NCBI RefSeq assembly: GCF_029094545.1
Contig: NZ_CP117835.1
Coordinates: 2,956,001-3,020,000 of the forward strand
Direction: 5' to 3'
DNA length: 64,000 nucleotides
Source of the DNA: Alkalihalophilus pseudofirmus
Lineage (GTDB): Bacteria > Bacillota > Bacilli > Bacillales > Bacillaceae_D
Shown: one piece after another, positions 1 to 64,000 of the stretch
Layout: the number at the start of each line of letters is the position of its first letter
Numbering within the stretch: position 1 is the stretch's first letter
Program-made: the position numbers and the translations under genes
Notes under the pieces: model-generated
What the model was told of the DNA's origin: nothing
The model's database searches: none
What the model saw: the letters and a program-made list of their open reading frames with translations, nothing else

Positions 1-210
1 TGGGCCAAAGCTCGGGCCGTAACTCGGGCCGAAGTTCGGGCCATAACTAGGACTGTAATACACAGGCGGCCTTCCGTAATTATTAAACAATAAACCGCCA
101 ATCGCTAAACCGCCCAAAAAAGGGATAAAAGGGAAATACCTTTGATCATGAGGGTTCACTTGATGAGATCGCACCATTTGATGATATGGCTGGTAAGGCT
201 GATAATTCAT
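1..210 (-). CDS. Gly/Pro/Tyr-rich small protein, C-terminus cut off
   Basis: The reading frame is open from an ATG at 210 to the window edge (70 codons, no stop), so the protein continues to the left. A good ribosome site (AAGGAG) lies about nine bases upstream. The N-terminus is rich in Gln, Tyr and His. A short hydrophobic Gly-rich stretch follows (FIPFLGGLAIGGLLF), then a repeat of the type Y/F-G-P-S/N built on the unit GPSYGP. I do not recognise a family. The composition is like small spore or surface proteins of Bacillus, but that is only an impression. Confidence 0.6.
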   Translation of the reverse strand, partial: MNYQPYQPYHQMVRSHQVNPHDQRYFPFIPFLGGLAIGGLLFNNYGRPPVYYSPSYGPNFGPSYGPSFGP

Positions 211-276
211 CCATCCCAACTCCTTCACATAGATTCCCTACATTCTATGGACTCTCCCCTCATTTTGAGCGTGTCC

Positions 277-609
277 TTATTCCGATTGTCCTGATGACTT
301 CCCAAGCTCCTCCATCAGATCATTAAAAAACCCATCCAGCTGGCCTTTTAATTTCTCTTCTTCCGTCGTTTTAGGTTTCATTTTTTTGACGGCTTCGTAC
401 GTTTCTAGGAAGCCATTAAAATCTCCGGTACGAATCTGAGCAAGACTATAGTGAACAAATAATCTAATATGCTCGCCGCCGCTTTTCTTCGTTAATTCAA
501 CAAATGGCTTAAGCGTCTCAATTGCTTCTTCATTTCTTTTTTCAGATAATAACCTAAATCCTTCCTTCATTTTATCAGCAAATGCTTGCAGCTTTTCTTC
601 TTTTGTCAT
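277..609 (-). CDS. small helical protein, TPR-like, function unknown
   Basis: This 110-residue acidic protein has no signal peptide or membrane segment. It looks entirely alpha-helical, with a helix-turn-helix-like spacing (residues about 10-75, containing EEAIETLKPFVEL and HYSLAQIRTGDF) that resembles one or two TPR-type repeats. The start is well supported by AGGAGAG seven bases upstream of the ATG. It lies downstream of comZ on the same strand, behind a hairpin that may terminate comZ. I do not recognise the family. A protein-binding scaffold role is possible but unproven. Confidence 0.7.
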   Translation of the reverse strand: MTKEEKLQAFADKMKEGFRLLSEKRNEEAIETLKPFVELTKKSGGEHIRLFVHYSLAQIRTGDFNGFLETYEAVKKMKPKTTEEEKLKGQLDGFFNDLMEELGKSSGQSE

Positions 610-628
610 TAAGGTTCTCTCCTGTCAT

Positions 629-672
629 AGAAAGAGGCTAACCTTAATATCAGGTAAGCCTCTTCTTTTTTT
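629..672 (-). terminator. hairpin between comZ and the next gene
   Basis: An imperfect inverted repeat (GAGGCTAACC against GGTAAGCCTC) lies just downstream of the comZ stop codon. On the minus strand the stem is followed by a short T-rich stretch. On the plus strand it is followed by TTCTTTTTTT. It is probably a weak terminator for comZ, possibly acting in both directions. Confidence 0.5.
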
Positions 673-682
673 ATTCATTTTC

Positions 683-877
683 TTATTTACTCTCAGATTT
701 ACCTTCTTCTAGACCAAGCTCGTATGCTTCAGACATGACATTAAGCAATAGTTCAAGCATGGGCTGCAAATCATCCATGTTTAATTCGATTCCTTTGTCA
801 TCTAGAAATTTTTTCCCTTCCGGTAAATGATTCATTGCAATTTGCATAAATTTCATATTCATTTCTGGATTATTCAC
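683..877 (-). CDS. comZ: ComZ, competence regulator
   Basis: This 64-residue protein matches the ComZ pattern: FMQIAMNHLPEGKK, GIELNMDDLQPML, then VMSEAYELG and a charged tail. In Bacillus subtilis comZ lies downstream of med, and its product lowers comG expression. The same order is kept here. The start codon is GTG, with AAAGAGGTG seven bases upstream. The gap to med is about 120 bp with no obvious terminator, so read-through from med is likely, as in B. subtilis. The function is taken from the family. No competence genes other than med are visible nearby. Confidence 0.85.
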   Translation of the reverse strand: MNNPEMNMKFMQIAMNHLPEGKKFLDDKGIELNMDDLQPMLELLLNVMSEAYELGLEEGKSESK

Positions 878-996
878 TTATAGTCACCTCTTTATCAGAC
901 TTGTACAAAAAGATTCCATGTTAAATTTACTATGACTTCACGTTTTAGGCAAGGAAATGAACAACTAACTTAAAGATTACAAATGGTATGATTCCT

Positions 997-1953
997 TTAT
1001 TGATTAGGCAGCTCTCCTGTTTCGATGTATGTATTCAAGTCACTTTTCACTTGGTCTTGTACCTCTTGCGGCACTTGAGAACTAAATTCTCCTAGAGAGA
1101 TAACTCCTTCTGTAAAATCAAATGTATGATTGCCCGGTTCTAATGTTCCTGCTTGATATTGTGCAGCCACAAGCTCATATAGTTCATCTACATGTTGAAT
1201 GGTACTCGTTAATACGGTCGCTTCTCCTAGATCTGATTGATCCCCAACATAACCGATTGCATACAATCCCTCTTGCTTTACTTTTTCGATCACTTCAACA
1301 TGAAAACCATCTCCAGCAGGATAAAACACATCAATATTTTTCTCTTTCAATTGATAAAAATAATCGATGGCTGTTTCAGTATCGGACCAGTCATTTACAT
1401 ACTCGATCCTTACCTCTACTTCTGAATCAATATACTTTGCTCCGTCTTTGTACCCTTCTAATTCTGGCTGCCATGGAAACGCAGCAATAGCACCAATCTG
1501 GCTGCTTTGAGAGGTTGACGCCCCTACCATCCCAGCGAAGAAACCCATAGCGTAGCTGTCAAACTCTAGGTTCGTCACATTTTCGCCAGTCACTTCCCCA
1601 TTAAAACTGACAAAGTGTACATCTGGATAGTCTTCACTGAGTTGTGAAAAATAATCAGCATAGATCTGGCCATGACCAAAAATTAAATTAATATCTTGTT
1701 CTATAAAATCGTTAATTCCATTTATCACATCAACTTTAGAATTCACTTCTTCTCTAAAATCAACATGAACATCCAAAGTAGAATGAATCGTTAATAAACC
1801 CTGATACCCTTTGCTGTTCCACCCTTGGTCATCGATTGTATCTTCAATTAACAAACCTACTCCTTTTAGCCCATTTTCCTTTGACTCAGCTGAACAACCA
1901 GCTGCTACCATCAATACAACTGCTAAACTCACAATTAATCGTTGAATGAACAT
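997..1953 (-). CDS. med: Med, BMP-family lipoprotein, positive regulator of comK
   Basis: This is a 318-residue protein of the BMP/PnrA-like substrate-binding fold. It has a lipoprotein signal (LAVVLMVAAGC) and typical segments GVGLLIEDTIDDQGWNSKGY near the mature N-terminus, then FGHGQIYADYF and FFAGMVGA. In B. subtilis Med acts as a membrane lipoprotein that raises ComK activity. I chose the ATG at 1953 because CAGGAGAG lies seven bases before it. A TTG ten codons earlier has no ribosome site and would put the signal peptide too far in. It is followed by comZ. Confidence 0.88.
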   Translation of the reverse strand: MFIQRLIVSLAVVLMVAAGCSAESKENGLKGVGLLIEDTIDDQGWNSKGYQGLLTIHSTLDVHVDFREEVNSKVDVINGINDFIEQDINLIFGHGQIYADYFSQLSEDYPDVHFVSFNGEVTGENVTNLEFDSYAMGFFAGMVGASTSQSSQIGAIAAFPWQPELEGYKDGAKYIDSEVEVRIEYVNDWSDTETAIDYFYQLKEKNIDVFYPAGDGFHVEVIEKVKQEGLYAIGYVGDQSDLGEATVLTSTIQHVDELYELVAAQYQAGTLEPGNHTFDFTEGVISLGEFSSQVPQEVQDQVKSDLNTYIETGELPNQ

Positions 1954-2325
1954 GCTCGCACTCTCCTGATTGATTTCCACCAACTACTAGTATAAAACAT
2001 TTGGTAGATTTTTTCTTCCTCGTTGTTTTAAAAATGCTATTTCATTCGTGCTTGGGGTTAATGGCCATACTAACCTATTCGTTATGATTATTTAGACACC
2101 CTGCATAACTTGTTAAATTAATTAAAACGTAATCTAAATGTAATCATTTCTGCACCCTCCAAAGGTCTTATATTGCGTAGTTATTATTCGTTTTTTAACC
2201 CATTGTGTGTAAAAGCTGCACTAATAGATGAATCCAAGGGTGAATCCCGTTTCTAAGACTGGTATAATGAGACGATAATAATTGATCATATGATTTCTGA
2301 TATGATTTGTAGAAACGAGGAATAC
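1954..2325. other. divergent intergenic region, med / prfC
   Basis: This stretch of about 370 bp has no convincing gene. It holds the upstream regions of med (minus) and prfC (plus). The middle is AT-rich with short direct repeats such as TTAAATTAATTAAAA near 2113. An extended -10 promoter for prfC sits at 2260-2268. On the med side a TATACT-like -10 is present around 1990, but no good -35 could be assigned. Confidence 0.6.
2260..2268 (+). promoter_or_regulatory. extended -10 promoter of prfC
   Basis: The sequence TGGTATAAT is a perfect TGn extended -10 element, about 58 bp before the prfC start. The -35 is poor (GTGAAT at a spacing of 17), which is usual for extended -10 promoters. It is most likely read by the housekeeping sigma factor. 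Confidence 0.6.
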
Positions 2326-3924
2326 ATGATGACCGAACTAAAACCCGTTCAATCAAGACGGACATTTGCAATCATTTCTCACCCTGATGCCGGTAAGACG
2401 ACACTAACTGAGAAATTATTATTATTTGGCGGAGCTATTCGTGAGGCCGGTACTGTTAAAGGGCGAAAAAATAGTAAACATGCGATGAGTGACTGGATGG
2501 AGATTGAAAAACAACGTGGAATCTCTGTAACAAGTTCAGTGCTTGAGTTTTTATATGATGGCTATCATGTCAATATTTTAGATACTCCCGGGCATGAAGA
2601 TTTTAGTGAAGACACTTATAGAACCCTTACAGCAGCAGATTCGGCTACCATGTTAATTGATGCGGCCAAAGGGGTCGAAGCTCAAACGAAGAAACTATTT
2701 AAAGTGTGTAAAATGCGCGGTATTCCTATCTTTACTTTTATGAATAAATTAGATCGTCAAGGACGAGATCCTTTTGAACTTATGGAAGAATTAGAAGAAC
2801 TGCTTGGAATTCGTTCGTATCCTATGGGCTGGCCTATTGGTATGGGTCAATCGTTCAGCGGGGTATATGATCGTCATAATAAGAAGCTTGAACTTTATAA
2901 TCCAGATAACCCTAAAGAGATTGATGTGATTCAGCTTACCGGTCCGGATGATCCTAAACTAGATGAAGCGATTGGTGATGAGGGTCTGGTCGCTCAATTT
3001 AGAGAAGAGTTAGAGTTACTTGATGTAGCAGGTGATGAGTTTGACCTTGACCTGATTAAAAAAGGTGAATTGACACCGATCTTCTTTGGAAGTGCTATTT
3101 CGAGCTTCGGGGTACAGACCTTCCTTGAGCATATGCTTAAGCTTTCACCATGGCCGACGCCAAGAGAAAGCACAAAAGGAATAATTGATCCTCTAACCCA
3201 TAACAAATTCTCAGGATTCATCTTTAAAATTCAAGCTAATATGAATCCAGCACACCGTGACCGTGTCGCTTTCTTACGTATAACGTCAGGTAAATTTGAA
3301 CGAGGAATGCAGGTTAAGCATGTCCGCCTTGGCAAGAACCTTAAATTAGCTCAGCCAACTCAGTTCCTTGCTCAAAGCAGAAGCATTGTGGATGAGGCCC
3401 ATGCAGGCGATATTATCGGTTTGTTCGACCCAGGCACCTTCAGAATCGGTGATACACTTGTAGAAGGCCAAGAGTTCGAATTCGACGAAATGCCACATTT
3501 CTCGCCTGAACATTTTTCTGCGATTACCGTCAAAGAAGCATTAAAGCATAAGTCTTTTGAGAAAGGGTTGCAGCAATTAACCGAAGAAGGAGCAATCCAA
3601 TTATTTAAAACCTATAACCGTTTCAATGAACAGCAAATTGTCGGGGTTGTTGGAGTCCTGCAATTTGAAGTATTAGAGCATCGTCTCAAAAATGAATACC
3701 ATGTTGATATTCAATTAGAACGACTTCCGTTTTCATTTGCACGGTGGGTTGATGGTCCTGAAGAGGAAATGAATACATTCAAAAAAATGCAGCGTAATCT
3801 GGTTACTGACCGTGATGGGCGTATTGTAGCACTATTTGATAATGATTTCCAAATGCGAACAGCGATTGATAAATACCCTAATATTCAGTTCTATGAAAAC
3901 TCATTTTATAAGTCTCAATCATAA
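2326..3924 (+). CDS. prfC: peptide chain release factor 3 (RF3)
   Basis: This translational GTPase of 532 residues releases RF1/RF2 from the ribosome after termination. The G domain is complete: G1 is SHPDAGKTT, the effector region contains EKQRGISV, G3 is DTPGHEDF near residue 86 and G4 is NKLD near residue 140. The RF3-type insert and C-terminal domains follow, and the length is normal. I start at the tandem ATG ATG (2326/2329), with GAGG five to eight bases upstream. An ATG at 2290 would add 12 residues without a ribosome site. The gene stands alone, with its own promoter and terminator, inside a region otherwise collinear with B. subtilis. Confidence 0.95.
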   Translation: MMTELKPVQSRRTFAIISHPDAGKTTLTEKLLLFGGAIREAGTVKGRKNSKHAMSDWMEIEKQRGISVTSSVLEFLYDGYHVNILDTPGHEDFSEDTYRTLTAADSATMLIDAAKGVEAQTKKLFKVCKMRGIPIFTFMNKLDRQGRDPFELMEELEELLGIRSYPMGWPIGMGQSFSGVYDRHNKKLELYNPDNPKEIDVIQLTGPDDPKLDEAIGDEGLVAQFREELELLDVAGDEFDLDLIKKGELTPIFFGSAISSFGVQTFLEHMLKLSPWPTPRESTKGIIDPLTHNKFSGFIFKIQANMNPAHRDRVAFLRITSGKFERGMQVKHVRLGKNLKLAQPTQFLAQSRSIVDEAHAGDIIGLFDPGTFRIGDTLVEGQEFEFDEMPHFSPEHFSAITVKEALKHKSFEKGLQQLTEEGAIQLFKTYNRFNEQQIVGVVGVLQFEVLEHRLKNEYHVDIQLERLPFSFARWVDGPEEEMNTFKKMQRNLVTDRDGRIVALFDNDFQMRTAIDKYPNIQFYENSFYKSQS

Positions 3925-3931
3925 TTAAAAG

Positions 3932-3962
3932 AAAAAAGATGGCCAAAGGGCCATCTTTTTTT
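3932..3962. terminator. bidirectional terminator prfC / STAS gene
   Basis: A strong hairpin AAAGATGGCC-AAA-GGGCCATCTTT has an A-tract on the left and a T-tract on the right. It ends prfC on the plus strand and the STAS gene on the minus strand, whose stop codon touches it. Confidence 0.85.
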
Positions 3963-4710
3963 ATGAGCTTAAATAGGAATAGATCACATCATGGAGATTG
4001 CTTTTAAATGTAGCGTCTAATTTTGTTCCTTGTTTATTGAAGTGGAATACCTGTTTAGGTGATAAGCCGATTACACTTGAATGAATCCCCATAACTTGCA
4101 GCCTTTGAATTAGATAATAGAAGGCATCTACTCCGTCTTTCTCTAGGTCGCCAATCCCATTAAAATCAAAAAGGATCTGCTCAAATTGTCCATTGAATGC
4201 TTGCTTAGATATTTCATTTTGATTCATTTCAATGAGTGTTCGATCAAATTCCCCGTAAAATAATACGACCCCTGTCGTTTTTGATATGCGTATAAAAGGG
4301 GCGGAAAGCATTTTTATTCTTTTGAGTGATTCCTCAAGTTTCTCTTTTTGCTCAAGCAGCTCAAAGTTTGTTGAAGCGAGACGTTTACTGTGCTGCTGTA
4401 CTAACTCTTCTAAACGCTTGATGTCTTCATCTTTTGGGACACATATTAAGTGATACATGTCATCCTTCCAAGATAATGAGCATTGAAATAAAGCCATAGG
4501 AGCTTGCTTTGTATTCATAACCAATTCAAAATCTTGACGTTCATTAGCTTGAAGGGCCTTTTGAAATTTGTTTAAGCTTCCTTGATCGATGATTTCTTCG
4601 ACCGCCTGAAAGTGTTTAAAGAAATCCTTTGCATCATCAGACTGATCAATCAATACCAGGTCACGATTAAAAATAATGTACGGAGCTGGTACATGTTTAA
4701 TATTTATCAT
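3961..4710 (-). CDS. PAS-like / coiled-coil / STAS sensor-type protein (RsbR-like)
   Basis: The 249-residue protein has an N-terminal PAS-like part (about 1-95, VPAPYIIFNRDLVLIDQSDD). A helical linker rich in Glu and Lys follows (about 100-135, EDIKRLEELVQQHSKRLAS). The C-terminal part is a STAS domain (about 140-249, GVVLFYGEFDRTLI, ILFDFNGIGDLEKDGVDAF). The layout recalls RsbR or YtvA-type stressosome proteins. I cannot see a clear Thr at the two positions phosphorylated in RsbRA. It overlaps the upstream B12-binding gene by 14 bp, so translation is coupled and the two products probably act together. The start has GGAG nine bases upstream. Confidence 0.75.
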   Translation of the reverse strand: MINIKHVPAPYIIFNRDLVLIDQSDDAKDFFKHFQAVEEIIDQGSLNKFQKALQANERQDFELVMNTKQAPMALFQCSLSWKDDMYHLICVPKDEDIKRLEELVQQHSKRLASTNFELLEQKEKLEESLKRIKMLSAPFIRISKTTGVVLFYGEFDRTLIEMNQNEISKQAFNGQFEQILFDFNGIGDLEKDGVDAFYYLIQRLQVMGIHSSVIGLSPKQVFHFNKQGTKLDATFKSNLHDVIYSYLSS

Positions 4711-5362
4711 TCACTTTCACTCCAGCTGAATAATTTTCCAGCCATCGGTCTAATTCATTCAAATCTTTTAATAGTAGAGTTTGATCTGAGCAATGACTTC
4801 TTAGGTCGTATTCTGCTACTAATCTACCTCCTACTAAGACAGTTGGCCGGTGCGGTAAATCTTCTAACGTACGTACGAATTTATTTAGGTTCACTAAATG
4901 ATAAGGTATGGTAACAGATAGCCCGATCACCTCTGGCTTCCATTCAATCGCCGCACTAACAAGGGCATCAAGCGGCAAATTTGCTCCATACAATCGTGTC
5001 TTCCAGCCTTTTTGTTCGAATAAATGTGAAGTAAGTTTAAGGCCTATATCATGCTGTTCTTCTTCTATACAAAGAAACATAGCTTTTGGCTGCTCGTTCA
5101 TATAACGTAAATTAGCTGTTCGTTTTGAGTGATACAATGAAAGAACAAAATCACAGGTTGATGTAGCTAAGTGTTCATCCGCTACGTTGATTTCGTTTTC
5201 TTCCCATAAGCGCCCGATCTCCCTCATTGATTCTGTAATTAATCCATTATAAAGCGGCAAGGAATGACCTTGTTGCTTTAATACCATTTGAGAGATATTC
5301 CAAGCCTCTTTTTGATTACCTGAGAGCAGAGCTTTGACAAACAGATTTACTTCATTTTGCAT
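4697..5362 (-). CDS. stand-alone cobalamin-binding sensor, CarH-like light-sensing module
   Basis: The 221-residue protein has a helical B12-binding-2 cap (about 1-85) and a Rossmann B12-binding domain (about 92-205). The cap carries W53-x9-E63-H64, the arrangement described for CarH photoreceptors, where these residues pack on the adenosyl group of AdoB12. The lower-ligand motif ExHxxG is EQHDIG, with His104 as the predicted cobalt ligand. There is no MerR DNA-binding domain, so any signal must go to a partner. The STAS protein encoded with a 14-bp overlap is the obvious candidate. A light-sensing role is inference; B12 binding is well supported. Confidence 0.82.
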   Translation of the reverse strand: MQNEVNLFVKALLSGNQKEAWNISQMVLKQQGHSLPLYNGLITESMREIGRLWEENEINVADEHLATSTCDFVLSLYHSKRTANLRYMNEQPKAMFLCIEEEQHDIGLKLTSHLFEQKGWKTRLYGANLPLDALVSAAIEWKPEVIGLSVTIPYHLVNLNKFVRTLEDLPHRPTVLVGGRLVAEYDLRSHCSDQTLLLKDLNELDRWLENYSAGVKVNDKY

Positions 5363-5556
5363 TCTACTTTCACCTCTCTTACTATAAATTAGAGAAAAAA
5401 TACGTTCTGCTAATCGTTTAAAGGGTAGGCCTTTGCTAGATGTTTGAGACTAGTAGATTGCTATAAAAACGAGATTTCTTGTCCATTCATCCTATTATGT
5501 CATACATTCAGGTAAAAAAGAAGTATTACCCTTTTACCAAACCTTTCAAACTTGCA

Positions 5557-5582
5557 TAAAAAAAAGACCCCCTATAGAGTCT
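5557..5582 (-). terminator. terminator of the yjaU-yjaV unit
   Basis: On the minus strand, AGACTC-TATAGG-GGGTCT is followed by eight T residues, starting just after the stop codon of the small membrane protein gene. Confidence 0.75.
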
Positions 5583-5583
5583 T

Positions 5584-5790
5584 CTAAAACATTCGCTTAT
5601 GAGCGGTCCATTTTCGGTAAAGAAACTCTGCTGCAAAGCCTAAGACTAACCCTCCTATAACACTTATTCCATCTGAGAAGCCAATTACATTCATTCCTAT
5701 ATAAAAAAACATCAAGGTGACCACACCAAAAATGATGATCCCGATTAACGATCGACTCCACTCCGATTTCTTCCATTCCGATTTAGCCAC
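5584..5790 (-). CDS. small membrane protein with two TM helices
   Basis: The 68-residue protein has a charged N-terminus (AKSEWKKSEWSRS) and two membrane segments (about 15-34 and 38-58), with a short basic tail. It occupies the place of yjzD in the B. subtilis order argF-yjzC-yjzD-yjaU-yjaV-med, but I cannot recognise the YjzD sequence in it, so no symbol is given. The start is GTG, five bases after the yjaV stop, with a rather distant ribosome site (AAAGGAAG). It is probably translated by coupling with yjaV. Confidence 0.6.
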   Translation of the reverse strand: MAKSEWKKSEWSRSLIGIIIFGVVTLMFFYIGMNVIGFSDGISVIGGLVLGFAAEFLYRKWTAHKRMF

Positions 5791-5795
5791 TTACT

Positions 5796-6542
5796 TTAGT
5801 CACTTCCTTTTAAAAGATCAAGTTGTTTTTGCCATTGTTTCATATGTTCTTTGCACTTTGCAACTCCCGCCTCAATCTCCACCTCAGGCATATATCCGAT
5901 CTCCTCTGCCTTTTCAATTGCAGCGGAGGATCGATTTTCTGTTTGATAAATTGCCTTTTGATTGAGTTCATAATAGGTTGGCAAATAAATGACCTCATTT
6001 TTTTTAGTGCTTTTAGCAGCTAATACTAATCCTTTTACGGCGTCTTTTATATACAATGAACTCTCATCAACATCTAGAAGCCCTTCGCAATGCCAAGGTC
6101 CATATAGATTAGGCAGCTCTACGATTTGATAAGCTGATATCAGCCTCATGTATGGTTTAATTTCAGCTTCAATATCAAACAGCTTCGGTTGATCGTTAAT
6201 GGCAGTATAAATCGGGTAGATGAACGTACATCGATGTGAGAGATTATTCATCAATAAATTTAGGATTCTCTTTTCCTCTTCAAGCGCTGTGCTTTCAAGG
6301 GGAGTCATATGAAAACAAACATCTATATCCTTCCATTTGTCTTTTTCAAGGTCCTCTATCGCAGTTTTAAACAGATGAAAAAGTGCATTCCTGCCTATTC
6401 TTAATTCCATCTCTTCTTGTTCTAACGCACGCTTCTCATCATGTTCATCTATGCCGATGACTTCAATTCCTTGTTCTAATAATTCATTACAGAGATGAAA
6501 ACCAGCAAACCCTAATGCTCCCGTTACACATACTTTTTTCAT
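5796..6542 (-). CDS. yjaV: NAD(P)-binding epimerase-like protein YjaV
   Basis: This 248-residue Rossmann protein of the extended SDR/epimerase type begins MKKVCVTGALGFAGFHLCNE, a GxxGFxG dinucleotide site. It lacks an obvious YxxxK catalytic pair, and the C-terminal substrate domain is short, so it may bind NAD(P) without classic epimerase activity. The start is supported by AAGGAGGGG. It lies between yjaU and a small membrane gene, as expected for yjaV near med and argF in Bacillus. The symbol rests mainly on this synteny plus the fold. The substrate is unknown. Confidence 0.65.
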   Translation of the reverse strand: MKKVCVTGALGFAGFHLCNELLEQGIEVIGIDEHDEKRALEQEEMELRIGRNALFHLFKTAIEDLEKDKWKDIDVCFHMTPLESTALEEEKRILNLLMNNLSHRCTFIYPIYTAINDQPKLFDIEAEIKPYMRLISAYQIVELPNLYGPWHCEGLLDVDESSLYIKDAVKGLVLAAKSTKKNEVIYLPTYYELNQKAIYQTENRSSAAIEKAEEIGYMPEVEIEAGVAKCKEHMKQWQKQLDLLKGSD

Positions 6543-6571
6543 CCAACCCCTCCTTATCCGATTTATCCCCG

Positions 6572-7318
6572 CTACAAGTTGGTTTCATGCTTTTTAAAAA
6601 ATCGACAAGCAGGGTCTATATAAGATGAAAAGGTCTTCCCTCCCCCATGTAAGCTAAGGGTTACCTGCATTTCTTTATCTTGAGCTTCTAGAGTGAAGGG
6701 CCTGCTATGTTGATCAAAAGGAAAACGCTTGTGCAGGACATCATGAATAATATGGATAGGCGGATATTGATTTGTTCTATTAAATTCATTTTGATCTATA
6801 GATAAGGAAAGAGCTGCCGCGTCTTCTTCCATACTATGTGCTTGTGCAAATTCCCTAATAAATCGTTTATAATATAATTTATTATGTTCTTCTTGTTTAG
6901 CAAAAGCAAGAAGATCAAGACAAGGATTAATATATAATACAGACCTTATTAATTCAGGCCTTCTTTTAATAATGGATTGTGAGACTAAGGCTCCGCTTCC
7001 CTCTGCAATAAGGTGAATTTTCTTATTTAATAAAGCCCTTTTATATACAAGATGGTATAACTGTTCGCTGTAATCCACAGCGCGCTTGCTCCCCCAATGC
7101 CTCCCAAATAGCTCGGAAGTAAAGATGGTATAGCCTTCTTTTATTAAAGCCTGTATAAAAAGGAACCTCTCAGGATGTTGGTGCCATATACTTGATGATT
7201 CTTCAACGCTCTTTGGGTGATCTCCTATTATAAATACAGCAAACCCATTGGGCTGCCGAGGAAAAAAGAGGAGGTTCCACTGATTTTCAATTTTAAAGAA
7301 TGTCTCATCTACTGACAT
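6572..7318 (-). CDS. yjaU: alpha/beta-hydrolase-like protein YjaU, nucleophile elbow degenerate
   Basis: The 248 residues fit an alpha/beta-hydrolase core. There is a strand-turn near VFIIGDHP (28-35). A nucleophile-elbow position follows at 105-110 (AEGSGA), then VLYINPCLDLLAFA. The elbow reads A-E-G-S-G instead of G-x-S-x-G, which would put Gly at the nucleophile position. A late HGGGK segment could hold the His. It may be inactive or work differently. Its place between yjzC and yjaV matches yjaU of B. subtilis. A strong ribosome site (GGGAGGGGAGAGG) supports the ATG. Confidence 0.6.
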   Translation of the reverse strand: MSVDETFFKIENQWNLLFFPRQPNGFAVFIIGDHPKSVEESSSIWHQHPERFLFIQALIKEGYTIFTSELFGRHWGSKRAVDYSEQLYHLVYKRALLNKKIHLIAEGSGALVSQSIIKRRPELIRSVLYINPCLDLLAFAKQEEHNKLYYKRFIREFAQAHSMEEDAAALSLSIDQNEFNRTNQYPPIHIIHDVLHKRFPFDQHSRPFTLEAQDKEMQVTLSLHGGGKTFSSYIDPACRFFKKHETNL

Positions 7319-7438
7319 TTTTCGCCTCTCCCCTCCCTAATCATATGATCTAAACACTTTTAAATAAGTGTTCATTACTTATTACCCTATGCATATGTTA
7401 GGAAAAACGGAATGAGTCAAATGAGGATATTCTTTTTC

Positions 7439-7482
7439 AAAAAAAGCAGCAAGCACGAATTCACATCATGCTTGCTGCTTTC
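7439..7482 (-). terminator. terminator of yjzC
   Basis: On the minus strand a 13-bp stem AAAGCAGCAAGCA pairs with TGCTTGCTGCTTT and is followed by TTTTTGAAAAAG. It lies 13 bp after the yjzC stop codon and separates the arginine block from yjaU. Confidence 0.85.
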
Positions 7483-7494
7483 TGTAACTTTTTC

Positions 7495-7674
7495 TTATGG
7501 TTTCCTTTTTTGAGTCCATTTGCGGTTATGGTTTGAATTTTCCGGGAATGTGTCTCCCGCTTTCAGCTTTACGGATTTAGGGTTCTGTACCATACTCCCT
7601 GTTTCACCAATTTCAACATAAATCCCGTTATTCGGTGCTTTTTGACCGTGATCAAATTGTCTATTCTGCCCCAT
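7495..7674 (-). CDS. yjzC: YjzC family small protein
   Basis: The 59-residue hydrophilic protein carries the strongly conserved YjzC pattern: FDHGQKAPNNGIYVEIGETG, then KLKAGDTFPE and a basic end with KRKP. The function is unknown. It lies 65 bp downstream of argF on the same strand, exactly as in B. subtilis. Of the two adjacent ATG codons I use the second (7674), which is seven bases from AAAGGAGG; the first is only four away. It could be read from the arg operon, since no terminator is visible after argF. Confidence 0.9.
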   Translation of the reverse strand: MGQNRQFDHGQKAPNNGIYVEIGETGSMVQNPKSVKLKAGDTFPENSNHNRKWTQKRKP

Positions 7675-7738
7675 CATAATCCCTCCTTTAGGTTTAGAAT
7701 TTCCATATTGAGAAGAATCATGAGCCTAGAACAATATT

Positions 7739-8695
7739 TTATGAAAGCAGGGAGGCTAAAATTGCTTTTTGAGCATGCAGTCTATTTTCTGCCTGATCAT
7801 AAATAACAGAATTCCCGCCATCAATTACTTCACTAGTCACTTCTTCACCGCGGTGCGCCGGCAGACAATGAAGAAATAAATAATCTGGTTTTGCATAAGC
7901 TGCTAACGCCTCGTTCACTTGAAAAGGAGTAAATACTTCCATTCTTGCCGCTTGCTCAGCTTCATACCCCATGCTCGCCCATACATCTGTGTAAATCACA
8001 TCAGCATCATTAACAGCATAAGCAGGGTCATTGGACTGTGATAAGATGGCTCCAGTTTCTTTAGCTGCTTCAACAGCTTGATTAAAAATGTCTTGATTGA
8101 CCTCATATCCTTCAGGCGTTGCAATAGCTACATCCATCCCCGCTTTTGCACCGGCTGCCAAAAGAGAATGGGCCACATTATTCCCATCTCCAACATAGGC
8201 CATCTTTATTTTCCCTTGATTTGGTTTATGCTCTTTAATAGTTAAAAGATCTGCAAGCGCCTGGCATGGATGAAACGCATCAGTCAGCGCATTGATTACC
8301 GGAACATCTGCATGAGCTGCTAGTTCTTCGACCATTTCATGGGAGTTTGTGCGAATCATGATCGCATCTACATAGCGTGACAAAACTTTAGCTGTATCCA
8401 TGATCGGTTCACCACGGCCAATCTGAAGATCTTTTGGGCTCAAAAACAACGCATGCCCCCCTAATTGAGTCATTCCTACTTCAAATGATACCCTTGTTCT
8501 TGTAGAAGAATTCTCAAAGATCATTCCTAACGATTTACCGTTAAGTAATGGCTGAATCGATTTTTCTTTCGCCTCAGTTTTAAGCTGCATAGCTGTTTTT
8601 AGTAACTGATTGACTTCTTCTGGAGTATAATCCAATAACGTAAGAAAATCTCTTCCTTTGATTGATGTCTTGCTCTCTATTGTTTGGTTGCTCAC
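7739..8695 (-). CDS. argF: ornithine carbamoyltransferase
   Basis: This enzyme joins ornithine and carbamoyl phosphate to give citrulline, the step after CarAB in arginine synthesis. At 318 residues it has all the signatures: the carbamoyl-phosphate loop STRTR (about 64-68), HPCQ, and HCLPAHRG for ornithine. The start is GTG at 8695, six bases after AAGGTG. A GTG nine bases further up lies inside that ribosome site and is unlikely. It is the last gene of the argCJBD-carAB-argF row, 24 bp after carB, and so receives carbamoyl phosphate made by the preceding genes' products. Confidence 0.96.
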   Translation of the reverse strand: MSNQTIESKTSIKGRDFLTLLDYTPEEVNQLLKTAMQLKTEAKEKSIQPLLNGKSLGMIFENSSTRTRVSFEVGMTQLGGHALFLSPKDLQIGRGEPIMDTAKVLSRYVDAIMIRTNSHEMVEELAAHADVPVINALTDAFHPCQALADLLTIKEHKPNQGKIKMAYVGDGNNVAHSLLAAGAKAGMDVAIATPEGYEVNQDIFNQAVEAAKETGAILSQSNDPAYAVNDADVIYTDVWASMGYEAEQAARMEVFTPFQVNEALAAYAKPDYLFLHCLPAHRGEEVTSEVIDGGNSVIYDQAENRLHAQKAILASLLS

Positions 8696-8719
8696 ATCCA
8701 ACACACCTTCACATGATTA

Positions 8720-11700
8720 TTATACTAATTCCTTCGTTCTCATTCTCCATTCTTGAATCGACAGTAAATGATCGCAACAAGGTTTATTTCCTTTTAAAAG
8801 CGCTTCTAACGTCGTTAATTCTGTTATTACATTTACACGCTGCTTCAATGCTTCGATTCGTTTATCCATTCCTGTTTTAAATCCTGGCTTAGGCAGGCTG
8901 ATTAGAAGAGCTGCCCCGTCAGATTGTATCCATTCACTAAATCCCTCTTCTTCGATCGTGAACCCTTCTGCTGCTAATTGTTGCTTGTAGCAGTCAAGCT
9001 CACTGCTATACATCTCATCGATCTCAATAAAAACAGAACGGTTTACTGTGTTCGATACTGAAGTTCCCATATCCAATGCTTCAAATGTCTTCTTAAATGC
9101 CTCATTTAAATCTGAACTAATGCTGATTAATTCACCTGTCGATTTCATTTCGGCTTCAAGAATAGGGTCAACTCCTGAGAGCTTTTGATAAGAAAACACC
9201 GGTGCTTTTACTGTATAAAAGCCTGGAATCTCTCCATAACCATTATGTGAGGTAACCTCAGCTAAGGATTTACCTAATAAGAGATGAATTGTATATTCAA
9301 TTAAATTTTCACCATTGATTTTGCTTAAAATAGGAACCGTTCTTGATGCTCTCGGATTAATCTCGATCACATAAAGACTTTCCTCAAACAAAACAAACTG
9401 AACATTAAATATGCCTCTAAGGTCCATTCCTTTTGCCATCTTACTCGTGTAAGTTAAGATTAATTCTTTGACTTCATCAGACACAGAATAAGATGGTGTG
9501 ACAGCTATACTATCACCTGAGTGCACTCCTGCTTTTTCGATTTGTTCAAATAAGCCTGCAATATAGATATCGTTTCCGTCTGTTAAAACGTCTACCTCTA
9601 GCTCCACTCCAGGATAATACGCATCAATTAACAGCGGGTAAGTTAGATCATATTGTTTTGAGTCTAGAACCTCTTTTAGCTCTTGTTTTGACGTAGCAAT
9701 CATCATGCCCTGACCGCCAATAACATACGACGGTCTAACTAAAACAGGGTATCCAATCTCGCTTGCTTTCTCAATCGCATCTGCTTTGTGCTCTGCCGTC
9801 ACGCCAGGAATGTGAGGGACATTTACCTGATTCATAAACTCATAAAATTTCCCTCTGTCTTCAAGTTGATCAATCGTTTCTGTTTTCGTCCCATAAATGT
9901 GAATGCCCGCTTCCTCTAAACCTTCAACTAATGAGATCGCGGTCTGCCCTCCAAGCCCGACTACCACTCCTTCAGGCTCTTCGATGTCAATTATATTGAG
10001 CACATCTTCTACTGTAAGCGGCTCAAAATATAAGCGGTCAGCCGTGGCATAATCGGTGCTGACAGTCTCTGGATTATTGTTAATAATAATCGCTTCATAC
10101 CCTAATTGATGCAGACTTTTTGCCCCGTGAACCGAACAATAATCAAATTCAATCCCTTGACCAATACGGATAGGTCCAGATCCAAGAATGATGATTTTCT
10201 TTTTATCTTGTGTGACCTCTACGTCTCCTTCACCGCTCCAGCTAGAGTAATAATAAGAGGTAGAAGCCGTAAATTCTCCAGCACATGTATCAACCATTTT
10301 ATAAGCAGGAGTGACGCCCAACCCTTTTCTTTTTTGACGAATAGCAAGCTCAGATACTCCCCATTGTTTTGCGAGCCACTGATCTTGGAATCCATTCACT
10401 TTATAAACATGCATCTTCTCCTTTGTTACAGCTTCGAGCGTTTGTTTTGATATGTCTTTTTCTATATCCACGAGATGGAGAAAAGCCCGTAAGAAGAAGT
10501 GGTTAATTTGTGTTTCATGATGAATTTCTTCGACTGTAATCCCTTTTCTAAGTAAATCCATAATCGCAAAAAAGCGGCGATCGTCGGCTTTCTTAACTAT
10601 TTGCCATAACTCTTGATCATTCAAAGATTTCAAGCTTGGTAAACTAAGCCCTTCTACTTTAATTTCAAGCGACCTAACAGCTTTTTGAATACCTGCTTCA
10701 AGATTTCTCTCGATTGCCATAACTTCACCTGTGGCCTTCATCTGCGTACCAAGCTGGCGCTCTGCTTGAGTCAGCTTATCAAACGGCCAGCGTGGAAACT
10801 TGACAACTACATAATCTAGAGCAGGTTCAAAGCTTGCATACGTATGTCCAGTTACTGGGTTGATTAGTTCATGCAGCTGATAACCAATGCTTAACTTCGC
10901 TGCCATTCTTGCAATCGGATAACCGGTTGCCTTAGAAGCCAAAGCAGACGAACGGCTAACACGAGGGTTCACTTCAATTAAGTAGTATCTTTTACTATAC
11001 GGATCGAGAGCAAATTGAATGTTACATCCTCCGACAATCCCGAGCGCACGAATGATTTTCACAGATACAGAACGCAGCATTTGATATTCAACATCCGTTA
11101 AGGTCTGTGAGGGTGCCACTACCATTGAGTCACCCGTGTGAATCCCAACAGGATCGATATTTTCCATATTACAGATTGTAATGCACGTATCATTTTCATC
11201 TCGCATGACTTCATATTCAATTTCTTTAAAGCCAGCAATGCTTTTCTCTACTAGGCATTGATTAATCGGGCTAAGAGCGAGCCCTCCTTTAATAATGCGC
11301 AGAAGTTCAGCCTCGTTTTCTGCAATTCCGCCTCCTGCGCCCCCAAGGGTATAGGCTGGTCTTACAATAATTGGGTAGCCTACGCTTTCGGCGAATTGAA
11401 GCGCGCCATCAACAGTCGTTACAATGTCACTTTCTGGGACTGGTTCGTTCAATTCATGCATTAATGCACGAAACTCTTCTCGGTCTTCTCCTTTTTTGAT
11501 CGATTCAATTGGAGTTCCAAGTAATTCAACGTCTAACTCTTCTAAGATCCCTTTATCATGAAGAGCTAAAGCTAAATTTAGCCCCGTTTGACCTCCTAGT
11601 GTGGCTAAAATCCCATCAGGCTTTTCTTTTTGTATAATCTTTTTAATACTTTCAACCGTCAACGGCTCAAAATAGACGACATCTGCACACGCTTCATCAG

Positions 11701-11866
11701 TCATAACTGTTGCTGGATTATTATTAACTAGGATTACTTTTATTCCTTCTTCTTTTAATGCAAGGCATGCTTGTGTACCTGCATAATCAAACTCTGCTGC
11801 CTGGCCGATCACAATTGGACCAGAACCAATAACGAGCACAGATTGTATCTGTTCTTGTTTAGGCAT
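8720..11866 (-). CDS. carB: carbamoyl-phosphate synthase, arginine-linked large subunit
   Basis: The 1048-residue protein has two homologous ATP-grasp halves. The first starts at SVLVIGSGPIVIGQAAEFDYAG and the second at IIILGSGPIRIGQGIEFDY. They are joined by an oligomerisation part and end in an MGS-like allosteric domain. It makes carbamoyl phosphate from bicarbonate, ammonia (channelled from CarA) and two ATP. The ATG at 11866 overlaps the carA stop by eight bases, so translation is coupled. A reading start 22 codons earlier lies inside carA and has no support. Its place in the arg operon marks it as the arginine enzyme, separate from the pyrimidine one. Confidence 0.96.
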   Translation of the reverse strand: MPKQEQIQSVLVIGSGPIVIGQAAEFDYAGTQACLALKEEGIKVILVNNNPATVMTDEACADVVYFEPLTVESIKKIIQKEKPDGILATLGGQTGLNLALALHDKGILEELDVELLGTPIESIKKGEDREEFRALMHELNEPVPESDIVTTVDGALQFAESVGYPIIVRPAYTLGGAGGGIAENEAELLRIIKGGLALSPINQCLVEKSIAGFKEIEYEVMRDENDTCITICNMENIDPVGIHTGDSMVVAPSQTLTDVEYQMLRSVSVKIIRALGIVGGCNIQFALDPYSKRYYLIEVNPRVSRSSALASKATGYPIARMAAKLSIGYQLHELINPVTGHTYASFEPALDYVVVKFPRWPFDKLTQAERQLGTQMKATGEVMAIERNLEAGIQKAVRSLEIKVEGLSLPSLKSLNDQELWQIVKKADDRRFFAIMDLLRKGITVEEIHHETQINHFFLRAFLHLVDIEKDISKQTLEAVTKEKMHVYKVNGFQDQWLAKQWGVSELAIRQKRKGLGVTPAYKMVDTCAGEFTASTSYYYSSWSGEGDVEVTQDKKKIIILGSGPIRIGQGIEFDYCSVHGAKSLHQLGYEAIIINNNPETVSTDYATADRLYFEPLTVEDVLNIIDIEEPEGVVVGLGGQTAISLVEGLEEAGIHIYGTKTETIDQLEDRGKFYEFMNQVNVPHIPGVTAEHKADAIEKASEIGYPVLVRPSYVIGGQGMMIATSKQELKEVLDSKQYDLTYPLLIDAYYPGVELEVDVLTDGNDIYIAGLFEQIEKAGVHSGDSIAVTPSYSVSDEVKELILTYTSKMAKGMDLRGIFNVQFVLFEESLYVIEINPRASRTVPILSKINGENLIEYTIHLLLGKSLAEVTSHNGYGEIPGFYTVKAPVFSYQKLSGVDPILEAEMKSTGELISISSDLNEAFKKTFEALDMGTSVSNTVNRSVFIEIDEMYSSELDCYKQQLAAEGFTIEEEGFSEWIQSDGAALLISLPKPGFKTGMDKRIEALKQRVNVITELTTLEALLKGNKPCCDHLLSIQEWRMRTKELV

Positions 11867-12938
11867 ACGTCTTCTCTCTCCCTTTCTTATGAACCATCTG
11901 CATAAAATCATTGAAATAATGAGCACTATCACTTGGGCCCGGATGAGCTTCTGGATGAAATTGAAGGGTCATAACGGCCCATTCATTATGGATTAACCCT
12001 TCAATTGATGAATCATTTATATTCATGAATTTCGGACTGAAACCTGTCTGAATTAAGGAATCTTCCTTTACTACGTAGCTATGATTTTGCGATGTCATGT
12101 ACACTTTATTTGTCATGCAGTCAATCACCGGCTGATTTGCTCCCCGATGACCAAAACGCAGCTTCTCTGTGTCAGCGCCAAATGCCAGCGCAAGCAGCTG
12201 ATGGCCTAAGCAGATTCCCATGGTAGGAAATGTCATAGCCAGCTTTTTTATAGAAGGCAGCAAATGGACTAAACGTTTTGGATTACCAGGCCCGTTAGAT
12301 AACAGCACTCCATCAGGCTTAAGTGCTTCCACCTCTTCAAACGTTGAGTGAAAAGGCATAATCGTCACTTTACAATCAAGATCAAGAAGGTGATCAATAA
12401 TTGATTTTTTATACCCATAATCCATCACAACAATATGGGTATCACCGCTTCCTAGCTGCATTGGTTTGGTGACAGATACGTCCGCAACGACATCTTGATC
12501 AGCTAAATTAGGGATTAATTCGAAATCAACCTCTTTTAAGTCAGTTGTTAAGTTTGCCCTCATATCACCTTTTTCACGAATACGTTTTACAATCGCCCGT
12601 GTGTCCACCCCCGTTAAGAGCGGGATTCCTGCTTTGGCGCAGCTTGTGGTAAGGTTATCTTCGGAATCATAGTGATACCCCTCATCACTAAGCTTGTGAA
12701 CAATGAGGGCAGCTGCCTGAGAGCTTCTGCTTTCATTATCCACAGCATTCACACCATAATTTCCTATTAACGGATACGTAAACACGACCATTTGCCCTTT
12801 AAATGACGGATCAGTCATCACTTCCTGATACCCCGTCATCCCTGTAAAAAAGACGATTTCTCCATGTACATGCTTTTGATCTCCTGTAAGCTCTCCTTCA
12901 AAAACTTCCCCGGTTTCAAGTACAATGTAGCCTTTCAT
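11859..12938 (-). CDS. carA: carbamoyl-phosphate synthase, arginine-linked small subunit
   Basis: This glutamine amidotransferase subunit of 359 residues supplies ammonia to CarB. The N-terminal CPSase domain contains FTGMTGYQEVMTDPS. The class I amidotransferase domain has the Cys nucleophile in GICLGHQLL and the His/Glu pair in QFHPEAHPGP. I use the ATG at 12938, nine bases from GGAGG; a TTG one codon earlier is possible. The end overlaps carB. Some 90 bp separate it from argD, and that gap holds an ArgR-like site. Confidence 0.95.
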   Translation of the reverse strand: MKGYIVLETGEVFEGELTGDQKHVHGEIVFFTGMTGYQEVMTDPSFKGQMVVFTYPLIGNYGVNAVDNESRSSQAAALIVHKLSDEGYHYDSEDNLTTSCAKAGIPLLTGVDTRAIVKRIREKGDMRANLTTDLKEVDFELIPNLADQDVVADVSVTKPMQLGSGDTHIVVMDYGYKKSIIDHLLDLDCKVTIMPFHSTFEEVEALKPDGVLLSNGPGNPKRLVHLLPSIKKLAMTFPTMGICLGHQLLALAFGADTEKLRFGHRGANQPVIDCMTNKVYMTSQNHSYVVKEDSLIQTGFSPKFMNINDSSIEGLIHNEWAVMTLQFHPEAHPGPSDSAHYFNDFMQMVHKKGREKTYA

Positions 12939-12980
12939 CAACTAATCCCTCCACATCCATCGAATGAATATTCTTTATAT

Positions 12981-12996
12981 AGTATTTTTATACATT
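12981..12996 (-). promoter_or_regulatory. possible second ArgR box, argD / carA gap
   Basis: The AT-rich near-palindrome AGTATTTTTATACATT resembles the core of the Bacillus ArgR/AhrC box (TGAATAAAAATTCA type). It is weaker than the box at argC. An internal, arginine-controlled promoter for carAB-argF is possible, but no clear -35/-10 pair was found. Confidence 0.35.
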
Positions 12997-13029
12997 CTTT
13001 TTCTAAAAAAAGAGCATTATGCAGCTTAC

Positions 13030-14187
13030 CTATTGAGTCAAAAGTGTACTTGATTTAAACACATTTTTTACTGCTTCTACAGCTTGTTCTAATTGCTCAT
13101 TTGTTACAACTAATGGCGGTAAAAGACGCAAAACATTCGGTCCAGCTTGCAATACGAGAAGCTTTTGCTCTCTTAATGCAGCAACTAATGGCGCTGCTTC
13201 ATGCTTGCATTCAATCCCGATCATCAGCCCTTTTCCGCGTACCTCAACGATCTCATCCACTTTCTTGCTGAAATCGATAAGCTCATTGATGACCCATTTT
13301 CCTTTTTTCGTGACATCTTCTAATAAGTTCTCTGTCACAACTTCTTTTAATACCGCATTAACTGCTGCCATCGCTAGAGGATTCCCGCCAAATGTTGAAC
13401 CATGACTGCCCGCTTGGAAGTAAGGCGTTAAATGTTCTTTGCCTAGCATTGCTCCAACAGGAAACCCGTTTCCGAGTCCTTTTGCAGCAGTAATGATATC
13501 TGGTGATAAGCCGTATTGTTCGTAAGCAAACAATGTGCCTGTTCTGCCGATTCCGGTTTGAACTTCATCGATAATAAGCAAGCATCCGTGCAATTCAGTC
13601 ACTTCTTTTAACTTATCAGCAAAAGCTTGAGTCATTGGAGTAACCCCGCCTTCCCCTTGGATGACTTCAACCATAATCGCAGCCACTTCAGAATCAACGG
13701 CATCGCTTAGGGCATTCTCATCATTGTAAGGAAGATACTCAAATTCAGATAGAAGCGGTCCATAGCCTTCATGAACTTTTGATTGGCCTGTAGCTGACAT
13801 GCTTCCTATTGTACGGCCATGAAACGACTGATGAAAGCTAAGAATTTTATGTTTGCCCGTTGCTTTCCTAGCGAGCTTGATCGCCGCTTCATTCGCTTCT
13901 GCCCCACTGTTACAAAAGAATACTTTATCTAAAACGCTGTAATCCGTCAGTGTTTTTGCAGCCTGTTCTTGTTGTTTAATTTGAAATAGATTGGACACAT
14001 GCCATAAACTCTCGACTTGTTCTTTCACTGCTTGATTAACTTTTGGATGACAGTGACCTAGATTACAAACAGCAATACCAGCTACAAAATCGAGATAAGT
14101 CACACCAGAGCTATCGACTAATAGAGCTCCCTCTCCACTTACTGGTTCTAGCTGCCACCTAGCATATGTAGGAAATAAAGCACTCAT
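13030..14187 (-). CDS. argD: acetylornithine aminotransferase
   Basis: This PLP enzyme of class III aminotransferases (385 residues) converts N-acetylglutamate semialdehyde to N-acetylornithine. Visible marks are FCNSGAEANEAAIKLARK, the Asp of LLIIDEVQTGIGRTG and the PLP-binding Lys near residue 236 in AAKGLGNGFPVGA. The start ATG follows GAGGAGAG at a good distance. It lies 13 bp after argB, so the two are co-transcribed. The length is normal for the Bacillus enzyme. It might also serve lysine synthesis, as some ArgD proteins do, but the operon fixes its main role. Confidence 0.95.
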   Translation of the reverse strand: MSALFPTYARWQLEPVSGEGALLVDSSGVTYLDFVAGIAVCNLGHCHPKVNQAVKEQVESLWHVSNLFQIKQQEQAAKTLTDYSVLDKVFFCNSGAEANEAAIKLARKATGKHKILSFHQSFHGRTIGSMSATGQSKVHEGYGPLLSEFEYLPYNDENALSDAVDSEVAAIMVEVIQGEGGVTPMTQAFADKLKEVTELHGCLLIIDEVQTGIGRTGTLFAYEQYGLSPDIITAAKGLGNGFPVGAMLGKEHLTPYFQAGSHGSTFGGNPLAMAAVNAVLKEVVTENLLEDVTKKGKWVINELIDFSKKVDEIVEVRGKGLMIGIECKHEAAPLVAALREQKLLVLQAGPNVLRLLPPLVVTNEQLEQAVEAVKNVFKSSTLLTQ

Positions 14188-14200
14188 TCTTATCTCTCCT

Positions 14201-14986
14201 CTACATCACCGGCTGATTGCTTAGTGATTTTGAAATTTTTGTTCCTATTAGATCTCCATTAAATAATGATTGATTTGATTTCCCGTTCATGATTGTTACT
14301 GATTGCACATTCCCCGTTAAGCTTTTCATAGCGGCTTTTACTTTAGGAATCATCCCGCCATATACCGTTCCATCTTCAATCAATTGATCAACTTCTTCAC
14401 AGGTTGCAGATTCTATCAAATCACCATCTTTTAAAATGCCGTCCACATCTGTTACAAATACTAGCTCTTCTGCTTGAGTAGCTCTAGCAATCGCCGCCGC
14501 TGCACTATCTGCATTTACATTATAGTGGTGACCTTCTTCATTCATTCCAATTGGAGCTATTACAGGAACGAGATGTTGGTCGAGTAATTGATAAATAAGG
14601 TCCGTATTAATTTGTACCGGTTCTCCTACAAAGCCTAAGTTCTCCTCATCCACTGCCTCAACTTTCATCAGTCCGCCGTCTAAGCCTGATAACCCGACAG
14701 CTAATGTATCAGCTAGTTGAACTTTGGTAACCAGCGCTTTATTTACCTTGCCGCAAAGAACCATCTCAACTGCCTGCAAAACATCGAGAGTAGTCTTTCT
14801 CAACCCATTTACAAACGTAGATTCGATGTTTAATTGATTCAGAGTTTGATTGATATGGGGTCCTCCGCCATGAACGATGATCACTTTCTTACCGCTTTTC
14901 ACTAAATCGGTAATTGTGTTGAAAAATGATGGGGTTAACTGATCAAGTGTACTTCCGCCGCATTTAATGATGATAAGATCTTTCAT
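14201..14986 (-). CDS. argB: acetylglutamate kinase
   Basis: This 261-residue amino-acid kinase phosphorylates N-acetylglutamate, the second step of the pathway. The N-terminal Lys-Gly loop (IIIKCGGSTLDQL), GGGPHINQTL and the C-terminal NVNADSAAAAIARA are typical. The ATG at 14986 has a strong AAGGAGG eight bases before it. A start 17 codons earlier would run into argJ and shift the first beta strand, so I reject it. It lies 13 bp after argJ and 13 bp before argD. It lacks the N-terminal helix of the arginine-inhibited hexameric kinases. Confidence 0.95.
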   Translation of the reverse strand: MKDLIIIKCGGSTLDQLTPSFFNTITDLVKSGKKVIIVHGGGPHINQTLNQLNIESTFVNGLRKTTLDVLQAVEMVLCGKVNKALVTKVQLADTLAVGLSGLDGGLMKVEAVDEENLGFVGEPVQINTDLIYQLLDQHLVPVIAPIGMNEEGHHYNVNADSAAAAIARATQAEELVFVTDVDGILKDGDLIESATCEEVDQLIEDGTVYGGMIPKVKAAMKSLTGNVQSVTIMNGKSNQSLFNGDLIGTKISKSLSNQPVM

Positions 14987-14999
14987 AACAGCTTCCTCC

Positions 15000-16235
15000 T
15001 TATGTCCGGTAGCCAGCATTAATTCTGACGTATTCATACGTTAAATCACAGCCCCAAGCTTTGCCGAACCCTTCTCCGACATGAAGGTCTACTGAAATAA
15101 TGACTGTATCGTTCTCCTTCATATAAGCTGTCGCTTCTTCTTCAGAAAAAGCTAATGGACTGCTTGATTCCAACGTTTTAATCGGGCCAATTCCGATATC
15201 AATGGTATCTGGATTAATGTCACATTCACTGTAACCGATCGCGCAAATAATTCGTCCCCAATTGGCATCTGTTCCGTACACCGCTGATTTAACTAAGTCA
15301 GAGCCGACAATTTGTTTGGCAATTTTCCCAGCTTCCTCATCATTTTTAGCCCCATTTACTTGAACTTCAATTAATTTAGACGCCCCTTCACCGTCACGGG
15401 CGATCAATTTTGATAAATCCTCACATGCTGCTTCTAATGCTTGATAGAAAGCATCCCAATCCGGGTGGCTTTGAGTGAGCGGCTGGTTCTTTGCGAGGCC
15501 CGAAGCCATTACTACGACCATATCATTTGTTGACGTGTCTCCGTCGACAGTGATGCGGTTAAAGGTTTTATTCGTAATGGAAGACAACGCTGATTGCAGG
15601 ATATCAGGTTCAATATTGGCATCAGTCGTAATAAAGGACAGCATCGTTGCCATATTAGGATGAATCATCCCAGAGCCTTTAGCTACCCCCCCGATTGATA
15701 TACACTCCCCATCAATCGATACTTGATAACATGTATGTTTCTGAATCGTATCCGTCGTTAAAATGGCTTGATTAAACGCATAAGCTGCTTCTTTTGTTGA
15801 ACTTGGTACAAGTTGGGTAATACCCTTTTCAATTTTATCCATCTGTAAAAATTCACCGATGACACCAGTTGAAGTGACAGCTACTAGGTGATCTTCAATC
15901 CCAAAGTGTACAGCGGATAATTGACGCATTTTATAAGCATCCTCTAAGCCTTTCTGACCTGTACAAGCATTTGCATTACCGCTGTTTACAACAAGTGCTT
16001 GGATTTTACCCTCTTTTTGAATACTTTCCTGCGTTACTTTTAACGGTGCTGCCTGCATTTTATTCAATGTATATACAGCAGCTGCACTGCAAGGAACGTC
16101 ACTGAAAATCGCACCCAGGTCATTTCTCTTTCTCTTAACCCCAGTGTGAACTCCAACAGCACTAAAGCCTTTTGGCGTTGTAATACCGCCTTCATCTATT
16201 TTTGATATGTGAACCTCTTTACTTAGTACACTCAC
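15000..16235 (-). CDS. argJ: glutamate N-acetyltransferase / ornithine acetyltransferase
   Basis: This 411-residue enzyme recycles the acetyl group from acetylornithine to glutamate. It is an Ntn-type protein that cuts itself into alpha and beta chains. The cleavage site is visible as KGSGMIHPNMATMLSF, with the Thr of ATML becoming the nucleophile. The GTG start at 16235 lies just after AAGGGGTGG, at the argC stop; a start 18 codons upstream would be inside argC. Whether it is mono- or bifunctional cannot be read from the sequence. No argA-type gene is visible nearby. Confidence 0.94.
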   Translation of the reverse strand: MSVLSKEVHISKIDEGGITTPKGFSAVGVHTGVKRKRNDLGAIFSDVPCSAAAVYTLNKMQAAPLKVTQESIQKEGKIQALVVNSGNANACTGQKGLEDAYKMRQLSAVHFGIEDHLVAVTSTGVIGEFLQMDKIEKGITQLVPSSTKEAAYAFNQAILTTDTIQKHTCYQVSIDGECISIGGVAKGSGMIHPNMATMLSFITTDANIEPDILQSALSSITNKTFNRITVDGDTSTNDMVVVMASGLAKNQPLTQSHPDWDAFYQALEAACEDLSKLIARDGEGASKLIEVQVNGAKNDEEAGKIAKQIVGSDLVKSAVYGTDANWGRIICAIGYSECDINPDTIDIGIGPIKTLESSSPLAFSEEEATAYMKENDTVIISVDLHVGEGFGKAWGCDLTYEYVRINAGYRT

Positions 16236-16248
16236 TTCATCCACCCCT

Positions 16249-17286
16249 TTATGGATAGGTTGGCACCACATTAAGACCTGTTGCTTCATCCCATCCGTTC
16301 ATAATGTTCCAGTTTTGAATCGCTTGCCCTGAAGCTCCTTTTACCACATTATCAATCACGGAAATGACTGTTATTCTATTTGTTCGTTCGTCATAACCGA
16401 TCCCGATATCACAAAAGTTGCTTCCATATACTTCTTTTGTTGCTGGGTATGACCCAGCTGGCCTTATTCGAACAAAACGGCTCTCTTTATACGTTTCTTC
16501 GTATAATCCTCTGAGCGCTGCTTCTGAAGTAGGTTTGATGGAGACTCCATACATCGTTGCCATAATTCCTCTAACCATCGGAACAAGATGAGGCTGGAAT
16601 GTAATAGCGCCTGCCTTGTCATTCCAAGACTTCAATACTTGCTCGATTTCAGGAATATGCTTGTGGGTATTCACTTGATAAGCTTTAAAATTCTCATTCA
16701 TCTCACTAAAATGGGTCATTAGGCTTGGCGTACGGCCAGCACCAGATGTCCCTGACTTCGCATCAATAATAATTGAGTTTGGATCGATCAACCCTTCTTT
16801 AATAAGCGGAGCAAGCCCTAATAAAATCGCAGTAGGGTAACAGCCTGGGTTTGCAATGATATCAGCTTCTTTTATCTCGGCCTGATTCCATTCCGATAGT
16901 CCGTATACCGCTTGATTTAAGAGATTACTAGATGCAGATGGGCGCTTATACCAAGCCGTGTAAGTATCAGGATCTTCTAATCGCAAGTCTCCTGACAAGT
17001 CGATGACTTGAGCTCCGTGTTGAGCTAATAATGCAGTCAATTCACTTGATACCCCAGGAGGAGTAGCTAGAAAAACAATATCTACTTCGCTTGCGACCTT
17101 TTGTGCATCAAGTTCTTCTAATTTTTGTTCATACATTGCTGTTAAATGAGGATAAGATTCATGAATATGCAAATCCTGTTTTGAAGATGTATACGTGATG
17201 ATTTCTTCTGCCTCGGGATGCTGCCATAACAGGCGCAGCAGATCGGCTCCACCATAACCTGTAGCACCAATAATTCCAACCTTCAC
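16249..17286 (-). CDS. argC: N-acetyl-gamma-glutamyl-phosphate reductase
   Basis: This 345-residue NADPH-dependent reductase is the third enzyme of arginine synthesis. The N-terminal GIIGATGYGGADLLRLL binds the nucleotide, the catalytic Cys is in NPGCYPTAILLG, and a His lies in the later QPHLVPMVRG motif. It is the first gene of the operon. The start is GTG, eight bases from GGAGAG. The leader is short (about 37 bp from the predicted start of transcription) and shows no attenuator. Confidence 0.95.
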   Translation of the reverse strand: MKVGIIGATGYGGADLLRLLWQHPEAEEIITYTSSKQDLHIHESYPHLTAMYEQKLEELDAQKVASEVDIVFLATPPGVSSELTALLAQHGAQVIDLSGDLRLEDPDTYTAWYKRPSASSNLLNQAVYGLSEWNQAEIKEADIIANPGCYPTAILLGLAPLIKEGLIDPNSIIIDAKSGTSGAGRTPSLMTHFSEMNENFKAYQVNTHKHIPEIEQVLKSWNDKAGAITFQPHLVPMVRGIMATMYGVSIKPTSEAALRGLYEETYKESRFVRIRPAGSYPATKEVYGSNFCDIGIGYDERTNRITVISVIDNVVKGASGQAIQNWNIMNGWDEATGLNVVPTYP

Positions 17287-17330
17287 AATTCAACTCTCCA
17301 TTTCCGCGTCTCGCATTTATCTTGTTTCCC

Positions 17331-17359
17331 ATTATAAGTATGAATAAAAATAAATTCAA
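17331..17359 (-). promoter_or_regulatory. argC promoter overlapped by an ArgR (AhrC) box
   Basis: On the minus strand, -35 TTGAAT (17354-17359) and -10 TATAAT (17331-17336) are 17 bp apart. The plus-strand segment 17340-17359, ATGAATAAAAATAAATTCAA, is close to the B. subtilis ARG-box consensus (CATGAATAAAAATTCAAG) and fills the spacer and -35. Binding of arginine-loaded ArgR there would block RNA polymerase. A second, weaker AT-rich half site follows at about 17361-17388. Confidence 0.8.
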
Positions 17360-17410
17360 CTGTATTTTTATTTTATTTTTCATTTATCTAAATTTTCTTC
17401 TTTAGACAAC

Positions 17411-17435
17411 AAAAAAACGCGGCATCTAACCGCGC
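17411..17435 (-). terminator. terminator of the ctaG-sco-redox unit
   Basis: On the minus strand GCGCGG-TTAGAT-GCCGCG is followed by seven T residues. It lies eight bases after the stop codon of the redox lipoprotein gene. Its presence after the codons beyond the in-frame TGA supports the view that the whole frame is one gene. Confidence 0.85.
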
Positions 17436-17442
17436 TTCTCTG

Positions 17443-17973
17443 TTAATTATTTAATTCTTCCAGCTGTTCGTGAATACGTTCAGCTGTCTCTTCAATTTGT
17501 TCGCCCCATAAATCATTGATTTCATGATAGACATAAGCACCATTTTCATCTAAGATACTTACCCCGCGATAAGACATTTCATCATTTTTCATGTTGACTT
17601 CTTCAAGCACTTCAAATGATTGGTCTGTTAAAAACGAGTACGTAAAAGCACCAGCTTCTTTTAATCGGTTATGATTATCAGGGCTGTCTACGCTAATAGC
17701 ATATAGATCTGCATCCATATCATCAAATAAATGAATATTCTCCTGCAACTGAACTAGTTGCTGCTGACAGAGTCCTCAGCCAACTTCAGTGAAGTGAAAG
17801 AGCACTGTGGCACGATCTTTATTAGTTAGAGAAACTTCTTGATTATCCTCATTAATAAGAGAAAGTTCACCGCTTGGCTCTCCATCTTCCTGTGTACCGC
17901 AAGCTTGCAGCATAAGGGCAATCGCAGCCACAATAAGTAATAAAAGTGAACGGCGTTTTATCCAGTTTTTCAT
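17443..17973 (-). CDS. lipoprotein peroxiredoxin/thioredoxin-like protein with in-frame TGA, candidate selenoprotein
   Basis: One frame runs from ATG 17973 (ribosome site GGAGGTG) to TAA at 17443, broken only by TGA at 17778-17776 (codon 66). Before it are a lipoprotein signal (ALMLQAC, Cys25) and TVLFHFTEVG. After it come GLCQQQLVQLQENIHLFDD and an ordinary AhpC/TSA-like fold (YAISVDSPDNHNRL, then GVSILDENG). The TGA stands where the first Cys of a CxxC motif is expected, giving U66-x-x-C69. Read as Sec the product is 176 residues. A hairpin with SECIS features follows the TGA. Otherwise it is a recent nonsense mutant (TGC/TGT to TGA). It is downstream of sco and ctaG, so a thiol or peroxide role outside the membrane is likely. 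Confidence 0.7.
17745..17778 (-). promoter_or_regulatory. candidate bacterial SECIS element after the in-frame TGA
   Basis: In the RNA of the minus strand, UGA is followed after 14 bases by GCAACU-AGUUC-AGUUGC, a perfect 6-bp stem with a 5-base loop. The loop begins AG, and the apical loop starts 20 bases after UGA. Known bacterial SECIS elements have a G in the first two loop bases and lie about 16-37 bases from UGA, so the geometry fits. A lower helix CUCU/GGAG can form with an internal loop. This is pattern fit by eye, not a folding calculation. Confidence 0.5.
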
Positions 17974-18072
17974 TTTTTCACCTCCACTTACAGTCAATTT
18001 GAGTTACTCACTAGTAGAAGCTTATGAAAAAGGCTTTGATGAGTCAACTAATCTGTTTGCCAAACACTCTAT

Positions 18073-18109
18073 TTAGTTAACCGCCTTACTTAACCGTTTT
18101 AGTTAACCG
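18073..18109. repeat. 13-bp tandem repeat (three copies) across the sco stop codon
   Basis: TTAACCG occurs at 18077, 18090 and 18103, exactly 13 bp apart, with partly conserved spacers. On the minus strand each unit reads CGGTTAA(C/G)TAA. The first unit is the end of the sco gene (Val-Asn-stop), so the last codons with the stop have been copied twice downstream. Confidence 0.7.
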
Positions 18110-18689
18110 TCGCCTTTAAATCTTTTACGATTTCAGTTTGGTCGCTTTGCAGTCCATCATATTTTCTAATTACATTTCCTTCTGGGTCTACTAAGTAAAA
18201 GCTTGTACTATGCATAATCTCATCACTATCTTCTACATCTTGTACAATCGCAGCGAACGCTTCCTTTGAAAGGTCACCTATTTCCTCTTGCGAATAGCCA
18301 GTTAAAAAATTCCAGTAGTTAAAATCGGCCCCGACATTCGTTCCGTACTTATGAAGAACCTCTGGTGTATCTTGTTTGGGATCTACTGTAAATGAAATAA
18401 ATTTCATTTCTTTCCCTTCTGCAATCATCGCATCTTGAAGGCGCTGCATATTAGGAGTCATTGTCGGACAAACAGAAGGACATTGGGTAAAAATCATCGT
18501 AGCAAGCCAGTAGTCACCTTCAAGATCGCTTTTACCAAACGGTTCTCCATCTTGATTTGTAAATTCAAATTCAGGCATTTCTAAATTACCGCCTGAAATA
18601 TCAAATTCGGAGTTTCCTCCCATACCATAAATCCAGCCGCAGCCAGATAAAAAGAACATGCTTATTAAAACGACGATCCATTTCTTCAT
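18099..18689 (-). CDS. SCO1/SenC-family copper chaperone lipoprotein
   Basis: This 196-residue lipoprotein (FFLSGC, Cys17) has the SCO fold. Copper ligands are visible as C70-P-S-V-C74-P and His160 in EIMHSTSFYLVD. It delivers copper to, or reduces, the CuA site of cytochrome c oxidase on the outer face of the membrane. It lies 18 bp after ctaG and upstream of the TGA-containing redox lipoprotein, so the three form an oxidase-assembly and thiol-redox unit. The start ATG has AGAGGAT upstream. It corresponds to YpmQ/ScoC of B. subtilis in function, though not in position. Confidence 0.9.
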   Translation of the reverse strand: MKKWIVVLISMFFLSGCGWIYGMGGNSEFDISGGNLEMPEFEFTNQDGEPFGKSDLEGDYWLATMIFTQCPSVCPTMTPNMQRLQDAMIAEGKEMKFISFTVDPKQDTPEVLHKYGTNVGADFNYWNFLTGYSQEEIGDLSKEAFAAIVQDVEDSDEIMHSTSFYLVDPEGNVIRKYDGLQSDQTEIVKDLKATVN

Positions 18690-18707
18690 TTTTTATCCTC
18701 TTTCACA

Positions 18708-19625
18708 TTATGATTTTGGAACGGGAATATCACTGATTGTTAATGCCCCGTCCTGCTGTTTCTCTTTTTTCAGCCATTGCTTAAATACGTACCCAATCGT
18801 AAAGCCATACGTAATTTCTTGCATGATCTTCATTAGAACCCCTGCAAGCTGCTGGTCCATTCTCGTTTCTAAAAAGGCAAATGAGTTCGGCCCGCTAAAC
18901 ACCGACATCGGCACATCTGCACCGGCCGGCAGACAATAAGCCATCACAGAAGCCCAGACGCTGGGGTCTGTATAGGTTTGATACAGCGGTTCTGGGGCAA
19001 AAATAATTAATGCACACGCTGGTGTAATGAGAATACCATTTGCAAAAATATAGCCAATTCTTCTTAGGTCTGATAACTGTGATGTAGAAGGAACCGGCGC
19101 TAACATATGCCACCACATTAACGTTGCCGCAATAAATAGAACTTGCTGATACAAACTATGAAGGATCTCTGACTGCATCAACGTGTCAAACATAAATGGG
19201 ACATGATACAATGAAAAAAGTCCGTTAAATAAGAATAAAGCCATGATTGGGCTCCATATGATTTTAAAGACCGGCCCTAGAGCTGTGTGCTTAAATTTAT
19301 TTATAAGAGCTGTAAACACCCATTGAGGCGTGCCAAGCAGCATTAGAGGTACAGCTACAAAATAGGCAAAAACCATTTGCGTCATATGGAAAGTAATCAT
19401 AATATGCCCAGCTACATACAGTGGACTTCCCCATCCAACATATAATGCAATCAACCCAAGGGAAAAGTATATTTTCTTTCTCAAAGGAACAACTTCTGCA
19501 TCCTTAAAACGGACACGCCCTTTGGTTACAATATAAAAATAAATCGCACCAACTATTAAAAGTACAACAATTAACTCTGGAGTCCATAATGCACGCGCCC
19601 CAAAGTTAGTAAATAATGTCTCCAT
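18708..19625 (-). CDS. ctaG: cytochrome c oxidase assembly factor CtaG (Bacillus type)
   Basis: This 305-residue membrane protein has about seven membrane helices and the Bacillus-type CtaG pattern: LYVGWGSPLYVAGHIMITFHMTQMV, LLGTPQW, and a late His-rich WWHMLAPVP. In B. subtilis CtaG is needed for a working caa3 oxidase and is thought to help CuA assembly. It is unrelated to the Cox11-type CtaG. It begins the ctaG-sco-redox unit. The ATG at 19625 follows AAAGGAGGAAGCGC on the minus strand. The oxidase genes themselves are not in this window. Confidence 0.9.
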   Translation of the reverse strand: METLFTNFGARALWTPELIVVLLIVGAIYFYIVTKGRVRFKDAEVVPLRKKIYFSLGLIALYVGWGSPLYVAGHIMITFHMTQMVFAYFVAVPLMLLGTPQWVFTALINKFKHTALGPVFKIIWSPIMALFLFNGLFSLYHVPFMFDTLMQSEILHSLYQQVLFIAATLMWWHMLAPVPSTSQLSDLRRIGYIFANGILITPACALIIFAPEPLYQTYTDPSVWASVMAYCLPAGADVPMSVFSGPNSFAFLETRMDQQLAGVLMKIMQEITYGFTIGYVFKQWLKKEKQQDGALTISDIPVPKS

Positions 19626-19774
19626 TATGCGCTTCCTCCTTTATGGAGAGTAATGTAATTCATACAGCATGTACTGTATACATCAATACTATATCATATA
19701 ATGCAACGAGATTTTTTGGAGGAATAAGGACATTTTGTTACCTAATTTAGTGAGAGATAAAAGGAGAGATAACT

Positions 19775-20584
19775 ATGTCTAATCAACATCTAATTGCCCT
19801 AGACCTTGACGGAACACTGCTTACAGATCAAAAAACCATTTCTTCCCGGTCGAAGGAAGTGATAAACAAAGCAAGAGATGCAGGGCATATCGTAGTCATT
19901 TCAACCGGACGCCCTTACCGTGCGAGCATGCAGTATTATCATGAACTGCAGCTAGATACAGCCATTGTTAACTTTAACGGCGCTTTTACGCATCATCCGA
20001 AAGATTCAAGCTTTGGCACCTATCATTCACCTCTTGACCTAAACACGGCTAAGACAGTAATTGAAACATGCGAAGCATTTGATGTCAGCAATATCATGGT
20101 AGAAGTAATTGATGACTTTTATCTTCGTTACTTTGATAAAGTTTTTGTTGATACGTTTACAGCAGGGTCAAGTCCTGTTGATCATGGTAATTTACTTCAT
20201 ATCTTGCGGGATGATCCTACAGCTATTCTTATCCATCCAAATGAACAAAATGAAAAACAATTGCGTGATTTAATTAAAGATGCGCATGCAGAAGTGATTG
20301 ATCAACGAACATGGGGAGCACCTTGGAATGTAATTGAGATTGTTAAGGCTGGTATGAACAAAGCGGTCGGCCTGAAGAAAGTGTCTGACTTTTACGGTAT
20401 TCCACGTGATCGAATTATTGCCTTTGGTGATGAAGATAATGACTTTGAGATGATTGAATTTGCAGGTCAAGGAGTCGCTATGGAAAATGGGATTGATGCG
20501 TTAAAAAACCTGGCAAATGCGACAACTAAGTCAAATGAAGAAGATGGCATTGCCTTATATTTAGAAGAAGCACTAAATCTCTAA
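19775..20584 (+). CDS. Cof-type HAD hydrolase
   Basis: This 269-residue phosphatase of the HAD-IIB (Cof) class has motif I DLDGTLL (Asp10 and Asp12), motif II in VVISTGRPY, a Lys near 190 and motif IV GDEDNDFEMIEFAG. The cap lies between motifs II and III. Family members act on sugar phosphates, FMN or PLP, and the substrate cannot be told. The start has AGGAGAG seven bases upstream. It is divergent from ctaG and precedes two very small genes. B. subtilis YkrA is a similar protein. Confidence 0.88.
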   Translation: MSNQHLIALDLDGTLLTDQKTISSRSKEVINKARDAGHIVVISTGRPYRASMQYYHELQLDTAIVNFNGAFTHHPKDSSFGTYHSPLDLNTAKTVIETCEAFDVSNIMVEVIDDFYLRYFDKVFVDTFTAGSSPVDHGNLLHILRDDPTAILIHPNEQNEKQLRDLIKDAHAEVIDQRTWGAPWNVIEIVKAGMNKAVGLKKVSDFYGIPRDRIIAFGDEDNDFEMIEFAGQGVAMENGIDALKNLANATTKSNEEDGIALYLEEALNL

Positions 20585-20655
20585 AACCACTGCATGTTCA
20601 CCATTACGTTTGGACAACTTATTAGTGAATCCCATTGTCCAAAGGAGAGATGAAC

Positions 20656-20793
20656 ATGAGCAAACATTCTAGATCAAAGCGTGCAATCCAGCAAGGTAAG
20701 GATGCTGTACAGCCTGCAAATGAAACAGAAGGTTTACCAAGTATGAAGCAAAGAGAACAATCCAACCAGCGTAATCAGCGAGGTGAGCAGTAA
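20656..20793 (+). CDS. very small basic protein (45 aa)
   Basis: The frame encodes 45 residues, MSKHSRSKRAIQQG at the start and a Gln/Arg/Asn-rich end. It has an excellent ribosome site (AAAGGAGAG) eight bases before the ATG and a TAATG junction with the next gene. The composition and size recall small acid-soluble or small hydrophilic spore-type proteins. I do not recognise the family. The tight coupling with the following gene makes it likely to be real. Confidence 0.6.
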   Translation: MSKHSRSKRAIQQGKDAVQPANETEGLPSMKQREQSNQRNQRGEQ

Positions 20794-21020
20794 TGGGAAA
20801 TATGCTGTATCAAGAAGCTCGCGAAGCGGTTGCACGTGCAGAGTTATTAGCCCTTGCAGCTGAAACAGATATTCAAAGGGAAGCTGTTCAAAAAGAAATT
20901 CAACGTGCTAAAAATGCACTGAATTCCGCGTTTCATAATTCCTCAATGGCAGAACAAGAGCAGCTTGGCCACATGCAAACTCAATTGCAAAACATTACGT
21001 CTATGGGGCAGTTTGAATAA
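20793..21020 (+). CDS. small helical protein, DUF3813-like
   Basis: The 75-residue protein is all helical: QEAREAVARAELLALAAETD, then KEIQRAKNALNSAFHNSSMAEQEQL. The part from KNALNSAF to the end resembles the DUF3813 family of Bacillus (YkzI-like), from memory. No signal or membrane segment is present. Its ATG shares one base with the preceding stop codon, so the two are translated together. A strong terminator follows. The function is unknown. Confidence 0.65.
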   Translation: MGNMLYQEAREAVARAELLALAAETDIQREAVQKEIQRAKNALNSAFHNSSMAEQEQLGHMQTQLQNITSMGQFE

Positions 21021-21047
21021 CAAAAACAGACCGCTTTATGAATGAAG

Positions 21048-21085
21048 GCCATTCAAAGGTTTAAACTTTGAATGGCCGTTTTTTA
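21048..21085 (+). terminator. terminator after the two small genes
   Basis: The perfect 12-bp stem GGCCATTCAAAG / CTTTGAATGGCC with a 7-base loop is followed by GTTTTTT on the plus strand. Confidence 0.9.
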
Positions 21086-21198
21086 TTTAACACAATCAAC
21101 CAGCTAGGTATCTACTATTCTCCTACCCTCTTTTATGTTACGCTATAATGGATAATGTATATGGTCAAACACGTATAATTGTGCAGGGGGAGCAAAAC

Positions 21199-21654
21199 AT
21201 GGTTAAGGTTTATGAAATACCCAAGAGTGCAGATAGTGAAACGCAGCAAAGAATAGCGGACCTTTTAATGGGTCAAGTAGATTCTATGTGGGCTGAAGAT
21301 CCGTATAAGCAGCTTCTATCTTCCATTCATTTAACGTTACAAGAAGGGTCTAAGGCTCATATTTTTGTGGCTGAAAAGGATGACACACTGGTGGGAGCGG
21401 CATTTTTCAATGTGGGAATCAGTATGGATAAGGGCGGCCACTATATTTGGCTGAATGACCTTTATGTTCATAAGGAACATCGTAATCAAGGAATCGCAAA
21501 AAAACTGCTTTTAAAGATTATTTACTGGGCTGAAAATGAGAATATTAAAGGGATTGAGCTAGAAACAGGAATTAATAACGAAGCTACCAAAGCCCTTTAT
21601 AATTCATTAGGCTTTTATGATATTGTCTCTAAACGATATGGATTTAGATTTTAA
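21199..21654 (+). CDS. GNAT-family N-acetyltransferase
   Basis: The 151-residue protein has the GNAT fold. Strand 4 is YIWLNDLYVHKEHRNQGIAKKL, which contains the acetyl-CoA loop R/Q-x-x-G-x-A (RNQGIA). A C-terminal strand follows after NNEATKALYNSLGF. The substrate is unknown. The ATG at 21199 is seven bases from a G-rich ribosome site (GGGGGAG). An earlier ATG 17 codons up has none. It stands alone with its own terminator. Confidence 0.88.
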   Translation: MVKVYEIPKSADSETQQRIADLLMGQVDSMWAEDPYKQLLSSIHLTLQEGSKAHIFVAEKDDTLVGAAFFNVGISMDKGGHYIWLNDLYVHKEHRNQGIAKKLLLKIIYWAENENIKGIELETGINNEATKALYNSLGFYDIVSKRYGFRF

Positions 21655-21686
21655 ACTGATGGGGTACACTCCCATCAGTTTTTTTT
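21654..21686 (+). terminator. terminator of the GNAT gene
   Basis: The stem AACTGATGGG with CCCATCAGTT and a short loop is followed by eight T residues. It begins at the last base of the stop codon. Confidence 0.9.
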
Positions 21687-21813
21687 GTTTCTGTGCCCAT
21701 GCCCATTTATTTGAGAAACTGGGCGAATTGCTTCTTTTTTCTGACTATTAAACATATGATGTAGCAACCTTACAAATTGGTTATCGTAAGCCCGCAAAGG
21801 AGTGTGGACGATA

Positions 21814-22413
21814 ATGAGAGAAGCGTTTGTTGATGTTGAATTTTCAGATGTATACATTGAACTAACTAAACCAGCACTCCATCAATTTATCAAAAGAATG
21901 ATGAGTCACCATTATTCGCTGTTTTGGCGATATGACTCTAAGACGATTTATTTAATGATCGAACTTGAGGACTCCGTTCACGAACTTCCCTTCATACGTA
22001 ACACTGAATTTCTAACCCTATCCGCTGAGTGTCTTCACATTTATGATGACGTCCTTGCGAGTGCCCTTGAAAAATTACTTCAACGCGAACGCGGAAATGC
22101 AATTGTCAAACGTGTTACAGATGGTCCTCTCTACATTACGTCGTATCAAGCCGGTGACATTGAATCTATGATAGAAATTGATGGGAGTGAAAAAGTGATG
22201 ATGAACAGAAATGGATCTATGATTCAATACAAAGATGATGGTAAATCCCTAGAGCCCAAAACTATTTATAATATGATGAACTTAGAGATTGATTATGTCC
22301 TAATGGAACTGCATGAAGCCCTGCTCGATGCTGATGAATCGCAAATTGAATCGCATAAAAGAAGACTAAAGAAACTTTTGCAAAGACGTGAACAAGTAGA
22401 ACAGCTGCTCTAG
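21814..22413 (+). CDS. unknown cytosolic protein with C-terminal coiled helix
   Basis: I do not recognise this 199-residue protein. It is soluble and acidic, with an alpha/beta N-terminal half (FVDVEFSDVYIELTKPALHQF, LFWRYDSKTIYLMIELED). The C-terminal helical region is rich in Glu, Arg and Lys (ESHKRRLKKLLQRREQVEQLL). AAAGGAG lies 11 bases before the ATG, a little far. A GTG four codons earlier overlaps the ribosome site. It is a single gene between two terminators. It has no link to its neighbours that I can see. Confidence 0.7.
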   Translation: MREAFVDVEFSDVYIELTKPALHQFIKRMMSHHYSLFWRYDSKTIYLMIELEDSVHELPFIRNTEFLTLSAECLHIYDDVLASALEKLLQRERGNAIVKRVTDGPLYITSYQAGDIESMIEIDGSEKVMMNRNGSMIQYKDDGKSLEPKTIYNMMNLEIDYVLMELHEALLDADESQIESHKRRLKKLLQRREQVEQLL

Positions 22414-22471
22414 ACTCTTACTAAGCCGCTTTGACAAAGCCTGACAACTTTATCCGCTGTTTTTGACAGCG

Positions 22472-22511
22472 AAAAAAGCAAGCACATCTCAACATGGTGC
22501 TTGCATTTTTT
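22472..22511. terminator. bidirectional terminator, unknown gene / cstA
   Basis: GCAAGCAC-ATCTCAACATG-GTGCTTGC is flanked by AAAAAA on the left and TTTTTT on the right, so it can end both converging genes. A smaller 6-bp hairpin (CGCTGT/ACAGCG, 22455-22471) lies directly before it. Confidence 0.85.
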
Positions 22512-22540
22512 CGGGACCTACCTAGACCTATCAGGACCTA
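22511..22540. repeat. GACCTA repeat with 10-bp period
   Basis: GACCTA occurs three times, ending at 22520, 22530 and 22540, exactly 10 bp apart. It lies between the terminator and the cstA stop codon. The purpose is unknown. Confidence 0.6.
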
Positions 22541-22562
22541 ATTTGAACATCTGCTTAAGATA

Positions 22563-24011
22563 TTATGCCGCTGCTCTTTTCTCCTCGGCTGGCTCATCAA
22601 TTTCAATATTCATTCCAAGACGCTTTTTTGCTGCCTTAGTGAATAAGGTTATAACAACAGCTGTGCCTGCCGCCGCAACCATATAAGAAACCTCAATTGA
22701 TAATCCGAATCCAATTTGTGCATTGGCAATATACGTGAACGTGACCATCGTCATAAACGCTGCAGGAATACTTGCAATCCAATGTAACTTACGAGCTAAA
22801 ATAAGGTACATTGCACCAACCCACAGAGCAATCATTGCCGTTGACTGATTGGCCCAAGAGAAGTAACGCCATAAAATATCAAAGTTAATGGTTGTCAAAT
22901 ACATAGAGATCGCAAACATCGGAATAGCGATATAAAAACGATTCATCACTTTCTTTTGTCCAATTTTAAAGTAATCTGCAATAATCATACGTGCACTTCG
23001 GAAAGCTGTATCACCTGAAGTGATAGGAAGAACAATAACACCAATGATAGCAAGTGTTCCTCCGATTGCCCCAAGCATCGTAATAGAGATTTCAGTTACC
23101 ACTGCACCAGGACCTCCTGCTGCTAGAAGAGCACTTAAATCTGTGCCATGGAACAAACTCATTGCAGCAGCTGCCCAAATCATTGCAATGATGGCTTCTG
23201 TAATCATCATCCCATAAAAAATGCTGCGGCCGTTTTTCTCACGCATCGTGGTACGTGAGATAATAGGTGACTGAGTCGCATGGAAACCAGATAAAGCTCC
23301 ACATGAAATCGTTAAGAACAATAAAGGAAAAATCATTAAGCCCTCAGGGTGCATGTTTGTTAATGTTAATTCAGGAATCGGTGCCCCTGTTACGATCAAG
23401 CTTCCCCCAATACCTAAAGCACTAATTAATAGTAACGCTCCTAAGATCGGATAAACACGTCCAATAACTTTATCAATTGGAAGCATCGTCGCAATAATAT
23501 AGTAAACAAAAATGGCAGCTACAATCATCCCTAAAGTGACCCATCCTGGTGTGATATTATCAATTAATGAAGCTGGAGCACTAACAAATACCGTTCCAAC
23601 AAGCAATAATAATAACACCGAGAAGGCGTTTACAATATGTTTCATTGCTTTCCCTAAGAATTTACCAGCAAGCTCAGGTAAGTGAGCTCCTTTATTACGA
23701 ATCGAAATCATCCCCGTTAAATAATCATGTACAGCCCCGGCAAAAATCGCTCCTAATACAATCCATAAAAAAGCTACCGGTCCATACAACGCTCCCATAA
23801 TAGGACCAAAGATTGGACCTACTCCAGCGATATTCAAAAGCTGAATAAGAGAATTACGTTTTGTACCCATTGGAACATAGTCCACACCGTCCTGCTCTGA
23901 GTAAGCTGGTGTAGGGCGATCAGGCTTCACTCCAAAGATCCGCTCCACAAACTTGCCATATGTGAAATAACCTATAATTAGAAGAATAATCGATATTGCA
24001 AACGTTATCAT
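22563..24011 (-). CDS. cstA: CstA-family pyruvate/peptide transporter
   Basis: The 482-residue membrane protein has about 12 helices and the CstA signatures LLNIAGVGPIFGPIMGA, FAGAVHDYLTGMISIR and CGALSGFHATQSP, with a later LPITSGDTAFRSARM. Members carry pyruvate (E. coli BtsT, CstA) or have been linked to peptide use in starvation. The short form without the long C-terminal domain is seen here. A LytS/LytTR pair is encoded immediately upstream on the same strand, the arrangement known for pyruvate-sensing systems. A cre-like site in the leader suggests catabolite repression. The ATG follows AAAGAGGTGAGCAGAA. Confidence 0.9.
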   Translation of the reverse strand: MITFAISIILLIIGYFTYGKFVERIFGVKPDRPTPAYSEQDGVDYVPMGTKRNSLIQLLNIAGVGPIFGPIMGALYGPVAFLWIVLGAIFAGAVHDYLTGMISIRNKGAHLPELAGKFLGKAMKHIVNAFSVLLLLLVGTVFVSAPASLIDNITPGWVTLGMIVAAIFVYYIIATMLPIDKVIGRVYPILGALLLISALGIGGSLIVTGAPIPELTLTNMHPEGLMIFPLLFLTISCGALSGFHATQSPIISRTTMREKNGRSIFYGMMITEAIIAMIWAAAAMSLFHGTDLSALLAAGGPGAVVTEISITMLGAIGGTLAIIGVIVLPITSGDTAFRSARMIIADYFKIGQKKVMNRFYIAIPMFAISMYLTTINFDILWRYFSWANQSTAMIALWVGAMYLILARKLHWIASIPAAFMTMVTFTYIANAQIGFGLSIEVSYMVAAAGTAVVITLFTKAAKKRLGMNIEIDEPAEEKRAAA

Positions 24012-24071
24012 TTCTGCTCACCTCTTTAGGTTTTCTTGAAGCTATTGTATCAGCTTGTATCCCTATAGAGC

Positions 24072-24087
24072 ATGTAAGCGGTTTAAA
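24072..24087. promoter_or_regulatory. candidate CcpA cre site upstream of cstA
   Basis: ATGTAAGCGGTTTAAA fits the cre consensus WTGNAANCGNWNNCAW with one mismatch. It lies about 60-75 bp before the cstA start, just upstream of a possible promoter (TACAAT -10 near 24045). Repression by CcpA would fit a carbon-starvation transporter. Confidence 0.5.
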
Positions 24088-24101
24088 ATGTCGAATATTG
24101 T

Positions 24102-24142
24102 GAGTGAGATGTATATTTTTAAGGGTAAAACGCATCTCACTC
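24102..24142. repeat. 10-bp inverted repeat upstream of cstA
   Basis: GAGTGAGATG (24102-24111) and CATCTCACTC (24133-24142) are perfect inverted copies with 21 bp between them. No T-tract follows on the minus strand, so a terminator is unlikely. The position upstream of the cre site suggests a binding site, perhaps for the LytTR regulator encoded next door. LytTR proteins more often use direct repeats. Confidence 0.55.
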
Positions 24143-24169
24143 CGTTACCTTTGTAACTTTCCGAATGGT

Positions 24170-24904
24170 TTATAACTCAAATTGCTCCCTTAATGCCCTC
24201 ACATATGTTCTGCTTGCAGGAATCTCTTCTTTCACTCCCTTAAGCTTAATTTGATAAGCTCCATTGAACCAAGGAATGAGACCTGCAATCTCTGCGGCGT
24301 TTACGAGATAACTTTTATGTGTTTGAACAAATGGATACCCGGCTAACTTTTGCTTTAAGTCCTTTAAAGGGGTCCTCAGCCTGTACTCTTTTTCTCTGGT
24401 TCTAATGACCGTGTCCCTTTCTTCTCTTGCCATGTATATAATCGTGCTCGGGTCGATATAGCTGATCTCTTCATTATCCTCTACAGCAAGCCTGGTAAGC
24501 CTGCTCTCTATAGTCCGCTCATCAGACTCTTTATCATCCGTTTGGTCTCTATACCTGCTTAACGCCTCACTTAGCTCCTCCTCATCGAACGGTTTTAATA
24601 AGTAGTCAAAAGCTTGTACTCGGAATGCTTTTGCTGCATATTGTTCATGAGCCGTAGCAAAAATCACTTTCGGTTTCTTTTTTAATTTATTTAAAGAGGA
24701 AGCGAGCTCTAGACCATTTATTTTAGGCATGTCTATATCAAGAAAAACGAGGTCAGGCTCTTTGTTCATTATGGAGACTAATCCAGATTGAGCATCAGTG
24801 CAGCGATCAATAACCTCAATATCTTTATGCTCACTCAAAAGATGACTGAGCTCATCCCTGCTGTGCGGTTCATCATCTATAATCATCGTTTTAATTTTAG
24901 TCAT
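24170..24904 (-). CDS. LytTR-type response regulator
   Basis: This 244-residue regulator has a receiver domain (acid pocket Asp10/Asp11, phospho-Asp56 in FLDIDMP, Lys in LLKPFD) and a C-terminal LytTR DNA-binding domain (about 140-244, FVQTHKSYLVN, PASRTYV). It overlaps the kinase gene by eight bases (ATGACTAA), so the pair is translated together. The nearest target is cstA, just downstream. The layout is like BtsS/BtsR-BtsT of E. coli and LytS/LytT controlling pyruvate uptake in B. subtilis. Confidence 0.92.
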   Translation of the reverse strand: MTKIKTMIIDDEPHSRDELSHLLSEHKDIEVIDRCTDAQSGLVSIMNKEPDLVFLDIDMPKINGLELASSLNKLKKKPKVIFATAHEQYAAKAFRVQAFDYLLKPFDEEELSEALSRYRDQTDDKESDERTIESRLTRLAVEDNEEISYIDPSTIIYMAREERDTVIRTREKEYRLRTPLKDLKQKLAGYPFVQTHKSYLVNAAEIAGLIPWFNGAYQIKLKGVKEEIPASRTYVRALREQFEL

Positions 24905-26654
24905 TAGACTCGTCCCTTTCTTGATTTATACATAAAGTAAACGTGGCTCCCTGCTCTACCTCACTCTTAACCTTAATCTCAAAATGGCTTCCATACATCA
25001 TTTCAAGTCTTCTTTTCATATTGTATAAACCAATTCCTGTCCCAATTTCAGATTGAACAGGCTGAGTAAAGAGTTCTTTCTGTCTCTGTTCAGATATTCC
25101 TACCCCGCTGTCTTCAACATCTATACACACAAAATGCTCATGTTGATACACACGGATAACAAGCGTGCAATGTCCCACTTTATCCTTCAACCCATGTTTC
25201 ATCGCATTTTCCACTAAAGGCTGCAAGGTCATTGGAGGAACTGTAACATGCATAAGAGAGTCTGATACTTCGTAATAAACCTCCAATCGATCACTGAACC
25301 TTGCCTGCTCAATCTGTAAATAAGCCTTCACATGGTTTAATTCCTCTTTTATCGTTCCCTCTTTGGCATGGATTCCAGTTAAGTTTTGTCTAAAAAACTT
25401 AGATAAGGATATAAGCAGCTTTCTTGCCTTGTTTGGATCCGTTCTTATTAATGAGACAATCGTATTAAGAGCATTAAATAGAAAATGAGGATTGACTTGT
25501 GCTTCTAGTGCATTAATTTCTGCTTGTTTTGCGAGTTTTAACTGATCATCTGCATAAGCCAGCTGTAATTGCTGACTTAATAATTCAGCTAATCCCTTTG
25601 CCAGCTCGATCGTAGTAGGAGTTCTTTCTTTTTCTGATTTAAAATACAGCTTTAACGTACCAACCGGCTTCTCATTTTGGATCAGCGGGGCAATAATGGC
25701 CGAATGATGCGGTTCTCGTACATTTAAACCTTCCATATCCCTTGCATCAGCAAGCTTCCATTCCCCTGTTTTTAATACTTCTTTTGTGGCTTTCGTTTTA
25801 ATTTCTTGTTTTTCATTCCCATTTTCCTCGCCTACATAAGCGAGCACCGTTTGGTGGTTTGTGATCGAAACTGCTGCAACATTAATCTCTTTAAATAAAA
25901 TATGACATGCTGCTTTAGCAGAGCTCTCATTGAGCCCCTTGCGCATATACTTTAACGTTTGATTAGCCAGTTTAAACGAACGTTCTGCTTGAAGCTTCCC
26001 CATTCTTTCTTCTTCGTTTATCACATTTCTAATAATTAAGATGAAAATAGCCGTACCGATTCCATTTGCAATAATCATCGGTACGCCAATGCTTGAGACC
26101 AGCGCCCAAGCAGCCGAGAAAGGCTTTGCAATAAGCAGGATAATCAACATTTGAACAGCTTCAGCTAGCATTCCTATTAATAAGGCATTCTTCCACGAGA
26201 CCATCCGATGATTACGGTATTTCTTATAGAAATATCCCGCAATTAAACCTGCTAAGACTGTAGAGATCGCACAAGCCAAAGCAGAGAATCCTCCAAGGGT
26301 GTAACGATGAATACCGGCAATCAACCCCGCGCCGATACCTACCTTCCACCCACCTAAGAGTCCAGCAACAACAATGCCGATCACCCTCGCATTGGCAATT
26401 GCTTCATCATCAGTTAAAGAAAGCGTCCACCTCGTGTAGACCCCTTCCTCAGCATTGATGGTTAAACCTGTATAAGTGCCGATGATGCCAAACAAACCGA
26501 ACATCAAAATAAAGTGAAGGCGTTGAATCGACGAGACATTTTTTTCTTCAATAATATTACGGACAAAACGAAAGCGAGTAACTAAGAAGGCAACTGTTAC
26601 AATGATTCCGAGCCGCTCTAGCATGACTAATAACAATTCCCACATAACACTCAC
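24897..26654 (-). CDS. LytS-type sensor histidine kinase
   Basis: The 585-residue kinase has an N-terminal 5TM-LYT sensor (about 1-210, with GIIGTYTGLTIN and NARVIGIVVAGLLGGWKVG), a GAF domain (about 230-370), the His-kinase box NPHFLFNALNTI (His near 389) and an HATPase domain (LVENAMKHGLK, DSGVGI, GTGIGLYNMKRRL). Proteins of this type sense extracellular pyruvate in E. coli and B. subtilis. The start is GTG at 26654 with AAAGGAAGTGA upstream; an ATG at 26645 is the alternative. Confidence 0.92.
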   Translation of the reverse strand: MSVMWELLLVMLERLGIIVTVAFLVTRFRFVRNIIEEKNVSSIQRLHFILMFGLFGIIGTYTGLTINAEEGVYTRWTLSLTDDEAIANARVIGIVVAGLLGGWKVGIGAGLIAGIHRYTLGGFSALACAISTVLAGLIAGYFYKKYRNHRMVSWKNALLIGMLAEAVQMLIILLIAKPFSAAWALVSSIGVPMIIANGIGTAIFILIIRNVINEEERMGKLQAERSFKLANQTLKYMRKGLNESSAKAACHILFKEINVAAVSITNHQTVLAYVGEENGNEKQEIKTKATKEVLKTGEWKLADARDMEGLNVREPHHSAIIAPLIQNEKPVGTLKLYFKSEKERTPTTIELAKGLAELLSQQLQLAYADDQLKLAKQAEINALEAQVNPHFLFNALNTIVSLIRTDPNKARKLLISLSKFFRQNLTGIHAKEGTIKEELNHVKAYLQIEQARFSDRLEVYYEVSDSLMHVTVPPMTLQPLVENAMKHGLKDKVGHCTLVIRVYQHEHFVCIDVEDSGVGISEQRQKELFTQPVQSEIGTGIGLYNMKRRLEMMYGSHFEIKVKSEVEQGATFTLCINQERDESND

Positions 26655-26681
26655 TTCCTTTCATCTGCTTAACCTATCCAC

Positions 26682-27248
26682 TTATTTAGGCGGGTAGTAG
26701 ATCAGCATCGTTACGATACACTCATCTTCTACATCTGTATTTTTATAGGCATGAATATCATCTGCTCTAAAATGAATCGCTTGTCCCTTTTTCAACTGAT
26801 AAAGTTGATTCCCGACCGTTAACTCTAAATTCCCCTCTTCTACCACTAAATACTCTTCTACTCCTTTTTGATGAGGTTCTGATACATATGAACTGTCCTT
26901 AGCTAATGAGAATGAGAATAATTCAAATGGCTTATGTAGAGGTTTTGGAAACAGTGGATACACTTTAAACGCTTCATCATGGCCTGTAAGTGGTTCTATC
27001 TCTTCTTTTTTTACCACGGTCACTGCGTCCTGTTCTTCCTCAAGAAAAGATGTAAATGAAACATTCAACCCTTTAGCAATTTTCCATAAAGTCCCTACCG
27101 TAGGATTCGATTCACCTCTTTCGATTTGACCTAGCATCGGTTTACTAACAGTTGTGATTTGCGCTAAATGATCTAGGCTGTATCCTTGCTCTACTCTTAA
27201 AGCCTTTAAACGAACTCCAATTAATTTCGATAACTGTTCCTTCTCCAT
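26682..27248 (-). CDS. XRE-cupin transcription regulator
   Basis: The 188-residue protein has an N-terminal HTH-3 domain (about 8-65, YSLDHLAQITTVSKPMLGQIERGESNPT) and a C-terminal cupin (about 105-185, EPHQKGVEEYLVVEEGNLEL, HAYKNTD). Such regulators usually sense a small molecule with the cupin and control a nearby transport operon. It is divergent from azlCD, and direct repeats lie between them, so azlCD is the likely target. The ATG at 27248 has AAGGAG eight bases upstream; an earlier ATG 13 codons up does not. Confidence 0.88.
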   Translation of the reverse strand: MEKEQLSKLIGVRLKALRVEQGYSLDHLAQITTVSKPMLGQIERGESNPTVGTLWKIAKGLNVSFTSFLEEEQDAVTVVKKEEIEPLTGHDEAFKVYPLFPKPLHKPFELFSFSLAKDSSYVSEPHQKGVEEYLVVEEGNLELTVGNQLYQLKKGQAIHFRADDIHAYKNTDVEDECIVTMLIYYPPK

Positions 27249-27276
27249 CAAAAATCTCCTTGTGCAAATGTATTTT

Positions 27277-27306
27277 ATAACATACAATCATATAACATAA
27301 CATACA
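27277..27306. repeat. direct repeats in the regulator / azlC gap, probable operator
   Basis: ATAACATACA occurs at 27277-27286 and 27297-27306, exactly 20 bp apart (two helical turns). The region also holds TGTAT...ATACA dyads. Repeats on the same face of the helix between a divergent XRE regulator and its probable target suit a dimer-pair operator. Confidence 0.5.
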
Positions 27307-27366
27307 TTTTGAGAGTAACTTTTGTAACAAGTGTACCATGATCATTTAATAGTAGGGGAGATCAAT

Positions 27367-28068
27367 ATGAGTTCAATACTCACTCAAGAAAAAACTGAAT
27401 TTTCACGCGGACTTTTAGCCGGCACAAGTATCGCGATCGGATATTTACCTGCTGCGATTACATTCGGGTTATTAGCGAAAGGTACTGGATTAAGCTTTTT
27501 TGAATCAATGGCTATGAGTATGTTCGTCTTTGCAGGGGCGGCACAATATATGGCTCTAAATTTAATAGCGATTGGAACAGGTGCGTTTGAAATTATTTTT
27601 ACGACCTTTATTGTTAACATCCGTCATTTACTTATGAGCGCCTCAGTCAATGAAAAAGTTGAAAATGCCCACCCGCTTACTAAAGCCATTTATTCCTTTG
27701 GGCTGACAGATGAGGTGTTCGCTGTTACCTCGACGCAGGAAGGGAAGGTGAAGACAGGATTTATTATAGGTGTGGCTGTCATGGCCTATGCCAGCTGGGT
27801 TTTAAATACAGGAGTTGGCTATCTCATGGGGTCTGCGCTGCCTCAGTCCCTCCAAGAAAGCATGGCGATTGCGCTTTATGCCATGTTCATCGCCCTTTTA
27901 ATCCCTTCCCTTAAAAAGCAAAGAAAAATAGTGTGGCTTGCAATCAGTGCTGCAATCCTGAACAGTTTCCTTTCTTTATTTATACCAAGCGGTTGGTCAA
28001 TTATCTTAGCTACATTAATCGCTTCAACAGCCATTGAATACATACGTCCAAAGAAAGGAGTTTCTTAA
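27367..28068 (+). CDS. azlC: AzlC-family branched-chain amino acid exporter, large subunit
   Basis: The 233-residue membrane protein has about six to seven helices and the AzlC pattern: GYLPAAITFGLLAKGTGLS, FVFAGAAQYMALNLI, and FIVNIRHLLMSAS. With AzlD it forms an exporter of branched-chain amino acids or related compounds. The ATG at 27367 follows GGGGAG. The next gene, azlD, starts two bases after its stop. It is divergent from an XRE-cupin regulator rather than the Lrp-like AzlB found with B. subtilis azlCD. Confidence 0.9.
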   Translation: MSSILTQEKTEFSRGLLAGTSIAIGYLPAAITFGLLAKGTGLSFFESMAMSMFVFAGAAQYMALNLIAIGTGAFEIIFTTFIVNIRHLLMSASVNEKVENAHPLTKAIYSFGLTDEVFAVTSTQEGKVKTGFIIGVAVMAYASWVLNTGVGYLMGSALPQSLQESMAIALYAMFIALLIPSLKKQRKIVWLAISAAILNSFLSLFIPSGWSIILATLIASTAIEYIRPKKGVS

Positions 28069-28069
28069 T

Positions 28070-28375
28070 ATGAATATGACTATGCTTGTTATTATAGCTG
28101 GGATGGCAATCGTAACCTATATACCAAGAATGCTCCCATTGACGTTCATGGATTCCCTGCCGATTCCTCCTTGGCTTCAAGCTATCTTAAAAAATGTACC
28201 ATATGCCGCCTTAGGAGCACTCATATTTCCTGGTATTTTAACCGCCCATGAAAATGTGTTATTCAGTTTAATAGGGGCACTAACAGCTATCACAGCTGCC
28301 TATCTTGGAGCTAATTTAATTATTGTTGTATTAAGCAGCATCCTCATGCTCATGACCTTGACCCTGATTTTTTAG
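28070..28375 (+). CDS. azlD: AzlD-family exporter small subunit
   Basis: The 101-residue protein with four membrane helices is the partner of AzlC. Typical segments are VTYIPRMLPLTF near the N-terminus and LKNVPYAALGALIFPGIL. The ATG is nine bases from AAAGGAG, at the end of azlC. Its stop codon is the first of four stop codons repeated every 12 bp in the same frame (see the repeat entry). Confidence 0.9.
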   Translation: MNMTMLVIIAGMAIVTYIPRMLPLTFMDSLPIPPWLQAILKNVPYAALGALIFPGILTAHENVLFSLIGALTAITAAYLGANLIIVVLSSILMLMTLTLIF

Positions 28376-28411
28376 ATCTTTTCCTAGATCTATTTCTAAA
28401 TCATTTTTTAG
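28364..28411 (+). repeat. 12-bp degenerate repeat carrying four in-frame stop codons at the azlD end
   Basis: Stop codons TAG, TAG, TAA, TAG begin at 28373, 28385, 28397 and 28409, exactly 12 bp apart and all in the azlD frame. Units read ATC-TTT-TCC-TAG, ATC-TAT-TTC-TAA and ATC-ATT-TTT-TAG. This looks like old copying of the last codons with the stop. A weak hairpin TAGATC/GATCTA is formed as a by-product. Confidence 0.65.
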
Positions 28412-28511
28412 AAGTATACAACGCCCCTCCTCACCGCCTCTCCCCTTTCATTCTTAGAGCGAAAACGATACAATAAAAGAATGCACTTAGAATGAAACGG
28501 GGTGAAGGTAA

Positions 28512-29783
28512 TTGGACCACCTTTCAATTGACAAAGACTTTCCAGAAGATAACCTTTTAGAACAAGAATTAGAGCAAGACATCATAAAAACGTATAAATC
28601 ACTTATTACCTCACGCTACTTCACCAAAAGTCAAATTGAACAAATTGTTATCCAAACACAAAAAAGTATGGAGACAGATCATTTTCTAATGCAAGCAGAG
28701 AAAATGTTAATTTATATTAAAGGTGTTTTCTCCTTAGCCAACAGGTTGCAAACATATGAGGAGTATGATCGCCGCTTTTCCCATTACTTCACTTCCTTAA
28801 TGAGCGACATTCTCCTATTATTAAAGGAAGATACAGAAGATTTCCAAGCAGTTGACAAGGTGATTCAGCGTATCCTGTTTTACTTCGTATATGATGCCGG
28901 GTTAAGTAAATCCCCTTGGCCATATTTAGTACAACATCTTGCTGATCTCGTTTTACCTAGACAGCTTGAAGCGATAGAGAGTGTTTTACAAGAAACTTTA
29001 CATGAAGCTGAGTGTGCAAGGTCTACCTTAGTTGCCTATAGCTACATTCTCTTATTAGTAGGCAAGGAGTCTAAATCATTATCCTTGTTACGCAAAGAAC
29101 AGCATCTAAGTCAGCAGGAAGTTACACCACATTTTACTTGTCTAAAAAAACGAGAGCGCTTTAAGACCATTCAGTTATGGTTTAATCAATTATTTCCTAA
29201 TAGAGTCGACAGAGGTTACGGTTCTCTTCAAGGAATCGCTGATGAGATGAATGCTTCCCTCCATAAATCCGCAAATGAAATGTCAACGGTTTGGAGAAGG
29301 TGGTTATTATCACCCAGCTTCACACGATTTCAGTCTTTATTTGTCCATGTACCAGAAGAAGACCAGGAAACGTTACTCTACGAATTGTTAGCTGAGCTCA
29401 AAAAATCCTTGCATCAAACAGAAACAACTCTTACCTATCTACGAATACTAAGGGAGTACAAAATGTTTGACGAAGCCGTCTCTTATTTTTTGATTCTTGA
29501 ACATGATCCGCTCAGGCTTCATCAAGAAAAAAAAGAGTTGCTTAAAGATATAGAGCTTTCTCATCCACAGCTTGCAAAGCCGATTCATCATCAATTTATT
29601 GTCAGACTCGTGGAAAAAAAATCACGTGTACATTACGAAGCTGCTGTCTCATCGATTAAAGTATTGCAGAAAATCTATGAGAGACTAGGTGAAAATGACC
29701 AATTCTATCATTATATAGCTAAAATGAGAAAGCAGTATCGAACGTATCGGGCGTTTGTTGAGGAGTTGAAAAAGATTGAATAA
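28512..29783 (+). CDS. unknown protein preceding SNF2 helicase, YwqB-like without SWIM finger
   Basis: The 423-residue protein is soluble and mostly helical. It ends in a repeated helix region (YHYIAKMRKQYRTYRAFVEELKKIE) like the C-terminal part of SWIM-domain proteins encoded before SNF2 helicases in Bacillus (YwqB-YwqA). I see no C-x-C...C-x-H SWIM finger in it. The start is TTG with GGTGAAGGT upstream. It overlaps the helicase gene by eight bases, so the two proteins are made together and probably work together. The function is unknown. Confidence 0.65.
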   Translation: MDHLSIDKDFPEDNLLEQELEQDIIKTYKSLITSRYFTKSQIEQIVIQTQKSMETDHFLMQAEKMLIYIKGVFSLANRLQTYEEYDRRFSHYFTSLMSDILLLLKEDTEDFQAVDKVIQRILFYFVYDAGLSKSPWPYLVQHLADLVLPRQLEAIESVLQETLHEAECARSTLVAYSYILLLVGKESKSLSLLRKEQHLSQQEVTPHFTCLKKRERFKTIQLWFNQLFPNRVDRGYGSLQGIADEMNASLHKSANEMSTVWRRWLLSPSFTRFQSLFVHVPEEDQETLLYELLAELKKSLHQTETTLTYLRILREYKMFDEAVSYFLILEHDPLRLHQEKKELLKDIELSHPQLAKPIHHQFIVRLVEKKSRVHYEAAVSSIKVLQKIYERLGENDQFYHYIAKMRKQYRTYRAFVEELKKIE

Positions 29784-32772
29784 ACAAATCATGGTACATT
29801 GCGGATGGTTAGAAGGGAACTTTTTTCTTTGGGCAGAAAAACTGAATCGATCGAAATTCGATCAAATCGTCAGTTTTCAATACCCTTTTTTAGTTCCTGC
29901 ATTTGAACTCAAATTAGCGCTTTACCGCCATGATCAAAATAGTTTCTATGGGACGTTTGTTGAAACAGAAAAAGCGGTTATTGATGTACCGTTAAAAAAC
30001 AGGGAGTTTGTTTCTCCTGCAGGTCAAATGACGATTTATCAAGCACAAGAACAAATGAAATCTTACTCTTTTCCTATTGAAGGTATTCGATTATCAATTA
30101 ATGAGCTTCTAGATCAATCGGAGCTCATCGACCATTGGGATGAGCAAGAAGACCTTGTCCTTTCACCAGATTTAAAGTATTGGATGAGTCTTTTTTCTGA
30201 AGTTAAATCCTTGATCGCGCGTGGAGACATCGAGCCTAAAGCAAGCGGAGAATGGAATCTGTCATCATTTCGCTGGAATGAGTGGTCAGAAGCTCTGCCT
30301 AAGGTAAGCTTTTCGTTAAGGCCGACAACAGCATATATTCAATCCAAATCAACCCAGACTACTTTGTTAGAAGACTTTAAGGACGTTCTAGGGCGTTTTG
30401 CTGATTCGGCGATCCGCTCTCTTCTTAATGATCCTAATTGTCAAGCTGCCTATAAAGAGTGGATTCATGCAGCAGACGAGGAGCTAAAACCTTCACTAGA
30501 AGCATTAGCCACAAGCAATCAAGTGCATATCCATTTATCTGAACAAGCTTTTGGAGAGCGACTTGGTACAGTTAAGGTAGAACCTTTCAAAACAGCCCTT
30601 GCCCTCGTTGAACCGAATGACCAAGATGACGACTGGAGCATTTCGCTTTGTGTAATTGACCGTGAATATCCGAGCCAAGTCATTGAGATGAGTGAGTTAG
30701 AGCGCGGGGAACATCCGTGGAGAAGCAATCCTATCAGCCAACTAAAAAAGGACGTTTCAGAGCTGCAATCAAAGATTCCCATCCTTGATTCTTTATCTGT
30801 TTCTGCCCCAACCTTAAAACTTAGCGCTGATCAAGCGTATGAGCTTTTTACGATCCATCACTCATTGCTTAAATCAATGGGCATTCACCTTATTGTGCCT
30901 AAATGGTTAAAAGAGCGCAAAAAAGTTAAAGTCGAGCTCACAGTAGAAGGCATTCATCAACCAGCAACAAGTGAACCTTTACTCGACTGGCAAAGCCTGG
31001 CTTCATTTACTTATCAGATTGCTATTGGAGATAGCACCTTAACAGCGGAACAATTTGATCAATTTGTTAAAGGCAGCAAACCATTTATATATGCGAACGG
31101 GGAATGGATCAGCTGGGACCCAAAGCTTGCCGCAAAGCTTCAATCCTACCTTAACAGTACATTAAATGAGACGACGTATTTTGAGGCCCTTAAAAAGGAT
31201 CAAGATGCAGAAGAATGGATAGATGAACTTGACGTAGAATGGGATTTTAACTGGGGAGAGACGCTTGAGAAATCTTTAGAATTATTATATAAACAAGCCC
31301 CCCCTTTAATTGAGCTTCCTGAAAGCCTTCACGGGGAACTACGTCCTTACCAGCATCAAGGTGTCTCTTGGATCGCTCAATTACGACACACAGGATTTGG
31401 CGGCTGCTTAGCTGATGACATGGGTCTTGGAAAATCGATTCAAACGATTGCTTATATCCTTTTTACGTTAGAAAATCAAACAAAAGAGCAACGAAAACCA
31501 TTCCTGCTCATTTGTCCAACTTCACTTATTTACAACTGGTTAAAAGAGTGTGAAAAATTCGCTCCTAGTGCGCGAATTTTTATTCATCACGGGCAGTCAC
31601 GCCTGACAGAACAAGAAGTTGATTCGATGGAAGAATGGGATATCATTTTAACTTCCTATCAATTAGCAGTCAGAGATACAGAGTTATTAAAGAACGTTAC
31701 TTGGAATGGGCTCATTTTAGATGAGGCTCAGCACATTAAAAATGTGGATACAAAGCAACGGCGCGCTATTAAGCAAATTAAAGCCGCTCATCGATTAGCC
31801 CTGACTGGAACACCTATTGAAAACCGACTAAAAGAATTATGGTCGTTAATTGATGTGATTAACCCATCATTCCTCGGCTCTTTCAAGTCGTTTCAAGATT
31901 CCTTTATCAAGCCGATTGAAAAAGATCAGAATCAGGATAAGCTTAAGACACTGCAGCAGCTTATTTATCCATTTATTTTAAGGCGGAAGAAATCGGATGA
32001 ATTATTGCATTTAGGGTTGCCGGAGAAACTAGAGCAGGTTCATAAGGTAACATTATCGGTCGAACAAGCTGCCCTGTATCAGGCAGTAGTGGATGATATT
32101 TTATCAAGGCTGAATCAAGTATCACAGCTCGAGAGACGCGCTTTAATCTTAAAAAGCCTTACAAAATTAAAGCAAATTTGTAATCATCCTGCCCAATTTC
32201 TTAAAACTGATGAAGTAAGCAGGCATGACTCAAGAAAGTGGGATGAATTATTTGCTTTAATTGAAGACATTCACAATCGAAACGAGAAGGTGTTAATTTT
32301 TTCTCAATTTAAAGAAATGGGCCGTTTAATAGCCGAGGAGCTAGAGCGCCGCTATCAAAAAGACGTCCCTTTTCTACACGGCAGTCTAACAAGACCGAAG
32401 CGGCAAGAGGCTATTGAGAGATTTCAAGAAGACCCGGAAGTCACTGCTTTTGTTCTTTCTCTTAAAGCAGGAGGAGTTGGCCTAAACTTAACAGCGGCAA
32501 ATCATGTGATCCATTATGACAGATGGTGGAATCCTGCAGTCGAAAACCAAGCAACTGACCGTGCCTTTAGGATCGGTCAGACAAAAGATGTGACAGTTCA
32601 TAAATTAATGACTTCAGGTACACTCGAAGAGAGAATTGATAAGATGTTAACTCAAAAGCAATCCTTGGCAGATCAAGTGCTGCAAGCAGGAGAACAGCAG
32701 GTAACGGAATTGTCCAATGAAGAGATTCATCATTTAATACGTTTGACTACGAGTTCAGAAAGGAGTTTATAA
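29776..32772 (+). CDS. SNF2-family DEAD/DEAH-type helicase (YwqA-like)
   Basis: The 998-residue protein has an N-terminal accessory region (1-520) and a C-terminal Swi2/Snf2 ATPase. Walker A is DDMGLGKSIQT near 546, motif II is LDEAQHIKN near 648, motif III is LALTGTPIENRL. The second RecA domain holds LIFSQFKEMGRLI and AGGVGLNLTAANHVI, then DRAFRIGQT near 910. Such enzymes move along double-stranded DNA and remodel protein complexes. The start is TTG with GGAG ten bases before it; an ATG five codons later lacks a site. No methylase or defence partner is visible. Confidence 0.92.
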   Translation: MNKQIMVHCGWLEGNFFLWAEKLNRSKFDQIVSFQYPFLVPAFELKLALYRHDQNSFYGTFVETEKAVIDVPLKNREFVSPAGQMTIYQAQEQMKSYSFPIEGIRLSINELLDQSELIDHWDEQEDLVLSPDLKYWMSLFSEVKSLIARGDIEPKASGEWNLSSFRWNEWSEALPKVSFSLRPTTAYIQSKSTQTTLLEDFKDVLGRFADSAIRSLLNDPNCQAAYKEWIHAADEELKPSLEALATSNQVHIHLSEQAFGERLGTVKVEPFKTALALVEPNDQDDDWSISLCVIDREYPSQVIEMSELERGEHPWRSNPISQLKKDVSELQSKIPILDSLSVSAPTLKLSADQAYELFTIHHSLLKSMGIHLIVPKWLKERKKVKVELTVEGIHQPATSEPLLDWQSLASFTYQIAIGDSTLTAEQFDQFVKGSKPFIYANGEWISWDPKLAAKLQSYLNSTLNETTYFEALKKDQDAEEWIDELDVEWDFNWGETLEKSLELLYKQAPPLIELPESLHGELRPYQHQGVSWIAQLRHTGFGGCLADDMGLGKSIQTIAYILFTLENQTKEQRKPFLLICPTSLIYNWLKECEKFAPSARIFIHHGQSRLTEQEVDSMEEWDIILTSYQLAVRDTELLKNVTWNGLILDEAQHIKNVDTKQRRAIKQIKAAHRLALTGTPIENRLKELWSLIDVINPSFLGSFKSFQDSFIKPIEKDQNQDKLKTLQQLIYPFILRRKKSDELLHLGLPEKLEQVHKVTLSVEQAALYQAVVDDILSRLNQVSQLERRALILKSLTKLKQICNHPAQFLKTDEVSRHDSRKWDELFALIEDIHNRNEKVLIFSQFKEMGRLIAEELERRYQKDVPFLHGSLTRPKRQEAIERFQEDPEVTAFVLSLKAGGVGLNLTAANHVIHYDRWWNPAVENQATDRAFRIGQTKDVTVHKLMTSGTLEERIDKMLTQKQSLADQVLQAGEQQVTELSNEEIHHLIRLTTSSERSL

Positions 32773-32778
32773 AATAAG

Positions 32779-32961
32779 ATGAAAGCAGAATATGAAGAGC
32801 CCTATAAAAGCTATTGGATCGGCTCAAAAAATATGCCTACCACCGAAAACTCCCCTAACTCTACAACTCCAACGCCTGCCCATCACTCTGAGATGTGGAG
32901 TAAAATGAAGCAGTCTATTCAAGAAGCCGCAAAGAAAAAATGGAATATTGTAGATGAATAA
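32779..32961 (+). CDS. small hydrophilic protein after SNF2 helicase
   Basis: The 60-residue protein has a Thr/Pro/Asn-rich middle (TTENSPNSTTPTP) and a C-terminal charged helix (MWSKMKQSIQEAAKKKWN). I do not recognise it. The ribosome site AAAGGAG lies inside the end of the helicase gene, 14 bases from the ATG, which is long. Being six bases after the helicase stop and before a terminator, it is likely the last gene of the operon. Confidence 0.55.
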   Translation: MKAEYEEPYKSYWIGSKNMPTTENSPNSTTPTPAHHSEMWSKMKQSIQEAAKKKWNIVDE

Positions 32962-32970
32962 TACATCCCA

Positions 32971-33008
32971 AAAAAGACTAAGCGATATAAACTCGCTTAG
33001 TCTTTTCT
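32971..33008 (+). terminator. terminator of the SNF2 helicase operon
   Basis: AAAGACTAAGCGA and TCGCTTAGTCTTT form a 13-bp stem with a 7-base loop, flanked by A and T tracts. It can serve both directions. Confidence 0.88.
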
Positions 33009-33034
33009 CTACATTTATTTGATCACAATTATTT

Positions 33035-33072
33035 TAATTCAATTACTCTAATTCAATTACTCTAATTCAATT
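33035..33072. repeat. 14-bp tandem repeat across the stop codon of the BsuPI lipoprotein gene
   Basis: TAATTCAATTACTC is repeated at 33035-33048 and 33049-33062, with a 10-bp third part to 33072. On the minus strand the unit contains the final Glu-Leu-Glu-stop codons, so the gene's end has been copied downstream 1.7 times. Confidence 0.75.
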
Positions 33073-33548
33073 GTACTTTCTGCTTTAAATTGTTCCTTAT
33101 TCTCTACTTCTTTTCCGTCAACTGCAGCAGCAACCACTTCAATATAAATGGTATGAGTGCTTGATGACCACTGATCAGTTGAAAGTGTTTCTTGATAAGA
33201 CTTTGTTTCACCCGGCTCAAATGTCTCAGAGGTTAACGCCATGGTAAACATCATCTCATTTGAGTAACGGTATACTTCATTTCCTTCTTCATCTACAACA
33301 ACCAATTCATATTTCTGACCCGAGGTAAAGTCCAATGTAGCTGCTTCATCCATCTGATTTGTTATCTCGATATCTACAACGACCTCGCCCTCACCATTTT
33401 GTTCAGTAGTAACATTAACAGCCCAATCTGAATTCATAGCCGCATCGTCCCCTTCTGCTTGGTCTCCTCCTGGACTGGTAGCTGTTTGTCCACATGCTGT
33501 CATAAAGATCAATCCAAGCGCCATAAAAATAGAAAATACATGTTTCAT
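33057..33548 (-). CDS. lipoprotein with BsuPI (proteinase inhibitor) domain
   Basis: The 163-residue protein has a lipoprotein signal (LIFMTACG) and a BsuPI domain (about 40-155): IEITNQMDEAATLDFTSGQ, then YELVVVDEEGNEVYRYS, MFTMAL, and PGETKSY. The B. subtilis member Ipi inhibits the intracellular protease IspA. This one is exported, so its target should lie outside the membrane, or it is only a binding domain. It precedes yitT/yitV in the same order as ipi in B. subtilis. I use the third Met codon (33548), six bases from GGAGG; the ATG at 33554 touches the ribosome site. Confidence 0.85.
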   Translation of the reverse strand: MKHVFSIFMALGLIFMTACGQTATSPGGDQAEGDDAAMNSDWAVNVTTEQNGEGEVVVDIEITNQMDEAATLDFTSGQKYELVVVDEEGNEVYRYSNEMMFTMALTSETFEPGETKSYQETLSTDQWSSSTHTIYIEVVAAAVDGKEVENKEQFKAESTIELE

Positions 33549-33562
33549 GTACATCCTCCTTT

Positions 33563-34384
33563 TTACTCTTTGCGAAACAAACCATAAATTCCTGTTGTTT
33601 CGATTATATTTGTAAATGCTTCAGGATCAACAGAATCGATGACATGCTTAAGATCATATAATTCATATCTAGTAATCACGGTCATTAGAACTTCTTTTTC
33701 ATCCGCCATATACCCACCTTTAGCAGGCAGTCTCGTTATTCCTCTGGTAATGCGTTCGTGTATCGCCTGTCTTAATTCTTCTGGTTTCTTCGTCACAATC
33801 ATTGCTGTCAGCTTCACATGACGTGTATGAATGGCATCAATAACACGTGATGTCACATAAAGAGTAACCAGTGTATATAATGCTTTTTCAGGATCAAACA
33901 AAAAGCCGGAAGCTAGAACAATCACTCCGTTTAGTAAAAAGAAATAGATTCCTACGGGGCGGTCACTTAACCTTGATAAGATTAACACGATGATATCAAT
34001 ACCGCCTGTGGATGCACCTACTTTCAAAGTGATGCCTGCACCTATTGCGGCAATCACACCTCCAAATACGGCATTTAATAAAATATCGCTTGAATAGTTT
34101 GTAATAGGTACAATTTCAAGAAATAACGTAGTAAAAGCGACGTTTAAAAAACTATAAACGGTGAAGCTCTTTCCAATTTTCAACCATCCGATAATTGCTA
34201 CAGGAATATTCAGCAAGAATAACATTATACCAGTTGATAGGGGTAAAATCGTTGCCAATAATTGGGACACCCCTGTAAAACCACTTGCAAACACATTAGC
34301 TGGTATTAGAAAAAAGTTTAAAGAGATTGCTAATAAAAACGCTGAAAAGATAATGACCAACAGTTTCTTTAATTCGTTTACCAT
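33563..34384 (-). CDS. yitT: YitT-family membrane protein
   Basis: The 273-residue protein has five to six membrane helices (DUF161, about 8-165: LLVIIFSAFLLAISLNFFLIP, GGVIAAIGAGITLKVGASTGG) and a C-terminal soluble DUF2179 domain (about 215-270, KEVLMTVITRYELYDLK, GIYGLFRK). The function is unknown. It lies between yitV (five bases upstream) and the BsuPI lipoprotein (14 bp downstream), as in B. subtilis, and is translated from GGTGAT near the yitV end. Confidence 0.88.
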   Translation of the reverse strand: MVNELKKLLVIIFSAFLLAISLNFFLIPANVFASGFTGVSQLLATILPLSTGIMLFLLNIPVAIIGWLKIGKSFTVYSFLNVAFTTLFLEIVPITNYSSDILLNAVFGGVIAAIGAGITLKVGASTGGIDIIVLILSRLSDRPVGIYFFLLNGVIVLASGFLFDPEKALYTLVTLYVTSRVIDAIHTRHVKLTAMIVTKKPEELRQAIHERITRGITRLPAKGGYMADEKEVLMTVITRYELYDLKHVIDSVDPEAFTNIIETTGIYGLFRKE

Positions 34385-34388
34385 ACGA

Positions 34389-35180
34389 TCACCATACAGA
34401 TGCTTTCACTTTTTCATTTAAGAGATGAGTACAAAACCAATCTACACCTTGCAACGTTGCGTGTCTCGTTACCTTATGAGATGTATTCGGTTCTTGAATA
34501 AACTGAATTCGATCTGTTTGATCATATTGATCATAAAGCTGTTCATACAGGGCTTTTGAATAATCAAAAGGTACAACCTGATCTTGTTCCCCGTGCCAAA
34601 TCAAAAGCGGTCTCTCATTTAATGCTTCTAGATTTTGTGATAAGTCTACTGCTTTTAACTGACTTAACATTGCTTGCTTCATTTTCTCTTCAAGCGTATG
34701 CCCAGAGTCTTCAATCATTTTAATTTGGGCATTAGCAAATGACTGGAAATAGGCAGTACCCATAAACGAAACAGCCGAATGAATCCAAGAATATTGACTG
34801 AGTGTCCCATACATTGTGATCGCGCCCATTGAGGTTCCTGCAACGCCGATGCGTTCATTATCGATCAATTCTCGTTGCTGCAGATTATCTTTAATCAAGC
34901 TGATTTCTTTAATTGATTGTAAGACAATATTCCAAAAAAGAACATCACGATCTTTTCCGCGCACATCCCCCTCACGTTCCCCGTGATGGAGTGCATCAGG
35001 CAGGATCACCCGAAATCCTTTCTCTGCTAATAAATAGGCTATTGCTAAATTATGTTCTTTAGCACTTGTATACCCATGAAGGAAAAAGACTGTAGGAAGT
35101 TGTTTGATATGATCATTTTCTGCTTTCACTACATGTAACGTAGGGATGTTATGGATCGTTTCATTTTTTATTGTAATCAA
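34389..35180 (-). CDS. yitV: alpha/beta hydrolase YitV-like esterase
   Basis: The 263-residue serine hydrolase has an oxyanion segment VFFLHGYTSAKEHN, the nucleophile elbow GTSMGA, a later acid in WHGEQDQVVPF, and the catalytic His in NTSHKVTR. It resembles the prolyl-oligopeptidase/dienelactone-hydrolase branch. I start at TTG 35180, eight bases from AAGGAG. A TTG six codons earlier overlaps that site. It is first in a yitV-yitT-BsuPI unit. The substrate is unknown. Confidence 0.83.
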   Translation of the reverse strand: MITIKNETIHNIPTLHVVKAENDHIKQLPTVFFLHGYTSAKEHNLAIAYLLAEKGFRVILPDALHHGEREGDVRGKDRDVLFWNIVLQSIKEISLIKDNLQQRELIDNERIGVAGTSMGAITMYGTLSQYSWIHSAVSFMGTAYFQSFANAQIKMIEDSGHTLEEKMKQAMLSQLKAVDLSQNLEALNERPLLIWHGEQDQVVPFDYSKALYEQLYDQYDQTDRIQFIQEPNTSHKVTRHATLQGVDWFCTHLLNEKVKASVW

Positions 35181-35328
35181 TTTGTCTGCTCCTTCCAATA
35201 ATTAGATTCCATTTGTAATACGGATTATTATAGCACTGGAATTTAATTATTTCATTAAAACAATTCTTACGATAAGAGCCCAAGTTACCTTTACTACACA
35301 ACCTGCCCTTATTTATCAAAAAGCAAAC

Positions 35329-35353
35329 AAAAAGCCACCCGCATTGGTGACTT
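35329..35353 (-). terminator. terminator of the small YtxH-like gene
   Basis: On the minus strand AGTCACC-AATGC-GGGTGGCT is followed by TTTTTG. The hairpin starts inside the stop codon. Confidence 0.65.
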
Positions 35354-35633
35354 AATATTGATTCTGCTGTTGTTTTTCATTATATCTTTGAACACTGTAG
35401 AGGGCACCTTCATTCACCATTTTATTATCATCTACATCATACGGGTCAGGGTGTCCTGCTTTAATCTCAGTTTGACCATTTTGATTTTCTGCTCTTTGCT
35501 TGGTCACTTTTGTGTACATTTGCTTTAATTGACGTTTTGCTTTTTCTCTTCTTTCTTCATCTTTTAGAAGCATAGTTGTAGCACTTGCTACTCCTGCGAC
35601 AACAGAGGCAACTAGAGTTCGCTTCATATTCAT
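35352..35633 (-). CDS. small membrane-anchored hydrophilic protein (YtxH-like)
   Basis: The 93-residue protein has one short hydrophobic N-terminus (LVASVVAGVASATTMLL), a basic helix (KDEERREKAKRQLKQMYTKV) and a polar Gln/Asn-rich tail. The layout is like YtxH-type small stress proteins, but the sequence match is not clear. The ATG at 35633 is seven bases from GTGGGAG. It has its own terminator. Confidence 0.65.
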   Translation of the reverse strand: MNMKRTLVASVVAGVASATTMLLKDEERREKAKRQLKQMYTKVTKQRAENQNGQTEIKAGHPDPYDVDDNKMVNEGALYSVQRYNEKQQQNQY

Positions 35634-35758
35634 AAATGATCTCCCACCTTTTCAAATTGTTACAATATGTTTTCCCTAAATAAATCAAAGTAAACATTTA
35701 TCATGATTTCCGGTGAGAATGCACACACTATAATATCATTTATGAAAGCAGGTGAATT

Positions 35759-35890
35759 ATGTCACACACTGGAGATTCAAACAAAAAAAAGAAAGATAAT
35801 AATGCAATCAATGCTAAGAAAAATCAACAAGCAATGGAAAATGCCCGCCGCGGCAAGCATACTGACTCCAAAGAACCAGACCACCTATAA
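35759..35890 (+). CDS. very small basic protein, DUF3941-like
   Basis: The frame gives 43 residues: MSHTGDSNKKKKDNNAINAK, then NARRGKHTDSKEPDHL. The Lys-rich KKKKDNN motif and the GKH...DHL end look like DUF3941 proteins of Bacillus, from memory. An AGGTG ribosome site lies before the ATG, and a TATAAT box is at 35729-35734. It converges on a minus-strand gene. Confidence 0.6.
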   Translation: MSHTGDSNKKKKDNNAINAKKNQQAMENARRGKHTDSKEPDHL

Positions 35891-35899
35891 AAGAGCAAA

Positions 35900-35928
35900 G
35901 CAGAGGATTAGTTAAAGATCTCCTCTGC
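35900..35928. terminator. hairpin between converging genes
   Basis: GCAGAGGA (35900-35907) pairs with TCCTCTGC (35921-35928). On the minus strand it is followed by TTTGCTCTTTT, on the plus strand only by a pyrimidine-rich stretch. It could end the minus-strand gene, whose stop codon lies in the loop, and perhaps the plus-strand one. Confidence 0.5.
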
Positions 35929-36903
35929 TCCCTCTATTTCTTCTTGCTGACTGTCTCCAAAGCCTCTTAGTTGGTGATCCCAATAACCGATACGTTCAAT
36001 CGATTGATCACTACCTGCTATAAACCATATGGAACCAAACTCCACATCATAAATGATCACTTGTTTTCCATCAATCGATTCTCTCACATACTGATTACCA
36101 TACGCACGAATGGCATCATTTAACCGGTCTCCTACAGAAATTCCTTTTGACGTTTCGTAACCAGCATTTGAGACGATCAAATGTGATAGAGCATTATCTG
36201 TGATTTCAATTTGAAGATCAAAGGCTTTTTCTGTTCGTTCATGCCCGTACCGATCTCTATATGTAAACTCATTTTCTGATCCATAAAAACCAACATAATC
36301 AGCAGTCATTCCATACCCTGTATTCCAGTGAATGGCTCCTAACACACCGTTTACTTGTTCTTTATTTAATCCGATAGACAGGCCTGCCAATTCCATCAGA
36401 CCTGGCGAATTAAGGTGAATGATCCCTGCGTCTTGATACATGTAATAATCAAAGCCTAATTTTCCTACATCTGCTAGTCGAATCACATCTCGGTTTTGAA
36501 AATAGTCAAGAGAAAAACCAGATAAAAAAGAAAGGATCTCTTCATGTTCTTTCTCTTCTTCTGTCATTTCTCTGTTTTCAATGCTATCAATGCTCTCAAT
36601 CCTTGAATCCTCATCTGCAAGGGACTCTTTTTTGCGCTCTTCATTCAGCACTCGGATAATTTTTTGGACATATCTATATCCATCATTAAGCTCTTCATTA
36701 AAAAGAGCTGCCTCCATTAACACCGGTCTCAAAGGAAGCCACCATTCACCGTTTATCTTTACCGGTTCTCCTACGTACCTTTGTTCTTGACCATCTATAT
36801 AAAACCAAGTCTTTGCTGTTTCTGTTGCGTAAGAATGAGAAGGTGACACGAAAAACAAACAACTTAAGACCAAAGACAATATACCTATTTTTAATTTATT
36901 CAA
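35908..36903 (-). CDS. secreted protein with copper-amine-oxidase-N-like segment
   Basis: The 331-residue protein has a signal peptide (ILSLVLSCLFFVSPSHSYA). Right after it comes a short stalk-like segment (WFYIDGQEQRYVGEPVKING, LPLRPVL), as in copper-amine-oxidase N-terminal repeats. An acidic middle and a conserved-looking C-terminal part follow (GISVGDRLNDAIRAYGNQY, GYWDHQL). The start codon is TTG (36903), nine bases from AGGGG. The last part resembles sequence-repeat modules that assess a beta-rich extracellular protein. No enzyme motif is seen. Confidence 0.65.
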   Translation of the reverse strand: MNKLKIGILSLVLSCLFFVSPSHSYATETAKTWFYIDGQEQRYVGEPVKINGEWWLPLRPVLMEAALFNEELNDGYRYVQKIIRVLNEERKKESLADEDSRIESIDSIENREMTEEEKEHEEILSFLSGFSLDYFQNRDVIRLADVGKLGFDYYMYQDAGIIHLNSPGLMELAGLSIGLNKEQVNGVLGAIHWNTGYGMTADYVGFYGSENEFTYRDRYGHERTEKAFDLQIEITDNALSHLIVSNAGYETSKGISVGDRLNDAIRAYGNQYVRESIDGKQVIIYDVEFGSIWFIAGSDQSIERIGYWDHQLRGFGDSQQEEIEGAEEIFN

Positions 36904-37012
36904 TCTTTCCAACCCCTATTAATATTCTCCATTGTCAATAGTTTACTAGAATTTAACCTTTTTTCCTACAACAATCTACATTATTTTTGGGGTTAATGTC
37001 ATTTTATTGATC

Positions 37013-37042
37013 AAAAAAGAACTCAGATACCTGAGCTCTTAG
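37013..37042 (-). terminator. terminator of the lmo0937-type gene
   Basis: On the minus strand AAGAGCTCAG-GTAT-CTGAGTTCTT is followed by TTTT. It lies 12 bp after the stop codon of the 46-residue membrane protein gene. Confidence 0.85.
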
Positions 37043-37053
37043 CGTGAATCCAA

Positions 37054-37194
37054 CTATGCTTTTCTTCCCGTGATTAGACGGAATATAAACAAGACTAATG
37101 CGATCACCAGAAGGATATGGATTAAGTTCCCTGCAATTTCAAAACTAAAGCCTAACAGCCATAAAATGAGCAAGATGATTAAGATTGTCCACAT
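37054..37194 (-). CDS. lmo0937-family tiny membrane protein
   Basis: The 46-residue protein, WTILIILLILWLLGFSFEIA then NLIHILLVIALVLFIFRLI and a basic end, is the typical two-helix hairpin of the lmo0937 (DUF5670) family. The ribosome site AAGGAGGAG is strong and a terminator follows. The function of the family is unknown; stress-related expression is often seen. Confidence 0.85.
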   Translation of the reverse strand: MWTILIILLILWLLGFSFEIAGNLIHILLVIALVLFIFRLITGRKA

Positions 37195-37251
37195 TTATAC
37201 ACTCCTCCTTTCTGCATTCAGTATGTTTAGCATCACCCATCTCGTTAAAAT

Positions 37252-37290
37252 TACTCAAAAGAAAGCACAGTGCCTTTTGACACTGTGCAG
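37252..37290 (-). terminator. terminator of the rhodanese gene
   Basis: GCACAGTG-(8)-CACTGTGC is a perfect 8-bp stem. It is followed on the minus strand by TTTCTTTT and begins a few bases after the stop codon. Confidence 0.85.
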
Positions 37291-37294
37291 CTTT

Positions 37295-37660
37295 TTAACG
37301 ATATAACTCTTGGGTATTTTCAACCATCCATTCAAGGCCGTCCTGACGATCCCCATCCCAGCTCAACATACCGCCGTAGTAATTTCTAACATCATTAAAT
37401 CCGTTGTTTTTTAAATAAAGTGCTACATTTTGACTTCGCGCCCCGCTGCGGCAAATAAATACGTAGCTTTTTGACTTATCAAGCTTCTCAAGATGAGCAG
37501 GGATTGTTTGCATAGGGATTAAAGGAACGCCAGGGATATGACTTTCTTCGTACTCATCTATTTCACGAACATCAATCAGAATAGGTGAGGCTGAATCGTT
37601 CACCATTCCTTTTAATTCATCCGTATCGACTTGGATAATACCATCTAATTCATTGCTCAT
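37295..37660 (-). CDS. single-domain rhodanese
   Basis: This 121-residue sulfurtransferase domain has ILIDVREIDEYEESHIPG and the active-site loop CRSGARS (Cys70), with a C-terminal YYGGMLSW. The loop form CRSGxRS is that of small cytosolic rhodaneses that carry persulfide sulfur. No partner is visible. The gene lies 50 bp downstream of the AI-2E permease gene on the same strand and may be co-transcribed with it. Confidence 0.92.
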   Translation of the reverse strand: MSNELDGIIQVDTDELKGMVNDSASPILIDVREIDEYEESHIPGVPLIPMQTIPAHLEKLDKSKSYVFICRSGARSQNVALYLKNNGFNDVRNYYGGMLSWDGDRQDGLEWMVENTQELYR

Positions 37661-37693
37661 TCATCTCTCTCCTTACTCTGCTTCATTTATTCG

Positions 37694-37717
37694 TTTAATC
37701 ATTAATCATCATTAATC
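37694..37717. repeat. 10-bp tandem repeat across the stop codon of the AI-2E permease gene
   Basis: ATCATTAATC is repeated at 37698-37707 and 37708-37717, with a partial third copy to the left. On the minus strand the unit GATTAATGAT contains the last codon (GAT) and the stop (TAA), so the gene end has been copied once and a bit. Confidence 0.65.
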
Positions 37718-38800
37718 AATAGGACGTCTGCGCAGCATAATTAATCGATAAGTGTGCAGAACAATTACTTTTCCGACTGCATATGTCGGGACGGCTAATA
37801 ATAAGCCTAACAGACCAGCAAATCTGCTCGCAACAAGCAATAATAAGATAATCGTTAACGGATGAATATCTAATTTTCTTCCCATAACTTGTGGAGAGAT
37901 TAAATTACTTTCAATTTGTTGGACAACTACTACTACTATTATTACGAGTAACGCCATAAACGGGGAATCAAGGAACCCGACGATCACCCCAGGAAACGTC
38001 CCAATCCACGGACCTACAAATGGAATAACATTTGTAAACATGGCAACTAAAGCTAAGACAAGAGGATATTCAATCCCGATGATAAGGTAGCCTATGTATA
38101 CAAGCACACCAACACAAATACTAACAATAATTTGCCCTTGAATATAGGAGCTCAATGCATAATCCATATCAGATAGGATTCGCTGACCTTCCTTCTGGTG
38201 TTTTCTAGGCAGCAGCCTGAGAACTTGGTTAGGGGCTTTCTCTCCTTCTTTCAACATGTAATATAAAACAAATGGAATAATAATCAAAACAATGACTACA
38301 TTTGCGATAAATCCAATAAAGCTAGCGACATTCGAACCAATGCTAGACATTATATTGGTCATATATTCTTCTAAGTTCGATGTGATCTCTTCTAGTGAGA
38401 AGTTTTCACTTTCTTGAAACCTTGAAATATATTCATTTTCCTGAACAGCTATAATCATGTTTCTAATTTCATTCATAAAAGTCGGCCAGTTACGTGTTAA
38501 GCTGGTAAACTGACGCTGTAATTCAGGTCCTACAAGTAAGATCAACGACGTTATTAATCCTATTGCCATTAAGTAAAGGATTAATATTGATATACTTCTC
38601 GGCATTTTTTTTGATAATAAATTCACAAATGGCCTTAATAAATAAAACAACACTCCTGCAAGAACAATAGGAGCAAAAAGAGTTTGAACAAGAACTACGA
38701 TCGGCTTAAAGATCCAATCAACTAGTGATCCTAAATAGATAATTAAGAAAACAAGAGCAAGGCCTACTCCAAATCGAAATGCTTTACTTTGTGGCAGCAT
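37712..38800 (-). CDS. AI-2E family transporter (UPF0118)
   Basis: The 362-residue membrane protein has about seven helices and the family marks: LAGVLFYLLRPFVNLL, a long soluble helix region (about 85-150), PFVLYYMLKEGE, and the C-terminal NVIPFVGPWIGTFPGVIVG and SPQVMGRKLDIHPL. Members are proposed exporters or Na+/H+ antiporters; the autoinducer-2 role is proven only for TqsA. In alkaliphiles a cation antiport role is possible. The ATG has GGAAGG upstream. Confidence 0.88.
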   Translation of the reverse strand: MLPQSKAFRFGVGLALVFLIIYLGSLVDWIFKPIVVLVQTLFAPIVLAGVLFYLLRPFVNLLSKKMPRSISILILYLMAIGLITSLILLVGPELQRQFTSLTRNWPTFMNEIRNMIIAVQENEYISRFQESENFSLEEITSNLEEYMTNIMSSIGSNVASFIGFIANVVIVLIIIPFVLYYMLKEGEKAPNQVLRLLPRKHQKEGQRILSDMDYALSSYIQGQIIVSICVGVLVYIGYLIIGIEYPLVLALVAMFTNVIPFVGPWIGTFPGVIVGFLDSPFMALLVIIVVVVVQQIESNLISPQVMGRKLDIHPLTIILLLLVASRFAGLLGLLLAVPTYAVGKVIVLHTYRLIMLRRRPID

Positions 38801-38915
38801 AGATTTCTAATTCCTTCCTTTATTCTTTTTCGTTATTATATCACAGCACTTCTTAACTGATCGAAACAAAAGAATGTACCTTGTATCTATACCTTAGAAA
38901 TGTAACTCTAAACAT

Positions 38916-38953
38916 AAAAAAAGAAGGAAAAGCTTATGAGCTGATTTCCTTCT
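38916..38953 (-). terminator. terminator overlapping the end of the LacI-type gene
   Basis: On the minus strand AGAAGGAAA-(14)-TTTCCTTCT is followed by seven T residues. The stem contains the last codons and the stop codon of the regulator gene. Confidence 0.75.
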
Positions 38954-39980
38954 CTGGTATACGCTTTCTACAAGTTTGACGCTTAATGAATTTATGCGGA
39001 ACGATTATTTTTTTCGTCGGCTGCTTTGGATCATGAATTTTCTTTATCAGGCAATCAGTCGCTTGAAATCCCAATTCATAAATATGAATATCAACCGTTG
39101 TCAAAGGCGGAGATGAAAGTTCAGATAGCATAACATTATTAAAGCTTACAACCGACATCTCTTCTGGCACAGAGATCTCCATTTCATCAAGCATTCTTAA
39201 CACTCCAAGGGCCATCAGATCATCTGCAACGACAAGTGCAGTCGGAGGTGTTTTTAATGACATTAACTCAATAACAGCTTCCTGTCCGCCTTCTTGTATT
39301 TCATCGTAATAAACGATGTACTCTTCTTTAGACTCTACGCCCGCTTTCTTTAATGCTTGCTGATATCCTTCTTTATGATCACGTGTTACAACGTAATCTA
39401 AATTACCGCCGATAAATCCAATATTCTCATGACCTAATAATAGTAGATATTCTGTGACTGTTTTTGCAGCTTTAAGATTGTCATTGTTCACATAACTCAC
39501 ATTCATAGCTTCCGCTTCATAAGGTCTGCCGATTAAAACAAATGGAAAATCTTCTTCAATTAAGTAATTGATAACCTTATCATCCACTTTAGAATAAAGT
39601 AATAAAATCCCATCGACTCGGCGGCTTTGGACCATCTGTCGAACTTCCTCTAGTATTTCATTCTCAGTTTGCCCTGTTGATAGATAAAGACCGAACTTCT
39701 CTAGATATGCTTTTGAGGTGATCCCTCGAATGACCTCAGGAAAGAATGGGTTTTGAAAGGCTATCTTTGCTGAGCTTGGAATAATCACGCCTAATGTATT
39801 TGTCTGTTGATTAACCAGGCTTCTAGCATTAAAGTTTGGATGATAGCCAAGCTCTTCCATCGCTTCCCTCACGCGTTCTTTCGTGCGTTCACTAATTCTT
39901 GAACTGTTTGCAATTACTCTTGAAACGGTTGAAGGAGCTACATTAGCTAGCTTTGCAACATCCTTGATCGTAACCGCCAT
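38934..39980 (-). CDS. malR: LacI-family regulator of maltodextrin genes
   Basis: The 348-residue repressor has an N-terminal LacI HTH (TIKDVAKLANVAPSTVSRVI, residues 4-23) with hinge helix (NFNARSLV), and a periplasmic-binding-type effector domain (LGVIIPSS, FGLYLSTG, LIGRPYEAE, ALVVADDLMALGV). It is the last gene after malL-malE-malF-malG, and four operator-like sites lie at the head of that row, so it probably represses them and, through them, itself. The ATG at 39980 follows AAAGGTGG. The effector (maltose or maltodextrin) is inferred from the locus. Confidence 0.85.
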   Translation of the reverse strand: MAVTIKDVAKLANVAPSTVSRVIANSSRISERTKERVREAMEELGYHPNFNARSLVNQQTNTLGVIIPSSAKIAFQNPFFPEVIRGITSKAYLEKFGLYLSTGQTENEILEEVRQMVQSRRVDGILLLYSKVDDKVINYLIEEDFPFVLIGRPYEAEAMNVSYVNNDNLKAAKTVTEYLLLLGHENIGFIGGNLDYVVTRDHKEGYQQALKKAGVESKEEYIVYYDEIQEGGQEAVIELMSLKTPPTALVVADDLMALGVLRMLDEMEISVPEEMSVVSFNNVMLSELSSPPLTTVDIHIYELGFQATDCLIKKIHDPKQPTKKIIVPHKFIKRQTCRKRIPEKEISS

Positions 39981-40110
39981 AACAAATCCCACCTTTAATT
40001 TCCTGTCATCTCATATTCTTATATTGTAGCGAGCTTCTCACCCAAGAACAATGCCTTCTTTTGGATTAGGCCGCTTGTTATGATTCTGATCTCTAAATAC
40101 CTACATAGAG

Positions 40111-40135
40111 AATGCGGTGGAGCCTCCACCGCATT
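40111..40135. terminator. perfect hairpin between malG and malR
   Basis: AATGCGGTGGA-GCC-TCCACCGCATT is an 11-bp perfect stem with a three-base loop, 21 bp after the malG stop. No long T-tract follows, so it may protect the upstream RNA or cut transcription into malR only partly. Confidence 0.6.
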
Positions 40136-40155
40136 TGATCTTTACAGCATTATGT

Positions 40156-41025
40156 TTACCCTTTTGTTGCTCCTGATGTAAGGCCTGTCACAAGATAACG
40201 CTGCAGAAGCAAGAATACTGTTGCAATTGGGATCGCAATTAAAATAGCCCCTGCTGCAAATCGTGTGAAGTTATTAGCAAATTGATCGTTAACAAAATTG
40301 AATAACCCTAGAGCTAATGTGAAGTTTTCAGGACTTCTTAAAATGATCCGCGGTAAAATGAAGTCCATAAATGGAGTCATAAAGTTAAATAAAGCAACAA
40401 CCGCTAAGATCGGTTTAGCAAGCGGCAGCATGATCGTAAAGAAAATACGGAAATGTCCTGCTCCGTCAAGTTTAGCCGATTCATCAAGTTCATTAGGAAT
40501 GGTATCAAAATACCCTTTTACTAAAAAGGCATTCATCGGAATCGATGTACCGACATAAATGATAATTAATCCTGTTAACGTATCTAGCAGGTTCACTGTA
40601 TTTAATAAGATATAAAGAGCCACCATCGCCATTAACACAGGGAACATTTGCAGCATTAGGAAAGCATACAATCCATACGTACGCCCTTTAAAACGATAGC
40701 GGGAGAATGCATAGGCAACGAGAGCTACAGTAAATGTAGATAACACAGACGTACATACAGCAACAATCAATGTATTTTTATACCAAGTTAAATAGTTACT
40801 GCGCGGGTTTGTAAATAACCATTCATAATGCGTAAATGACCAGTTTTGAGGGAACATTTTTGCCCCGTATAAACTTGTTCCGGGATTTAAAGATAAGCCG
40901 ATCGTCCACAATAACGGGTAACCGATAATAATGAACATAACCAAAAGAACGGCATAGATTCCAGCTACCTCAAGATTTGATTTTAATTTCCGGTTATTTT
41001 TCCGGCTGTTTGATTTACGATCCAT
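40156..41025 (-). CDS. malG: maltodextrin ABC transporter permease MalG
   Basis: This 289-residue inner-membrane permease has six helices. The coupling EAA loop is visible as NELDESAKLDGAGHFRIFFTIMLPLAKP. It pairs with MalF to import maltodextrins delivered by MalE. The ATG shares one base with the malF stop (TAATG). The ATPase (MsmX type) is not encoded here, as usual in Bacillus, where a shared ATPase serves several importers. Confidence 0.92.
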   Translation of the reverse strand: MDRKSNSRKNNRKLKSNLEVAGIYAVLLVMFIIIGYPLLWTIGLSLNPGTSLYGAKMFPQNWSFTHYEWLFTNPRSNYLTWYKNTLIVAVCTSVLSTFTVALVAYAFSRYRFKGRTYGLYAFLMLQMFPVLMAMVALYILLNTVNLLDTLTGLIIIYVGTSIPMNAFLVKGYFDTIPNELDESAKLDGAGHFRIFFTIMLPLAKPILAVVALFNFMTPFMDFILPRIILRSPENFTLALGLFNFVNDQFANNFTRFAAGAILIAIPIATVFLLLQRYLVTGLTSGATKG

Positions 41026-42317
41026 TATACGCTTCCCTCCTCTTTAAAGGAACGACTTCGACGGAATTGGAAGAAGGCAAAGCCAGCCACCATGATACCA
41101 ATAATAATTGAAATTGCTGCAGCCATACCGTACTGTTTTGTCTCAAAAGTCAGGCCATACACCCAAGATATGAGAATGTCGGTTCCTCCCGCATTTTGTC
41201 CTCTTACCGCTGGGCCGCCTTGGTTAAATAGGTAAATAATATTAAAGTTATTGAAGTTAAACGAATACTGCATAATAAGCAGCGGTGCTGTCGCAAATAA
41301 GACATGCGGCAATGTGATGAAGCGGAACTTTTGCAGACGATTTGCCCCGTCCATATCCGCAGCCTCGTACCAGTCACTTGAAATACTTGTTAACACCCCT
41401 GTAAATAGTGCAAATACAAACGGGAAGCCTAACCATACTTGGATCATAATTAAAGCTGTTTTTGCCCAGAATGGATCACTCATCCAAGGGATACCATCTC
41501 CACCAAAGAGAGGAATAATAATATCACGGTTAATCGTTCCAAAATTATCATTAAACATTGCTGAGAAAATAAGAATTGTTACAAACCCCGGTACAGCCCA
41601 AGGCAAAATTAAAATCGTACGAATAAACTTTTTCCCTTTAACACGGGGATCGTTAACAAGCAGTGCTAAAAACAATGCTAGAGCGATTTGTAAAGTAGTC
41701 GCTACAAACGTCCATACGAGCGTCCATGATAATACAGAGAAGAAGGTGTCACGCCAAATCGGTACAGTCACCAAATCGATAAAGTTTTTAAAACCAATCC
41801 ACTCAAGCAGATTTCTCGGCGGTGCGTTATACAATCCGTAGTTTGTAAAAGCGAGCCCTACCATGTACATTAATGGAAAAACGACAGTGAAAATTAATAG
41901 CAATAGTCCTGGTGCTGTTAATAAATAAGGAAAGCTCTTGTCATATGCATGGCGAAACCCTTCACGGACACTAGGGGCAGCCCAGCCTTGTTGAATTCTC
42001 TTTGCATCCTTACGTGCATCAACTAAATTGATCACATAAAATAAAATGGCAAATGTAGTGAGAATTAAAGACATAATTCCTTGAGCTAATAAAAGTCTAG
42101 AATCATCAACTCGGGGAATGGTTCCTAATGTGAATAATCCCCAAAAGCCTATATTCAAAAAGTTATAAAATACGCCAAAGAAGGCTGCAAAGAGAATAAA
42201 GAAGGCCGATCCTTTTGCATAACGGCGGTTATAAAATTGCCCTAAACCAGGCACAACAGATAGGAGCGTGGCAAGATTTGGGTTGTGCGAACGTGGTTCA
42301 CGATTCGAATTTTTCAT
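41025..42317 (-). CDS. malF: maltodextrin ABC transporter permease MalF
   Basis: The 430-residue permease has a longer N-terminus than MalG, with an extra helical pair (NLATLLSVVPGLGQFYNRRYAKG) and then the six-helix transporter core (FPYLLTAPGLLLLIF). The EAA loop is YEAADMDGANRLQKFRFITLP. Together with MalG it makes the channel. RBS GAGGAGG is nine bases from the ATG. A hairpin lies between malE and malF, which can keep the binding protein in excess. Confidence 0.92.
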   Translation of the reverse strand: MKNSNREPRSHNPNLATLLSVVPGLGQFYNRRYAKGSAFFILFAAFFGVFYNFLNIGFWGLFTLGTIPRVDDSRLLLAQGIMSLILTTFAILFYVINLVDARKDAKRIQQGWAAPSVREGFRHAYDKSFPYLLTAPGLLLLIFTVVFPLMYMVGLAFTNYGLYNAPPRNLLEWIGFKNFIDLVTVPIWRDTFFSVLSWTLVWTFVATTLQIALALFLALLVNDPRVKGKKFIRTILILPWAVPGFVTILIFSAMFNDNFGTINRDIIIPLFGGDGIPWMSDPFWAKTALIMIQVWLGFPFVFALFTGVLTSISSDWYEAADMDGANRLQKFRFITLPHVLFATAPLLIMQYSFNFNNFNIIYLFNQGGPAVRGQNAGGTDILISWVYGLTFETKQYGMAAAISIIIGIMVAGFAFFQFRRSRSFKEEGSV

Positions 42318-42350
42318 GTTATGTGTCCTCCTCTAATGCTAGGATAAGGA

Positions 42351-42372
42351 GGAGGGTCTACTTGAACCCTCC
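42351..42372 (-). terminator. intercistronic hairpin malE / malF
   Basis: GGAGGGT and ACCCTCC form a perfect 7-bp GC-rich stem with an 8-base loop in the 81-bp gap. There is no T-tract. It probably stabilises the malE RNA or lowers read-through into malF. Confidence 0.5.
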
Positions 42373-42398
42373 AGCCTCCCTATTAGGGCAGTCAGAGA

Positions 42399-43676
42399 TT
42401 AATTAGCACCTTCAGAAAGTTGAATTTGCTCCTTAATTTGATCCACTGCTTCTTCTAGAACTTCTTGTGCATCTTGGCCTTGAGAAATAAATTCAAACGC
42501 ATCTCCCATTGGATCCCACACTTGAGACATTGCAGGAATATTTGGCATAGGAACTGCATATTCAGCTTGCTCCACTAAACCAGCACGAAGCTCGTCATCA
42601 ATTTCAACATCTGTACGAGCAGGAAGCTCACCAGCAACTTCAAAATATGTTAATGCATTTTCAGGGTTTGTGATAAATAAAGCAAGTTCAGTAGCCCATT
42701 CAATGTTTTCACTGTACTCATTTACAAGCCAGCCCTTAACACCTGAGAATGAAGCCATATTTTCACCGTCAATTGTCGGAAGCGGAGCTACTGCTAAATT
42801 GTCACCAAGTGCAGCAGAGTAGTTTGGAATATTCCAAGGACCTGTAACTACTGCCCCTACTTTTCCATCTTCAAACAGACCATTCATAATATCGCCAGTG
42901 ATTCCTTGTGGAAGATATCCCGCTTCAAACCAAGATTGGATAAGCTCTGCGCCTTCTGTTGCACCTTCGTTTGCAAGACCGATATCTTCAATATCATAAA
43001 CACCATCAGCATCTTGGTTAAATACATAACCGCCGTATGCCTCTAGGAAAGGATACAGGTAGTAGAAGTTCGTTCCTTCCATTAAAAACCCGTATTCATC
43101 AGCTGATGCATTTGTCAGTTCTTCTGCAATTTGCTCTAGTTCTTCGATTGTTGCAGGAGCTTCTTCAACAAGCTCTGTGTTATACATTAAGCCGTATGTT
43201 TCGATAACAGCTGGAATTCCAAGTTGAGCACCCTCGTAGCTAAGAGCTGTGATTGCTCCTTCTGGGTAACCTTCTAATTGCTCTTCTGTTAATTCAAGCT
43301 CTGCAGCTAAACCTTGCAGGTAAATATCACCCATACGATCGTTTGGCTGGAAGAATAAGTCCGGTCCGCCGCCTGATGCAGCATCAAGAGATAATGCATC
43401 TGTTTGGTCAAGCATAGAGAATGGAGTAATGTCTACATTAATTCCGGTTTCTTCTGTGAAGCGTTCTGTAATTTCTTCATATGCATCAAGTTGTGCATCT
43501 TCATCATTTACCCACATTGTTAATGTATCAGGCTTTTCGGCCTCTGTTACCTCACCTTCAGTTTCACCTTCTGCTGGCGCAGGTGCAGCTTCTTCTTCGC
43601 GATCTGGACCACATGCAGCTAAAACAGCTAACACCAGCCCCATTACTAGCAACAGTAAAAATGAACGCATTTTCAT
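42399..43676 (-). CDS. malE: maltodextrin-binding lipoprotein MalE
   Basis: The 425-residue binding protein has a lipoprotein signal (VMGLVLAVLAACG), an acidic linker (EEEAAPAPAEGETEGE) and a family 1 solute-binding fold (LTMWVNDEDAQLDAYEEITE, YGLMYNTELV, GPWNIPNYSAAL, then a C-terminal MSQVWDPMGDAFEFISQGQ). It catches maltodextrins outside the membrane. The ATG at 43676 has AAGGGGG nine bases before it. Starts 9 or 17 codons earlier give a longer charged N-terminus and have poor sites. Confidence 0.92.
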   Translation of the reverse strand: MKMRSFLLLLVMGLVLAVLAACGPDREEEAAPAPAEGETEGEVTEAEKPDTLTMWVNDEDAQLDAYEEITERFTEETGINVDITPFSMLDQTDALSLDAASGGGPDLFFQPNDRMGDIYLQGLAAELELTEEQLEGYPEGAITALSYEGAQLGIPAVIETYGLMYNTELVEEAPATIEELEQIAEELTNASADEYGFLMEGTNFYYLYPFLEAYGGYVFNQDADGVYDIEDIGLANEGATEGAELIQSWFEAGYLPQGITGDIMNGLFEDGKVGAVVTGPWNIPNYSAALGDNLAVAPLPTIDGENMASFSGVKGWLVNEYSENIEWATELALFITNPENALTYFEVAGELPARTDVEIDDELRAGLVEQAEYAVPMPNIPAMSQVWDPMGDAFEFISQGQDAQEVLEEAVDQIKEQIQLSEGAN

Positions 43677-43815
43677 TGATTGTTTCCCCCTTAACCTTTT
43701 CATTGTTTGTGTCATCCCTTGAATCATTCGTTAAATCCATCTAGCAGATCATTCATTTGCTATCTCTTTCATCACTCCCTTCATGTAGTAAAAGAAAAAG
43801 TGCATTGATTCAGCC

Positions 43816-45495
43816 TTACATAACATAAACACGAGCTTCATAAGATGAGAGCTCTATTGTTCCATCTTCTAATGATGGATGGATGGCCTCATTACTAATC
43901 AACAACTCACAGCTGCTTTTCATCCATCCTGGTGGTACCTTATATACTTGGGGTGTGGCTGTGAAGTTTAGCATGACTAAAAGCTTCTTGCCTTCCCATT
44001 CTCTTTCATAACTGTATACAGCCTCTTTATTTTCATCTAATGGCCTATACGCACCATAAATCATGATTGGATTCTCTTTTCTTAGTGCAATCAGTTTTTT
44101 GTAATAATGAAGGACTGAGTTTTTGTCTGTCTTAGCTTCCTCTACATTAATTTCTTCATAATTCTGATTGACAGCCAGCCAAGGCTCCCCCGTTGTGAAG
44201 CCTGCATGTTTTGTTTGGTTCCACTGCATAGGTGTTCTCGCATTGTCACGACCCTTAATATAGATCCGTCTCATGACCTCATCATGTGATAGTCCTCTTT
44301 CTTCTGTTGCTTCTTTATACATGTTAAGGGTCTCAATATCGCGATAATCATCGATCGAATCAAATTCCACGTTCGTCATGCCGATTTCTTCGCCTTGGTA
44401 AATGTAAGGAGTGCCTTGCAGTGTGTGCAGCAGGGTTGCTAACATTTTTGCAGATTTCCCACGGTACTCTTTATCATCTCCGAACCTTGAAACCATTCTC
44501 GGTTGATCATGGTTATTCAGATACAAACTGTTCCAACCACGCCCTTCAAGTCCCAGCTGCCAGCCGTCTAAAATTCTTCTAAGCTCACTTAAGGTCCATG
44601 GTTGAATATCCCATTTACCTCCAGGTCCTGAATCCACATCCATGTGATCAAATTGAAAAACCATATTTAATTCATTGCGATCTTCTCCGGTAAATAATGC
44701 TGCATCGTCTGGCGTGACTCCCGGTGTCTCACCGACCGTCATGACATCGTATTTCGATAACACTTGTTCATTCATTTCCTTTATATATTCATGAACACGC
44801 GGACCATTTAGAAATAGATCGCCTGCCGGCTGATACGGCGTGTCTCTTACTTCAGCTGCATCAGGGAGCCCCTCTGCTTTAGAGATCATATTGATGACAT
44901 CCATCCTAAAGCCATCAATCCCTTTATCGAGCCACCAAGTCATCATCTTGTATAGTTCACTACGTAACGCTTCATTCTCCCAATTGAAATCAGGCTGTTT
45001 TTTTGAAAATAGGTGCAGGAAATACTCATCCGTTTCTTCGTGATACTTCCATGCAGACCCGCTGAAATGAGATTCCCAATTATTAGGTTCTTGACCACCA
45101 TTACCTGGGCGCCATATGTAGTAATCCCGATACGGGCTTGTTTTTGATGAAGCTGACTTTACAAACCACTCACATTCGTCACTCGAGTGATTAATGACTA
45201 AGTCCATAATTAACTTCATCCCGCGTTTATGGACTTCACTTAGCATCAATTCCCAGTCGTCCATTGTCCCAAATTCCTTCATAATTCCGTAATAATCACG
45301 AATATCGTACCCGTTATCATCATTAGGAGAATCATAGACAGGACTTAGCCAGATCACATCAATCCCTAACCATTCTAGATAATCAAGCTTACTAATTATT
45401 CCATTTAAGTCGCCAATCCCATCACCATTGCTGTCAGCAAAGCTGCGGGGGTATATTTGGTAAATCACACTTTCTTTCCACCATTGTTTGCTCAT
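43816..45495 (-). CDS. malL: alpha-glucosidase / oligo-1,6-glucosidase (GH13)
   Basis: The 559-residue intracellular enzyme starts SKQWWKESVIYQIYPRSFAD. It has GH13 regions DLVINHSSDE, GFRMDVINMISK (nucleophile Asp), VGETPG (acid Glu) and NNHDQPR. QPDFNWEN is typical of the oligo-1,6-glucosidase/MalL subfamily. It trims imported maltodextrins or isomaltodextrins to glucose. It is the first gene of the row and lies 139 bp upstream of malE. The ATG at 45495 is preceded by a GTG that could also serve. Confidence 0.9.
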   Translation of the reverse strand: MSKQWWKESVIYQIYPRSFADSNGDGIGDLNGIISKLDYLEWLGIDVIWLSPVYDSPNDDNGYDIRDYYGIMKEFGTMDDWELMLSEVHKRGMKLIMDLVINHSSDECEWFVKSASSKTSPYRDYYIWRPGNGGQEPNNWESHFSGSAWKYHEETDEYFLHLFSKKQPDFNWENEALRSELYKMMTWWLDKGIDGFRMDVINMISKAEGLPDAAEVRDTPYQPAGDLFLNGPRVHEYIKEMNEQVLSKYDVMTVGETPGVTPDDAALFTGEDRNELNMVFQFDHMDVDSGPGGKWDIQPWTLSELRRILDGWQLGLEGRGWNSLYLNNHDQPRMVSRFGDDKEYRGKSAKMLATLLHTLQGTPYIYQGEEIGMTNVEFDSIDDYRDIETLNMYKEATEERGLSHDEVMRRIYIKGRDNARTPMQWNQTKHAGFTTGEPWLAVNQNYEEINVEEAKTDKNSVLHYYKKLIALRKENPIMIYGAYRPLDENKEAVYSYEREWEGKKLLVMLNFTATPQVYKVPPGWMKSSCELLISNEAIHPSLEDGTIELSSYEARVYVM

Positions 45496-45527
45496 CACTT
45501 CTTCACAACCTTTATGCCATAATTAGA

Positions 45528-45669
45528 GCAATCGTTTGCACAATCCGACAAAAAAATATGCAATCGCTTTCATCTATCTTTATAGGCAATTATACATAGA
45601 GTCATAGATTTAAGCAACCGTTTTCACATATTTTTTATTTCGTAAAAAAACGCAATGACAAACGTTTGC
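45528..45669. promoter_or_regulatory. four LacI-type operators in the malL / amylase divergent region
   Basis: Sites at 45528-45539 (GCAATCGTTTGC), 45560-45571 (GCAATCGCTTTC), 45614-45625 (GCAACCGTTTTC) and 45658-45669 (ACAAACGTTTGC) share the pattern GCAAnCGnTTtGC with a central CG. That is the core of LacI-type (MalR, CcpA) operators. They lie 32, 54 and 44 bp apart, so looping between them is possible. The last one overlaps the -35 of the plus-strand amylase gene. Confidence 0.75.
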
Positions 45670-45693
45670 ATTCTTAACGTGACAGTATACAAT
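45666..45693 (+). promoter_or_regulatory. promoter of the neopullulanase-type gene
   Basis: TTGCAT (45666-45671) and TACAAT (45688-45693) are 16 bp apart, about 54 bp before the start codon. The -35 lies inside the fourth LacI-type operator, which explains how a repressor would act. Confidence 0.55.
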
Positions 45694-45728
45694 CATATAC
45701 ATAGACTTAGATTAGTTAGAGGTTTTAA

Positions 45729-47519
<1,791 letters not shown>

Positions 47520-47534
47520 AAGGAATGAGGCAGC

Positions 47535-47573
47535 AGCAAGAAGAACGGTTTCTTCCCGTTCTTCTTGCTTTGT
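47535..47573 (+). terminator. terminator of the neopullulanase-type gene
   Basis: AGCAAGAAGAACGG with CGTTCTTCTTGCT forms a 13-bp stem followed by TTGTT. It lies 15 bp after the stop codon. Confidence 0.8.
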
Positions 47574-47618
47574 TATTTCATTCCAAAAATACCCTAGTCC
47601 ATATAGGTGGGATGTCAT

Positions 47619-48992
47619 ATGACCAAGAAAGCAAAAACAGCACGTAATGCCACCCTCTTCGCTCTCACATGGCCGATCTTCATTGAAATTCTTCTACATA
47701 TGCTGATGGGTAACGCCGATACGTTAATGCTTAGCCAGTACTCTGATGATGCGGTTGCAGCGGTTGGGGTTTCAAATCAGCTTCTGATGGTGATCATCGT
47801 CATGTTCGGCTTTATAGCCACAGGAACGAGTGTACTCGTCGCTCAGCATTTAGGAGCAAATCAAGACGAAGATGCCGGCAGAGTAGCAACCGTTTCGATT
47901 ATAGGGAACTTTATCTTCGGCTTATTTTTAAGTCTGCTATTATTCGCTGCAGGGCCCGCCATCCTTCTTATGATGGGGCTTCCAGAGGAACTTTTAAAAG
48001 AAGCAACTCTCTATTTACAAATTGTCGGCGGCTTTTCATTTATTCAATCAGTTCTTATGACGATTGGAGCAGTGCTTAGAAGTCATCAGTTCACTAAAGA
48101 TGTGATGTACATTACGATAGGTATGAACATTTTAAACGTAATAGGAAATTATTTATTTATTTTCGGACCGTTCGGGATCCCGGTTCTAGGGGTTACAGGG
48201 GTAGCGATTTCAACTACAATTAGTCGAACTTTGGGGTTAATCGTTATTGCATTTGTCCTGTTTTACCGACTAAAAGGGCGTCTGCCTTTTTCTTTTATGC
48301 GTCGTTCTTTCCCTTCATACGAATTAAAAAGTTTACTTAAGATCGGAATTCCGTCAGCAGGTGAACATCTTTCTTATAATGGCTCACAACTTGTGATTAC
48401 CTTTTTTATCGTAATGATGGGTACAGAAGCCCTGACAACAAAAGTGTATACACAAAACATTATGATGTTTATTTTGTTATTTGCGATTGCTATAGGACAA
48501 GGAACTCAAATAATCATTGGCCATCAAGTAGGGGCAAAAAAGTTAGACGAGGCATACGAGCGATGTATTAGAAGCTTAAAGATTGCGATTGCGGTTTCAA
48601 CCTCGATGGCTGTGATCGTTTACTTTTCAAGCCGCCCTCTTCTCTCAATATTCACAAATAACGAACAGATTATCACAGCGGGAGCAACCCTCTTACTTCT
48701 AACGATCATTTTAGAGCCAGGAAGAGCCTTCAATCTCGTTGTCATCAATTGTTTACGAGCGGCTGGAGATGTTAAGTTTCCTGTGTACCTTGGGATTTTA
48801 TCGATGTGGGGAGTAAGTATCCCTGTTGCTTACTTCTTTGGGGTACACATGGGTCTTGGACTGGTTGGAGTGTGGATAGGTTTTATTGCGGATGAATGGC
48901 TGAGGGGCCTGTTAATGTTATGGCGCTGGCGTCAAGGTCATTGGAGAGAAATGTCCTTTGTGCGTCATTCTAAAGAAGATCAACTTGCATAG
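47619..48992 (+). CDS. MATE-family multidrug/metabolite exporter
   Basis: The 457-residue membrane protein has 12 helices in two homologous halves. Typical segments are ALTWPIFIEILLHMLMGNADTLMLSQYS near helix 1 and VLVAQHLGANQDEDAGR, and in the second half KIGIPSAGEHLSYNGSQLVI and IIGHQVGAKKLDEAYER. Members export drugs or metabolites with Na+ or H+. The ATG at 47619 follows AGGTGG by eight bases. A GTG four codons earlier overlaps that site. It has no clear link to the maltose genes. Confidence 0.9.
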   Translation: MTKKAKTARNATLFALTWPIFIEILLHMLMGNADTLMLSQYSDDAVAAVGVSNQLLMVIIVMFGFIATGTSVLVAQHLGANQDEDAGRVATVSIIGNFIFGLFLSLLLFAAGPAILLMMGLPEELLKEATLYLQIVGGFSFIQSVLMTIGAVLRSHQFTKDVMYITIGMNILNVIGNYLFIFGPFGIPVLGVTGVAISTTISRTLGLIVIAFVLFYRLKGRLPFSFMRRSFPSYELKSLLKIGIPSAGEHLSYNGSQLVITFFIVMMGTEALTTKVYTQNIMMFILLFAIAIGQGTQIIIGHQVGAKKLDEAYERCIRSLKIAIAVSTSMAVIVYFSSRPLLSIFTNNEQIITAGATLLLLTIILEPGRAFNLVVINCLRAAGDVKFPVYLGILSMWGVSIPVAYFFGVHMGLGLVGVWIGFIADEWLRGLLMLWRWRQGHWREMSFVRHSKEDQLA

Positions 48993-49138
48993 GTCTAAAG
49001 TTTGAGTCTTAATTAATGATTTGAAAATGAACGGCGATGTTGTAAACTTTAATTACAGGGTTGTCTTACCATATGAGGAAGCTTTCTCTATTAACCTTGT
49101 AAGATATTAATTGATTGGCTTGAATAGGAGGACCTACA

Positions 49139-49855
49139 ATGAAAAAAGTCACACTAATGCTAGCTGCATTACTACTTGTTATCTTTTTAGCAGCATGCGG
49201 CCAAGGGGAGAACGCCATCGATTCAAATGAATCGACTGGAAATATCGAAACTGAGGAAAATGCAGATACTGTTGAAGAAGAAACTGAAGTAGAAGAAGAG
49301 CCTGCTGCTGACGAAAGTACGGAGGAAGAATCAACTGAAGAACCAGTCGAAGAGGAACATGGTGTAGAAGAGGAAACAGCCGCTGAAGATTCAGAGTCTG
49401 TTGAGACGGATGAAACACCTGCTGTTGAAGAAGCAACAGCTACTCCAGTATATCTATTCTTTGCAGATGATCAGGTAATGGATATTTATAAAGAAGAACG
49501 TTCTATTGAAGCAACAGATGAAGAGCTTTTTAAAGCGACATTCGAAGCTTGGGTAGAAGGACCAGAACATGCTAATCTTGTTTCTCTCATCCCTAGCAAC
49601 GTAGAAGTCCAATCTGTTGAAGAGCATGAAGGTACAGCTCACGTATCTTTCTCTTCTGCACTATTAGATGCTCAGCTTGGCTCTGGTACAGAAGCTATGC
49701 TTATGCAGCAAATTGCTCTTACAATGAAACAATTCGGCTTTAATCAAACGAAGGTATTAATTGATGGTGAAGAACATCCTGAAATGTTCGGCCACATTGA
49801 TACAAGCGTTGCCATTGAAGCTGAAAATACAGAAAATATTCCAACAATGGAATAA
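49139..49855 (+). CDS. GerMN-domain lipoprotein with acidic tether
   Basis: The 238-residue lipoprotein (LVIFLAACG) has a very acidic low-complexity linker of about 80 residues (EEETEVEEEPAADES and similar) and a C-terminal GerMN domain (about 100-230, TPVYLFFADDQ, LFKATFEAWVEGPE, HVSFSSALL). GerMN domains occur in the spore germination protein GerM and in other envelope proteins. The acidic tether would lift the domain from the membrane. The ATG follows AGGAGG. A single gene with its own terminator. Confidence 0.85.
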   Translation: MKKVTLMLAALLLVIFLAACGQGENAIDSNESTGNIETEENADTVEEETEVEEEPAADESTEEESTEEPVEEEHGVEEETAAEDSESVETDETPAVEEATATPVYLFFADDQVMDIYKEERSIEATDEELFKATFEAWVEGPEHANLVSLIPSNVEVQSVEEHEGTAHVSFSSALLDAQLGSGTEAMLMQQIALTMKQFGFNQTKVLIDGEEHPEMFGHIDTSVAIEAENTENIPTME

Positions 49856-49863
49856 ATCATCTT

Positions 49864-49896
49864 GAGGCTGTCTATGAAGGCAGCTTCTTTTTTTTT
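49864..49896 (+). terminator. terminator of the GerMN lipoprotein gene
   Basis: GAGGCTGTC-TATGAA-GGCAGCTTC, with two G-U pairs, is followed by nine T residues. Confidence 0.8.
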
Positions 49897-49947
49897 CTTT
49901 GTTTTCACATTGTTAGTTTACATGACAAAGAGATTTCGCGTTACACT

Positions 49948-49976
49948 TTGACATTCTTTTAGATTTTTGATTAAAT
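49948..49976 (+). promoter_or_regulatory. probable promoter of TAXI gene 1
   Basis: A perfect -35 TTGACA (49948-49953) and TTAAAT (49971-49976) are 17 bp apart, about 55 bp before the start codon of the TAXI gene. It is a housekeeping-type promoter, unlike that of the second TRAP system. Confidence 0.55.
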
Positions 49977-50035
49977 GATAATGTGGTATGAACACGCCTT
50001 CATACTGATAACTACATATATAAGGGGGAAATTCG

Positions 50036-51022
50036 ATGAAAAAGAAATTTGCTTTTTTATCAGCTGCATTGCTTTCTGTAGGAATGCTTCTTGGTGCCTG
50101 TGGCGGCTCTGATAATGCTGGCGGGGACGAAGATTTCAAAACAGACTTGCAAATGGGAACAGGTAGTACAGGTGGTACGTACTATCCATTAGGTCAAGAG
50201 ATGGCTAATGTCATGAATGACAATGTTGATTTCGAAGACTTTAATGTAAGTGCAGTAGCATCTGGTGCATCTGTTGAAAACCTTGGAGGAATTTATCAAG
50301 GAACGATGCAGCTTGGTATGACTGTACACATCCCTGCTCTAGAAGCTCTTAACGGTGAAGCTGATTTTGAAGGTGCTGCTGTAGAGAACTTTGGATTTAT
50401 GGGTCATATCTACCCAGAGGTTATGCAAGTTGTTACGACTGAAAACACTGGAATCACTTCAATTGCTGACCTTGAAGGCAAGCGTGTAGCGATTGGACCT
50501 GCAGGTAGTGGTACACAAGCTGCTGCTAAATTAATTCTTAGTGCTTACGGTTTAGAAGATGGTGATTATCAAGCTTTTGAAGAAGGTTTTGGTGACGCTG
50601 CTGCCCGTCTTCAAGATGGTCAGTTAGATGCTTCATTCGGTTTACTTGGTCTGCCTGCTAGTAACATTGAAGAACTTGCTTTCCAACGTGATGTAGTATT
50701 ACTTCCTGTTGAAGGTGAAGCGCTTCAAACAATTCTTGATAACAGTGACTACGGACACTTAGAAATTCCTGCTGATACGTATGAATTTTTAGATGGTCCA
50801 GTTGATGCGATTACTGCTTATGCGATTCTTGTTGGTTCTACAAACCAAATCAGCGAAGACCTTGGTTATGAGATTGTAAAAGGTCTTTACGAGAACGTTG
50901 ACAGCATTTCTCACCCACAAGGTGTGCACTTAGATCCTGAGAACATCTTAAATGGTTCTGATGGTCTACCATTCCACCCTGGTGCAGAAAAGTACTTCAA
51001 AGAACAAGGCATTATTAACTAA
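50036..51022 (+). CDS. TRAP transporter TAXI-family solute-binding lipoprotein 1
   Basis: The 328-residue binding protein has a lipoprotein signal (VGMLLGACGG) and the TAXI fold: MGTGSTGGTYYPLGQEMA, VASGASVENL, GKRVAIGPAGSGTQ, and PFHPGAEKYFKEQG at the end. It captures a carboxylate-type solute for a Na+-driven TRAP permease, encoded about 420 bp downstream. The ATG follows AAGGGGG. The solute is not readable from sequence. Known TAXI proteins bind glutamate or similar acids. Confidence 0.92.
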   Translation: MKKKFAFLSAALLSVGMLLGACGGSDNAGGDEDFKTDLQMGTGSTGGTYYPLGQEMANVMNDNVDFEDFNVSAVASGASVENLGGIYQGTMQLGMTVHIPALEALNGEADFEGAAVENFGFMGHIYPEVMQVVTTENTGITSIADLEGKRVAIGPAGSGTQAAAKLILSAYGLEDGDYQAFEEGFGDAAARLQDGQLDASFGLLGLPASNIEELAFQRDVVLLPVEGEALQTILDNSDYGHLEIPADTYEFLDGPVDAITAYAILVGSTNQISEDLGYEIVKGLYENVDSISHPQGVHLDPENILNGSDGLPFHPGAEKYFKEQGIIN

Positions 51023-51439
51023 TAAGATGGATAACATAGGGACTGGGCATCCAATCTGTTCAGTCCCTTTTTAGGTACAAATCATTTTTTGAAAATAATG
51101 GAACGAACGGATTTTCGGCGTTATCAGCACTGACCTCACAGCCTGCTCACGACACGTGGACGTTGCTTTTAATTTAATTAAACCCAACTTCACATAAAGA
51201 AGGCTCGACTTCTAGAATGAAGCCCGAAGAAAGGGTAAGCACGATACGATGCTCTAGAGAAACGACTGGTCTGTTTAAAGTAAAAGAATATGTAAACAGA
51301 TAATTGATTTTACCGAAATACGTGAATGCCGTGTTGTACGTTTTGTCATAAATCAAGTCAACCATGAAGTCAACCATCGACTTGATTGACGCGTACTTTT
51401 TCTTCGAGATTTCAATTTTTTCTAGGTGGTGAAAGATAT
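51023..51439. other. long gap between TAXI 1 and its permease
   Basis: No plus-strand gene fits in these 417 bp. Contents: an attenuator-like hairpin at 51038-51073; a DNA stretch without features at 51075-51170; and at 51351-51387 a perfect 9-bp inverted repeat AATCAAGTC / GACTTGATT enclosing two copies of AAGTCAACCAT. An open frame on the minus strand (51174-51452) exists but looks non-coding. Confidence 0.6.
51038..51073 (+). terminator. hairpin with T-tract after TAXI gene 1
   Basis: AGGGACTG and CAGTCCCT form an 8-bp stem with a 15-base loop, followed by TTTTT. Because the permease gene lies downstream, it is likely a partial terminator that keeps the binding protein in excess. Confidence 0.75.
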
Positions 51440-53395
51440 ATGACAGAAACAACTGATAAAAATCAAGACCTGCTCGCTAAGTACGATAAAGAATCAGCCT
51501 ATCGTACCGACTTACAAAAGTGGGCGTGGATTGTTACGATTCTAGCCATCTCCTTAACAATCTTTCAGCTCTACACGTCTTTTCGCGGTCCTTATGTAAC
51601 TTTAATTCAAGGCGCAATCCATTTAGCTGGGGGACTTTCTCTTATTTTCATCCTATATCCGGCTAAACGATCATTCTTAAAAAAGCGTGGAGTACCTTGG
51701 TATGATGGAATTTTGGCCTTGCTTGCACTTGCGGTCAATTTCTATATCGTCTTTGAATACAGCCGTTTAACAAGTAATCAGGTAACGATCTTAGGCTATT
51801 CTGATCTAGATATTATTGTTGCCACACTCGGTGTTGCCTTAGTGCTTGAAGCAACAAGACGAGCTGTAGGTCTGCCAATTGTCATTATTGCATTAATCGC
51901 CCTGCTATATGGGTATTTAGGGAATGTTTTTCCAATTAGAGCCTTTCAGCACTCAGGCTTTACTTTCGATCGATTAATGACAAGTATGTTCTTTAACACT
52001 GAAGCCATTTTTGGTACACCGATACGAATTTCATCTACATTTATTTTCCTCTTCCTCTTCTTTGGAGTCATGTTAACGAAAACAGGAATCGGAAAATTCT
52101 TTAATGACCTTGCATTTGGTGCAACTGGACGAATGACCGGCGGTACAGCAAAAGCTGCCGTTACAGCTAGTGGACTGCAAGGTATGGTAACAGGATCATC
52201 TGTTGCCAATACAGTTAGTTCGGGATCATTTACGATCCCTATGATGAAACGCGCCGGGTTTAAACCAGAATTCTCAGCTGCCGCGGAAGCTTCTGCTTCA
52301 ACAGGTGGTCAAATCATGCCGCCGATCATGGGAGCTGCAGCCTTCATCATGGCAAGTAATACAGGCGTTCCTTACCGCGAAATTATCTTAATAGCTATTA
52401 TCCCTGCATTACTTTATTTCGCTGGTGTGTTTATGGGTACACATTTCGAAGCCAAAAAACAAGGAATTCTAGGTCTTCCTAAAGATCAGCTTCCTACGTT
52501 TGGAGGCATTGCTAAGCGATTAGATTTACTTGCACCGCTTATTACGATTATCGTTATGCTTTATCTGGGCTTCACAGCAACAACAGCTGCCCTTTGGGGA
52601 ATTGGGGCTGCATTCTTTGTAAGTTTGTTCCGCAAAGATACAAGAATGGGACCTCGTGACATTCTTGATGCTCTTGAGCAAGGGGCGCGTGTTGCCCTGC
52701 CAGTTATTGCTGCCTGTGCGTCAGCTGGTATTATTGCTGGTATCGTGACGATGACTGGTCTTGGCGGAAAGATTGCCGGTGGAATTATTGATCTTGCCGG
52801 CGGTGTATTCTTCCTAGTTCTATTCTTTACAATGATTGCTTGTATTTTATTAGGTATGGGACTTCCAACAACAGCGAACTACGTAGTTACAGCTTCAATG
52901 GCTGCACCTGCTCTTGTCGCTTTTGATGTTCCAATTATTGCAGCTCACTTCTTTGTATTCTACTTTGGAATTGTAGCTGATATTACGCCGCCTGTTTGTC
53001 TGGCCGCCTATGCCGGAGCCGGTATAGCGAAGGCCAATCCAATGAAAGCCGGTGTGACCGCCTTTAAGCTTGCAATCGCAGCATTTATCATTCCTTATGC
53101 CTTTGTTTCAAATCCTGTTTTATTACTTCAGGATTGGACATTTGCTACATTAGTACCGGCGCTTATTACCGCTCTGTTAGGAATGGCTGCTGTGAGTGCT
53201 TCATTAATGAACTACTTTGTTGCAAAACCATATATGATCGAGCGTATTTTATTATTTGCATCTGGTCTTGCACTGATTTATCCAAATAACTTAGTCATTT
53301 CTCTATCTGGTTTAGGAGTTTTTGTAGTGATTGCTGCTCTTCACATCTTACGCAATCGTAAAAACGACTCAGATAAAGGATTAGCTACTTCTTAA
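51440..53395 (+). CDS. TRAP transporter fused permease (4TM/12TM) 1
   Basis: The 651-residue membrane protein joins the small DctQ-like part (about 25-165) and the large DctM-like part. Marks include FFGVMLTKTGIGKFFNDLA, a GGQIMPPIMGAAAFIMA loop, GMGLPTTANYVV and ADITPPVCLAAYAGAGIA. It imports the solute bound by the TAXI protein with a Na+ gradient. The ATG at 51440 follows AGGTGGTG; an ATG 18 codons earlier has no site. It ends at a strong terminator. Confidence 0.93.
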   Translation: MTETTDKNQDLLAKYDKESAYRTDLQKWAWIVTILAISLTIFQLYTSFRGPYVTLIQGAIHLAGGLSLIFILYPAKRSFLKKRGVPWYDGILALLALAVNFYIVFEYSRLTSNQVTILGYSDLDIIVATLGVALVLEATRRAVGLPIVIIALIALLYGYLGNVFPIRAFQHSGFTFDRLMTSMFFNTEAIFGTPIRISSTFIFLFLFFGVMLTKTGIGKFFNDLAFGATGRMTGGTAKAAVTASGLQGMVTGSSVANTVSSGSFTIPMMKRAGFKPEFSAAAEASASTGGQIMPPIMGAAAFIMASNTGVPYREIILIAIIPALLYFAGVFMGTHFEAKKQGILGLPKDQLPTFGGIAKRLDLLAPLITIIVMLYLGFTATTAALWGIGAAFFVSLFRKDTRMGPRDILDALEQGARVALPVIAACASAGIIAGIVTMTGLGGKIAGGIIDLAGGVFFLVLFFTMIACILLGMGLPTTANYVVTASMAAPALVAFDVPIIAAHFFVFYFGIVADITPPVCLAAYAGAGIAKANPMKAGVTAFKLAIAAFIIPYAFVSNPVLLLQDWTFATLVPALITALLGMAAVSASLMNYFVAKPYMIERILLFASGLALIYPNNLVISLSGLGVFVVIAALHILRNRKNDSDKGLATS

Positions 53396-53405
53396 TATCT
53401 TAATT

Positions 53406-53434
53406 GAGGCTTGCCATGTGCAAGCCTCTTTTTT
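53406..53434 (+). terminator. terminator of TRAP system 1
   Basis: GAGGCTTGC-CATGT-GCAAGCCTC is a perfect 9-bp stem followed by TTTTTT. Confidence 0.92.
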
Positions 53435-53453
53435 ATATTTAGGTCAGGCCTTC

Positions 53454-54308
53454 TTAATCGTAAAATACATCAAATGCTTCCCATAGTTCTTCAAGCTCTT
53501 GAAGCCTCTTTTCAACTTTGACATGCTCACTTCTCGTTACCGCCGTAAGCAGGGCATTAATCACACTCATCGGAGCTGTAAACGAATCAATAAAGGAATT
53601 GATTTCTGTAGATGTATGAAGGGTTATGGTCCCATAAGGAGCAAGCGGTGACAGCGGATGGTCCGTTATCACAATTGTCTTCACATCTTTTTCCTTTACA
53701 TACTTCAACGCATCTACTGTTCTCTTTGTATATCTGGCAAACCCAAAAGCAATGACCAAATCCCCTTCTTTAATATCAAGTAAATGTTCGCTCATCCCGT
53801 CAGCATGCTCAATTAATTCCGTATTCTGCAAAACGAGATCAAGGTAGAAGCTTAAGAATTTGCCTAGACTAACAGCACTCCTATAGGCAAGGATATAGAT
53901 TCGATTCGCTTTTACAATTTCTTCTGCCGCCTTATTGAAAGCTGTGTGATCTATTTGATTGAGTGTTAACTGAAGATTGGTGATATCATCTTTAACCATC
54001 TCGGTGAGCAAGTTCTGTTTTTCATTATGATCTGGAATTGTTTGAGCAAACATTTCAGCAGATGTCATCTTCATTTGCAAGGCATTCTGCATCTCTTTTT
54101 GTAATTCAGGATAGCCGCTAAAGCCTAGTGATACAGCAAATCTTACAACTGTCGCCTCTCCTACTTCCGTTAATTTAGCTAGTTTAGAAGCTGTTAGAAA
54201 AGGGGCTGTTTCTGTATGTTTTAATAAATAGGCTGCAATCTTTTTTTGAGACTTGCTCATCTCCCCTTGCTTGTCAACCATGCGTTGATATACTTCATTT
54301 TTTATCAT
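53454..54308 (-). CDS. RpiR-family transcription regulator
   Basis: The 284-residue regulator has an N-terminal RpiR HTH (about 1-77, MSKSQKKIAAYLLKHTETAPF, EVGEATVVRFAVSLGFSGY) and a C-terminal SIS domain (about 125-265, RIYILAYRSAVSLGKF, GDLVIAFGFARYTKRTVDAL) that binds phosphosugars or other small molecules. It lies 14 bp after the aminotransferase gene on the same strand. Two palindromes of the TGAAA...TTTCA kind upstream of that gene are its likely operators. The start has AAGGAG seven bases before the ATG. Confidence 0.92.
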   Translation of the reverse strand: MIKNEVYQRMVDKQGEMSKSQKKIAAYLLKHTETAPFLTASKLAKLTEVGEATVVRFAVSLGFSGYPELQKEMQNALQMKMTSAEMFAQTIPDHNEKQNLLTEMVKDDITNLQLTLNQIDHTAFNKAAEEIVKANRIYILAYRSAVSLGKFLSFYLDLVLQNTELIEHADGMSEHLLDIKEGDLVIAFGFARYTKRTVDALKYVKEKDVKTIVITDHPLSPLAPYGTITLHTSTEINSFIDSFTAPMSVINALLTAVTRSEHVKVEKRLQELEELWEAFDVFYD

Positions 54309-54322
54309 TATGAACTCCTTAG

Positions 54323-55702
54323 TTATAAATCGTTTAGCACCCTCCTAAACGCTTCAATCGTCTTTTCCACTTCAACAGCTGTATGTGCTGTTGATACGCT
54401 GTAACGATTCAGGGGCTTTGTATAGATGCCTTCAAGCAGAAGGCGCAGATCCATTTTCTTACGAAGTTTAAAATCACTTGCCTGTAGATCACGGTAATGA
54501 GAAATATTCTTTTTATCTGTTATTACAATATTGAATATAGACCCTTCGCCGACTGCGAGCATTGGGATCGAATACTGTTTAAATAAATGTTCTAGCTCCG
54601 TTTTCAACTCACTTGTCAGATTGCATACATCAGACGTTTCCTTTTTTAACACTTCTAATGTAGCAAGACCGCAAGCTAAGATCGTTGGATGCCCATTATA
54701 GGTTCCGCTGTGGAATAACACGTCTGAAGCATTAGAAGTTTGACTTTGACTAATATCAAATACGTCAGCTGAATGAGATGGTGAAGTGATATTCATGATT
54801 TCTTTTCGGCCTCCTACAATACCTACCGGAAATCCACCGCCAATGACTTTTCCAAGGGTTGTAAGGTCTGGCTGCACCTCATATAATTCCTGCGCACCGC
54901 CTAAGGCTACCCTGAATCCTGTTTTCACTTCATCAAAAATGAACAATATCCCGAACTCTTTCGTTAATTGACGCATACCTTCAATAAACGATTGGCTGGC
55001 TCTAATAAATCCGCCTTGCAGAGGTTCAATAATGACCGCTCCTATTTCCTGATGTTTCTTTCTTAAGATTTCCTCGCAGCTTGCAAGGTCATTAAAAGGC
55101 AGTGTAATCGTTGTGTTTTTGTGGCGTTCACTCATCCCTTTTGATTCTAACACGGAGTTTGGTTCCTGCTCTGGACCGGCTTGTTCTAGGGATGGATTTA
55201 CACTGACCAGCACTTCGTCAAATCCACCATGATAATGCCCTTCAAACTTTGCAATTCCCTCTTTACCTGTATAAGCCCTCGCTAGACGCAGTGCTAAAAG
55301 AGTCGCTTCTGTACCTGAATTTGTATAACGAATGTTCTCCATACTGGGATATAGCTGTTTAATTTGCTTAGCCATCTCAACCTCGTAATGATGAGGTGTG
55401 CCAAACAAGCATGTACCCTGCTCTTCTAATTGATCACCTATTGCTTTTGTAATAGCTTCATGACCATGACCAAGTTTGAGAGCTCCGTAAGATAGCAGAT
55501 AATCTACATATTCATTCCCATCTACATCGTACACATAAGCTCCTTTTGCTTTATTCATCACGATTGGATGAGGCGTGAAATATTTGATGTTCGCTGTCAC
55601 TCCGCCCGGCATGTATTCCGAGGCCTCATTCATAAACGATTGAGACTTAAGGGTTCTTTCCCTATACCGATATCCTTCATCAACAGAAGATGTCATACTC
55701 AT
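54323..55702 (-). CDS. class III aminotransferase (glutamate-1-semialdehyde mutase-like)
   Basis: The 459-residue PLP enzyme has ANIKYFTPHPIVMNKAKGAY, YTNSGTEATLLALRLARAYTG, the Asp of ILFIFDEVKTGFR and Lys near 284 in LGKVIGGGFPVGIVGG. It resembles glutamate-1-semialdehyde aminomutase, but it has an extra insert after SADVFDISQ and lies with a regulator of the RpiR type. No other tetrapyrrole gene is near, so a catabolic aminotransferase or aminomutase role is more likely. The first ATG is nine bases from GGAGAG. Substrate unknown. Confidence 0.85.
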   Translation of the reverse strand: MSMTSSVDEGYRYRERTLKSQSFMNEASEYMPGGVTANIKYFTPHPIVMNKAKGAYVYDVDGNEYVDYLLSYGALKLGHGHEAITKAIGDQLEEQGTCLFGTPHHYEVEMAKQIKQLYPSMENIRYTNSGTEATLLALRLARAYTGKEGIAKFEGHYHGGFDEVLVSVNPSLEQAGPEQEPNSVLESKGMSERHKNTTITLPFNDLASCEEILRKKHQEIGAVIIEPLQGGFIRASQSFIEGMRQLTKEFGILFIFDEVKTGFRVALGGAQELYEVQPDLTTLGKVIGGGFPVGIVGGRKEIMNITSPSHSADVFDISQSQTSNASDVLFHSGTYNGHPTILACGLATLEVLKKETSDVCNLTSELKTELEHLFKQYSIPMLAVGEGSIFNIVITDKKNISHYRDLQASDFKLRKKMDLRLLLEGIYTKPLNRYSVSTAHTAVEVEKTIEAFRRVLNDL

Positions 55703-55749
55703 CTTTTGTCACTCTCCTAAAAAGAAGTATTTATTTCACGATATATTAA

Positions 55750-55829
55750 AATGAAATATATATTTCATTATAGTTATTCCTTTTCAAAATTAACACTCTT
55801 TTTTTCTAAAAAATAATGAAATTTTCATT
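55750..55829. promoter_or_regulatory. two TGAAA/TTTCA palindromes, probable RpiR operators
   Basis: AATGAAATATATATTTCATT (55750-55769) is a perfect 20-bp palindrome and AATGAAATTTTCATT (55815-55829) is a perfect 15-bp one. They lie upstream of the aminotransferase-rpiR pair on one side and a lipoprotein gene on the other. RpiR regulators commonly bind AT-rich TGAAA...TTTCA dyads, so self-regulation is expected. Confidence 0.65.
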
Positions 55830-55908
55830 TAAGCAGAAAACTGCATCATGCTAGAATAGAACGAGTTAGTATGATTTAACGGGTATAGATAATAGAGGTG
55901 TAGTTTGT

Positions 55909-56676
55909 ATGAGACGTCAAAGTTTATTGGTAAGCTATTTCTTAATGTTCCTGATAGTTATCGCTGGATGCGAAAGCAATAAAGAGGAAGATCTCTCTTC
56001 TGAAGCCACCGTAGAAAATAGTCATTTAAAAGTAGAATTAGTGGATATAACATCAGCTGTGCAAGACAATCAAGCTGGCTTCTTTGTAGATGTGATCGTC
56101 ACTTCTCTTCATCCTTCCTATGATGTTAGAACAGATTTCAACTATGCGATGGATAAGGTTATCACCACATCACTAGATACAAAGCATGAAGCAGCATCGA
56201 TTTACACCTTCGATTACACAGCTTCTGCTCACTCCCTTGAACCTGATCAAATTCTTATTAGGCAGTTTTATACTCCCGGACTAGAAGAAACTGCACACGT
56301 ATTACATGTTCCCTTATATGCAAAGCCGCTTTATCACAACAGAAATATTACATTTAAAGAGTTGAGCCACCAATCAAACCATATTGAGCATAATGATTTT
56401 AAGATTATCTCCCTTGAGGTCAAGCAGCATACGCTGAATTTGATTGCTTCTGATGTACATGAAATGAAGGGCTTAGAAGTGACGCTGCTGATTGATGATG
56501 AAACGATTTATCCTGCCTTTCAAACAACGAATGTTGAGGAAACGACTAATCTATTACATGGCACGTATGAATTTACTCAACCTATAAGCGAGCCATTCAA
56601 TCTAAAGCTTCAACGTCCTAAATTAGACGACCTTATCTGGACATTTCACTTAAGTACACCTATTTCCTCTCCATAA
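55909..56676 (+). CDS. lipoprotein of unknown function
   Basis: The 255-residue protein has a lipoprotein signal (FLIVIAGCES) and then a soluble region with many beta strands (LKVELVDITSAVQDNQAGFFVDVI, HVLHVPLYAKPLY, LEVTLLIDDETIYPAF). The two halves could be two immunoglobulin-like domains. I do not recognise the family. The ATG follows AGAGGTG. It is the only plus-strand gene in this part and has a terminator right after it. No link to the transport genes can be shown. Confidence 0.7.
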   Translation: MRRQSLLVSYFLMFLIVIAGCESNKEEDLSSEATVENSHLKVELVDITSAVQDNQAGFFVDVIVTSLHPSYDVRTDFNYAMDKVITTSLDTKHEAASIYTFDYTASAHSLEPDQILIRQFYTPGLEETAHVLHVPLYAKPLYHNRNITFKELSHQSNHIEHNDFKIISLEVKQHTLNLIASDVHEMKGLEVTLLIDDETIYPAFQTTNVEETTNLLHGTYEFTQPISEPFNLKLQRPKLDDLIWTFHLSTPISSP

Positions 56677-56677
56677 T

Positions 56678-56713
56678 AAAAAAGCTTGAGAATAATAAAT
56701 TCTCAAGCTTTTT
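56678..56713. terminator. bidirectional terminator, lipoprotein / SDR
   Basis: AAAGCTTGAGAAT and ATTCTCAAGCTTT form a long perfect stem with A and T tracts outside. It ends both converging units. Confidence 0.92.
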
Positions 56714-56720
56714 ACGTTAT

Positions 56721-57509
56721 TTAATACGCTTTTGTTGCTCCCCCGTCCACTACAATGGACTGGCCTGTTACATAGGTGTTTGCAAAGGATCCTAAGAAGA
56801 CAATCGTCCGTGCAAACTCTTCAGGTGTTCCGTATCTTCCCATCGGAATTGCATCCATTAATTGCTCTTTAGCCTCATCATAACTAAGACCAAGCTTAGC
56901 TGCTCTGATATGGTCTAAGGCCTCAACGCGATCTGTTGCAATTCTTCCTGGTCCTACGGTATTAATCAAAATATTTTCCCCGCCAAGTTCTTTTGCTAAC
57001 GTTTTTGACATGCCTACAATGGCCGTTCTAAACGTATTCGATAAGATCAACCCTTCTACAGGCTCTTTGATCGATGAAGAAGCAATGTTTACAATACGAC
57101 CTGCTCCGCGTTCTCGCATCGAAGGAAGCACTGCACGTATCGCTCGCACAAAGCTTAACAGGTTAAGTTCAAACGCTCCTTGCCACTCCTCATCACCGAA
57201 CGCATCAAATCCACCTGCAGGAGGGCCGCCAGCATTATTAACTAACACATCAACCCCGCCATGAAGAGCCGTCGCTGTCTCGACCAATTTCTTAATTTCA
57301 TCAGCATTCCTAATATCACAGACAACATGAGCAGGCTTTGTCCCTGTCTCTTCTTCTATTTCAAGGGCCGCATTCTCAAGCTCGCTTTCACTTCTGCTAG
57401 AGAGTAAGACCTGTGCCCCCTCTTCTACATACAGTTTCGCAGCGGCTTTTCCTAAGCCTTTACTAGAGGCGAGTACAATAACAGATTTCCCTTTTAAATC
57501 AGTATTCAT
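56721..57509 (-). CDS. short-chain dehydrogenase-like protein lacking YxxxK
   Basis: The 262-residue Rossmann protein has VIVLASSKGLGKAAAKLY (cofactor loop), NNAGGPP and a C-terminal YVTGQSIVVDGGATKAY. The region that normally holds YxxxK reads LSNTFRTAIVGMSK, where Ser and Arg stand in place of Tyr and Lys, so a normal dehydrogenase reaction is doubtful. It lies 17 bp after the TRAP 2 permease gene and is probably part of the sigma-54 operon. It may act on the imported solute, or may only bind it. Confidence 0.8.
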   Translation of the reverse strand: MNTDLKGKSVIVLASSKGLGKAAAKLYVEEGAQVLLSSRSESELENAALEIEEETGTKPAHVVCDIRNADEIKKLVETATALHGGVDVLVNNAGGPPAGGFDAFGDEEWQGAFELNLLSFVRAIRAVLPSMRERGAGRIVNIASSSIKEPVEGLILSNTFRTAIVGMSKTLAKELGGENILINTVGPGRIATDRVEALDHIRAAKLGLSYDEAKEQLMDAIPMGRYGTPEEFARTIVFLGSFANTYVTGQSIVVDGGATKAY

Positions 57510-57526
57510 TTCTTCTTATCCTCCCT

Positions 57527-59497
57527 TTATGCAGTTAGGCCAGGTGCTGTCTCTGGTGTTTTCTTTGATTTTCTCCACTGCCATAATACGACAACTAAGA
57601 TGATTGCAAGACCGATGATGTCTTGCACCATATTTGGATTCATAAACAGAATTGCACCGGCAAACAGAACAATCCGCAGCACCCAGTGAATCGACCTGAA
57701 CAAGTACCCTTCAGCAGCAGTACCAAGCATTACGACGCCTAAAATGGCTGTAACTGCCACCGCAGCTCCTTCAGCAAAGGTCGTATTAATTAACAATAGT
57801 GAGTCATTGTAAACAAACATAAACGGAACAATAAACCCGGCGATCGCAAGTTTCATTGAGACAAAACCAGTCCGCATCTGATCGCCGCCTGATATCCCCG
57901 CGGCCGCAAAGGCAGCAAGCGCAACAGGAGGTGTAATATTTGCAAATAAACCAAAGTAGAACACAAATAAATGAGCAACAAGCGGCTCGATTCCATATGA
58001 GATAAGAGCAGGCGCTGCCATTGTCGCTGTAATAATATACGTTGGAATACTAGGGAGACCCATCCCAAGAACAATACATGCAATCATTGTGAATATGAGG
58101 GTTAGTAATAAACTGTCGCCTCCAAGTGTTACAATTCCATTAGCTAGCTTTAGACCAAATCCAGTCATCGTTGCTACCCCTACGACAATACCAACAGTCG
58201 CACAGGCTACAGCCACACCAACCGCAGTTCTTGCCCCTGACTCAAGTGCATCAACAATATCTTTTATGCTCATTCTTGTTGTTTTTCTAAGCATTGCTAC
58301 GACAATCGTTACAAGAATCGTTAAGAATGCTGAATAAATAATTGTACGTCCGCTAAAGAACAACATGTATAAAAGGAAAAATAACGGAATTAATAAATGT
58401 CCTCTTTCTTTTAAAACAGCCATTACTTGAGGAAGATTTTCTTTCGATATTCCTCTTAAGCCTTCTTTTGTGGCACGTAAATGGATCTGTACAATGATGC
58501 CTAAATAGAATAATAGCGCCGGCAGCAAAGCTGCAAGGGCGATTTGACTATATGGAATACCAAGCATCTCTGCCATAATGAACGCAGCAGCACCCATAAT
58601 TGGAGGCAGGATTTGCCCCCCTACAGAGGCCGCAGCCTCTACCGCTCCAGCAAAGTTACGATGGTAGCCGATTTTTTTCATTAACGGGATCGTAAATGAT
58701 CCTGTTGTTACCACGTTTGCGACCGCAGCACCATTAATACTTCCAAGGAATCCACTGGCAATAACCGCTACTTTTGCCGGTCCTCCTCTTGTTTGGCCAG
58801 CAATTGCAAGCGCCATATCATTAAAAAACTGTCCCATCCCTGATTTTGATAAAAATGCACCGAATAAAATGAACAAGAAAATATACGTAGCTGATACGCC
58901 AATTGCTGTGCCGTAAATTCCTTCAGTCGTTACGTACATGAAATTCACGAGTTCATCCCATGTGTACCCTCTATGACGGAAAATACCTGAGAGCTCTCTT
59001 CCAAAGAGTCCATAAAGAAAGAATAGAATAGCAAGTACCGGAAGCCCCCAGCCAGTCACACGTCTTGCTGCTTCAAGAACTAGAACGACTAGAATCCCTC
59101 CAAACAGGAGGTCTAGGTTGTTAGGCAGTCCGCCACGGTTTACAATCCCAACGTAATCAATAAAAATATAAATCGTCGTCGAGAACGCCATCAGCGTAAA
59201 TAGAAAATCATACCACGGCAAGGTTTGGCGGCTTGATTTTTTAAATGGCGGATAAAGCAGGAAAACTAAAGCTAATATTGCCGCCACATGCAATGAGCGA
59301 TGCTGCAGCGTTACAGGTGTACCAAAGTAAGAAGTATACATATGATAAACGGATAATGATATCGCTAAAAGAGAAACAATGATAGCAATCGACTTACTTT
59401 TAAATGTACGGAACCTTGATTCAGCATCATATTTTTCAAGCAGTTCTGCTTGTTCTTTTGTTAATTCTTCTGGTTGTGGATTTTGTTGTTTATCCAT
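57527..59497 (-). CDS. TRAP transporter fused permease (4TM/12TM) 2
   Basis: The 656-residue membrane protein has the same layout as permease 1 with clearly different sequence: DctQ part (about 30-160), then LFGAFLSKSGMGQFFNDMA, GGQILPPIMGAAAFIMA, GMGLPSIPTYII and FANITPPVALAAFAAAGI. It is the permease for TAXI 2. The ATG at 59497 has GAGGTGATC before it; a GTG three codons earlier is within that site. It lies 10 bp after the DUF1850 gene and 17 bp before the SDR gene. Confidence 0.93.
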   Translation of the reverse strand: MDKQQNPQPEELTKEQAELLEKYDAESRFRTFKSKSIAIIVSLLAISLSVYHMYTSYFGTPVTLQHRSLHVAAILALVFLLYPPFKKSSRQTLPWYDFLFTLMAFSTTIYIFIDYVGIVNRGGLPNNLDLLFGGILVVLVLEAARRVTGWGLPVLAILFFLYGLFGRELSGIFRHRGYTWDELVNFMYVTTEGIYGTAIGVSATYIFLFILFGAFLSKSGMGQFFNDMALAIAGQTRGGPAKVAVIASGFLGSINGAAVANVVTTGSFTIPLMKKIGYHRNFAGAVEAAASVGGQILPPIMGAAAFIMAEMLGIPYSQIALAALLPALLFYLGIIVQIHLRATKEGLRGISKENLPQVMAVLKERGHLLIPLFFLLYMLFFSGRTIIYSAFLTILVTIVVAMLRKTTRMSIKDIVDALESGARTAVGVAVACATVGIVVGVATMTGFGLKLANGIVTLGGDSLLLTLIFTMIACIVLGMGLPSIPTYIITATMAAPALISYGIEPLVAHLFVFYFGLFANITPPVALAAFAAAGISGGDQMRTGFVSMKLAIAGFIVPFMFVYNDSLLLINTTFAEGAAVAVTAILGVVMLGTAAEGYLFRSIHWVLRIVLFAGAILFMNPNMVQDIIGLAIILVVVLWQWRKSKKTPETAPGLTA

Positions 59498-59507
59498 TTT
59501 GATCACC

Positions 59508-59957
59508 TCACTTAAAGATTAACTCTAACGCTTCGTGATGAGGCAGCTCCTCTGCCTCAATAGATAACTCGTCGTTGACATACACCTCAAACTTTGCATC
59601 ATGCGAGTGAATCCAGCGAAACGCTTCGATTGTTTCTTCTTCCATATCCCGACTGACAACTTTTCCTTCTTCTACACTCATACTTCCTTTTTCGTGCGGT
59701 ACTCCTGCTCCAAATGAATAAAAAATGGCTTCAATCAAACGTAGAGTGCCATCTTCCTGCAGCTCATATGTTTCTTCCCATGGGGTTTTCTCTACAGAAT
59801 GAATCCATTTCACTGTCACTTCATCCCCAGGCTCCATGTCAGGAATCTCAATTAACACATTATCCGTACGCTGAATCTGCACTGATCCCGTATATTCTTG
59901 ATGAGAACAAGCCGTGAACAAAAAAACAAGTATGATTGCCAGAACGAGGTTTTTCAT
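59508..59957 (-). CDS. DUF1850 lipoprotein of TRAP-TAXI operon
   Basis: The 149-residue lipoprotein (LVFLFTACS) carries a DUF1850 domain: DEVTVKWIHSVEKTPWEETY, IEAIFYSFGAGVPHE and IEAFRWIHSHD. Genes of this family are often found between TAXI proteins and fused TRAP permeases, as here, so a helper role in transport is likely. The first system in this window lacks one. The ATG at 59957 has TTAGGTGAT before it; the longer reading start has no site. Confidence 0.85.
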   Translation of the reverse strand: MKNLVLAIILVFLFTACSHQEYTGSVQIQRTDNVLIEIPDMEPGDEVTVKWIHSVEKTPWEETYELQEDGTLRLIEAIFYSFGAGVPHEKGSMSVEEGKVVSRDMEEETIEAFRWIHSHDAKFEVYVNDELSIEAEELPHHEALELIFK

Positions 59958-59976
59958 TTTATCACCTAACAAATGA

Positions 59977-60017
59977 TCTAAGCGCACTGTTCTCTTTCTA
60001 TTGAACAGGCGCTTAGA
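59977..60017 (-). terminator. intercistronic hairpin TAXI 2 / DUF1850
   Basis: TCTAAGCGC(A)CTGTTC and GAACAGGCGCTTAGA form a 15-bp stem with one bulged base and a 10-base loop. There is no T-tract, so it more likely protects the TAXI RNA than stops transcription. Confidence 0.6.
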
Positions 60018-60037
60018 CTAATTTATTTAACTCTTAC

Positions 60038-61057
60038 TTATTCAATCGCACCAACTTCTTTAAGATAGCGCTCCGCACCTGGGTGGAATGGAATCGGCAT
60101 ACCAACATCTACTGTTTCTAATGTAATTTCTTGTGCTGCATTATGAGAACCTTGAATTTGATCTAAGTTCTCAAAAAGAGTTTTTGTGATTTCATAACCA
60201 GCCTCTTCAGAGATCTCAGTGGACATAATTAACAAGTTTGTAATCGCTGCTGTAGGAATATCTTCTTCATTATCATAAGATCCTGCAGGAATGGATTCAG
60301 CAGAGAAGAACGGGTAGTTCTCTTCTAAATATTCCATTGCTTCGCCTTCAATTGGAATAATCTTCGCATTATGAGTTGTATCTAAGTCAATTACAGTTGC
60401 GTTCGGTACACCGCTTGTTACAAACGCTGCATCGATCATTCCGTTTTTAATTTGATCAATCGCTTCGCTGTATGACAGGTAGTCTTCGTTAATATCGTCA
60501 TAGCTCATCCCATGTGCCTCAAGCACCATGCGTGCGTTCAGCTCAACTCCAGAGTTTGGTGCCCCTACTCCAACACTCTTCCCGCGAAGATCTTCGACAC
60601 TTTCAATACCAGAATCTTCTGTTGTGACCACTTGAACAAAGTTTGGATATAGAGCAGCTAATCCAGCCATTGATTCAATCGGATCTTTCCCTTCAAACTC
60701 GCCGCTGCCTTCATATGCTTGTAAGACCGAATCAGCCATTGTAATAGCAAGTTCAGCACGGCCGGTATCAATTAAGTTAATGTTCTCTACAGAAGCTCCC
60801 GTTGCTTGTACAGAAGAATCAATTCCAAGCTCTGACTCTAGGATTGTTGAGATCGCTCCTCCAATCGGATAATACACACCAGATGTACCGCCAGTAGCAA
60901 CCGTTACGAATAAATCGCTAAGGTCTGCTCCTTCTGCCTGCTCACCAGCATCTGCACCATTATCTTCAGCTCCGTTATCTGTATTTGCATCGTCTCCCCC
61001 ACATGCGGCAAGAACTAGTAAAGATGCCATTGATAAGCTCGCTATAAATTTCTTCAT
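60038..61057 (-). CDS. TRAP transporter TAXI-family solute-binding lipoprotein 2
   Basis: The 339-residue protein has a lipoprotein signal (SLLVLAACGG), a short Asp/Asn/Glu-rich linker and the TAXI fold: VTVATGGTSGVYYPIGGAIS, QATGASVENINLI, GKSVGVGAPNSGVE and PFHPGAERYLKEVGAIE. It is first in the operon TAXI-DUF1850-TRAP-SDR and is preceded by a sigma-54 promoter. The ATG at 61057 follows GGGGGGA. It differs clearly from TAXI 1, so the two systems probably take different solutes. Confidence 0.92.
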   Translation of the reverse strand: MKKFIASLSMASLLVLAACGGDDANTDNGAEDNGADAGEQAEGADLSDLFVTVATGGTSGVYYPIGGAISTILESELGIDSSVQATGASVENINLIDTGRAELAITMADSVLQAYEGSGEFEGKDPIESMAGLAALYPNFVQVVTTEDSGIESVEDLRGKSVGVGAPNSGVELNARMVLEAHGMSYDDINEDYLSYSEAIDQIKNGMIDAAFVTSGVPNATVIDLDTTHNAKIIPIEGEAMEYLEENYPFFSAESIPAGSYDNEEDIPTAAITNLLIMSTEISEEAGYEITKTLFENLDQIQGSHNAAQEITLETVDVGMPIPFHPGAERYLKEVGAIE

Positions 61058-61096
61058 AAATAATCCCCCCATTTTGTTTTGTACACTTAACTATAA

Positions 61097-61113
61097 TGCA
61101 ATAAGTGTGCCAA
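61097..61113 (-). promoter_or_regulatory. sigma-54 (SigL) promoter of TRAP system 2
   Basis: On the minus strand TTGGCACACTTATTGCA fits the -24/-12 consensus TTGGCACnnnnnTTGCA exactly. Transcription would start near 61086, about 28 bp before the TAXI 2 start codon. The gene for an NtrC-type activator lies directly upstream, which makes the assignment strong. Confidence 0.88.
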
Positions 61114-61145
61114 TTTTTAAAATAGACAATTTGTTAGCGCTTTCA

Positions 61146-61163
61146 GTGTTTTCTTGAATACAC
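61146..61163 (-). promoter_or_regulatory. possible enhancer site for the NtrC-type activator
   Basis: GTGTTTTCTTGAATACAC is an imperfect 18-bp palindrome (14 of 18 positions symmetrical), centred about 68 bp before the predicted start of transcription. This is a little close for an NtrC-type enhancer but possible. Confidence 0.4.
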
Positions 61164-61170
61164 ACACGTA

Positions 61171-61215
61171 AAAAACCGGCAAAAAATGCCGATGAAGCAT
61201 TTTTTGCCGGTTTTT
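61171..61215 (-). terminator. terminator of the two-component genes
   Basis: A stem of at least 15 bp (ACCGGCAAAAAATGC with GCATTTTTTGCCGGT) is followed by TTTTTT on the minus strand and starts at the stop codon of the regulator gene. Confidence 0.92.
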
Positions 61216-62575
61216 ATGTCGTAGTAGAGGCATATTGTTTAAGTTTATCCCTTAGGCTTCTTTCACTTATTTGCAGCATTTCAGCCGTTTTTTTGCGGTG
61301 CCCGTCGTTGTATTCTAACGTCTCAAGGATAAATTGCCGTTCTAGTTCTTTTAAAGTCAGTCCAACAAATACAGAAAGATCACCATCACCTGATTTAACC
61401 TGTGGTTTAGCAGACCTTAAATGAAGCGGCAAATCCTCTACTTCAATCGTTGATCCGCTTGCAAATACCATCGAAGACTCTAAAATATTGGCAAGTTCTC
61501 GTATGTTGCCGGGATATGAATAAGAAGAGAGGATTTGGTATGCCTCTTTTGAAATTCCGCTTACTTCTGTGTTCATCTCTTTATTAAATGATTTAATTAA
61601 ATGAGAGATAAGCAGCTGCAGATCTTCCTTTCTTTCTCTTAGGGGCGGAAGATGGATCGGGATGACATGGAGCCTGAAATAAAGATCTTCTCTAAACTCT
61701 CCCTCTCTCACTGCTTCCTCTAAATCTTTATTCGTAGCAGCAATCACTCTTACGTCTAATGATTGAGTGGAATTTGAACCAAGCTTTGTTACTTCCCTCC
61801 GCTGTAATACACGAAGCAGCTTTGCTTGCAGAGCAAGAGGCATGTCCCCAATTTCATCTAGAAAGATCGTCCCGCCATTTGCCAGTTGAAATTTCCCATC
61901 TTTGCTCGAGACAGCTCCTGTGAATGCCCCTTTCTCATAACCAAACAGTTCACTTTCTAAGAGATGCTCTGGGATAGCTGCACAGTTTACCGTTTCTAAG
62001 TGCTGCTGCTTTCGCTTCCCTGAATAATGAATCGCACGGGCGACAAGCTCTTTTCCTGTCCCGCTTTCTCCTGTTATCAGCACATTAGAGTCCACATTTC
62101 TTACCTTATCAATTAATTTGAACACTTGCTGCATACCATCACTTTGGCCAATTAACTCCTCATATCGGTACTTCTTTTCAAGTTCATTGCTTAATTGCTC
62201 CACTTGCTCATGCAAATATTTAAAATGAAGCGCTTGCTTTATGACCGTTTGTAATTCATCCATATTGATTGGCTTCGTTAGATACGAATATGCTCCCTTT
62301 TGAAGCGCTTCAACAGATGAAGAAATAGTGCCATATGCTGTAATCATAATCACTACTATCGATGGATGCATGCCTTTGATCTCTTCTAAAACTTTTAACC
62401 CGTCCACTGCGCCAATTTTCAAATCCAGCAAAACTAAATCAGGGAGAATAGAGTCTATCCTCTTTTTTCCCTCCTCCGGGTCGGTCATAGCCTCTACGTG
62501 ATAATCATCTTCAAGGGCAAATGTCAGTGACGAACAAATCGATGCTTCATCATCAATGATTACGATTTTTTTCAT
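61214..62575 (-). CDS. NtrC-family sigma-54-dependent response regulator
   Basis: The 453-residue activator has a receiver domain (phospho-Asp51), an AAA+ domain and a Fis-type HTH. Walker A GESGTGKE lies near 169-176, the sigma-54 contact loop GAFTGA at 216-221, Walker B near 236-243, and the HTH runs from about 410 to the end (HRKKTAEMLQISERSLRDKLKQY). Its target is almost surely the sigma-54 promoter about 100 bp downstream, driving TAXI 2 and the following genes. It overlaps the kinase gene by four bases (ATGA). Confidence 0.94.
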   Translation of the reverse strand: MKKIVIIDDEASICSSLTFALEDDYHVEAMTDPEEGKKRIDSILPDLVLLDLKIGAVDGLKVLEEIKGMHPSIVVIMITAYGTISSSVEALQKGAYSYLTKPINMDELQTVIKQALHFKYLHEQVEQLSNELEKKYRYEELIGQSDGMQQVFKLIDKVRNVDSNVLITGESGTGKELVARAIHYSGKRKQQHLETVNCAAIPEHLLESELFGYEKGAFTGAVSSKDGKFQLANGGTIFLDEIGDMPLALQAKLLRVLQRREVTKLGSNSTQSLDVRVIAATNKDLEEAVREGEFREDLYFRLHVIPIHLPPLRERKEDLQLLISHLIKSFNKEMNTEVSGISKEAYQILSSYSYPGNIRELANILESSMVFASGSTIEVEDLPLHLRSAKPQVKSGDGDLSVFVGLTLKELERQFILETLEYNDGHRKKTAEMLQISERSLRDKLKQYASTTT

Positions 62576-64000
62576 GAATTATCGCTCCTAAACTGTAATG
62601 TTACCTTTGTCCCAATACCTTCTTTGCTTTCAATTAATAAACTGCCTTCATTCTCATGCACATACTGGTGTGCAATGGCTAAGCCAAGCCCTGTTCCTTT
62701 TGATTTAGTTGTATAAAAAGGCTCTAAAACTTTCTGTGTCTCATCTTCTGTCATCCCTATTCCGTTATCTTCAATCATAAAGACTACATCACACCCTTTA
62801 GCAAACAAACGTAAGCCAAGCTCCCCATCTCTTTTTTCTTTTCTTTTGTCTTCTACATCTTCTATCGCGTCGATTCCGTTAATGATTAAGTTCATGATTA
62901 CTTGCTTAACTTGATTCGCATTTGCATAAATAAATTGCTCTTCTTGTAAATCTTGACGTAACTTAATTCCTTTATTAAGCAACGTCCGCTCAAAAAGAAT
63001 GGCGCAATCCCTCACTAGGTCTGTCAACTGGACAGACTCTTTTTCATGGTCTCTTGGGCGAGCATAGTCGATTAATCCTTCAATTAACTGATTTACTCGA
63101 TCAATTTCTTTAGGAACATATGTCGAGATCTCCCTTTGAAATCGTTCGTTATGAAGCTTTTTTGGAATCAGTTCTGCAAATGTTTTTATAGAAGTGAGCG
63201 GGTTTCTGATTTCATGGGCGATACCGGCCACTACTCTGCTTAATGCCTGGCTTTTTTCTTGTTCAAACACTTGTAGTCTCATCTGCCGCTCTTCTGTTAT
63301 ATCTTCAAACGTTACAATGACCCCTATCATTTCTCGCTGAATATTAAATAAGGGGTAAATATAATAACGTAAATAATAGACCCGGCCATCCTGCCGTCTC
63401 CATGTTGTCTCTTTTCCAAGAATGGATTCCTGCTTTTCAAATACTTGATGAAAGGCCGCTTGTAACAACTGTGATATAAGTTCTACTGATTGATACGATT
63501 TGGTTAGAATACTCTTATCTTCTCCTGCAATATTTAAAGCTTTTGAATTAAGAGAAGTAATCATACCCTCTTCATTCACTGTCACAATTCCCCTTGGTGA
63601 GCTGTCTAATATTTGACGTTGGTACTCATCACTATTTTTCGTCTGAGTAATTTGCTCTTGCAATGTTTTATTTAAGTCTTTTAAGACATGTGTTTTTTTA
63701 TCTACTTCTGCTTGGAGCCTTCTATTCCACCTTATCGCTAAAAACGTAATGATTAATACAGCGAGAAGCAGTCCGACGGTTACTTTTACTGCAAGCCATA
63801 AACGGTCGGTTAAGAGGTTTTCATTCCCAAACCACTGTTCATGTATTTCGGCATACGTTCCGTTTTGTTTGACGGTTCTGATTGCTCGGTTTAATTCATC
63901 GACTAAATCAGGCCGTTCTCTTTGAACAGCCATAGCATAATCAATCGGCAGAAGGTAATTTCCGACAATTCGGAATTCAGTGTCCGTGCCGCTTTCTTTA
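62572..64000 (-). CDS. sensor histidine kinase with extracellular SBP_bac_3 domain, N-terminus cut off
   Basis: The frame is open past the window edge. What is seen starts inside a periplasmic-binding domain of the SBP_bac_3 kind (NYLLPIDYAMAVQRERPD, NGTYAEIHEQWFG). A membrane helix (LWLAVKVTVGLLLAVLIITFLAI), a short coiled coil and a PAS domain (DSSPRGIVTVNEEG) follow. The HisKA box is AGIAHEIRNPLTSIKTF and the HATPase domain holds NLIINGIDAIED, EDNGIGM and GTGLGLAI. An internal ATG at 63933 is not the true start. The extracellular part probably binds an amino acid or similar acid outside the cell and controls TRAP system 2 through the NtrC-type partner. Confidence 0.92.
   Translation of the reverse strand, partial: KESGTDTEFRIVGNYLLPIDYAMAVQRERPDLVDELNRAIRTVKQNGTYAEIHEQWFGNENLLTDRLWLAVKVTVGLLLAVLIITFLAIRWNRRLQAEVDKKTHVLKDLNKTLQEQITQTKNSDEYQRQILDSSPRGIVTVNEEGMITSLNSKALNIAGEDKSILTKSYQSVELISQLLQAAFHQVFEKQESILGKETTWRRQDGRVYYLRYYIYPLFNIQREMIGVIVTFEDITEERQMRLQVFEQEKSQALSRVVAGIAHEIRNPLTSIKTFAELIPKKLHNERFQREISTYVPKEIDRVNQLIEGLIDYARPRDHEKESVQLTDLVRDCAILFERTLLNKGIKLRQDLQEEQFIYANANQVKQVIMNLIINGIDAIEDVEDKRKEKRDGELGLRLFAKGCDVVFMIEDNGIGMTEDETQKVLEPFYTTKSKGTGLGLAIAHQYVHENEGSLLIESKEGIGTKVTLQFRSDNS

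Follow-up and report, generated by a model that had tools for sequence, protein, structure and literature searches.

Extracytoplasmic oxidoreductases of the CxxC type, such as TlpA of Bradyrhizobium and ResA and StoA of Bacillus, are among the described proteins nearest in kind to the one considered here. TlpA of Bradyrhizobium reduces Sco and apo-subunit II; no TlpA homologue is present in B. subtilis, where other oxidoreductases presumably substitute (available part of PMC9145763). YtkA (CtaK) and Sco serve assembly of the CuA site in B. subtilis, and cytochrome caa3 function depends on CtaG (PMC9145763 and PMC13344008, each in the part available).

Several selenoproteins also come close. 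SelL carries a UxxU motif, and Sec peroxiredoxins carry TxxU within the domain PF00578. The Prx-like thiol:disulfide oxidoreductase selenoproteins in Table 1 of PMC13188914 combine the same Pfam domain with UxxC or UxxU. As set out in the available part of that paper, bacterial SECIS elements have a loop of 3–9 nt, a stem of 4–16 bp, a G in the first two loop positions and a distance of 16–37 nt from the UGA.

The gene analysed here lies in a window of 64,000 nucleotides from Alkalihalophilus pseudofirmus (the whole stretch of DNA that was analysed) and encodes a lipoprotein with one TGA in frame. A first-pass annotation of the window had called a selenocysteine (Sec) enzyme in such a lipoprotein, beside copper-oxidase assembly genes, unusual. 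Sec as such is common in the order, where selA was found in 181 of 397 genomes; the unusual element is a family of Sec lipoproteins that is linked to ctaG and sco and yielded no Cys form in the searches of the order. No row in the available Table 1 of PMC13188914 names a ctaG- or sco-linked lipoprotein, and a literature search that had most subscription papers and supplements outside its scope found no paper that treats this gene or any selenoprotein associated with ctaG or sco. A table in the available part of a 2006 Genome Biol paper counts three Bacillales selenoproteins, and an earlier sighting of the gene among those three is possible.

The gene and its product

The frame comprises 177 codons, and its signal sequence ends in LQAC (Table 1). 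The single frame with one TGA (17778-17776), the surrounding FHFTEVG-TGA-GLCQQQL and the TAA end, all reported in the first-pass annotation, agree with the sequence. The terminator that it assigned to the gene can also be read after the TAA as a GC-rich stem and seven T, a stem which the terminator scan lists on the plus strand only. Annotation that takes the TGA for a stop has probably split the gene into two fragments in many genomes.

Table 1. Features of the Sec lipoprotein gene and its upstream neighbours (window positions)
Feature	Position	Strand	Basis
Sec lipoprotein gene, 176 residues	17443..17973	-	ATG 17973, TAA ending 17443, one in-frame TGA
Ribosome-binding site GGAGGT 5' of the ATG			sequence read, alignment
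Lipoprotein-type signal sequence with lipobox Cys25	17899..17973	-	Cys in 42/42
Sec codon TGA, residue U66 of UxxC	17776..17778	-	same codon TGA in 44/44 loci
Cys69, partner of U66	17767..17769	-	42/42 distinct proteins
SECIS-like hairpin, 6-bp stem and 5-base loop	17745..17761	-	alignment, consensus fold, covariation
Arg136, aligned with conserved peroxiredoxin Arg	17566..17568	-	42/42
Terminator-like GC-rich stem, then seven T, 3' of TAA	17411..17434	-	sequence reading
sco (SCO1/SenC lipoprotein), directly upstream	18099..18689	-	Pfam PF02630, 123.8 bits
ctaG (Caa3_CtaG, cytochrome caa3 assembly factor), upstream of sco	18708..19625	-	TIGR02737, 411.6 bits, over cut-off

Forty-two distinct proteins were aligned, L025 and L026 being left out (their proteins duplicate those of L023 and L022), and 33 of the 42 made up profile A3. 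The lipobox Cys is followed by Gly in 39 of the 42 and preceded by a hydrophobic stretch, as seen in the alignment. Residues invariant throughout are the lipobox Cys, F59, T62, U66, C69, Q72, L73, L76, S94, D117, R136, G137 and G145; every one of the 42 proteins has the UxxC motif. From the signal sequence and lipobox we infer export and lipid anchoring, and the product is very likely a protein held at Cys25, with an AhpC-TSA/thioredoxin-type fold and U66-x-x-C69 as its redox pair. An AlphaFold2 model of the window protein, computed with L022 and L023, had a mean pLDDT of 34.7 and was not used.

Conservation of the TGA and co-occurrence with selA

The first-pass annotation allowed that homologues might all carry Cys in this column, with one mutant strain carrying TGA. 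The codon before xxC is in fact TGA in all 44 loci read, from 42 genomes that include A. pseudofirmus OF4 and A. marmarensis. Since the TGA is common to relatives from 42 genomes, neither a misread nor a single nonsense mutation can explain it. Beyond the hairpin region described below, dN/dS lay between 0.010 and 0.158 in all 11 pairs of relatives compared, which indicates that the frame beyond the TGA is translated and under purifying selection.

Presence of the gene follows selA. In the host's family, 19 of 41 genomes encode a close homologue (E of 1e-60 or lower), with TGA in all 19, and these are the same genomes that have selA above the cut-off. Two genomes (G016 and G021) gave a selA match in two pieces despite the presence of the Sec lipoprotein gene with its TGA; this split would reflect a sequencing error or a recent loss. 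A single-sequence search of the order (397 genomes; E <= 1e-12) returned 70 matches from 67 genomes, all of them with TGA (read in the DNA for the best 30 of the 70 and taken from the table's stop count for the other 40), and all 67 genomes have selA. The hypergeometric p for this co-occurrence of gene and selA (67 of 397) is 4e-27, a value that ignores shared ancestry and overstates independence because the genomes are related.

A search of the same 397 genomes with the profile of 33 members gave 99 rows at E <= 1e-14. One in-frame TGA was found in 81 of them, from 77 genomes, all among the 181 with selA. Scores in the genome searches cover each genome's best candidates from a first pass, which in the profile search meant 8 of up to 142. 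Among the 80 rows stronger than 5e-17, 79 have the TGA and the remaining one is a fragment (G178) lying wholly beyond the Sec codon. The 18 rows without TGA consist of this fragment, at 1.7e-22, and 17 rows at E 5.4e-17 or weaker, known from the table only; two TGA rows (G067 and G218) also fall in that weak range. As TGA rows fill everything above E 5e-17 except the G178 fragment, no Cys form of the family was found above that level among the 397 genomes of the order.

The G178 fragment (G178:C37:367924-368109) contains no stop and lies in a selA-positive genome; its gene may be broken, or its first part may have been missed. Four genomes (G152, G275, G412 and G067) have two TGA rows each, one strong and one weaker. 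The weaker row lies at 5e-16 in G067 and at 1e-40 to 1e-42 in the other three, and a second Sec subfamily may therefore exist. In families f25 and f28, further subfamilies may be represented by TGA rows at E 1e-15 to 1e-28. Two weak matches with one in-frame TGA, both in selA-positive genomes (G025:C5:196473-196910, E 4.6e-5; G024:C1:3189096-3189536, E 5.2e-4), are possible further Sec proteins.

At the level of the phylum, the profile search of 398 genomes gave 36 rows in 32 genomes, two of which belong to the Sec lipoprotein family (the host's own genome and G123). Of the other 34, 18 were aligned and look like peroxiredoxins of the AhpC or Bcp type. Two of these 18 frames, from genomes of other families of the phylum (L087 and L096), have a TGA at the peroxidatic position (TPV-TGA), the known Sec peroxiredoxin pattern.

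A covarying hairpin downstream of the TGA

The hairpin starts 14 nt, and its loop 20 nt, after the TGA, and the loop reads AGUUC in the window; the distance of 20 bases given in the first-pass annotation is exact. Folding of the bases after the TGA, which that annotation had put forward as a check, gave a chance-level result for this one sequence (z -0.66; 39 of 200 shuffles did as well or better), and the single-sequence fold was rejected as proof of a SECIS element; the family alignment, in contrast, shows covariation.

Alignment A2 holds 40 rows, four identical sequences having been left out, and 37 rows are distinct over its 51 columns. The consensus fold of the 40 sequences is the 6-bp stem. 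When 48 nt were folded freely, 30 of the 40 took the five core pairs as their best structure and 10 took another; the 19-nt hairpin alone forms in all 40. Over the 37 distinct rows, 98.8% of cells are paired, compared with 88.6% in shuffles, double-change cells number 28 compared with 9.2, and covariation is 0.330 compared with 0.120; none of 500 shuffles reaches any of the three values. The number of pairs with double changes (3, compared with 2.1; 88 of 500 shuffles) and of further pair types (6, compared with 4.6; 47 of 500) is not unusual alone. Controls with slid partners were at most 45.5% paired.

Columns 21-31 covary at synonymous third and first codon positions (G-C in 22 rows, A-U in 17, G-U in one). 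Columns 24-27 are a second covarying pair. Leu73 is encoded by CTA, CTG and CTC only, and TTA, TTG and CTT occur there in none of the 40 rows, compared with 468 of the 666 Leu codons elsewhere in the same genes. Within the loop, base 2 is G in 40 of 40 and base 3 is U in 38 of 40, while bases 1 and 4 are complementary in all 40 (A-U 19, G-U 10, C-G 9, G-C 2). The hairpin thus stands above chance because the TGA is conserved in 44 of 44 loci, purifying selection acts downstream and the hairpin itself covaries.

It agrees with the loop, stem, G and distance constraints taken above from PMC13188914. The energy limit of -7.5 kcal/mol, also from the available part of that paper, is reached by 38 of the 40 sequences over 48 nt and by 23 of the 40 for the 19-nt hairpin. 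The paired loop bases lie one base closer than in the most common pattern described there.

An Rfam scan of 17300-18100 gave only Trp_leader, at 20 bits, a match taken as chance since it lies below the gathering score of 41. A model of the hairpin (R1), run over the genome, found the Sec lipoprotein gene at 1.5e-16, followed by L110 at E 0.02, the rest being at E 0.09 or weaker. L110 was rejected as a SECIS site on account of its TGA being out of frame with a stretch that resembles AtpB. R1 was built on the hairpin of one family, and other selenoproteins in the genome remain compatible with its result.

Decoding of the TGA

The host genome (4.24 Mb) contains selA (570.7 bits), selB (360 bits) and selD (418 bits), all above their cut-offs, and a tRNA-Sec with anticodon UCA (58 bits), on which ARAGORN concurs; the four lie within 10 kb of one another. 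The machinery named in the first-pass annotation as the thing to look for is thus complete, and with the TGA in 44 of 44 loci and the covarying hairpin it lends strong support to the selenoprotein reading made there. SelB and Sec-tRNA(UCA) would read the TGA as selenocysteine, directed by the hairpin 3' of it. On this comparative evidence, Sec decoding of the TGA is almost certain. This reading can be tested, as the hairpin is conserved and A. pseudofirmus OF4, one host of the gene, can be cultured.

It is very improbable that the TGA is read as another residue (for example Cys or Trp by readthrough), or that it separates the parts of a two-part regulated product. The TGA stands at the start of a CxxC-type motif, the gene turned up in selA-positive genomes only, and the hairpin fits the first three of the bacterial SECIS constraints in the available part of PMC13188914, all of which speak against such a reading. 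The simple nonsense mutation that the first-pass annotation gave as its main alternative, along with sequencing error or a pseudogene, has an in-frame TGA to its credit and can be dismissed, being contradicted by the same TGA in all loci of 42 genomes, a dN/dS below 1 downstream, the covarying hairpin and a presence that follows selA.

Relationship to known redox families

The window protein matches AhpC-TSA of Pfam at 58.6 bits (cut-off 26). AhpC-TSA and Redoxin of Pfam are both matched by all 33 members scanned, AhpC-TSA at E <= 1e-3, and no NCBIfam model was over its cut-off in the eight members scored. In alignments with two solved peroxiredoxins, 2cx3 (2.3e-14) and 2ywn (5.6e-11), U66 falls on the Thr/Ser of TxxC, Cys69 on the peroxidatic Cys and Arg136 on their Arg. 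U66 on the Thr/Ser and Cys69 on the peroxidatic Cys thus give a CxxC-type arrangement on a peroxiredoxin-like sequence. The 36 solved relatives among the matches listed are mostly annotated as peroxiredoxins or AhpC.

By a rule of domain plus motif, the Sec lipoprotein would be filed in the Prx-like UxxC row of PMC13188914, in which its Pfam domain and motif recur; such filing does not imply common descent with WP_010940744.1, the representative of that row. Unlike the proteins of that row, as far as the available table describes them, it is a lipoprotein, is linked to ctaG and sco and has no Cys form found in the order. The model for SelL-related redox proteins (NF040769) is matched by 31 of the 33 members at E <= 1e-3, with a best E of 1.6e-8, but the best score is 34.4 bits, below the cut-off of 120, and the motif here is UxxC. 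With the Sec peroxiredoxins the Sec lipoprotein has the domain and the conserved Arg in common, whereas its Sec lies at the Thr position and Cys occupies the peroxidatic position, so that it lacks a peroxidatic Sec.

Among the extracytoplasmic oxidoreductases, TlpA (NF047696) is matched by five of the 33 members (best 3.9e-5), and ResA (NF002854) scores 22.6 bits, well below its cut-off of 170. The Sec lipoprotein differs from TlpA, ResA and StoA in its peroxiredoxin-type Arg and in having Sec in place of the first Cys. Redoxin_TUGYCR (NF053656), a model for a thioredoxin-fold (seleno)protein with U-G-x-C, is matched by 11 of the 33 members at E <= 1e-3, but at 20.6 bits falls below its cut-off of 100, and the motif here is GUGLCQ as opposed to TUGYCR.

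Genomic context

Directly upstream and on the same strand, ctaG and sco accompany the gene in 31 of the 44 loci, from 29 of the 42 genomes and four families. Of the remaining loci, 12 have neither ctaG nor sco within 1.6 kb upstream, and one (L037) ends at a contig edge. In a midpoint-rooted FastTree tree the 12 unlinked loci form one group apart from the linked ones, with L037 labelled as linked. No terminator-like site was found by the scan on the minus strand between sco and the Sec lipoprotein gene; this result is weak, because the scan also missed the minus-strand stem 3' of the gene.

Other copper-related genes occur at some loci. A YtkA gene, identified with Pfam, lies directly upstream of the Sec gene in L066, and in L054 and L055 a relative of the L066 YtkA protein is encoded between sco and the Sec lipoprotein gene. 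Downstream, a gene for a cupredoxin-like lipoprotein is present in six of the 12 unlinked loci; the six come from a single genus. Nothing copper-related was found among the neighbours searched in L064, L065, L067, L072 and L074 (in L065 and L074 by similarity only).

Ten of the 22 family genomes without selA above the cut-off were searched with Sco, and all ten keep sco. Eight of these keep the order ctaG-sco-argC without the Sec gene, their sco and argC matches lying 134 to 395 bases apart; the other two (G026 and G028) have a different arrangement. As relatives without Sec keep these genes in its absence, the gene is not required for oxidase assembly in general and behaves as an accessory that comes and goes with Sec.

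Proposed function

Taken as a whole, the evidence leads us to favour an extracytoplasmic role for the product as a selenol-disulfide reductase; it would have the AhpC-TSA/thioredoxin fold and probably serve Sco or the CuA site of cytochrome oxidase. In this scheme the selenolate of U66 would attack a disulfide or a copper-oxidised thiol pair, Cys69 would resolve the product of that attack, and electrons would return from a putative donor in the membrane. A guess from the neighbours makes Sco and the CuA-site pair of Cys in oxidase subunit II the likely clients, a task that falls to TlpA in Bradyrhizobium.

For the role in copper-site assembly, to which gene context points, the case for and against is evenly balanced. 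Somewhat more tentatively, the protein may be a selenoprotein dedicated to the copper sites of cytochrome oxidase, in which Sec outside the membrane keeps the thiols of Sco and CuA, or copper itself, reduced in Bacillus-like bacteria. Bacteria of these groups are mostly aerobic and, if the proposal is true, selenium supply would feed directly into the assembly of the respiratory oxidase. Bacillus-type bacteria lack TlpA (available part of PMC9145763), and the Sec lipoprotein would be a candidate for the reductant of Sco and CuA still missing there.

A different function, plausible although unlikely, is that of a Sec peroxidase, in which a lipid-anchored, peroxiredoxin-like enzyme removes peroxide near the respiratory chain and the proximity of sco and ctaG reflects co-regulation with the oxidase, not assembly. 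The AhpC-TSA match of every member scanned, the predominance of peroxiredoxins and AhpC among the solved relatives listed, and Arg136, a peroxiredoxin feature placed on the conserved Arg in both alignments, are in keeping with this. The profile alignments argue the other way: with U66 on the Thr/Ser position, Sec is not where Sec peroxiredoxins have it (TxxU, as in L087 and L096). The linkage, moreover, is to copper-handling genes.

Less probable again is a copper-binding chaperone or cupric reductase, in which U66, Cys69 and other residues would bind or reduce the copper destined for Sco. Such a role would suit neighbours like Sco, CtaG, YtkA and the cupredoxin-like proteins, and Met128, kept in 41 of the 42 proteins, could be counted in its favour. 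A local cupric reductase may be needed for loading of the oxidase, and CcoG has no homologue in Firmicutes (available part of PMC13344008). The alignment of 42 proteins, however, contains no His column conserved at 85% or more and no Met so conserved near UxxC. In this the Sec lipoprotein is unlike Sco, with its copper motif CXXXC...H (PMC9145763, in the part available).

Further observations on the sel cluster

The host selD is itself a Sec gene, with one in-frame TGA in AGUGCK (L018; genome C1:2463274-2464203). Between selD and selB lies a phosphonate-type ABC transporter consisting of an ATPase, a permease and a Phosphonate-bd lipoprotein (L009:3343-5795; genome C1 about 2463342-2465794). 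The available text of PMC5322559 contains, at word level, no mention of phosphonate, Phn or ABC transporter. The same transporter is found inside the sel cluster in four of six sel loci (L009, L115, L117 and L118; not seen in L116 and L119), where it may import a selenium oxyanion.
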